Origin: a virus
Reading direction: 5' to 3' (one strand)
IMG/VR virus record: IMGVR_UViG_3300047408_000176
Location: 1-26,176 of that record
Length of the DNA stretch: 26,176 nucleotides
A model generated the notes under the pieces. The model was not told where the DNA came from. It made no database searches and was given only the letters and a program-made list of their open reading frames with translations. A program made the translations under genes and the position numbers. This document shows, piece by piece, positions 1 through 26,176 of this stretch (position 1 is its first letter; each line of letters opens with the position of its first letter).

Positions 1-127
1 CGCAACTCCTCGACCACGCCGTTCGCGTAGCCCTCGGCTACCGGCAGGAACTTGACCCACTCGCCGTCCGTCGCCTTCTCGTCGATGGCGTAGGTGACGA
101 TCTCCCAGCGCTGCGTCTCAGCGGCAG
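1..127. repeat. Left copy of 127-bp terminal direct repeat (circular closure)
   Basis: Bases 1-127 are identical to bases 26050-26176. A single gene reads continuously through the join (68 aa, from 134 through 1 and on to 25977). The simplest reading is that the contig is a circle of 26,049 bp cut open at an arbitrary point. An overlap of exactly 127 bases equals a common assembler k-mer length, so the repeat itself is probably an assembly overlap and not a biological terminal redundancy. Confidence 0.95.
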
Positions 128-134
128 ACTTCAT
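1..134 (-). CDS. 68-aa hypothetical protein, 5' part (gene crosses the join)
   Basis: The ATG is at 134 and overlaps the stop of the preceding 63-aa gene (TGA at 131-133) in an ATGA tetranucleotide, which fixes the start. Reading continues to base 1 and then, through the 127-bp overlap, down to the stop at 25977. The full protein is 68 aa, begins MKSAAETQRWEIV and ends TTIAEVIEHV. It is soluble and of mixed charge, with a central segment containing EGYANGVVEELRIKYP. I do not recognise a family. It sits in the run of tiny early genes upstream of the zinc-rich 159-aa gene. Confidence 0.8.
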   Translation of the reverse strand, partial: MKSAAETQRWEIVTYAIDEKATDGEWVKFLPVAEGYANGVVEEL

Positions 135-322
135 GCGAGCCTCCTGCTCGGGTGGCACCATCCGGCCACGCTGTCCATCAGGTCGAGCGTGGCGTTCTCG
201 GCCTCGATCTTTCCCTGCTCCCCGAGCGCGTCGGCGTACTGACCGAGCAGGCGCAGAAGGAGCAACGTCCGAAAGCGGCCGAACGGGTAGCGCCTTGCGG
301 CAGGCTGATCGTTACTCGGCAT
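131..322 (-). CDS. 63-aa hypothetical early protein
   Basis: The ATG at 322 lies inside the end of the 56-aa gene (11-bp overlap), and the stop overlaps the next ATG in an ATGA. The product begins MPSNDQPAARRYPFGR. A leucine-rich helix follows (roughly residues 17-40, with FRTLLLLRLLGQYADAL), then a short acidic/alanine stretch and a C-terminal WCHP motif. The leucine cluster is short and followed by charged residues, so it is more likely an amphipathic helix than a membrane segment. No family is recognised. The tight coupling on both sides supports a real gene. Confidence 0.65.
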   Translation of the reverse strand: MPSNDQPAARRYPFGRFRTLLLLRLLGQYADALGEQGKIEAENATLDLMDSVAGWCHPSRRLA

Positions 323-482
323 CGCTCAACTCCGCGTAGTCGATCTCGCGGACCGACAGGTGGTGCTCGGTCAAGTGCGCCAGCACTTCGCCGGACGGGA
401 CGTAACGCGGCGGGTCGCACGACCGGCAGACCGCGAACCCAGGCTTCGGATCAATCGAAGCGGCAGAGCGATCAGACGGCAT
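312..482 (-). CDS. 56-aa C2H2-like zinc-finger protein
   Basis: The start is the ATG at 482, inside the end of the 69-aa gene (11-bp overlap). An upstream in-frame ATG at 713 would bury two other genes and is unlikely. The protein holds one compact motif, C-x2-C-x13-H-x3-H: CRSC near residues 20-23, then HLTEH. This fits a single zinc finger. The C-terminus is acidic (DYAELSDAE). In phage early operons such small finger proteins are usually DNA-binding or host-modifying, but the specific role is unknown. Confidence 0.7.
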   Translation of the reverse strand: MPSDRSAASIDPKPGFAVCRSCDPPRYVPSGEVLAHLTEHHLSVREIDYAELSDAE

Positions 483-681
483 CGTGTTCGACCTCGCTTT
501 CCAGACGTGATGCCTGCCACGTCTCGATGGCGGCCTCGTCTTGGCGGTCGGCCCACCACTCCATCGCCTCGGCAAGTGAATCGGGGCCAGCCGCGCGATC
601 CCATTTCCCTTGGGGAGAACTGGCCCCGAACATCGAATAGTACGTCTGCGCGGCAGGATGCTCGGGGCGGTCAGCGGCCAC
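472..681 (-). CDS. 69-aa hypothetical early protein
   Basis: It begins with GTG at 681, overlapping the end of the 42-aa gene by 11 bp. The protein starts MAADRPEHPAAQTYYSMFG and continues with a helical, tryptophan-containing segment (AEAMEWWADRQDEAAIETWQ) and an acidic end. No metal site, membrane segment or known domain is visible. Its N-terminal EHPAA stretch resembles that of the 42-aa gene just upstream (AEHPAAK), at DNA level as well, hinting at a small local duplication. Confidence 0.65.
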   Translation of the reverse strand: MAADRPEHPAAQTYYSMFGASSPQGKWDRAAGPDSLAEAMEWWADRQDEAAIETWQASRLESEVEHDAV

Positions 682-799
682 GGAAGCGCCATCTCCTCAG
701 TAGGAACAGCCATACGCCCTGATGCCTGAGGCGACTCCGCAAGACGTTCCAGCGCCGAATGTGGCCGACCTTCGCGGCAGGATGTTCGGCGCTCACCAT
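671..799 (-). CDS. 42-aa very basic small protein
   Basis: The ATG at 799 overlaps the end of the 67-aa gene by 7 bp, and the TGA at 671-673 overlaps the GTG of the 69-aa gene. The product is 42 aa, begins MVSAEHPAAKVGHIRRW and ends in a strongly arginine- and tryptophan-rich tail (WLFLLRRWRFRGR). It could bind nucleic acid or associate with the membrane surface, but nothing identifies a family. Confidence rests on operon spacing only. Confidence 0.5.
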   Translation of the reverse strand: MVSAEHPAAKVGHIRRWNVLRSRLRHQGVWLFLLRRWRFRGR

Positions 800-996
800 G
801 GCCTCCATTCCCAGGTGCCCCACGGCGTCAGCCGGAAGCCGCCCGGATTGCTGAACCGGAACGACGTAGTGCAGAAGTGGGTCAGGTACTCGTAGAGCGT
901 GCCGCCGCAGCGAGCGCACGTCCCGCACGGCTTCGCGGCGCTAGTTGAAGCGGCAGCATCAGAGTCACGATCAGATCCAGGCGTGAAAGAACTCAC
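793..996 (-). CDS. 67-aa zinc-ribbon-like protein
   Basis: The GTG start at 996 is fused to the stop of the T5orf172 gene in a GTGA overlap. After a serine/alanine-rich N-terminus, the centre reads CGTCARCGG followed later by HFC, giving three cysteines in CxxCxxC spacing plus a His/Cys that could complete a zinc site. The tail is aromatic (GTWEWRPW). This looks like a small metal-binding adaptor of the kind common in actinophage early regions. The function is unknown. Confidence 0.7.
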   Translation of the reverse strand: MSSFTPGSDRDSDAAASTSAAKPCGTCARCGGTLYEYLTHFCTTSFRFSNPGGFRLTPWGTWEWRPW

Positions 997-1367
997 GGCA
1001 CCTCCTCGACTTTGCTCAGTACGCGCTTCGCCAACTCATCCCAGCGCTCGTCATCGGTCAATTCGGGTGTGGGCGGATCAGGCTCGATGAACTCGCGTGG
1101 TGGATCCGAAAGCTCAGTGAGCGTCCTCAGCAGATCCGGCGTTGGCCAGAACCACTCGCCACGGATCCGATAGAGAGAGAACCGCTCATGCAGCGACTCC
1201 TCGAGCTCGCGTGCTTCGCGATAGCCACCCACGACAGACCGTTGACCGATGAGATGCAGCTCGTTCGGATTGCCAACCTGGAGGTTGGCTAGCCTGTCCT
1301 GTGGCGAGCCGGCGACACCCATTTTGATCGGGCCGTTTCGTCCTTGCTTGAGGAAATAGACGTACAA
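993..1367 (-). CDS. T5orf172 / GIY-YIG-superfamily protein
   Basis: The 124-aa product begins MYVYFLKQGRNGPIKMGVA. Then come an arginine in a helix (SPQDRLANLQ), a segment ending in ELHLIGQ, and a second helix with ExxLHERFSLYRIRGEWF. This order of elements is that of the T5orf172/MUG113 branch of the GIY-YIG nuclease fold. The C-terminal third is proline- and acid-rich and probably flexible. The start is TTG at 1367, supported by an excellent GGAGG Shine-Dalgarno 6 bases upstream and by a 147-bp upstream gap. Other T5orf172 proteins are DNA-binding or DNA-cutting. Whether this one cuts DNA is not known. Confidence 0.8.
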   Translation of the reverse strand: MYVYFLKQGRNGPIKMGVAGSPQDRLANLQVGNPNELHLIGQRSVVGGYREARELEESLHERFSLYRIRGEWFWPTPDLLRTLTELSDPPREFIEPDPPTPELTDDERWDELAKRVLSKVEEVP

Positions 1368-1514
1368 CTAATCCTCCAAAACCCAGGTGACAGCACGCAC
1401 AAGCGTTGCCTGATCTGACTTCTGGGGACTTGACGCCTTTAGTTCCCAAACGGGGCTGTGAGCCGCATGGCTGCAAGTGTGAGAGTGGGGATTTTGCGGC
1501 TGGAGGAACATGCT
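1368..1514. other. 147-bp intergenic region downstream of the integrase cluster
   Basis: This is the largest non-coding gap in the early operon, between the 66-aa gene and the T5orf172 gene. It contains imperfect inverted repeats on the minus strand: AGCCGCA paired with TGCGGCT about 27 bases later, and GGGAACT paired with AGTCCC around a short loop. No good promoter, T-run terminator or tRNA-like 3' end was seen. Its position near the integrase makes it a candidate attP region, but I cannot identify a core sequence. Confidence 0.35.
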
Positions 1515-1715
1515 CTAGGTTGCCTCAGCGCAGCGAGGAAGGCCGTCCTCAAAAATGACTCCCTCGCGCCAGAGGATCTCGAACTCGTCCTCCAACCGAC
1601 AGAGTTCCTTGTGGATAGCACGGGTGAGCGGCCGGTCCATGAGCTCCCGACGCTCCGCGAGATTGAGCGGAATGTTCCGGAACCGGCGGCCGTCTTCACG
1701 CGTATGCCAGTTCAC
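1515..1715 (-). CDS. 66-aa hypothetical protein
   Basis: It starts with GTG at 1715, overlapping in a GTGA the stop codon of the integrase-tail remnant at 1712-1774. That arrangement suggests the gene was once directly coupled to an integrase gene. The protein is highly charged and helical (MNWHTREDGRRFRNIPLN, then a helix with HKELCRLEDEFEILWREG). No domain is recognised. A small basic protein next to an integrase could be an excisionase, but it lacks a clear winged-helix pattern, so this is only a guess. Confidence 0.65.
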   Translation of the reverse strand: MNWHTREDGRRFRNIPLNLAERRELMDRPLTRAIHKELCRLEDEFEILWREGVIFEDGLPRCAEAT

Positions 1716-1774
1716 GCCGCGTCTCCGACGAGGCTAAGTACCCGGTCGCCGAGCTCATCCATATTCGGATGTGA
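1712..1774 (-). pseudogene. Remnant: second copy of the integrase C-terminal 20 codons
   Basis: Read on the minus strand, 1774-1712 encodes SHPNMDELGDRVLSLVGDAA and a TGA stop. The intact integrase ends SHPNMDQLGERVLRLVGGAA and TGA (1981-1919). By hand alignment, 16 of 20 residues and 45 of 63 bases match, with most differences at third codon positions, so the copy diverged while still coding. Homology starts immediately after the catalytic tyrosine codon of the integrase. The stop of the 48-aa gene lies 2 bases before the remnant, and the remnant's stop overlaps the GTG of the 66-aa gene. It appears to be the 3' scar of another integrase allele. Confidence 0.85.
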
Positions 1775-1775
1775 A

Positions 1776-1922
1776 TCAGGATCCACGGTCAGCCTTCAGG
1801 TCAGCGATGACGCAGGCTGCGCCGAGCGCGACTACGCCGACGATCTGCCAGGTGCGGCCCCAGGTTCCGAGTGCCGCAAAACATGCAAGCACTGTGAGGC
1901 CAATCCCGATTAGAAGTCTCAT
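1776..1922 (-). CDS. 48-aa two-helix membrane protein
   Basis: The ATG at 1922 overlaps the integrase stop in ATGA, so it is translated in tandem with the integrase. The protein has two hydrophobic segments, approximately residues 2-19 (LIGIGLTVLACFAALGTW) and 24-41 (WQIVGVVALGAACVIADL), joined by a very short basic turn, and a charged tail. It has the size of a small phage membrane protein, but sits outside the lysis cassette. It lies exactly between the intact integrase 3' end and the diverged copy of that end, so it may be a recently exchanged accessory (moron-like) gene. Confidence 0.75.
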   Translation of the reverse strand: MRLLIGIGLTVLACFAALGTWGRTWQIVGVVALGAACVIADLKADRGS

Positions 1923-2842
1923 GCGGCACCCCCGACCAGCCTTAGAACGCGCTCTCCGAGCTGATCCATGTTGGGATGGCTGTATGTGTCGCTGGTAGTG
2001 GCGATCGATTCGTGGCCGAGCATCACCTTCAAGTCCTCGAGGTCGACGCCGTAGCCGCGCATTGCCGTGACGAACGAGTGGCGGCCCATGTGCGGATTCC
2101 GATACCGGACACCCGACGCGCCGATCTGTTTCGTCCACCACCGCTCGAACGTCGTGTTGCTTATGGGCGTGTCGTGGGTGACGACTGACCGTCCGCCTGG
2201 CTGTTTCGGCCACACGTAATCCGAGGGGTTGAGTCCTTCGAGTGTGATGAGGTCGGCGCAGGCGGTAGCCAGCCTGTCGACCATCGGGACGCGGCGTTCC
2301 TTCCTGCCTTTCGCGCCCTCGATCACGATCACCTGACGCCGCACCAGATCCAGTCTCCGTGCGGTCAACAGCATCGCCTCAGACCGTCGGAGCCCAGCCC
2401 ACAACATCAACGTCATCAGCTCGCCGTGCGGCGACTGGAGGGCACACAGGGCGTCCGTCTCAGCCTTCGTGAACACGTCGTAGTCCCGCTTCGGCCGATA
2501 CTGGAACGCCGGCAAAAGATCCACAGGGTTCCCGGGGATGCGGCGTGTCTTGTAGCCCCACCGGAACCAGTTATTCCAGGCAGCCTTGACGATATGCCGT
2601 GACCCGACCGGGTACGTCTTCAACACATGCGCGAGATCACCGTCGGTGAAGTCGGTGAACTCATGCCGCGGGAAAGCCCGCAAGATGGCAGCCGCATAGG
2701 CCTCGTATGCTTCGAGTGTGCGGGACGCGTAGTTGCCCAGCTCGAGCCACGCGAGCCAATCGGCCAGATCCCGCGCGGCTCGAGCCTCGCGGTGGCGAAT
2801 ATCACGCAGGGGGTCGCAGCCTACGCTGGCGAGCGCGCTCAT
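1919..2842 (-). CDS. int: Tyrosine recombinase / integrase
   Basis: The protein is 307 aa. Residues 20-100 form a core-binding SAM-like domain (ending NWFRWGYKTRRIPGNP), and residues 120-300 form the catalytic domain. The catalytic set is complete: R152 in GLRRSE, a lysine near 178 in GAKGRKERRVP, H251 and R254 in HMGRHSF, H277 in LGHESI, and nucleophile Y287 in TSDTYSH. This is the enzyme for site-specific integration and, with a directionality factor, excision, which marks the phage as temperate. The ATG at 2842 overlaps the preceding stop in ATGA, and its own stop overlaps the 48-aa gene. Having an integrase inside a long early operon is unusual, since regulation would be shared with replication genes. 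The attachment site was not found. Confidence 0.95.
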   Translation of the reverse strand: MSALASVGCDPLRDIRHREARAARDLADWLAWLELGNYASRTLEAYEAYAAAILRAFPRHEFTDFTDGDLAHVLKTYPVGSRHIVKAAWNNWFRWGYKTRRIPGNPVDLLPAFQYRPKRDYDVFTKAETDALCALQSPHGELMTLMLWAGLRRSEAMLLTARRLDLVRRQVIVIEGAKGRKERRVPMVDRLATACADLITLEGLNPSDYVWPKQPGGRSVVTHDTPISNTTFERWWTKQIGASGVRYRNPHMGRHSFVTAMRGYGVDLEDLKVMLGHESIATTSDTYSHPNMDQLGERVLRLVGGAA

Positions 2843-3210
2843 GCGACTTCTTCACCACGGCGCAGCCGGCCACGCAGAATCGTCGCCAACCGCTCAGCTT
2901 CTTCACGTTCCGCCCGAGCCCGGTTCGCCTCAGCCGCATCAAGTGAAGCCTGGGCAGCCTCCGACACGGTCATGTCCGACTTTTTCCGCCAACCACCACG
3001 GCGGCGCCGGACTCGCCTGACGGTCGCCTCCGGATGCCTGGTTTCCCGGTGGCGGCGGGCGCGTTCACGGCCGACCCCGGCCGGTCCTGTGTACGTCCAG
3101 CGGCAGAAGAGGCAGGATTCGACGACGGGTTGTGCGTCGCGGTCGGCTTCTGCTTCGGCGCGGAGTTCGGCCATTGGTTTGCCGAGCCACCCTGACTTGT
3201 GATCGGTCAC
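2839..3210 (-). CDS. 123-aa zinc-finger, coiled-coil protein
   Basis: The start is chosen as GTG at 3210 because it overlaps the upstream HNH stop in GTGA; another in-frame GTG at 3240 would overlap more. The N-terminal part is acidic and helical (MAELRAEAEADRDAQ). The centre has CLFCRWTY followed by a basic RHRETRH, a C-x2-C...H-x3-H arrangement like a C2H2 finger. The C-terminal 50 residues, from KKSDMTVSEAAQASL to the end, are a long Ala/Glu/Arg helix likely to form a coiled coil. It may bind DNA next to the integrase, but no family was recognised. Confidence 0.7.
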   Translation of the reverse strand: MTDHKSGWLGKPMAELRAEAEADRDAQPVVESCLFCRWTYTGPAGVGRERARRHRETRHPEATVRRVRRRRGGWRKKSDMTVSEAAQASLDAAEANRARAEREEAERLATILRGRLRRGEEVA

Positions 3211-3659
3211 GCGGCCTTCTTCTTCGCGTGATGAAGGCACGTGTGTTCAGCAGCCGACAGCACCTCGAGGTTCTCGAGCCGGTTATCAAGCTTGTCGCCG
3301 TTCTTGTGGTGAACCTGATAGCCGGGCGGGATACTGATTCCAGCGTTGAAGAGGACTAACCGATGAGCGAGCGCGTTTCCGTCGCTTGCAGCTAAGGGAT
3401 GATCGCGGCCAACCCAAACGCGGCCGTATCCCTGAGTAGTGGGAACGAGTGGCCTGTGTCCCTTGACGTATTTGCGTCCAGGACGAGTTCCTTCACCGCA
3501 ACCGCAGGAGCAAGGACGTGGTGGTAGTCGTGATGCCGCCCCCGCACACTGGCGCTCACAAAATCGCTTCCGCTTCCATTGTGCATCGCTGTGCTTGGGA
3601 TGGCGGACAAGTCGCTCGCCGCAATATTCACAACAGCGCTCAGCGAAGCCCGCAGACAC
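3207..3659 (-). CDS. HNH endonuclease with N-terminal zinc fingers
   Basis: The domain order is a treble-clef-like CEYCG...FCERQC near residues 10-40, a CSCGCGEG knuckle followed by a KGHRP motif, then an HNH_3-type core from about 75 to 140. The core reads GYGRVWVGRDHP, AHRLVL, and the metal finger HHKNGDKLDNRLENLEVL with AEH. This is the form found in free-standing phage homing-type endonucleases. The start is probably GTG at 3659 (GGGGGA 7 bases upstream, 20-bp overlap with the transglycosylase gene). The frame is open up to 3848, but the extra residues resemble no HNH protein. It ends in a lysine/alanine tail and is coupled to the next gene. Confidence 0.85.
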   Translation of the reverse strand: MSAGFAERCCEYCGERLVRHPKHSDAQWKRKRFCERQCAGAASRLPPRPCSCGCGEGTRPGRKYVKGHRPLVPTTQGYGRVWVGRDHPLAASDGNALAHRLVLFNAGISIPPGYQVHHKNGDKLDNRLENLEVLSAAEHTCLHHAKKKAA

Positions 3660-4038
3660 CAGCGGTCCCCCACTCGCGAAAGCTGTTGCCGTCCTGACGG
3701 TAGATCCGCCAAGTGCGGTAAAGCTGCTCATGCGGAGACGCCGTGAACGGATAGCGCGGGTTGCCAGGATGGTTGAAGGCGACGTACCAGTGTCCCCCGG
3801 CACGCCGCCAAGTCGAGACCATGAATTGCCAGCCGCCGAAGTACCCATTTCCCGTGTTGTCGTTCATCGCGCCTTCGTGCTGGTGAATGCACATCGCCTG
3901 GGGGAGCCACCAGGCCGGCGCGTGCCAGCGGTGCCTGTGGTGTTGTGTGTGGAGCAGACCGATGACGGAGAGCATTGCCAGCCACTTGATTACTCCGCGC
4001 TCCCCGACGGGGACAGGACTTGGCGCCGACGCTTCCAC
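3640..4038 (-). CDS. Rpf/transglycosylase-like wall hydrolase
   Basis: A signal-anchor-like stretch (KWLAMLSVIGLLH, residues 18-30) precedes a single domain containing CIHQHEGAMNDNTGNGYFGGWQF. A partner segment (ASPHEQLYRTWRIYRQDG) and the ending AGVCGL follow. This pattern matches the actinobacterial transglycosylase-like/resuscitation-promoting-factor fold. E55 is the likely catalytic acid, and the Cys near 50 probably pairs with the Cys near 129. The enzyme would cleave the glycan backbone of peptidoglycan outside the membrane. The start is uncertain: GTG at 4038 overlaps the upstream gene by 49 bp, while ATG at 3975 leaves a 14-bp gap. It lies in the early operon between two HNH genes, far from the lysis cassette. 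Confidence 0.8.
   Translation of the reverse strand: MEASAPSPVPVGERGVIKWLAMLSVIGLLHTQHHRHRWHAPAWWLPQAMCIHQHEGAMNDNTGNGYFGGWQFMVSTWRRAGGHWYVAFNHPGNPRYPFTASPHEQLYRTWRIYRQDGNSFREWGTAGVCGLR
3980..4003 (-). repeat. Junction repeat, copy B (end of HNH gene / start of transglycosylase)
   Basis: On the minus strand this 24-bp stretch matches 4461-4437 at 22 of 25 aligned positions, with one gap. Both contain GGAGTAATC followed two bases later by GTGGCT. Here GGAGTAA is the last codon context of the HNH gene. The two copies are about 457 bp apart, the length of the HNH gene. Confidence 0.7.
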
Positions 4039-4442
4039 TCACTTTGCCGGCGGCGATGACAGGCGCGGCAGTGACGTTTGTCGCCGCACATGTACGTGTT
4101 CTCAGGAGTAAATTCGTGACCTTGCTTGCACGCGAGCGCTCGCCCTCTAGCCGATGCGCCACGGCGAATGTTCTCAGCCTGGGTTACTGGCTCAAGATGA
4201 ACCGGATTGACGCAATCCCGCCGACGGCACAGGTGGTCTAGTTGCAGGCCATGTGGAATCGGACCCACGAAATGTTCGTATGACCAGCGATGCGCCTTGC
4301 AGATTGTCTGGCGTCCGCCCGGACAAAAGGCTCCATAGCCACGTCGGTCAATTGAACCGCCCCACGGCCAACAGCCATTGTTCCCATCGTCGACGATGAC
4401 GAAGTTCAAGAAGCGTGCCTCTGGTGGACGCCGGAGAGCCAC
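3990..4442 (-). CDS. HNH endonuclease (HNH_3 type)
   Basis: The 150-aa protein has the classic layout. RFLNFVIV and GCWPWGGS come first, then GYGAF, AHRWSYEHFVGPIP and the metal-binding HNH core GLQLDHLCRRRDCVNPVHLEPV. A C-terminal CKQGHEFTPENTY...CRAC zinc ribbon follows, then a basic tail. The start is GTG at 4442 with GGAG 7 bases upstream. Longer in-frame starts at 4475 and 4559 would overlap the preceding gene more deeply and add no homologous sequence. The gene is flanked on both sides by a near-identical 24-25 bp junction sequence (4437-4461 and 3980-4003), as if inserted as a unit. It is most likely a free-standing homing endonuclease. Confidence 0.87.
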   Translation of the reverse strand: MALRRPPEARFLNFVIVDDGNNGCWPWGGSIDRRGYGAFCPGGRQTICKAHRWSYEHFVGPIPHGLQLDHLCRRRDCVNPVHLEPVTQAENIRRGASARGRALACKQGHEFTPENTYMCGDKRHCRACHRRRQSEWKRRRQVLSPSGSAE

Positions 4443-4461
4443 CGGATTACTCCGCCGCTCC
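4437..4461 (-). repeat. Junction repeat, copy A (end of 58-aa gene / start of HNH gene)
   Basis: This is the counterpart of 3980-4003. It contains the stop of the 58-aa gene, the GGAG Shine-Dalgarno and the GTG start of the HNH gene. Recombination between the two copies would remove the HNH gene cleanly and join the 58-aa gene to the transglycosylase gene. Confidence 0.7.
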
Positions 4462-4623
4462 AGTAGCTTGCGCATCCTCGACTCTGCGTCCAGTCGGCAT
4501 GATGTGCCCGTTCGGACACCGTGCTTCGCCCCATTCGATGCCGTCCGAGACGTTGCCATCGCTCTCGAAGGTCATCGCTTCACCGCAGGCTGGACACGAA
4601 CGAACGACTCCGAGCGTCTGCAT
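4447..4623 (-). CDS. 58-aa zinc-ribbon protein
   Basis: It begins with ATG at 4623, sharing one base with the stop of the 62-aa membrane protein (TGATG). A more upstream in-frame start at 4656 is less likely. The protein carries two knuckles, CPACGEAM near residues 10-17 and CPNGH near 36-40, giving a C2-CH zinc ribbon. The C-terminus is short and acidic/alanine rich. Similar stand-alone ribbons are frequent in actinophages, but their role is unknown. Confidence 0.75.
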   Translation of the reverse strand: MQTLGVVRSCPACGEAMTFESDGNVSDGIEWGEARCPNGHIMPTGRRVEDAQATGAAE

Positions 4624-4811
4624 CAGCAACTGTCCGAAAGGTCGTCTTCGTTCCAAAGCTCATCGAGCTCGCGTTCGTGCGAAACGTCCGGGGCGATCAA
4701 CGGCCACACCACAGCCGTCACAGCCCCAGCCAGGATCAGCCGCCAATCGTGCAACCACAACCCGGCACCGAGCAGCCAGAGGGCCAATCCGATGAGGACG
4801 GAGGCGCTCAT
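4623..4811 (-). CDS. 62-aa two-helix membrane protein
   Basis: The ATG at 4811 overlaps the stop of the 70-aa gene in ATGA. Two hydrophobic helices (SVLIGLALWLLGAGLWL, about residues 4-20, and LILAGAVTAVVWPLIA, about 25-40) are separated by HDWR. A strongly acidic C-terminal tail follows (HERELDELWNEDDLSDSC). The topology is holin-like, yet the acidic tail and position in the early operon suggest another membrane role. The family is unknown. Confidence 0.75.
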   Translation of the reverse strand: MSASVLIGLALWLLGAGLWLHDWRLILAGAVTAVVWPLIAPDVSHERELDELWNEDDLSDSC

Positions 4812-5020
4812 GTCGGCTCCGGTGGTACGAGGGCAGCGAGGGCTTCGTCGTAACCGCAAGTGCACGGCGGACTCGTAGCCAAATGCCACTCACCGTCCGC
4901 GTCGATTGCGGCACAGTCACGGGTGTGCCAGGCGTACTCCTGAATGAAGTTCTGGACGCGCTCGACGAACTCACGGAATGCAGGCACGTCCGTGATCCGC
5001 ACTTCAACCTTGGCGCTCAC
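4808..5020 (-). CDS. 70-aa hypothetical protein with Cys motif
   Basis: The start is taken as GTG at 5020, overlapping the previous stop in GTGA; a second GTG lies just upstream at 5023. The N-terminal half is a beta strand and helix (AKVEVRITDVPAFREFVERVQNFI). The second half has HTRDCAAID...PPCTCGYDEA, with three cysteines and a histidine that could hold a metal. No domain is recognised. It is tightly coupled to membrane-protein genes on both sides. Confidence 0.7.
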   Translation of the reverse strand: MSAKVEVRITDVPAFREFVERVQNFIQEYAWHTRDCAAIDADGEWHLATSPPCTCGYDEALAALVPPEPT

Positions 5021-5178
5021 CACGGCCGCCTCGCATCACGAAGCGCACGCCGAGCAGCCGGCCTAGTGAAGTCGAGGCTGGCGACGTGCCGTTCGAGGCG
5101 GCGCATGATCAGCCACCCGTAGAGGAGGCCGGCGGTGACGCCCAAGGTGAGGCCGATGAGGAACCAGGAGACGTTCAC
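5017..5178 (-). CDS. 53-aa small membrane protein
   Basis: The start is GTG at 5178 in a GTGA overlap with the stop of the annealing-protein gene. One hydrophobic helix covers about residues 4-25 (SWFLIGLTLGVTAGLLYGWLI). A basic cytoplasmic-looking tail rich in arginine follows (RRALRDARRPW). By the positive-inside rule the C-terminus would be cytoplasmic. The function is unknown. Confidence 0.7.
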   Translation of the reverse strand: MNVSWFLIGLTLGVTAGLLYGWLIMRRLERHVASLDFTRPAARRALRDARRPW

Positions 5179-6008
5179 GCGGCCTCGAGCTTCGTCAGCC
5201 GATCGATCAGCGAAGAGGCTTCGCCCTTGCTGAGACTGTCGCGGAGCGGACCCCAATGGAGCTCGCCGTCATCGGCCGTGTTCTTCGCGCCCTCGATCCA
5301 CAGGTCTGGGTCGGTGTCGCGCATCCGAGCCACAGCCAGGTAGAGGTGTTCCGTGTGGAGGCGGTCAGCGGCACGCAGCTTTGAGACGACGACGTCAAGC
5401 TTCTTCTTTTGGGCTGCACTTGCGGACACAGGCTCGTCCTTCTGGACAGGCTCAAACATCTCCTCGAAGGTGGCGCCAGGTAGCTCTGTCTTCTGGGATG
5501 ATTCAGCGGGGGACGGCCGCGCGTTAGGCGCTTCCGAGACGGACGGGTCCGCCTGTGGTTCCCCCGCCGAAACGTGTCCATTAGACGACGCCGAAAGATC
5601 TTCCTTCGACCAGAGATCGAGACCAACACCAAAGCGCATCGCAGCGTTCCGGAGCGCGTCGCCGATGATCTCTTTCGTGCCTTTGCCGTTCGTCTCGTCG
5701 CCATAACCGGGCCGGGTAACCTCGCCGATCGTCAGCTCGATCCAGAGTCCGCCCTTCGCGTCGAGCAGCGGCAGTCCGCGCTCGTCGACGGCTAGCGGCT
5801 TCCATGTCCATTCACGGTCGACCTGTCGAAGGCGATCTGTGATGGCGGCGTGTCCGACGTAGTCGAGGTGGACGGCCGGCAGTCCGTGATATCCGCCGCA
5901 TTCAGAGCACTTACCACGCGGATTGTCGCGCTTCGTCGGTTTCGGAAGCTTGCCAATCTGCTCGCTATCGAATGGTTTGCGGAGTGCTGCGTCCTGTTCA
6001 GGAGTCAT
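5175..6008 (-). CDS. Rad52/ERF-like single-strand annealing protein
   Basis: The 277-aa protein starts at ATG 6008 (ATGA overlap with the preceding gene). A CSECGGYH metal-like knuckle near residue 30 leads into the core: HLDYVGHAAITDRLRQVD, EWTWKP, a strand GGLWIELTIGEV, GYGDE, then KEIIGDALRNAAMRFGVGLDLW. This order, with the KxxxxDALxxAAxRFGxG signature, is that of Rad52/Rad22- and ERF-type phage annealing proteins. The middle (about 140-190) is a Ser/Pro/Glu-rich linker, and the C-terminal 80 residues are helical. It would anneal single-stranded DNA in recombination or circularisation. It is the first recognisable DNA-metabolism gene of the early operon. Confidence 0.75.
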   Translation of the reverse strand: MTPEQDAALRKPFDSEQIGKLPKPTKRDNPRGKCSECGGYHGLPAVHLDYVGHAAITDRLRQVDREWTWKPLAVDERGLPLLDAKGGLWIELTIGEVTRPGYGDETNGKGTKEIIGDALRNAAMRFGVGLDLWSKEDLSASSNGHVSAGEPQADPSVSEAPNARPSPAESSQKTELPGATFEEMFEPVQKDEPVSASAAQKKKLDVVVSKLRAADRLHTEHLYLAVARMRDTDPDLWIEGAKNTADDGELHWGPLRDSLSKGEASSLIDRLTKLEAA

Positions 6009-6169
6009 GCGTACCTTTTCGCCCACGCGATGTAGGCCTTCATGAATGCCGCAGCCAACTCCGACGACATCGATCTGGTCGGCTCGCCGTCCCCGCCCCA
6101 CGCAGGGGGTCTCTGCGGCTTCGTCATGGATTTGCGCGGGATTGAGGACGGCGAGCCCACCAGACTCAC
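6005..6169 (-). CDS. 54-aa hypothetical protein
   Basis: The GTG at 6169 overlaps the previous stop in GTGA and the stop overlaps the annealing-protein ATG. An internal ATG at 6127 (40 aa) is the alternative start. The N-terminal half is proline/basic and disordered (PSSIPRKSMTKPQRPPAWGG). The C-terminal half is a helix ending AFMKAYIAWAKRYA. No domain is recognised. Confidence 0.6.
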   Translation of the reverse strand: MSLVGSPSSIPRKSMTKPQRPPAWGGDGEPTRSMSSELAAAFMKAYIAWAKRYA

Positions 6170-6576
6170 CTGAGCCCTGCCGTTAGCGGACCCGTCACGA
6201 CTTCGCACGTCGCATACGTCTGTATCCGCGCCAGCGAGTTAGACCGGTTCCAGAGGCTGAACGTCCAGCCGGTCTCGTTCAGCGTCGGCCACGACGCGAG
6301 CGGCACAAGCTGCCCTGTGTAGTTCACGCCGGGGTTGATGCGGAACCCGCCGGCGAACGCCTGCGACCCGGACGGGCATGTCGCTGTTGCGGCGCCTGCC
6401 TGTCCGGCGGGAATGTCGACGTAACCGGTCGACGCTCGCGTAAGCAGCGAGCCGGCGAGCCGGTTGAGTGGGATGCTGTGCGGCCGGATTGAGTGGCCGT
6501 TGACCTGGACTGCGGCGTAGGTGCCGCCGGATGAGACGAGGGCGGCGACGATCGCCGCGATGATTGCGCTCTTCAT
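6166..6576 (-). CDS. Exported protein, 136 aa
   Basis: The ATG at 6576 overlaps the HTH stop in ATGA. Residues 2-23 (KSAIIAAIVAALVSSGGTYA) form a signal peptide or N-terminal anchor. A short motif AVQVNGHSIRPHSIPLNRL follows. Such a VNG...IxxxSI pattern occurs behind the signal segment in many exported actinobacterial proteins. The mature part is beta-rich with two cysteines (TATCPSGS and ATCEVV) likely forming a disulfide, and ends VVTGPLTAGL. Its place directly behind the early regulator suggests a superinfection or cell-surface role, but this is inference. Confidence 0.75.
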   Translation of the reverse strand: MKSAIIAAIVAALVSSGGTYAAVQVNGHSIRPHSIPLNRLAGSLLTRASTGYVDIPAGQAGAATATCPSGSQAFAGGFRINPGVNYTGQLVPLASWPTLNETGWTFSLWNRSNSLARIQTYATCEVVTGPLTAGLR

Positions 6577-6770
6577 GCCGCGACTCCGTCCTCGATGTCT
6601 TCCGCCGCGACGCCGTAATACGCGGCGAACACCAGCACCCACCGTCGCGGCAGCGGCGTATCCCGTGTCTCGAGCCGGTACAGGGTCCGCTCGCTGATGT
6701 CGAGATCAGCGGCGACACGGGTACGGCTCTTCCCGCTGAGAGTCCTAAGCTCTTTGATGACGTTCGGCAA
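6573..6770 (-). CDS. Small HTH (Xre/Cro-like) regulator
   Basis: The 65-aa protein is almost entirely a helix-turn-helix domain: IKELRTLSGKSRTRVAADL, then the recognition region DISERTLYRLETRD. Its last helices (WVLVFAAYYGV) pack the fold. The only possible start is TTG at 6770, because an in-frame stop lies just upstream. No Shine-Dalgarno is present, and the TTG is about 10 bases past the -10 element, so the mRNA is probably leaderless or nearly so. It is the first gene of the early operon and faces the repressor across the operators. This makes it a Cro-like or early activator candidate. Confidence 0.8.
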   Translation of the reverse strand: MPNVIKELRTLSGKSRTRVAADLDISERTLYRLETRDTPLPRRWVLVFAAYYGVAAEDIEDGVAA

Positions 6771-6772
6771 GA

Positions 6773-6828
6773 TGTCCGGACTTTACACCCGGACACTTTC
6801 TGTGTCAAGATGTCCGGAACATGTCCGA
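6773..6828. promoter_or_regulatory. Operator cluster, TGTCCGG-type half-sites
   Basis: Four related half-sites lie between and into the two divergent HTH genes: TGTCCGG at 6773-6779, its inverse CCGGACA at 6789-6795, TGTCCGG at 6811-6817 and TGTCCGA at 6822-6828. The first two form a perfect 7-bp inverted repeat with a 9-bp spacer. The last two are direct repeats 11 bp apart, one helical turn. This is the arrangement expected of a lysis-lysogeny switch. Which HTH protein binds is not known. Confidence 0.75.
6780..6808 (-). promoter_or_regulatory. Early (leftward) sigma70-type promoter
   Basis: On the minus strand TTGACA (6808-6803) is a perfect -35 box. TAAAGT (6785-6780) is a 4/6 match to the -10 box, and the spacer is exactly 17 bases. 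The expected transcription start is around 6773, directly before the TTG start codon at 6770. Operator half-sites overlap the -10 element and the spacer, so a repressor bound there would block it. Confidence 0.75.
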
Positions 6829-7255
6829 CCTTTACCTCGAGTTGCGGTCCAGAATCCCGGTGGTGGCTGACCGGACTGCGGTAGGTCGTGACCGCCTCGA
6901 TGCCGCGCAGCGCGCGGTGGGGCTGTCAAACGAGCGTCTAGCTCGCCTAATCCCGATCAGTGAGAAGACGTGGCGGCGGTGGAAGGACCGCGGCGAGGTG
7001 CCTACGTACGCGCTTCCAAAGGTGGCGCAAGCCCTTCGTCTTGAACTGGTGTCTGTGCAACCACCGCTAGACGAGCTCGGCCCCGTCGATGACGTCGGCC
7101 CTCGGCGCCTCCTGGAAGAGATTGGAATGGCAGCGCATGACGGTCTTGAGGGTCAGGCGGAGATATTGAGTCGCCTCGCAGCGATCGAAGCAAAGCTTGA
7201 TGCGCTAGACGCGCGTCAGCTAGCTCGGCCAGCACCGAGACGTCGCGGTGGTTGA
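6821..7255 (+). CDS. HTH protein, likely immunity repressor
   Basis: The 144-aa protein has an N-terminal helical segment. An HTH follows at about residues 25-70 (RLDAAQRAVGLSNERLARLIPISEKTWRRWKDRG), with a supporting helix ALPKVAQALRLEL. A linker and a C-terminal coiled coil (ILSRLAAIEAKLDALDARQL) suitable for dimerisation come next, then a basic tail. The ATG at 6821 has no Shine-Dalgarno and overlaps an operator half-site, so its message is probably leaderless. It is one of only two plus-strand genes and stands opposite the early operon, the usual place of a lysogeny repressor. It lacks the S24 autocleavage domain, so induction would not be LexA-like. Confidence 0.75.
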   Translation: MSDLYLELRSRIPVVADRTAVGRDRLDAAQRAVGLSNERLARLIPISEKTWRRWKDRGEVPTYALPKVAQALRLELVSVQPPLDELGPVDDVGPRRLLEEIGMAAHDGLEGQAEILSRLAAIEAKLDALDARQLARPAPRRRGG

Positions 7256-7335
7256 TCCCCCGATTCTCCAGCACGTCCGGCGGGGAGACTATCCGGTCCG
7301 CTGCCTCGACGCCATACCCCGAACGGAGGACTGAG

Positions 7336-7551
7336 ATGCGATTCAGAGAATCCAGCACCGCCCCATCCAAAGAGGCCGCAGCCTACGAAGGCCAACGATG
7401 GGAGTACCGCGCACGCAACCTGAAGAAGGTCGCAGGCATCTCCATCGAGGCCGACTTCAATGAGCACGGCGCCGCCGGCTGGGAGTTCTGTGCCGTGGCG
7501 GACGGCTACGCCATCTTCAAACGCAAGAAAACAGCGGCTCTCGAGGCGTAG
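7336..7551 (+). CDS. DUF4177-like small protein
   Basis: The start is ATG at 7336, with GGAGG about 7 bases upstream; an in-frame ATG at 7252 lacks such a site. The 71-aa product contains the DUF4177 pattern: RWEYRARNL, then a helix with DFNEHGAAGWEFCAV, a strand DGYAIFKRKK, and a short tail. DUF4177 is widespread in bacteria and phages and its function is unknown. It is probably transcribed with the repressor and so could be expressed in the lysogen. Its stop codon directly abuts the stop of the opposing holin-like gene. Confidence 0.8.
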   Translation: MRFRESSTAPSKEAAAYEGQRWEYRARNLKKVAGISIEADFNEHGAAGWEFCAVADGYAIFKRKKTAALEA

Positions 7552-7722
7552 CTACTTCTTCGCGTCGGCTCGACCGGCCAACGCACCGATGAGGGCGACG
7601 AATCCGATGCCGATGATGCGTTCATCGACGGGTTTGCCGGCGATCGTGATGACCGTGTAGCTGAGGATCACGGCGACCAATGCGATGAAGAGGAGGAAGG
7701 CATGGTCTTCGAAGAGCTTCAT
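7552..7722 (-). CDS. Holin-like membrane protein, 56 aa
   Basis: The start is ATG at 7722 with GGGAG 8 bases upstream. Two hydrophobic segments (FLLFIALVAVILSYTVITIA, about residues 9-28, and IIGIGFVALIGALAG, about 36-50) are separated by a GKPVDER loop. The tail is charged, RADAKK. It is the last gene of the late operon, behind the amidase and the coiled-coil membrane protein, the position expected for a small holin. The holin role is inference from topology and context. Confidence 0.7.
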   Translation of the reverse strand: MKLFEDHAFLLFIALVAVILSYTVITIAGKPVDERIIGIGFVALIGALAGRADAKK

Positions 7723-7733
7723 AATGTGTCTCC

Positions 7734-8195
7734 CTAGCGGTGCGTCAGATAGTTGGCGAGGGCGATGATGACTCCGAGGATCAAAGTCGCCCCGATGAGC
7801 GCCGAATACAACGTCCCCTTCGTGATTCTCGCGCCGGATTCTTCGCCCTCACGCAAATCGATCTTCTGCGAGAGCGCCCGCAAGTCGGAGGCGTTGCGGT
7901 CGATTGAGGCTTGCAGCTTCTCGCCCAGCGCCGTCATCGCATCGCGGGTGACGAAGTTGGCTGCCTGGTCTGAGAGTGTCGCCCGGAACTCGTTGACGCC
8001 TTCGAAGCGTCGCTCGGTCGCCTCAAGGGCGAGGTCGACGGCGCGCTGCATCGATTCGAACCGTGCCTCCGACCGCCGTTCGACCGCCTGGATCTCGGCG
8101 TGGAGGTATTCGCGGAGGCTGACGTCGGTGCCTTCGGATGATCCCCTCGCTGGGTCGGTGCTGCGACTCGCTCCGCCTCCAGGGTCATCGCTCAA
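7734..8195 (-). CDS. Coiled-coil protein with C-terminal membrane anchor (lysis cassette)
   Basis: The 153-aa protein starts at TTG 8195, which shares a TTGA with the amidase stop; no better start fits. A flexible Gly/Ser N-terminus leads to a long coiled coil (LREYLHAEIQAVERRSEARF through ERRFEGVNEFRATLSDQ), then an SIDRN...SQKID helix. One transmembrane segment follows near the end (TLYSALIGATLILGVIIALANYL). The ERRFEGVNEFR signature is common in phage proteins encoded beside holins. A role as a second holin or holin modulator, similar in layout to XhlA-type proteins, is likely but unproven. Confidence 0.75.
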   Translation of the reverse strand: MSDDPGGGASRSTDPARGSSEGTDVSLREYLHAEIQAVERRSEARFESMQRAVDLALEATERRFEGVNEFRATLSDQAANFVTRDAMTALGEKLQASIDRNASDLRALSQKIDLREGEESGARITKGTLYSALIGATLILGVIIALANYLTHR

Positions 8196-8782
8196 GCCTT
8201 GCCCCACATGTGTCTGAACCCCCCACGGTGGAACTCGCTTCTGACGAGCGCAGAGAATGCATGCCACAGCGACAGATCAGTCGTCGGACAGGAAGTGTGT
8301 CCACCGCCGAGCTGCCCTAGATCGCCATGACGGCAGAACCCGCGGCTGTGAACGATGCCGCTCGAGGTGAGCGCATGGGCGGGAAGGTGATAGTGGTGCA
8401 ACAGGTAGGCGACCATGTGGGCGAGCTGGTGGAAACCGGCCGGGTCATGACCCAACCAGATCGCATCCGCCGACTCGACCTCCACCGAGTCCGGGTTGTA
8501 ATACGCCTCCGCCCATGCCTTCTGATGCCACGGCACCATCTGGGTCGCCTCACCCGGCACCGCAGAACCGGGATAGACGATATGCGCGGACACCTGCGAC
8601 TTCGGCTGTTTGAAGTAGTCAATCACACCCTGATAGGACCGGGCTTCGGCGTGTTCGTCGGTGAACCGGACACCCCAACGGTGAACGACAACCAGCCGGA
8701 TCGGTGTGTCGGCACGGGTGCCACAGTTGTGGGTGGGCTCCCATTTCAGTTCGGGGAGTTGATGTGGGTTTACGTCGTTCAT
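8192..8782 (-). CDS. Endolysin: N-acetylmuramoyl-L-alanine amidase (Amidase_2/PGRP)
   Basis: The 196-aa protein is a single PGRP-type amidase domain. The strand IRLVVVHRWG carries the first zinc ligand H34, and SQVSAHIVY supplies the conserved active-site region. WHQKAWAEAYYNPDSVEVE is the substrate groove with the usual N-x-x-S-V-x-x-E pattern. RGFCRHGDLGQLGGGHTSCP holds the likely remaining ligands H152 and C165. It cuts the amide bond between muramic acid and the stem peptide. There is no signal peptide and no separate wall-binding domain, so release would depend on the holin. The next gene is coupled through TTGA. Confidence 0.92.
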   Translation of the reverse strand: MNDVNPHQLPELKWEPTHNCGTRADTPIRLVVVHRWGVRFTDEHAEARSYQGVIDYFKQPKSQVSAHIVYPGSAVPGEATQMVPWHQKAWAEAYYNPDSVEVESADAIWLGHDPAGFHQLAHMVAYLLHHYHLPAHALTSSGIVHSRGFCRHGDLGQLGGGHTSCPTTDLSLWHAFSALVRSEFHRGGFRHMWGKA

Positions 8783-8785
8783 CCG

Positions 8786-9370
8786 CTAGTCGGATACGGC
8801 CAGGGCTGCGTTGGTCATCATGTCCCACTTTCCCGTCGTGAAGTTGAAGACGAATCCCCAGACGGTTCCTAGACCGTTCCCAGGGCCGGCGGTGCCGGGT
8901 CCGGCATAGGCAGCGTTCCAAGTGATCGTGAGGGCGCCACCGGTTGCGTTGTGGACGATGATGAACATCATCGCCGTCACATTCGCTGCCGGCGTATCAA
9001 CGGGCGCAGCAACGGTCAAAGTCGATGCCGGAGTAGTCGTGCAGTTGACACGGTTTACGAGCCGCCTTCCACCAGGCGTATACGTGTTCGGCATCGCCAA
9101 ACTCGCTGTCGCGCTCCCCATGTAAATATTCCCGTCACCAACAGATGTGCCAAGCAGGCTGGCGATCGACGCTTGCAAGCGGTTGATCGTGGTGTCCGCG
9201 TTGCCCAACTGAATCCCCGACGGACGCAGGAACTGGCCGCCAGCCGTCAGGTCGATAGCCGCGCCACTGTCACCGTGCAGGTAGGCGAGGTTGTCGATGA
9301 TGTGGGCGTTGTAGATGGCAGCCGTGACAAGGAACCCGGTCGCCTGGTCGACTGGTGTGGTCCATGCCAT
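8786..9370 (-). CDS. Tail-associated structural protein, 194 aa
   Basis: It begins MAWTTPVDQATGFLVTAA, followed by YNAHIIDNLAYLHGDSGAA. This N-terminus (W..P..., G.LVTAA..N..I.DNL.YL) recurs in tail-tip or fibre-attached proteins of actinophages. After a linker the C-terminal half is beta-rich, with GTVWGFVFNFTTGKWDMM near the end. The gene lies between the last minor tail genes and the endolysin, where receptor-binding or tail-spike accessory proteins are encoded. The exact function is not established. The ATG at 9370 abuts the preceding stop. Confidence 0.7.
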   Translation of the reverse strand: MAWTTPVDQATGFLVTAAIYNAHIIDNLAYLHGDSGAAIDLTAGGQFLRPSGIQLGNADTTINRLQASIASLLGTSVGDGNIYMGSATASLAMPNTYTPGGRRLVNRVNCTTTPASTLTVAAPVDTPAANVTAMMFIIVHNATGGALTITWNAAYAGPGTAGPGNGLGTVWGFVFNFTTGKWDMMTNAALAVSD

Positions 9371-9781
9371 TTAGACCGCGACTCCGTGCATCAGGTTCTC
9401 CCTTTTTAGGTCGTCGACTGATTCGGGTGGCCGCCAATTCCGCGACGACGGTACCGGCCGGAGTTCGAGCAGCCGGTCGACCGTCTCAGCTACATGCTCA
9501 TCGGGCAGCTCAACAAGGATCGGGTGATGGCCGACGCTCACGTTGCGGCATTCGCAGCAGAAGAACTCGCGGTCGCTGAACCGGACCATCTCGACGCCAC
9601 GGCAGCCTTCCTCCGGGCAGCGTGCAACCCAGACGCCGCCAGAGACATACGCGGTCGTTATGCGCTCGGTTGAGACTCCCGGCGCAGGGGGTGTGTAGTC
9701 CTGGACGCTGTTGGGGTTGTGTGTTGCGTGTTCGGCGAGTGTGACATCGGAGCCGAAATAGCTTTCGAAGTAGGCGAGCAT
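9371..9781 (-). CDS. Hypothetical protein with zinc-ribbon-like cysteines (tail region)
   Basis: The ATG at 9781 shares one base with the stop of the 410-aa tail protein (TGATG). The 136-aa product has an N-terminal ESYFGSDVTLAEHATHNPN segment. A four-cysteine cluster RCPEEGCRG...FFCCECRNV follows (about residues 54-78), resembling a zinc ribbon. The C-terminal helices include DEHVAETVDRLLELR. It sits among minor tail genes, but a zinc ribbon is unusual for a virion protein. It could be a chaperone, or a small tail-tip component. Confidence 0.65.
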   Translation of the reverse strand: MLAYFESYFGSDVTLAEHATHNPNSVQDYTPPAPGVSTERITTAYVSGGVWVARCPEEGCRGVEMVRFSDREFFCCECRNVSVGHHPILVELPDEHVAETVDRLLELRPVPSSRNWRPPESVDDLKRENLMHGVAV

Positions 9782-11013
9782 CAGTAGGCCAGCTTCGTCG
9801 TCTGGCCGAGCAACCCATATACCGGGTCGCCGAGCACCCAGTAGCTTTGAATATCGGCGGGTGACAACGGCACATGCACGCGCCAGTCCTTTCCGACGTG
9901 CACGTCGTCGCCGTATCCCTCACAGAACTCGGTCAACGCAATCGTCCCGGCCGGAGCGCGTAACCGACGTTTGAAGATCACTTTGCTGCTGGTGTCCAGC
10001 GCGAGGATCGTCGGCCACAACGCCGGGTTTGCGGCGCCGATCAGCGTCACATCCGGGATCCGGGTGACCGGAGTCGAGTAACGGTTCGCGACATACTGAG
10101 CAGCACTCAAAGCCTCAGCCACGTTCGTCGCCAGATACGTACCGGACGGCGGATAGTTCAATGTCGTGTTGAAATAGCTGGCCGTCCCAGCCGGGACCGT
10201 GACCGTCTGGATCGCGCCGCCGGATGGTGTGACGTTCACGATTGGCCACACGTCCCCATACTGCGGCTGCGGATCATCCGCATATGGGATCTCGGTGAAA
10301 GTGTCACCGATCGTTCCTTGCGGGTTCACGCTTGAGCCGCCGGTCAGTCGACGATGGCGGTCGTGGAAGTTGACGATCCCGGCACCGTCTGCGTAGACGA
10401 CCCCGTTCTCCGTCGCGGCGATGTCCTTCAACCGTTGCGCTGCATAGGAACCGGTGGCGAGGACGCCCGACGCGACAATCGTGCTGTTGCCCGTGTCGAG
10501 GACGGGTGCGCCACCTCCCGCGTTCGGGAAGCCGGCGGCGGTGAGGACGTCACCGATCGCAGCCCCGGAAAGTTTCGCGCCGAACGACTGGCCCTGAAGG
10601 TCGTAGATCTGCATCGGCGTCAAGGCGTCCGTGAGTTGCAACGTCACCGTCTGGTCTTTGCCGGCTTGCGCCCAACTCTGCGGCCAGTCGTTGATGTAAC
10701 CCCAGTAACGGTTGTAGGTGACGCCCAACCATTGCGCCCTGACGCGGCAACGCCTGAATTTCTTCAGGCCGCCGAAGTAGGGGCCGGTTGTGTTGTCGGG
10801 TGTGAAGCGGGCGTCGTCGTTGCGGAGCATGATCGTCGCGCCGGCTGGACCCGGCTGGTCGAATTCGTTGGATCGGACGGGCTGCCTCGAGTAGCTGACG
10901 AGGTAGGGGGTGATGTCCGTCCATGTTTGGGTGACGGAGGTCGGGTCGTTCTGGTAGTCGAACGACACTTCGATCGTCGGGTTGTTTGAGCCGAGGACGT
11001 TGAGGAACGCCAT
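9781..11013 (-). CDS. Minor tail protein, 410 aa
   Basis: The ATG at 11013 overlaps the tape-measure stop by one base. The N-terminal 100 residues (IEVSFDYQNDP, TWTDITPYLVSYS, GATIMLRNDDARFTP, FRRCRVRAQW, YNRYWGYINDWP) match the galectin-like/Dit-type N-terminus of siphoviral tail proteins encoded directly after the tape measure. The middle region is rich in beta strands with Gly/Ala/Thr loops, and the C-terminus ends YWVLGDPVYGLLGQTTKLAY. It likely forms part of the tail tip or baseplate. No peptidase or lectin motif was identified. Confidence 0.8.
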   Translation of the reverse strand: MAFLNVLGSNNPTIEVSFDYQNDPTSVTQTWTDITPYLVSYSRQPVRSNEFDQPGPAGATIMLRNDDARFTPDNTTGPYFGGLKKFRRCRVRAQWLGVTYNRYWGYINDWPQSWAQAGKDQTVTLQLTDALTPMQIYDLQGQSFGAKLSGAAIGDVLTAAGFPNAGGGAPVLDTGNSTIVASGVLATGSYAAQRLKDIAATENGVVYADGAGIVNFHDRHRRLTGGSSVNPQGTIGDTFTEIPYADDPQPQYGDVWPIVNVTPSGGAIQTVTVPAGTASYFNTTLNYPPSGTYLATNVAEALSAAQYVANRYSTPVTRIPDVTLIGAANPALWPTILALDTSSKVIFKRRLRAPAGTIALTEFCEGYGDDVHVGKDWRVHVPLSPADIQSYWVLGDPVYGLLGQTTKLAY

Positions 11014-12779
11014 TAGTTCGCCTTGATCGCCTGCTGGAGTTGCGGAACACGGCCGCCGCGCAACTGCGTCGCGAGTTGGTTAGCAAGCGTCCTAGCGAAC
11101 GCTGCGTCGACGGTGCCGTAGACGGGTCCGACGTTGATGGTGTGCCCGCCCCCGCCAGCACCAGCAGCGCCACCGCCGCTCGGTAGTGCGGCTGTTGCGC
11201 CTGCGCTGATCTTCGGCCCGATCGAAGCCGCCAACCCATAGACACCAGGTAGCGCACTCTCCATCCCCGCCTGCAACCCACCAATGATCGCCTGACCAGC
11301 CGGGACCAATAGGACACGGTCCACCTCGAGGGGCCCCTTCAACGACTTGATCTTCCCGGCGATGCTCCCAGCCAGGTTCTCGACGTCATGGAGCTTCGAT
11401 TTGAGCCCGTCGAGCAGTCCTTGGATGATTGAGGCGCCGGCGTTGTAGAGCAGCCTGGAGAGGTTGCCGAGCGCGGCGACGATTTTGCCGGGAAGCGACT
11501 TGACGAGGTTCACGACGGCCGCGATCCCGGCTGTCACGCGGGATGTGATCCCGTCCCATGCGTTACCGATCGCGTTCCTGACGGCGTTGAAGGCGGCGGC
11601 GGCGTCCTGTTTGATCTGGCCCCAATGCGTCGCGATCAGAACGACCAGGCCGCCGAGTCCGCCAGTCATGATCGTGACCAGCGCGACAGCGAACGCCCGC
11701 CAGTGGTCCTTTACGAAGTTGATGCCCGCCTCGAAGACCTGTTTGACGTCGCTCCACAGGCCTTTGAAGAACGATGAGATGGCTCCCCAGTGTTTGATGA
11801 TCTCGTAGGCGGCGGCGGCCAGAATGCCGATTGCGATGACGACAGCGCCGACGGTCAGGATGATCGGGCCGAGCGATGCGTCCATGATGAAGTTCGCAAC
11901 AGCTACAGCCTTGACCGCAACCGAGAGTGCGAGCAGGCCGCCAGCGAGAAGCGCAATCGCAGCAACAGCGATCTTCGCGGTCGTTGTGTGCTTCGCCAGA
12001 TAGCCGGTGAACGCGGCCAGCTTCGCCGACACGGCCGTCAATACCGGTAGCAGCGCCGATCCAAGGTTCTCCTCGAGCGCGCCAAGCTGGGCGTGCATCT
12101 GAGCCAACCCGCCCTGCGCCGTATCCGCGAACGCCTGCGCCTGACCGTGCATCTTGTCTCGGACAAGCTGGATCACCTGTGCGGCGGTTCGCTGTTTGTC
12201 GGTGAGCTTCGCAGTCGCGAGCGCAGCGTTGTACGCCTGCGTCGTGTGGTCCTTGAACGCCAGTTTCACCTTGTCCTCAGCCGTCGTCACCGGCTGCAAC
12301 GAAAGACCGAGTGCCTTCGTCGCGCGCTGTGACCCGGCCATCGCCATAGTCAACGTCTTCGACGCTGAAGCCAGATCCATGTGCTTGAACCGGGCCAGAT
12401 CCTCAGCCGTCGACAGGTCCGACATCGCACCGTGGACGTTGTGGGTGGCGACGATCAGGCTGCCGAGCGAGTTGCGGACGTCCTCGTTGCTGAACCCGAG
12501 GTTGCGACTCGACGATTCCGCCGTGTCGATCGCGCCCTTGTAATCGTCCACGTTCAACCCGGCCGTCTTGAACGCGGCACCGAGGCGGGCAGTCTCTACC
12601 TGTGCATCCGCGGCCGCCTTCACCGACTTCTCGAGGCCGATCGCCAACCCGCCGGCGATCGCCAACCCGGCCACACCAGCAACACGCCCCATCTGGCGGG
12701 TCTTCCCGGCCGCCTTGTCGAGCTCGGCGCCGAACTGGCGGGCGTCACCGAGGATCTGGACGATGAGCGCCCTAGCCAT
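11013..12779 (-). CDS. Tape measure protein
   Basis: The 588-aa protein starts MARALIVQILGDARQFG. An amphipathic helical region follows with the TMP-type motifs AQVETARLGAAF and ALEENLGSALLPVL. Hydrophobic segments lie at about residues 265-330 (AAIALLAGGLLALSVAVK and LTVGAVVIAIGILAAAAYE), followed by tryptophan-containing repeats of the HWGAISSFFKGLW kind. It ends in a Gly-rich tail. It sets tail length; at about 1.5 angstrom per residue this predicts a tail near 90 nm. The start overlaps the end of the frameshifted chaperone by 8 bp. No lysozyme or peptidase domain is seen. Confidence 0.92.
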   Translation of the reverse strand: MARALIVQILGDARQFGAELDKAAGKTRQMGRVAGVAGLAIAGGLAIGLEKSVKAAADAQVETARLGAAFKTAGLNVDDYKGAIDTAESSSRNLGFSNEDVRNSLGSLIVATHNVHGAMSDLSTAEDLARFKHMDLASASKTLTMAMAGSQRATKALGLSLQPVTTAEDKVKLAFKDHTTQAYNAALATAKLTDKQRTAAQVIQLVRDKMHGQAQAFADTAQGGLAQMHAQLGALEENLGSALLPVLTAVSAKLAAFTGYLAKHTTTAKIAVAAIALLAGGLLALSVAVKAVAVANFIMDASLGPIILTVGAVVIAIGILAAAAYEIIKHWGAISSFFKGLWSDVKQVFEAGINFVKDHWRAFAVALVTIMTGGLGGLVVLIATHWGQIKQDAAAAFNAVRNAIGNAWDGITSRVTAGIAAVVNLVKSLPGKIVAALGNLSRLLYNAGASIIQGLLDGLKSKLHDVENLAGSIAGKIKSLKGPLEVDRVLLVPAGQAIIGGLQAGMESALPGVYGLAASIGPKISAGATAALPSGGGAAGAGGGGHTINVGPVYGTVDAAFARTLANQLATQLRGGRVPQLQQAIKAN

Positions 12780-13307
12780 CTATCCAGCCACGCCCCTTCG
12801 CATAATCCCAGCAGCCATCGAGTTCGTAGGGCGTCAAATCGCCAACGTCTCCGGGTCTGACTCCGCAATGTCCGAGGAACGGCTGCCAGTAGGACCGAGG
12901 ATCCTCAGAGGCTGGCCCCCATCGCCGTTCGAAGGTGACCCAGAAGTTGTGGAACCATCGCTGTTGTTTGGTGGCCCGCCGCTCGAGCTCTCGCTGCCAC
13001 TCGTCGGCGGTGAAGTCGGGGGGCGCTCCACAGCCTCAGCGGCTTCGTCCATTTCGACGGTGATCGCACCAACTTCAGCATCAAGGATGTCGTCAGAGTT
13101 GACGGTCTTGCCTGCGCGTTGCAACACGATCACCGTGAACGCGACGACCAAGTCGTAATCGCCGGCTTGGAGCGCGTCGAGGATTTCGCCTGCACGGACG
13201 CCACTGATCGTCTTGATCAGGTGGAGTTCACGGCCAGTGAAACCGGAGACGTCGAGGGGGTAACTGCCGTCATACGGTGGCAGCTTCTCAATGATCAGCT
13301 TGGGCAC
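12772..13307 (-). CDS. Tail assembly chaperone, -1 frameshift fusion (gpGT-like)
   Basis: A second reading frame, open from the slippery site down to TAG at 12772-12774, encodes a charged, tryptophan-rich domain. It begins DFTADEWQRELERR and ends LTPYELDGCWDYAKGRGW, typical of phage T-type chaperone domains. It has no start codon of its own. The heptamer C CCC CCG at 13023-13017, in the zero frame, allows a -1 slip that joins 97 zero-frame codons to 81 shifted codons, giving 178 aa. The fused product is expected as a minor species. Confidence 0.85.
12834..13307 (-). CDS. Tail assembly chaperone, short form (gpG-like)
   Basis: The 157-aa zero-frame product has a folded N-terminal domain (MPKLIIEKLPPYDGSYPLD, then FTGRELHLIKTISGVRAGE, then YDLVVAFTVIVLQRAG). 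It ends in a low-complexity Ser/Gly/Pro tail of about 60 residues. This tail is the part read in the non-shifted frame over the region whose -1 frame encodes the conserved gpT-like domain. The gene lies directly before the tape measure, the standard position. Its function is to bind and hold the tape measure during tail assembly. Confidence 0.85.
   Translation of the reverse strand: MPKLIIEKLPPYDGSYPLDVSGFTGRELHLIKTISGVRAGEILDALQAGDYDLVVAFTVIVLQRAGKTVNSDDILDAEVGAITVEMDEAAEAVERPPTSPPTSGSESSSGGPPNNSDGSTTSGSPSNGDGGQPLRILGPTGSRSSDIAESDPETLAI
13017..13023 (-). promoter_or_regulatory. -1 frameshift slippery site C CCC CCG
   Basis: On the minus strand the zero-frame codons GAG CGC CCC CCG contain the heptamer C-CCC-CCG, an X-XXY-YYZ site on proline codons. 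Slipping back one base gives CCC CCC and then GAC TTC, entering the gpT-like frame. The C-run is six bases long. A stimulatory hairpin could not be assigned with confidence. Confidence 0.8.
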
Positions 13308-13318
13308 TTTGATCCTTC

Positions 13319-13699
13319 CTAGTAGAAACCGGACGCGACAGAAGACTCGGTAACCAGCTCTTCCATTCCGGCGACGACGATCTCCTGTTTCGCGTCGAGC
13401 GCCGACTGCATCGCATCCATCAGTTCACCGAACAGGTTCACTCTCGGCGGTCCCGTCGAGCGGTGCGATTTCGGTGCGACATAGGCGCCTTTGATGGTGA
13501 CTCCGATCCGCATCCGTTCCCAGCGCGGCCCGATGTTCGTGATCCCCGAAACAGCCTGAGACTCGGCCTCGCGCCTGACGAACTCAGCCAACGCAACGAT
13601 GCGTGGTTTGATCTCAGTGAGAACTTGACGGCGCAACTGGAGAAAGGCGCGGTCGAGTTCGGCCTGTCCTTTGATCTCGATGTGAGTCGTCGGCGCCAC
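13319..13699 (-). CDS. HK97 gp10-like head-tail/tail completion protein
   Basis: The 126-aa product begins with GTG at 13699, 3 bases after the preceding stop. It shows the gp10-like layout: IEIKGQAELDRAFLQLRRQV, a long helix LAEFVRREAESQA, and then GVTIKGAYVAPKS with a PRVNLFGELMDAM segment near the C-terminus. The YVAP...PR.NL motif is typical of actinophage gp10 homologues. In most phages this gene precedes the major tail protein, whereas here it follows it. The assignment is by pattern, not by search. Confidence 0.7.
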   Translation of the reverse strand: MAPTTHIEIKGQAELDRAFLQLRRQVLTEIKPRIVALAEFVRREAESQAVSGITNIGPRWERMRIGVTIKGAYVAPKSHRSTGPPRVNLFGELMDAMQSALDAKQEIVVAGMEELVTESSVASGFY

Positions 13700-13702
13700 G
13701 GC

Positions 13703-14122
13703 TTACGAAGTCGGGTAGGTAACTCCAGCCTGGGACGCGTTCTGGAAGACGTACGTCGCCGAGTTCGCGTCGCCGATCTTGCCGTCGAGCATCGGGTAGG
13801 TGAACAGGAGCGCCGTCATCAGATACGCCGGGTTCGTCGCCGACCTTGCTGCGAGTACCGGCCGGACTTCGACGGTGAACGGCGTCGTCGACGAAATGAG
13901 CGGCTGCAACGTCGCGTGGACTTTCGCCGCGGCGAAGTCCTGGAAGAAGTCGAACGTCGCGGTCGCGTCGCCCAACCCTTTCGCATACGCGATGTTCAGT
14001 GCACCCATCGCGGTGATGTCGACGTTCGCCCTGCTGTCCGTCAGGCTCACGGATGAGCAGTGGTCGGACAGGTCGACTCCGTTGATGATGACTTGTGCGT
14101 TGGTGAGTGTTCCGATCGCCAT
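13703..14122 (-). CDS. Major tail protein
   Basis: The 139-aa protein starts MAIGTLTNAQVIINGVDLS and has the alternating strand pattern of tail-tube proteins: SSVSLTDSRANVDIT, ATATFDFFQDF, FTVEVRPV, YLMTALLFTYPM. It ends with an Asn/Ser-rich strand. The NAQVxINGVDLSDH opening is characteristic of tube proteins in actinophages. Its size is typical of the simplest tail-tube subunits. The ATG directly follows the TAG of the 51-aa gene. Confidence 0.8.
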   Translation of the reverse strand: MAIGTLTNAQVIINGVDLSDHCSSVSLTDSRANVDITAMGALNIAYAKGLGDATATFDFFQDFAAAKVHATLQPLISSTTPFTVEVRPVLAARSATNPAYLMTALLFTYPMLDGKIGDANSATYVFQNASQAGVTYPTS

Positions 14123-14278
14123 CTACTTGTTCGCCTCCTTCTTTTTGTCGTGCTCGATCCAGCCGGCGGCGGTGACGGCGAGCTCTTCTTCCTTCTCGAG
14201 TTTCAGTTCGACCGTGTCGCCGATCTCGGCTCCATACCGCTGTGCGCCCTCCTGGGACGCGATGACGTACTTAGGCAT
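14123..14278 (-). CDS. 51-aa hypothetical protein before the major tail gene
   Basis: The gene is open from ATG 14278, with a GGAG-type site (GGAGACACC) just upstream, to TAG at 14123-14125, and the next gene's ATG follows immediately. The protein is strongly charged: MPKYVIASQEGAQRYGAEI, an acidic helix (VELKLEKEEEL), AGWIEHDKKKEANK. Its short length, ribosome site and perfect packing between neighbours support it as real. The function is unknown. Confidence 0.75.
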   Translation of the reverse strand: MPKYVIASQEGAQRYGAEIGDTVELKLEKEEELAVTAAGWIEHDKKKEANK

Positions 14279-14287
14279 TGGTGTCTC

Positions 14288-14635
14288 CTAGGGCTGGGTG
14301 AGCTGGACTGCGGCGACCGTTACGGTCGTAACGCCCGAATATGTGATGGTGCAGAGGCCGGTGACCGGGTCGGCGAACGTGGCCGCGTCGACCGGACCGA
14401 TCCACCTGGTCGTCGCGTTCACGACGGTGATCACTGGTGACGTGATCGCCACGTTCGGTTCGTAGGTACGGGCGGCCGGTACTGCGAGCGTGACGGTGAT
14501 GGAGGAGCCGCCACCGTTCACAACCTCGAGGAACATTCCGGATCCGACCGCCATCGCGTCACCACCACCAGCCGCGGCGACCGGCGTAATCAGGGTTCCA
14601 GCCCTGGTGATCGGCTGGGTTGTCAGTGTTGCCAT
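14288..14635 (-). CDS. Putative structural protein, 115 aa
   Basis: It begins MATLTTQPITRAGTLITPVAAA. The protein is beta-rich, with a GGSSITVTLAVPAA strand, YEPNVAITSPVIT, and a C-terminal GLCTITYSGVTTVTVAAVQL. This resembles small Ig-like or beta-sandwich virion proteins such as decoration or spike proteins. It lies in the neck/tail module between the tail-terminator candidate and the major tail protein. Its exact place in the particle is unknown. Confidence 0.65.
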   Translation of the reverse strand: MATLTTQPITRAGTLITPVAAAGGGDAMAVGSGMFLEVVNGGGSSITVTLAVPAARTYEPNVAITSPVITVVNATTRWIGPVDAATFADPVTGLCTITYSGVTTVTVAAVQLTQP

Positions 14636-14647
14636 CGTTCCTCCTCG

Positions 14648-15085
14648 TTAGTTGCCGGCCGCCAAAACTCGGACAGTCCATTCGGCGCCGAGAACCGACG
14701 GGCTGCCTGGACGCGTATAGATGCGGTAGCCGCTACAGGTGAGCGCGGACACGTCGCCGGCGATGCCGCCGAGATAGGTTCTCGGCGAGCCGCCGTCGGG
14801 CACCTCGAGCGCGCGCTTGACGGATTGGGCGCCGCTCGGGGCGATGAACGCATCGAGCGCGACTTGTGCGCCCTGGTCGGCGGTGTCGCCGACGAACGCT
14901 TGGACGGTGAAGTCCCATTGGTCGAGGCCGCGCGCTGCGGCGAGGTCGTAGGTGATCTGTGCGGGGTAGAGGTGGATCGTCGGGGGTGTCGGCTGGGCGA
15001 GCATGTAGGCGCTGACCTGGATGCCTGTGAGGGTGGAGAGGTTGGCCGCCAATGCTTGGCGGATGGTTGTCAGGGTCGCGGTCAT
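14648..15085 (-). CDS. Neck / tail terminator-like protein
   Basis: The 145-aa protein starts at ATG 15085 immediately after the connector stop. It has an N-terminal helix (LTTIRQALAANLSTL), a GIQVSAYMLAQPTPPTIHLYP strand-turn, then DQWDFTVQAFVGDTADQGAQVALDAFIAP and a C-terminal strand WTVRVLAAG. This alternation of strands with a central FVGxxADQxAQ helix is typical of tail terminator/neck proteins encoded just after the gp6-like connector. The exact family is unconfirmed. Confidence 0.65.
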   Translation of the reverse strand: MTATLTTIRQALAANLSTLTGIQVSAYMLAQPTPPTIHLYPAQITYDLAAARGLDQWDFTVQAFVGDTADQGAQVALDAFIAPSGAQSVKRALEVPDGGSPRTYLGGIAGDVSALTCSGYRIYTRPGSPSVLGAEWTVRVLAAGN

Positions 15086-15703
15086 TCAGACGAGTGGCCG
15101 GTGCCGGTAGAAGCGTTGGAGGAGGCTGGAGACGTCGGGGTCGGTGCGGGCGATCCGCATCGCGGCTCCTTCGTCGACGCCGACGGTGACGATCCCAAAG
15201 GGTGCCTCCCTGATCCGTCGGAGGAGTTTCGCAGCGAGGATTTCGGTGGCCGCGTAGACGTCATCCGGGACGAGCGACCAACCGAACTGGCCGACCACCT
15301 TCACGGACTGCTCGATGTAGGTGGGGAACCAGCGGCCCGAGAGAGCCCGGATTGTGATCTGCTCGAACGGCCAGAAGTCCGCGACCGCGTTCAGCGGCTC
15401 GAGGACGAAGTCTGTGCCCTGCGTCCATGTCTCGGTGAAACTGCCGGTGCCACCGCGGTCGATCGTGACGCTCGTCAACACGACGAGGTCGTCGATTGGG
15501 AGTTTGCGGAGCGATTCGGGCGTGTAGTAGCGGATCTGGTTGGCGTCGGTGTCGAGGTAGAAGCGGCGGCCGGTTGTGTCGTCGACGGCACGGGACGCGG
15601 CGAGGCAGGCGGCGGTGATGTCGGCGTCGGCGTAGGTTTGGCCGGTCAGCGTCAGGGATGCTTTCAGTTGTGTCGCGGTGACGTAACCGACCGGATTCGC
15701 CAT
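15086..15703 (-). CDS. Head-tail connector (gp6-like)
   Basis: The 205-aa protein opens with ANPVGYVTATQLKASLTL, then a helix ADITAACLAASRAVDDTTGRRF. This matches the start of gp6-like connectors, which use a DDxTGRxF turn. A beta region (VVLTSVTIDRGGTGSFTETW) and a C-terminal helical bundle (YAATEILAAKLLRRIREAPF) follow. It forms the ring under the portal. Its ATG at 15703 directly precedes the neck genes, in the standard siphoviral order. Confidence 0.82.
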   Translation of the reverse strand: MANPVGYVTATQLKASLTLTGQTYADADITAACLAASRAVDDTTGRRFYLDTDANQIRYYTPESLRKLPIDDLVVLTSVTIDRGGTGSFTETWTQGTDFVLEPLNAVADFWPFEQITIRALSGRWFPTYIEQSVKVVGQFGWSLVPDDVYAATEILAAKLLRRIREAPFGIVTVGVDEGAAMRIARTDPDVSSLLQRFYRHRPLV

Positions 15704-15880
15704 TCAGCCGTCAGCCTTCCTAGGAATCGCCGGCCCATATCCGTCGAGGAGGGATGCGAGCACCCATGCGGCGAGACCGAAACAGATCAGGTCAAGCTCG
15801 CCCTGGCCGAACAGTGTGCCGTTGAAGCCGCCGATCAGGAACAGGATCAGCGCGAGAACGCGAAGGAGGAGGCCGATCAT
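15704..15880 (-). CDS. 58-aa membrane protein in the head module
   Basis: The ATG at 15880 overlaps the 76-aa gene's stop in ATGA, and its own TGA abuts the connector's ATG. It has two hydrophobic helices, about residues 2-18 (IGLLLRVLALILFLIGG) and 31-46 (LICFGLAAWVLASLL), with a FNGTLFGQGELD loop between them. A membrane protein inside a head gene block is unexpected for a virion component. Such genes recur in actinophages, and their role is unknown. Confidence 0.72.
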   Translation of the reverse strand: MIGLLLRVLALILFLIGGFNGTLFGQGELDLICFGLAAWVLASLLDGYGPAIPRKADG

Positions 15881-16107
15881 GCTTCGCCTCGCTTCTCGCC
15901 GGGAGCTGCGGTCGCCTTCTCAACGGTCGGCCTCTTGTGAAACCGGATGTCTGCGTCGGTCTCCGGGTCGAAGAACTGGCCGTGACTCTTCAGGATCGAT
16001 GCACCCTTTTCGGCCCGGTCGCCTTTCTTGACCCAGACCTGTTCACCGTCGGCGACTGTCGCGAATGCCTGGTTCGCAACATAGATTTCCGCGGTCTGTC
16101 GCGCCAT
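15877..16107 (-). CDS. 76-aa hypothetical head-region protein
   Basis: It starts at ATG 16107. The product begins MARQTAEIYVANQAFATVADGEQVWVKKGDRAEKG and continues to SHGQFFDPETDADIRF. The pattern of two short strands followed by an HxxFFxP turn occurs in small proteins encoded after capsid genes in several actinophages. The tail is lysine/glutamate rich. It is probably virion-associated, but the function is not known. Confidence 0.7.
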   Translation of the reverse strand: MARQTAEIYVANQAFATVADGEQVWVKKGDRAEKGASILKSHGQFFDPETDADIRFHKRPTVEKATAAPGEKRGEA

Positions 16108-16115
16108 CTTGTCTC

Positions 16116-16409
16116 CTATCCCTGGGTTCGTTTCGCTGTGCCGCCGGACGTGTAGACGTTCGTGAACGTCGAGCCTTTGAGGTCGAAATGATTAGCGTCG
16201 ATGAACGCGACACGCCAGTTGGCGGCGTTCGCCTCAACCGTTCCGCCGACACCTGTGATTGTCACGCGGTCCTCGTCTCGGAACGTGTGAGCGACACAGA
16301 GAATCTGGATCAAACCGCCATGTGTGGCCGCACCCGTGATCGCCTTAATGAGTCCCTTGTTCTTCTTCTGCTGCTGCTGCTGGCCGCCGAAACCGCCGTA
16401 ACTGCTCAC
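16116..16409 (-). CDS. FCCH-like beta-domain protein with poly-Gln N-terminus
   Basis: The GTG at 16409 overlaps the preceding stop in GTGA. A Gly/Ser opening followed by five glutamines and KKNK gives a flexible, basic N-terminus. Residues 40-95 carry the pattern RVTITGVGGTVEANAANW, AFIDANHFDLKGS and YTSGG. This is the recurring G.V.ITG...N..W.V..ID..HF.L.GS motif of FCCH-like domains found in phage structural proteins. It is likely a surface or decoration protein. Confidence 0.72.
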   Translation of the reverse strand: MSSYGGFGGQQQQQKKNKGLIKAITGAATHGGLIQILCVAHTFRDEDRVTITGVGGTVEANAANWRVAFIDANHFDLKGSTFTNVYTSGGTAKRTQG

Positions 16410-16822
16410 CCGTTGGCCTGGTCCTGCATCTGCTGGTCCTGTTCGCCGTAGATGATCTTGTGCTGCGCGATCTGGACGGGTTGCGGCCGGCCGCCCTGTT
16501 GCGTGTTGTAGTCGACCGACGGGCCACCCTCGACCACGTTCGTCGACGCGTGCGACGCGGGAGGCGGCACCTGGCCGGGAGGCCCTTCGTGACCCTCGAG
16601 ACCCTTCTGCGTCGGGCCGTGGCCGGTCGTGATGATCGTCTGCGAAGGCGCCGCAGTCGGCGCTCCTCCGGCCAATGGTGTCTCCGGGACGGCGTATGCG
16701 GACGTGCCGCCCGTGTTCGTCTGCGGCCGATAGTTCGTCGACGTCGACTGGATCGGCTTGACCTGTTTGCCGCCGGATCCTGGCGCCGACGAGCCTCCAC
16801 TGTTGACTGTTCCGTCTGCCAT
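16406..16822 (-). CDS. 138-aa low-complexity protein after the capsid gene
   Basis: The ATG at 16822 has AAAGGAG upstream. The protein is disordered in composition, very rich in Gly, Pro, Ser, Thr and Gln (for example GGSSAPGSGGKQVKPIQ and GPPGQVPPPASH). It ends in a helical, glutamine-rich segment HKIIYGEQDQQMQDQ. No folded domain is evident. Its place directly behind the major capsid suggests a head-associated or internal protein. The repetitive composition makes family assignment impossible by eye. Confidence 0.7.
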   Translation of the reverse strand: MADGTVNSGGSSAPGSGGKQVKPIQSTSTNYRPQTNTGGTSAYAVPETPLAGGAPTAAPSQTIITTGHGPTQKGLEGHEGPPGQVPPPASHASTNVVEGGPSVDYNTQQGGRPQPVQIAQHKIIYGEQDQQMQDQANG

Positions 16823-16846
16823 CTGTGCTCCTTTCGGTGGACGGGC

Positions 16847-16885
16847 TTAGAAGCCCCCGCCTCCACTCATTCCCCAGAATCCCAT
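16847..16885 (-). CDS. 12-codon mini-gene (MGFWGMSGGGGF)
   Basis: Between the capsid gene and the 138-aa gene lies ATG at 16885 followed by 11 sense codons and TAA. It is preceded by AAAGGAG at 8-base spacing, a site nearly identical to that of the following gene. The peptide is Gly/aromatic rich. It is too short for routine gene calling. Either it is translated, or it is the relic of a longer gene. Confidence 0.4.
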   Translation of the reverse strand: MGFWGMSGGGGF

Positions 16886-16914
16886 TTGCTGTGTCTCCTT
16901 TCAGGCGGGCGAAG

Positions 16915-16937
16915 GGGAGCGGCCGTAGCCGCCTCCC
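16915..16937 (-). other. UACG-capped hairpin behind the capsid gene
   Basis: Minus-strand GGGAG-G-CGGC, loop TACG, then GCCG-CTCCC forms a 9-bp GC-rich stem with one bulged G. It is closed by C(UACG)G, an exceptionally stable tetraloop type. It begins 17 bases after the capsid stop (16954). No U-run follows, so it is more likely an mRNA 3'-stabilising or processing element than an intrinsic terminator, though partial termination is possible. Confidence 0.6.
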
Positions 16938-16953
16938 TTGGGCCCGTTTCTTC

Positions 16954-18468
16954 CTAGGTCGTGCCGGTCATCGCCACGAAGGCGGAGGCCGAGAGGACCT
17001 TGGACGTGTTCCTCCACCAGGCGTACACGCCGCGCTGGCCTACCGGCAAGTTGCCCTGGCCGGCGCCGAACAGGAACGGGATCAGCTCGATATGCATCCC
17101 GATCCGGTCGAGAATGAGGAAGTAGTTGAAGTCGCCTACGACCATGATCTTGGTCGCGTTGACGACTGTGGCCTGCATCGCGGACGCCTCCCAGGCGCCC
17201 CGTCCGAGCAGCGTTGCCCCCGTGTTGCCGGGAGTCGGAGCCTGCGTGACGAGACCCTGCGAGATGTAGAGCCACAACGCTGCACCGCCGGCCGTGTCGA
17301 TGCCGCGGACGACGTTGTAGATGCCGCGGTTCGCGACGAACGATTCGTTCGGCCGGAACCTCGGCGGTAGCGTCGCCTCGAAGTTGTACATCGACAGCGC
17401 CGTGACCGTCAGCCCGGTCGGAGCTGCGAACGTCGTGGTTGCGCCGGTGACGAACCCCTGCGGGTTCACACCAGCACCGGACCCGGTCACGAACGCGGCA
17501 CCCTCTTCGTCGTCTTTCGCGTCCTGGAAGAGGCTGGCGAGCTCGTTCTCCATGCCGACCCAGTCCTCCTCGATCTCGACGGAGAACGGCACGAACGCCT
17601 GCGCCTTGGTGACCGTCGCGGTCGGGGCGAGCATCGTCGGGCTGTTGTCTGAAGCGACCGCAGCCTCTCCTGCACGCGCCGCGACGATCGCGCCGCTCGA
17701 GATGCCGTTCCAGGTGTTCGACCCAACAAGCGTCTCGTTCCTACCGAGAGCACGCGTCGGGTTGACGACCGAGTTCGACGTCGGGATGACGGTCGGGTCG
17801 AGCGTGAACGGGACAGCCTGGCCGCCGACGGTTGCGCCGAGACCAAGTGCACGCTGCTCCTCACGCGACAACCCGGATCCGCCGAGACCGATCGACGCCG
17901 ACAAGGCTTTGCGGAACGCCTGCCGGTAGATCGGGCTGCCGGTGATCAGGAGATGCCGTGCCATCGCACCCGGATCGCCCTGCGGCGTCTGGGTCTTCTC
18001 AAGCAGCCGTTCGACGTGTGCCTGGCAGTCCTCCCGGTTGACGGTCTGGCCGGGCTTGCCGACGTACGGGAACTTCGCGATCTCGATCGCCCGCATCGCC
18101 CGGTCCCGGTACTCGTCCCTGGTCTGGTCGGGTTCGTACGGGTTGTTCCTGATGGTCGTCAGGTCGTAGATGTCGCGCTCCTTCACCGAGCCTTTCGGCT
18201 CGCGGAAGAAGCTGTCGTCGAGCCGTTCGCTGCGGCCCGGTTCGTCGCCGTACCGCTCGAGCGTCTTCTTGCGCGCCTCGAGCTCCTTCACACGACCATC
18301 GAGATCCTCGATTGTCCGTGTGACACCGGCGAACTCGTCACGGGCCGCATCGCTCATCGGCAGCCCGGATGATTCGCCGTCCAGCTCCTTGAGGCGGCCG
18401 CTGAGGTCGTTCCTGACCTCGCGCAGCTCCTCAATGGAGCGGTATTCGTTGAGGTTTACGGGGTCCAT
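16954..18468 (-). CDS. Major capsid protein (HK97 fold) with N-terminal delta domain
   Basis: The 504-aa product starts at ATG 18468, preceded by GGGAGGGG; an ATG at 18480 is in frame but lacks this site. Residues 1-80 form a charged coiled coil (IEELREVRNDLSGRLKELDG, then IEDLDGRVKELEARKKTLERYG), the delta/scaffold region removed by the protease. Further on come the HK97-type features: VVNPTRALGRNETLVGSNTW, EDWVGMENELASLFQDAKDDEEGAAF, GVNPQGFV, the FVANRGIYNVVRG spine region, and the C-terminal YNYFLILDRIGMHIEL-like segment and YAWWRNTSKV. It builds the icosahedral shell. It overlaps the protease gene by 13 bp. Confidence 0.92.
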   Translation of the reverse strand: MDPVNLNEYRSIEELREVRNDLSGRLKELDGESSGLPMSDAARDEFAGVTRTIEDLDGRVKELEARKKTLERYGDEPGRSERLDDSFFREPKGSVKERDIYDLTTIRNNPYEPDQTRDEYRDRAMRAIEIAKFPYVGKPGQTVNREDCQAHVERLLEKTQTPQGDPGAMARHLLITGSPIYRQAFRKALSASIGLGGSGLSREEQRALGLGATVGGQAVPFTLDPTVIPTSNSVVNPTRALGRNETLVGSNTWNGISSGAIVAARAGEAAVASDNSPTMLAPTATVTKAQAFVPFSVEIEEDWVGMENELASLFQDAKDDEEGAAFVTGSGAGVNPQGFVTGATTTFAAPTGLTVTALSMYNFEATLPPRFRPNESFVANRGIYNVVRGIDTAGGAALWLYISQGLVTQAPTPGNTGATLLGRGAWEASAMQATVVNATKIMVVGDFNYFLILDRIGMHIELIPFLFGAGQGNLPVGQRGVYAWWRNTSKVLSASAFVAMTGTT

Positions 18469-19433
18469 AGCCCCTCCCATACGTCAGGTGGCGTCTTCGG
18501 CCACGGTGGAATGACGTGCGCGGCGTCCCGGTCCGAGGTGCCCTCAGGGGCGGCGTCAGGAGGAGGTGCGCTTCTTCCAGTTGACGACGTCTCGTCGTCG
18601 GGTTCTGCTCCCTCGTCTTCTGCAACCTCTACTGGGACGAGGCTGGCGAGGGCTCGCAGGACATCCTCCATGACCGGCACGTTGGCCTGGTCGGCGGGTT
18701 CGTCCTGCTCAGCGATGTACATGGTTGCCAGATCGATCATCTGGGCGAGAGTCGACAAGTCTTCGGTGTCCATGCGTGTGACTTCGAGGCTGCGCAACAG
18801 CTCGTCGCGCATCTCCTCGGTGAGGCCGCCAGCTACCAGGCGGCGCGCCATGAACTCGTCAGTCAGCGAACGGACCGACGCCGAGGCGCCTGGATCGGCT
18901 GGGAACACGACCGGCCCGAACTCCGGCACGGAAACCTCGAGCAGCGTCCGCTCCGGCAACCCTTTCGGGTTGTACTCGGACGGTTTCGCGTCGCGGTTGA
19001 AGTTCTCCCGTTGGACGCTGAACCGGTAGGAGGCGCCGTAGCTGCCGGCGCGCAAACCTGAGACGACGAGGTCGGGGACGCCCTTGAAGAGCGGCACCTC
19101 GTAATACGGGCCTTTGCGGCGAATCTCGAGGACGTCGGGGACGCCGAGCGGCTTGTTTCCGAGCTCGGGATCCTGGCCGTGCTCGAACAGCACCTTCGGC
19201 GTTCGCTCCTCGAACGTCTTCGTGAATGCGGACGGGGCGATTCGTTCCATGAACTGGCCCTCGAACACGCTGTCGATCTCGTTCCAGACTCCGAAGCGTG
19301 AGAAGTAGCCCTTCATCACGGGTGGCCCGTCGGCGTCGTCGCGCAGCTCGAGCTCGCGGGGCGGCAGCGCGCGGACGAGATCGTCGCGGGGCGGACGTGC
19401 ACCGACCTCCCTAGTTGGGTTGTCTGAATCCAT
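18456..19433 (-). CDS. HK97-type prohead protease
   Basis: The 325-aa protein carries the prohead-protease core at about residues 38-210. It includes VMKGYFSRFGVWNE, FMERIAPSAFTKTF, VLFEHGQDP with the catalytic H85, and AGSYGASYRFSV with the catalytic S135. LLEVSVPEFGPVVFPADPGA closes the core. The remaining 110 residues are acidic and Ser/Pro rich, possibly a scaffold-like extension cut during maturation. It processes the capsid delta domain. The ATG at 19433 follows a perfect TAGGAGG that overlaps the portal stop codon. Confidence 0.92.
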   Translation of the reverse strand: MDSDNPTREVGARPPRDDLVRALPPRELELRDDADGPPVMKGYFSRFGVWNEIDSVFEGQFMERIAPSAFTKTFEERTPKVLFEHGQDPELGNKPLGVPDVLEIRRKGPYYEVPLFKGVPDLVVSGLRAGSYGASYRFSVQRENFNRDAKPSEYNPKGLPERTLLEVSVPEFGPVVFPADPGASASVRSLTDEFMARRLVAGGLTEEMRDELLRSLEVTRMDTEDLSTLAQMIDLATMYIAEQDEPADQANVPVMEDVLRALASLVPVEVAEDEGAEPDDETSSTGRSAPPPDAAPEGTSDRDAAHVIPPWPKTPPDVWEGLWTP

Positions 19434-19445
19434 CGGCTAAGCCTC

Positions 19446-20813
19446 CTAGGTGTCTGGTTCGCTGCCGTTGCCGTTGTCGGCGCCGACCGGAAGCGCCTTC
19501 GCAAGACCCGGCTGGGTGACGTTGTCGACCGCGGGCGGCTTCAATAGCTGGACGCTCGTACCTGCGTCCGGGTCCGGGACGAGATCGGTGGGGTCGTCGC
19601 TGGCGATGTAGAGGATGATCGACTCGCGCGTGAAGCCGGCTGAGACGAGGTTGTTCGCTGCGATCGCGTTCTCGCGGCGTTCCTGCGCCTTGTCCTGAAT
19701 GTCTTCTTTCAGGGCGGGGATGTCGCGATCGTCATACCAGAGGTGCGCGCCGCTGGGGACGTTCAGGATCCCTTGGAGCGACCCACACAGGTTCCGCCAC
19801 AGAGGCCGCATCGTGCCGTCTGCGAACCGGCGGCGCGCCTGCGAGTAGTTGCTATAGGTCGCGGCTTGCAGGCCCTCAGAGAGGCCCACAATGACGGGAG
19901 GGACGCCTGCAGCGGCGGCGATCCGTGTTTCGCCTCCGCCCTGCGTGATTTTGAAGTCGATCTGCTCCGGGTTCGCCCCAACGACGGTGTAATCCGTGCC
20001 GGCACCCAGGAACAGTGTCTTGTATGCGTTCGAGGCGCCCTCATGCGATTCGCGGAACAGCTCGATCCACGGCTTCATCTTCTCGACCGAGTCGAGGTTG
20101 AACTTGACGAGCCCGTTCGGCGTCGCACCGTTCTCGAAAAACTGAAGCTTGTGCTGTGTCGCCGCCTTGTCGGCCATCACCTCACGGATCACGGGCCACA
20201 ACCAGGTTGTGCCGCGGAACCGTGACTCCGGGTCGGAGACGGGCGCGAAATGCGCCACCTGCTCGGGCAATAGCGTCACGGGAGGCACGCCACCAACGTT
20301 GCGGCCTCGAGGGTGGTACAGGTAGCCGATCACCTTCGCGTCGATGTCCCAGACGGAAGCGTCCGTGTTCGGTGACGCCGACACAATGTCGGTCCAGTCC
20401 GGCCGTAACAGCGCGAGGCCGCTGCCGCGGCGGACGATGAAAGCGTTCCCAGCCAAGTCGACCATCTGGAGGACGCGGTAGAGGAGGTCGCCTGTCGTGC
20501 CGCCAGGCCACGGGTTCTCAAGGATGGCGAGCTCCGGTGTGCCGAACATCTTGGTCGACGACGAGTTCCGCCACTGGAACGCCGCCTCCGCGAACAGCTT
20601 CGCCCTGACATCCATGACGGCGAACACGACTCCGCACGACTTGTACGCGGACCGGATGAGTGCGGTGTAGTCGCGGATCTCTTCCTGCTGCGCGTTCGGC
20701 AGCGAATACGAGACGCCCTGGTAGCTGAAGCTCGACATGAGTTCGAGCCAGGACTGGAACGAGATGGACGGGTCGGCGCGCGATTCTTCGCGGCGCCACG
20801 GTAGGAGATTCAC
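19446..20813 (-). CDS. Portal protein
   Basis: The 455-aa protein begins with GTG at 20813, in a GTGA overlap with the end of the frameshifted HTH gene; the frame stays open to 20924, but that extension has no homology character. It shows the HK97-type portal layout: YTALIRSAYKSCGVVFAVMDVRAKLF, PWPGGTTGDLLYRVLQMVDLAGNAFIVRR, LRPDWTDI, then FAPVSDPESRFRGTTWL and a C-terminal helical crown ending NGNGSEPDT. It forms the dodecameric DNA channel. It lies between the terminase block and the protease, as usual. Confidence 0.9.
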   Translation of the reverse strand: MNLLPWRREESRADPSISFQSWLELMSSFSYQGVSYSLPNAQQEEIRDYTALIRSAYKSCGVVFAVMDVRAKLFAEAAFQWRNSSSTKMFGTPELAILENPWPGGTTGDLLYRVLQMVDLAGNAFIVRRGSGLALLRPDWTDIVSASPNTDASVWDIDAKVIGYLYHPRGRNVGGVPPVTLLPEQVAHFAPVSDPESRFRGTTWLWPVIREVMADKAATQHKLQFFENGATPNGLVKFNLDSVEKMKPWIELFRESHEGASNAYKTLFLGAGTDYTVVGANPEQIDFKITQGGGETRIAAAAGVPPVIVGLSEGLQAATYSNYSQARRRFADGTMRPLWRNLCGSLQGILNVPSGAHLWYDDRDIPALKEDIQDKAQERRENAIAANNLVSAGFTRESIILYIASDDPTDLVPDPDAGTSVQLLKPPAVDNVTQPGLAKALPVGADNGNGSEPDT

Positions 20814-21012
20814 GCGGCCGCCGCCGTGTCGAACTGTGACCGCATCTTGTCGCGCGCCCGAATCAACGTCTGGAAACCGCCGCCGCCGACACCCCGTACT
20901 CCGGCGCCAACGCGCTAGTCCCACGTTCCAGCAGCACCGTGTCGAGCAGGACGTCCGTCTGCAACGGCGTCAACCGTGCGGCGACCACCAGGATCAGCAG
21001 CTTCTCGCTCAC
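20810..21012 (-). pseudogene. HTH gene with apparent single-base frameshift
   Basis: GTG at 21012 overlaps the previous stop in GTGA. The frame reads a sigma/HTH-like sequence (LTPLQTDVLLDTVLLERG, then EYGVSAAAVSRR) and hits TGA at 20863-20865 after 49 codons, in the middle of the recognition helix. In the -1 frame the natural continuation (LIRARDKMRSQFDTAAAA) runs on to TGA at 20810-20812, which overlaps the portal GTG in the operon's usual GTGA. The whole interval is 203 bp; one inserted base would give a 67-aa gene. No slippery heptamer is present, so a mutation or a sequencing/assembly error is most likely. It may correspond to a small HTH or terminase-associated DNA-binding protein. Confidence 0.75.
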
Positions 21013-21206
21013 TTCTGCCTCACGCTGATCACTATGCGGGGACTTTCTGCAAGAGCTTCGGCCTCGAGATAGGCGTCAATCTCCGGGTCGGCAGCGGCGC
21101 CCCCTGACAGGTTCGATGGCTTCGGCCTTCGGGGTTCGCGCACGCCCAACGTCGGCGGCGGCTCATCGTCATCCCGGCTGGGGCGGTACACCAATTCACG
21201 ACTCAC
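21009..21206 (-). CDS. 65-aa hypothetical protein, terminase-portal interval
   Basis: It starts at GTG 21206, overlapping the preceding gene by 11 bp, and its stop overlaps the HTH gene in GTGA. The sequence is hydrophilic and disordered (RDDDEPPPTLGVREPRRPKPSN), ending in a helix DPEIDAYLEAEALAES and a strand RIVISVRQK. No domain is recognised. Coupling on both sides supports a real gene. Confidence 0.6.
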   Translation of the reverse strand: MSRELVYRPSRDDDEPPPTLGVREPRRPKPSNLSGGAAADPEIDAYLEAEALAESPRIVISVRQK

Positions 21207-21372
21207 GCTTCTTCAGCACCTTCAACTCGCGCTGCAACCGGGCCCATGCCCACGTCTCGACCTCTTCGTACCGCAACGGATGCACCGACCGGCACGCCTC
21301 GAGATAGTCCGCCCAGGCGATCGCTTCGATCTCGCCGCACGCCGCGAGCACCCGGTCTGTCACCGTCGCCAT
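21196..21372 (-). CDS. 58-aa hypothetical protein after terminase
   Basis: The start is ATG at 21372, 7 bases after the terminase stop; the frame extends upstream, but only as an arginine-rich shadow of terminase. The protein is helical: TDRVLAACGEIEAIAWADYLEA, then PLRYEEVETWAWARLQRELKVLKKRES. It is compact and charged, possibly a small terminase partner, though no family is recognised. Confidence 0.65.
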   Translation of the reverse strand: MATVTDRVLAACGEIEAIAWADYLEACRSVHPLRYEEVETWAWARLQRELKVLKKRES

Positions 21373-21379
21373 CACAGAC

Positions 21380-22825
21380 TCACGCCCATGCGAACGCCGG
21401 CTCCTCCACCAGATTCTGCGACGCCGGCAACGCAGCCATCGCCAACGCAATCAACGCGTCGATCGGCCGCGGTGCCCGCGGATCCTTCACCAACCGCCAA
21501 CCCCGTTCCGTCGCCTTCGTCGCCCCACCCATCACATGCGCCCGCAACGCCGGATCGCCGTCATGGACCAACGAGCCCGACTCGATCAGCCGATACAGGT
21601 TCTCCGATGCATTAGACATCCGCTCCGGCGACTGAGGGAACTCCACCATCGGCAGTCCCTCGTCAGCCAGGATCTCGGCAGAACGCCTGAACGTCCACGG
21701 GTCGAACACGACCGCCTCAACATCATATTTCTCGCATACCTCGCGAATAGCAGCCTCGACATCCTTCAACGGCAACTCGCCGCCCGAGCCCGGCTTCAAG
21801 ATCCGGCATTGACGGACAACCACGGAGCCGTCGTCACCAGCCGAGACGGTCACGACCGCGGTCGTGTCGTGCTTCACACCGACATCGACGCCAACCCAGA
21901 ACCGCCCCATCTCATCGTCGGGGAGCTCGGCGACGCGCAACCGGTCCCACGCCTCCGGACGCAGCCAAGTCTCGTCACCCTCAGTCCAGATCCCGCACGC
22001 GAACCGACGCCACTGCCCAGGCGTCGTCGACGGCGAATCATGACGCCGCCGCAACGCCTCAACCGTCTGCCATGACGCCGGGTTCGCCAACTTCACGACC
22101 TCCATGTCCTCGACGTCGTCCTCTGCGTCGAGCGACCATTCGTGAAGCGCGAACTGGCCGTCGCCTGACCGCGCATACGTGTATTTCGTCTCCGGATCCG
22201 ACGTCGCACCCTCGAGTTCACGCGCCTTAGCCCGCAAACGACCCAACGGCGAGTCGATCGCCGATCCAGCCGTCGAAATCGTGATCATCTGGCCGTTCCG
22301 CGGACCCAAACCATCCGCAAACACCGCATAGAGTTCCGCCTTTTTGTGCCGGTGCAGCTCATCGACCAGCCCCAACGTCGGAATCACGCCGTCAGCAGTG
22401 TCCTCGTCGGCCGCGAGCACCTTCAACAGCCCGAACATCTCCTTCGGGTTGTCAGGCTCACTCGGCAAACGGCGGCGAATCTCGCGATAACCACGCAACA
22501 CGCGCACCTGCGACTGCAACTCCCTCGACCGCTGCACAAACCCACGCGCCTGATCGAAAATCCACATCGCCTGCTCACGCGACGCAGCCGCCACCGGACA
22601 CATCGCGTTATCCGTCGTCACCAGATGATGCAACGCCAACGCAGCCAGCAACGTCGACTTCCCGTTCTTCTTCGAAATCAGGATTAGCGTTTCGGTTACG
22701 CCGGCGAAGTAGTCCTCGAGCATCACTGACTGGAACGGTTCGAGCTCGAACGGCGAGCCATCCTCAAGCTTCAGCCGCGAGCAGAACGCCGCGAAGTCCG
22801 CGAGACCGTTTCCTTGCGCGCTCAA
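21380..22825 (-). CDS. terL: Terminase large subunit
   Basis: The 481-aa packaging motor is of the HK97/Terminase_1 type. The ATPase domain has Walker A SKKNGKST (51-58) and Walker B GLVDE (152-156), followed by the coupling motif ITISTAGSA. The C-terminal nuclease has the acidic cluster D314 and D320 in VGVDVGVKHD, D375 in VVFDPW and D456 in RPIDAL. All catalytic positions are intact. It starts with TTG at 22825, sharing TTGA with the HNH stop. It is preceded by an HNH gene, as in many cos-type phages. No clear small subunit is seen, and the broken HTH gene at 21012 or the HNH protein may take that role. Confidence 0.95.
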   Translation of the reverse strand: MSAQGNGLADFAAFCSRLKLEDGSPFELEPFQSVMLEDYFAGVTETLILISKKNGKSTLLAALALHHLVTTDNAMCPVAAASREQAMWIFDQARGFVQRSRELQSQVRVLRGYREIRRRLPSEPDNPKEMFGLLKVLAADEDTADGVIPTLGLVDELHRHKKAELYAVFADGLGPRNGQMITISTAGSAIDSPLGRLRAKARELEGATSDPETKYTYARSGDGQFALHEWSLDAEDDVEDMEVVKLANPASWQTVEALRRRHDSPSTTPGQWRRFACGIWTEGDETWLRPEAWDRLRVAELPDDEMGRFWVGVDVGVKHDTTAVVTVSAGDDGSVVVRQCRILKPGSGGELPLKDVEAAIREVCEKYDVEAVVFDPWTFRRSAEILADEGLPMVEFPQSPERMSNASENLYRLIESGSLVHDGDPALRAHVMGGATKATERGWRLVKDPRAPRPIDALIALAMAALPASQNLVEEPAFAWA

Positions 22826-23199
22826 GGATTCTCTCCCAAAACGATGGCTGGGTGACGAGTCGCATCAGTTGTGTTCGCGTCACCCCCTGCCCCCGGTGCA
22901 AGCGGAAGTTTGCCTTCGTTGCAAACGGCGTGGCTTGGCCCGAGGTATGAGTGGCGGTCGGTGGTGTGGTCGAGGTGCCACCGGTCGTCGCTCTTTACTG
23001 GTTGGCCGCAGCGGGCGCAGTTGATCTGGTCGCCGCGTCGTAGGAGTGCCTGGTAGTGGGCGCGGAGTTTGTCGTGGGTGTGGGTGTAGCCGCGTTGTCT
23101 GCGGTTGAGGTTGTGCCAGCGTCTGTGTCCGCAGTGTGGGCAGTGGGTCAGCGTGCGCTGGAGTGGTGAACCGCATTGAGTGCAGGCTATGAGGGTCAT
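22822..23199 (-). CDS. Terminase-associated HNH endonuclease
   Basis: The 125-aa protein has an N-terminal zinc ribbon (CTQCGSPLQRTLTHCPHCG). A linker follows, rich in His/Arg/Thr. The HNH core comes next: CARCGQPV, DDRWHLDHTTDRHSYLGPSH and CN. The tail is glycine-rich and disordered. In phages using cohesive ends an HNH protein encoded immediately before the large terminase is often required for cutting at cos. The same role is likely here. ATG 23199 lies 16 bases after the early terminator's T-run, and only a weak AAGAAA site precedes it. Confidence 0.88.
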   Translation of the reverse strand: MTLIACTQCGSPLQRTLTHCPHCGHRRWHNLNRRQRGYTHTHDKLRAHYQALLRRGDQINCARCGQPVKSDDRWHLDHTTDRHSYLGPSHAVCNEGKLPLAPGAGGDANTTDATRHPAIVLGENP

Positions 23200-23214
23200 G
23201 GTTTCTTGGGCATG

Positions 23215-23236
23215 AAAAAACCGCCGGTGGGCGGTT
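23215..23236 (-). terminator. Intrinsic terminator ending the early operon
   Basis: The minus strand reads AACCGCC, loop CACC, GGCGGTT, then a run of T: a perfect 7-bp stem whose last two Ts belong to six consecutive Ts (23220-23215). It lies between the 73-aa gene (stop 23317) and the terminase-associated HNH gene (start 23199). No promoter was found in the 15 bases between it and that gene, so late transcription must come from read-through, antitermination, or a promoter overlapping the hairpin. Confidence 0.88.
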
Positions 23237-23316
23237 GGGCATAGCTAGCGCTAGAGGTTCCCGACGTGCGGGGTCCGAGGGGCGGGTGTGGTCTTCCGCT
23301 TGGTGGATGAGGATAC
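23237..23316. other. 80-bp gap between early and late operons
   Basis: The stretch contains a perfect 10-bp palindrome (CTAGCGCTAG, about 23243-23252) and a short CCCG/CGGG hairpin around 23262-23274. It has no ORF and no clear promoter. Because it precedes the HNH-terminase pair it is a reasonable place for a cos site, but nothing in the sequence proves this. Confidence 0.35.
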
Positions 23317-23538
23317 CTAGTCGAATCGGATGTTGCCGGGGTTTGTGCCTCTGATGGCGCCGGCGACGTTGGGGCCGATGGCTGGGATGCCGCGGAGGAT
23401 GATGGCGTTTGAGGGGTCGAATGTGTAGGTGACTTTGCCGTTCGTGGTTTGGCTGCTTTCGCGTGAGATGCTTCGGCGGACGGCGGCGTTGCGTGTGTCG
23501 GTTTTGTGTTGCCAGTGGCCGCGGGCGAAGGTCGCCAT
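23317..23538 (-). CDS. 73-aa hypothetical protein at the end of the early operon
   Basis: The ATG at 23538 shares one base with the ATPase stop (TAATG). The protein opens MATFARGHWQHKTDTRNAAVRRSI and has a basic, helical first half. The second half is a beta/loop region (GKVTYTFDPSNAIILRGIP, then GTNPGNIRFD). No domain is recognised. The coupling suggests it works with the ATPase. Confidence 0.65.
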   Translation of the reverse strand: MATFARGHWQHKTDTRNAAVRRSISRESSQTTNGKVTYTFDPSNAIILRGIPAIGPNVAGAIRGTNPGNIRFD

Positions 23539-24761
23539 TAGTCGTCCTCTGGATCGGGTGCGATCTCGTCGTAGTAGGCGTCGAGCAGGGTGCCGTTGTT
23601 GCCGAACCACCCGAGTGGTTCATGTGGTTCTTGAGTGGGTGGTCGGGTGGTGTCGTCCCCGTAAGGGGGACGAACCACCGAACCACCACTCACACTGTGG
23701 TTCGCCGAACTACTTGTGAACCACTCCCGAACCACCGGACTACTGGTGTCGGGTGGCGTGTCTTCGGCTTCGCGGTAGCGGCTGTTGGAGGTGAGGAGTT
23801 TGGAGCGGTTCGGGCCGGCGGTTTCGTCGGCGAACCCTTCGATGACGAGTGCTGTGATGGCTTTGAGGACGTAGTCTTTGGTGCCGCCGAGGTCGGCTGC
23901 TACTTCGTTGCGTCCTACTGGTTCGCTGCGCGTCTCGAGGTTGATCGAGACTTTTTCCATGAGGTGTGTGGGGCGGAAGTAGCCGCCTTCGCCCGTGGTT
24001 GGTTCGGGGTCGGTGACTGCCCATGTGATCATGTGTGTGTCGGGGTCGCTGTCGAGTTTGAAGTCGGCGAGGTGGCCGCGTTTGTGGTAGCCGCCGCGGT
24101 CTTTGTGGACGATCAACTTGTAGTGGCCTGTGGTGCCACGCGAGATCGGTTTGATGGTGTCGAACCCGATGTGGACGTCGGTGCCGCCGAGTTTCCGTTC
24201 GGAGCCGATCTGGAAGCGGCCACGCTGTTCGGCGTTTTTGACGACGTGGTCGATGAGGATGGTGGCGATCTTGTGTTCCCAGAAGATGCCGATGAAGAGG
24301 CTGGTGAGGCGTTGCACTTCGCCGCGTTTGTTGTCGTCGAGTCCTTGTAGTTCGAAGGCGCCGACTGCGGCGTCGATCACGATCAGGGTTGGGTTGTAGC
24401 CGACGAGTTCGAGCATTCGGCTGACGGTGGCCGGGTCGTTCGGATGGATGTAGAGGAGGCGTGTCAGTTCGGCTGGTGTGGCGCCGAGCTCTATGAGCCG
24501 GCGGCGGGCGTCGTATGGACCCATCTCGAAATCAATGAGGACGCCCAGCTGGTCGTGGCGGGCGTTCTGAATGAGGACTGCGTATGCGGCGAGTGTCTTG
24601 GCGGATTCGGGTGGTCCTGAGAAGACGTGGCGGAGGCCGGGATATATGAGTCCCGTGTCGGCGAGCTCGGGTTGGACTGGTGGTTTGTCGGGGAGCTGGT
24701 TGAGGTCGATCGGAGTCCAACTGTCCGCGGTGATCTGCTCGAGCGGGAACAGGTCGGTCAT
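23538..24761 (-). CDS. RecA/RepA-like ATPase (helicase-type) with winged-helix region
   Basis: The 407-aa protein has Walker A at residues 49-56 (GPPESAKT) and Walker B LIVID at 126-130. ILIDHVVKNAEQRGRFQIGSERK lies around 165-190, and a GGTDVHIGF/KDRGG segment follows. The fold is that of RepA/KaiC-like hexameric ATPases (AAA_25) used by phages as replicative helicases. After about residue 270 come LMEKVSINLETRS and a winged-helix-like stretch (NEVAADLGGTKDYVLKAITALV), then a disordered Pro/Thr/Ser tail ending DPEDD. It is probably the replication initiator or helicase; no primase or polymerase is encoded, so the host supplies these. The ATG is in an ATGA overlap. Confidence 0.82.
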   Translation of the reverse strand: MTDLFPLEQITADSWTPIDLNQLPDKPPVQPELADTGLIYPGLRHVFSGPPESAKTLAAYAVLIQNARHDQLGVLIDFEMGPYDARRRLIELGATPAELTRLLYIHPNDPATVSRMLELVGYNPTLIVIDAAVGAFELQGLDDNKRGEVQRLTSLFIGIFWEHKIATILIDHVVKNAEQRGRFQIGSERKLGGTDVHIGFDTIKPISRGTTGHYKLIVHKDRGGYHKRGHLADFKLDSDPDTHMITWAVTDPEPTTGEGGYFRPTHLMEKVSINLETRSEPVGRNEVAADLGGTKDYVLKAITALVIEGFADETAGPNRSKLLTSNSRYREAEDTPPDTSSPVVREWFTSSSANHSVSGGSVVRPPYGDDTTRPPTQEPHEPLGWFGNNGTLLDAYYDEIAPDPEDD

Positions 24762-24931
24762 TCTTCGCCGTGCCTGATCTGGTCATCGGGCAGTTGGGCG
24801 AAGTGCCAGTCACGAAGGGCGCGCAGACTTTGTCTTTCATCAGGGTCATTGGTTGCGCGAAGTCTGCGCTCAACCACGACGGCGATGTGTAACGCCCATT
24901 CGAGACGATCGAGACGCATTAGATCGGTCAT
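24758..24931 (-). CDS. 57-aa hypothetical early protein
   Basis: The ATG at 24931 overlaps the previous stop in ATGA, and its stop overlaps the ATPase ATG in another ATGA. The product, MTDLMRLDRLEWALHIAVV and onward, is an amphipathic helix pair with a charged middle (TNDPDERQSLRAL) and ends DDQIRHGEE. It is too short for many gene finders, but both junctions are the operon's standard coupling. No family is recognised. Confidence 0.7.
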   Translation of the reverse strand: MTDLMRLDRLEWALHIAVVVERRLRATNDPDERQSLRALRDWHFAQLPDDQIRHGEE

Positions 24932-25161
24932 GCGGCGTCGAGGAGGTCGATGGCGTGGAAGTCCAACCGGACGAGCTCGCGTTGTTTCGCCTGTTGGACT
25001 TCGTCCGGGTCTAGGCGGTCTGGGTCGACTGGTTCACCTTGGAGGAGTGCGACGCAGGTGTCGAGGTCGCGCGCGAGTCGCATCGCAACCAGGATGCGTT
25101 CTGGGTGTGGGTAGCGGGCCTGTTGGCGTGCCTGGTCGTAGTCGTCGAGGAGGCGGTTCAT
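24928..25161 (-). CDS. 77-aa hypothetical early protein
   Basis: The ATG at 25161 sits in an ATGA overlap with the nuclease stop; the in-frame extension to 25257 is only a shadow of that nuclease. The product is almost wholly helical and charged (MNRLLDDYDQARQQARYPHPER, then VAMRLARDLDTCVALLQG, then PDEVQQAKQRELVRLDFHAIDLL). No known domain is seen. Confidence 0.7.
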   Translation of the reverse strand: MNRLLDDYDQARQQARYPHPERILVAMRLARDLDTCVALLQGEPVDPDRLDPDEVQQAKQRELVRLDFHAIDLLDAA

Positions 25162-25508
25162 GCCTCTGTAAGTCCTGACTGGCGCAAGACGGAGTCGCGG
25201 AAGACGGGCCATTCGCTCGAGTGAATCCACCGCAACTCGCCACGCGACGGCCACCAAGCCAGATACGCATCAGCACCAGCCAATTCAGCCGCAAGACGCA
25301 GCTTATGGCGTGCCGCAGGCCCGAAACTTTCGTACGGTCCTTGCGCAGTCGATTTCACTTCGATTAGCCGCGGCCGCGACCCATCCCGGAGGGCTACAAC
25401 GTCGGCTACACCAAGGCTTGCGGGTGCGCGGAATGCGAGCCAGTCTCGGTCTCGTAGATGGTTTCGGACTGCGAGCTCTCGCTGTGTGCCGGCGCGTTTG
25501 CCTCTCAT
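25158..25508 (-). CDS. Hjc-like / PD-(D/E)xK nuclease
   Basis: The 116-aa protein has the compact PD-(D/E)xK order: basic N-terminus with E11 in TQRELAVRNHLRD, D36 in ASLGVADVVALRD, and the E50-x-K52 pair in RPRLIEVKST. A Q/Y segment and a final strand (DAYLAWWPSRGELRWI) complete the fold. This layout corresponds to archaeal-type Hjc resolvases and related phage resolvases. It would cut branched DNA or Holliday junctions made by the annealing protein. The ATG at 25508 overlaps the previous stop in ATGA. Confidence 0.8.
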   Translation of the reverse strand: MRGKRAGTQRELAVRNHLRDRDWLAFRAPASLGVADVVALRDGSRPRLIEVKSTAQGPYESFGPAARHKLRLAAELAGADAYLAWWPSRGELRWIHSSEWPVFRDSVLRQSGLTEA

Positions 25509-25984
25509 TTGCCGGTGCCGTTGCAGTAGGTGCAGACGCCGAACCGGGTTACGCCGGTGCCATGACAGTTAGGACAGACAGGCTTAGCGCGCACTCGACG
25601 CTCATCGCAGACGCAGACGCCGTAATGCTCCCAACAACCCCGACAGATCCGGGCTGCGTCCAACTGTTCAGGCGTCATCCGGCGAAGCCGCTCGAGTGTG
25701 GTCGCGGCAGAAGGCGTGCGGGAGCGGGCCGCAGGTGTGACAGCACCCACGGCCTCGTCGTGTCCGCGACGTTGCTCACCGCCCGGCGTGCCTGCGCCGG
25801 AACTAACAACCGTGCAACACCGATTCAGCCGCTCGTAATCCGTGTACGGATTGCACGTCAGACAACGAAGCTCGCAGCAGCCGTGACAGCCGACCAGCGT
25901 TGCCCCGCAGGTCGAGCAGTGCTGGGCGTTCCATGCATGGCCGTGCCGCTCGACAGTCGCGGCAGAAGTCATGCGGTCAGACAT
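25505..25984 (-). CDS. 159-aa cysteine-rich zinc protein with DnaJ-like repeat
   Basis: Three metal clusters can be seen. The N-terminal HCSTCGATLVGCHGCCELRC with a further LTC (residues 22-45) could bind two zinc ions. A middle CRGCWEHYGVCVC lies after a Ser/Ala/Thr linker and a helix (LERLRRMTPEQLDAA). The C-terminal pair CPNCHGTG and CTYCNGTG is the CxxCxGxG repeat of DnaJ-type zinc fingers. The start at ATG 25984 overlaps the 68-aa gene by 8 bp; another in-frame ATG at 25972 is possible. No J domain is present. A protein- or nucleic-acid-binding adaptor is likely. Confidence 0.75.
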   Translation of the reverse strand: MSDRMTSAATVERHGHAWNAQHCSTCGATLVGCHGCCELRCLTCNPYTDYERLNRCCTVVSSGAGTPGGEQRRGHDEAVGAVTPAARSRTPSAATTLERLRRMTPEQLDAARICRGCWEHYGVCVCDERRVRAKPVCPNCHGTGVTRFGVCTYCNGTGK

Positions 25985-26176
25985 GCTCGATCACTTCCGC
26001 GATGGTCGTCATGCGGCGCAGTCGGAACTCGCGCAGCGGGTACTTGATCCGCAACTCCTCGACCACGCCGTTCGCGTAGCCCTCGGCTACCGGCAGGAAC
26101 TTGACCCACTCGCCGTCCGTCGCCTTCTCGTCGATGGCGTAGGTGACGATCTCCCAGCGCTGCGTCTCAGCGGCAG
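25977..26176 (-). CDS. 68-aa hypothetical protein, 3' part (gene crosses the join)
   Basis: This is the same gene as at 1-134, seen in the right-hand copy of the overlap. Its first seven bases lie beyond the window end. It stops with TGA at 25977-25979. The next gene (159 aa) starts at 25984, so the two overlap by 8 bp in different frames. The function is unknown. Confidence 0.8.
   Translation of the reverse strand, partial: AAETQRWEIVTYAIDEKATDGEWVKFLPVAEGYANGVVEELRIKYPLREFRLRRMTTIAEVIEHV
26050..26176. repeat. Right copy of 127-bp terminal direct repeat
   Basis: This is the exact second copy of bases 1-127. The two copies should be collapsed to one when the circle is closed. It lies inside the coding region of the 68-aa protein whose start codon is at 134 in the left copy. 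Confidence 0.95.

Follow-up and report, generated by a model that had tools for sequence, protein, structure and literature searches.

The end of a tyrosine integrase gene occurs twice, in diverged form, in the genome of an uncultured phage, represented here by a window of 26,176 nucleotides (the whole stretch of DNA analysed; IMG/VR record IMGVR_UViG_3300047408_000176). Two related IMG/VR contigs, G5 (IMGVR_UViG_3300045283_000109) and G4 (IMGVR_UViG_3300045141_000168), carry a single integrase tail each, beside a gene slot whose contents vary. We consider it probable that the repeat marks the seam left when related phages exchanged genes in mosaic fashion at this slot, which lies between the integrase and a conserved downstream block. 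The locus would then show legibly how such slots in phages are rebuilt, with a diverged remnant as the record of a swap at the 3' end of the integrase and a seam that preserves the signals starting the following gene. In this uncultured phage group, the comparison further locates a variable slot, bounded on one side by the integrase and on the other by a conserved attP-like block.

The integrase gene and its two tails

The integrase matches PF00589, and an alignment with the integrases of the relatives shows the elements of a Phage_integrase domain (R, HxxR, H, Y) as GLRR, HMGRH, GHES and a catalytic-type Tyr287. The last residues of the protein, after this tyrosine, are its own tail, SHPNMDQLGERVLRLVGGAA. 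Upstream of the integrase, two HNH-domain ORFs lie near each other (3207-3848 and 3990-4559, (-) strand).

An earlier note on this DNA had reported that the last 20 integrase codons recur downstream, and re-measurement bears this out: the tails share 45 of 63 bases and 16 of 20 residues, far above chance. The best ungapped match to the tail in the 518 nt downstream scores 45, against a mean of 27.6 (sd 1.3) and a maximum of 32 in 500 Markov controls. The pair is by far the longest direct repeat within 900-3000 and the top self-match across the window (E 3e-4), the record's own end repeat aside. That end repeat, an identity of 127 bp between 1-127 and 26050-26176, probably means that the record is a complete genome of 26,049 bp, circular or circularly permuted; end repeats of 127 bp are also present in G5 and in the capsid relative G1, and G4 has one of 117 bp at 96%.

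A similarity not peculiar to integrases would, according to the note, have spoken against its reading. When the copy was compared with 960 ORF ends from four related phage genomes, only three integrases reached 14-15/19, and the runners-up scored 8 and 6. By this measure the repeat is specific to the window's integrase family. The end of the GIY-YIG-type ORF, WDELAKRVLSKVEEVP, was considered as a third tail copy (8/19 like the copy) and rejected; since its G4 orthologue ends EAEWQKLLRSLR, the resemblance is native drift or chance.

The likeness between the tails ends sharply at the Ser codon that follows the tyrosine (4 matches in the 33 nt further upstream), so that the copy begins, as had been noted, right after the catalytic Tyr codon. 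Also as described, both tail stops overlap the next start, ATGA at 1919-1922 joining the integrase to the 48-aa ORF and GTGA at 1712-1715 joining the copy to the 66-aa ORF, and the 48-aa ORF lies exactly between the tails, its stop one base short of the repeat. Calling this ORF a membrane gene, as the note did, is plausible from its two hydrophobic stretches, and its codon statistics are neutral; searches of Pfam, PHROG and phages gave no match. The 66-aa ORF has no detectable relative, G5 and G4 included. Its GGAG sits within the tail copy, 7 nt upstream of the GTG.

Table 1. Features of the integrase locus and of the annealing protein gene (window coordinates).
Feature	Position	Strand	Basis or remark
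GIY-YIG-type ORF after the block	993..1367	(-)	Pfam MUG113/T5orf172
Intergenic block, TAGAGCATGTT-N8-CGCAAA-N2-CCCCACTCTCA	1368..1517	(-)	alignment; common to window, G5 and G4
66-aa ORF, GTG start within the GTGA overlap	1515..1715	(-)	stop is the block-opening TAG
Second, diverged integrase tail, SHPNMDELGDRVLSLVGDAA then stop	1712..1774	(-)	24-aa ORF also readable from GTG 1786-1784
48-aa ORF, two hydrophobic stretches	1776..1922	(-)	hydropathy
Own integrase tail, last 20 codons and stop	1919..1981	(-)	stop overlaps next start, ATGA
Tyrosine integrase, 307 aa	1919..2842	(-)	Pfam PF00589 E 9.5e-24; PHROG integrase E 7.7e-44
Single-strand annealing protein	5175..6101	(-)	PHROG 3290 E 7.8e-46

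A variable slot in related phages

A degenerate DNA pattern built on the tail recovered G5 and G4; no further close relatives came from two other DNA patterns or from alignment queries. The integrase alone as query gave no match in IMG/VR and GTDB, phage and plasmid collections yielded distant integrases only, and an alignment query against 396 genomes from the phylum to which Streptomyces gossypii belongs produced a single weak match. The window's integrase protein is 79% identical to that of G5 and 68% identical to that of G4.

Both relatives lack the repeat, the 48-aa gene and the 66-aa gene. The contents of the slot between integrase and block can be summarised as (i) empty in G5, where the integrase ends ...GTC TAG AGCATGTTC and its stop is the block-opening TAG; (ii) an open 209-aa gene (gene X) in G4, with no similarity to the window's genes and no accompanying tail repeat; (iii) the 48-aa ORF followed by the tail copy and then the 66-aa ORF in the window. 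As these contents differ, the integrase 3' end is a variable slot where genes come and go. The block, present in a single copy in each of the three genomes, begins in the window at the TAG of the 66-aa gene, and in all three the last gene before it ends on this same TAG, so that three unrelated genes terminate there. It is a candidate attP. No tRNA was found in the window or in the examined stretches of G4 and G5, Rfam gave nothing over threshold at 900-2000, and terminator-like matches were not above those in shuffles.

Past the block, the GIY-YIG-type ORF has an orthologue at the same place in G4, and G5 has an unrelated ORF just beyond the block. Different genes separate the block from the next shared gene (start GTGAGTTCTTTC), forming a second variable slot beside the first. 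Small scattered patches of 85-94% identity to the relatives occur within otherwise diverged genomes. Those at 24928-25603, 20809-21011, 21208-21366, 15729-15865 and 6004-6169 are 87-94% identical to G4/G5, and some sit at different positions in the genomes. Such patches point to frequent exchange within the phage group and to small genes that are mobile.

Origin of the second tail

The own tail and the copy differ at 18 of 60 bases, and 14 of the 18 are third positions, in agreement with the note's remark that the differences are mostly of this kind. Their divergence is comparable to that between orthologous integrases: the own tail differs from that of G5 at 18/60 and from that of G4 at 20/60, and comparisons of either window tail with the two relatives range from 15 to 20/60. 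Over 53 nt the copy is 85% identical to the G4 integrase tail. Simulated neutral decay with 18 changes kept about 9 of 20 residues, and at least 16 were kept in 0 of 20,000 runs. From this result and the third-position bias, the copy most likely accumulated its changes while it still terminated a functional integrase, rather than by decay after duplication.

We propose that a segment with an integrase 3' end and the 48-aa gene became joined to another phage, in which the recipient's own integrase would have adjoined the 66-aa gene with a GTGA overlap. The junction would have fallen just after the catalytic Tyr codon of the replaced integrase, leaving its last 20 codons behind. This remnant may have been tolerated, and perhaps kept, because it holds the GTG with which the 66-aa gene opens and the GGAG for ribosome binding; loss of the copy would remove both of these start signals. 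The direction of transfer, the recombination enzyme and the reason why the remnant persists are given here as we infer them. Phage annealing proteins of the type encoded in the window are reported to be able to recombine diverged DNA (Martinsohn et al. 2008, as cited in PMC3029335), which makes the window's own single-strand annealing protein a candidate; it was possibly the agent of the exchange.

Two observations count against a seam of this kind. The proposed parental order, an integrase joined directly to the 66-aa gene, was not found by patterns or alignment queries in the collections searched, which yielded only two relatives. Moreover, 8 informative tail sites, among them Leu300 and the AA-TGA end, group the own tail and the copy against G4 and G5, with 2 and 1 sites for the other groupings; both tails therefore seem drawn from one sub-lineage, in a comparison of four short sequences that does not tell the newcomer tail from the resident. 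The integrase body is nearest to G5 (75% nt), and neither tail is. The same grouping would result from an ancient local duplication maintained by selection, and the shared sites would be expected had the integrase 3' end been duplicated in tandem, the 48-aa gene having originated in or moved into the space between the two ends and divergence having proceeded under selection. We regard this course of events as improbable, since a non-functional duplicate would not diverge chiefly at third positions and, the upstream flanks being unrelated (4/33 nt), the duplicated stretch would need its endpoint precisely behind the Tyr codon.

The third-position bias could also reflect selection on the copy as a functional peptide. 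The C-terminal helices of tyrosine recombinases, XerA and Cre among them, dock either in cis or in trans, on a neighbour in the latter case, and control recombination (PMC3646895), so that a trans-acting tail peptide is conceivable. The 24-aa ORF, VDPDSHPNMDELGDRVLSLVGDAA, has a GTG start with AAGG 6 nt upstream, and its product would mimic the integrase C-terminal helix and modulate integrase assembly in trans; if so, it would compete with or complete that helix, tuning integration or excision. The short ORF is absent from G5 and G4, however, its codon score is near zero, and divergence inside an integrase would give an equal third-position bias, all of which makes such a peptide very unlikely.

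The earlier note had offered two readings of the repeat. The scar of an exchange is the one supported, in keeping with the diverged, integrase-specific tail and with the single tails and varied slot of G5 and G4. The other invokes a small mobile cassette, made up of the tail and the 48-aa gene, that would target the 3' ends of integrases and supply its own tail version to repair the reading frame. Such a cassette would explain the position of the 48-aa gene, precisely flanked by the two tails, and the variation of the slot in relatives, but we give it very little credence: its 207 bp hold one 48-aa ORF, no recombinase and no family match, its copies are 30% diverged (45/63, with short shared runs only), unlike the repeats of recombination sites, and gene X of G4 came without a tail repeat, with no second instance in the relatives compared.

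Comparison with known systems

Phage mosaicism and the insertion of morons involve illegitimate or homeologous joining near gene boundaries. The window resembles such cases in having a gene that is absent from a relative and junctions that fall at gene ends. It differs in keeping what would be a diverged remnant of the replaced gene, which is why the seam can be read, and in that no flanking promoter or terminator was detected beyond chance within 900-3000. Where an integrative element rebuilds the 3' end of its target gene, a gene end is likewise present twice, flanking an inserted gene. Here, in contrast, the insert has neither its own recombinase nor a near-identical core repeat, no repeat occurs at the same site in the relatives, and the repeated end belongs to the phage's own integrase, not to a host gene.

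A literature search found no papers on duplicated integrase ends. A seam of comparable form is described in mycobacteriophage Island3, where gene 68 has no counterpart in Brujita (Pope et al. 2011; PMC3029335, section 13, Fig. 5C). The last 18 residues of Island3 gp68 (about 60 bp) repeat those of the upstream gp67, which the authors of that section read as recombination at a repeated sequence, within one phage or between phages; the case was published without knowledge of the partner genome (PMC3029335). In both loci the upstream gene has its 3' end repeated past an inserted gene, and relatives without the insert have a single 3' end. The Island3 repeat, as presented there, forms the in-frame C-terminus of the inserted gene and its copies are closely related, whereas in the window the repeat lies behind the 48-aa ORF, in another frame, and is 30% diverged; section 13 does not name the upstream gene as an integrase, from which the window's repeat derives. 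By form only, the window's repeat may be assigned to the type of seam described for Island3 67/68. General views are unchanged by it: the recombination scar appears real but ordinary, and of a kind already described in mycobacteriophages.
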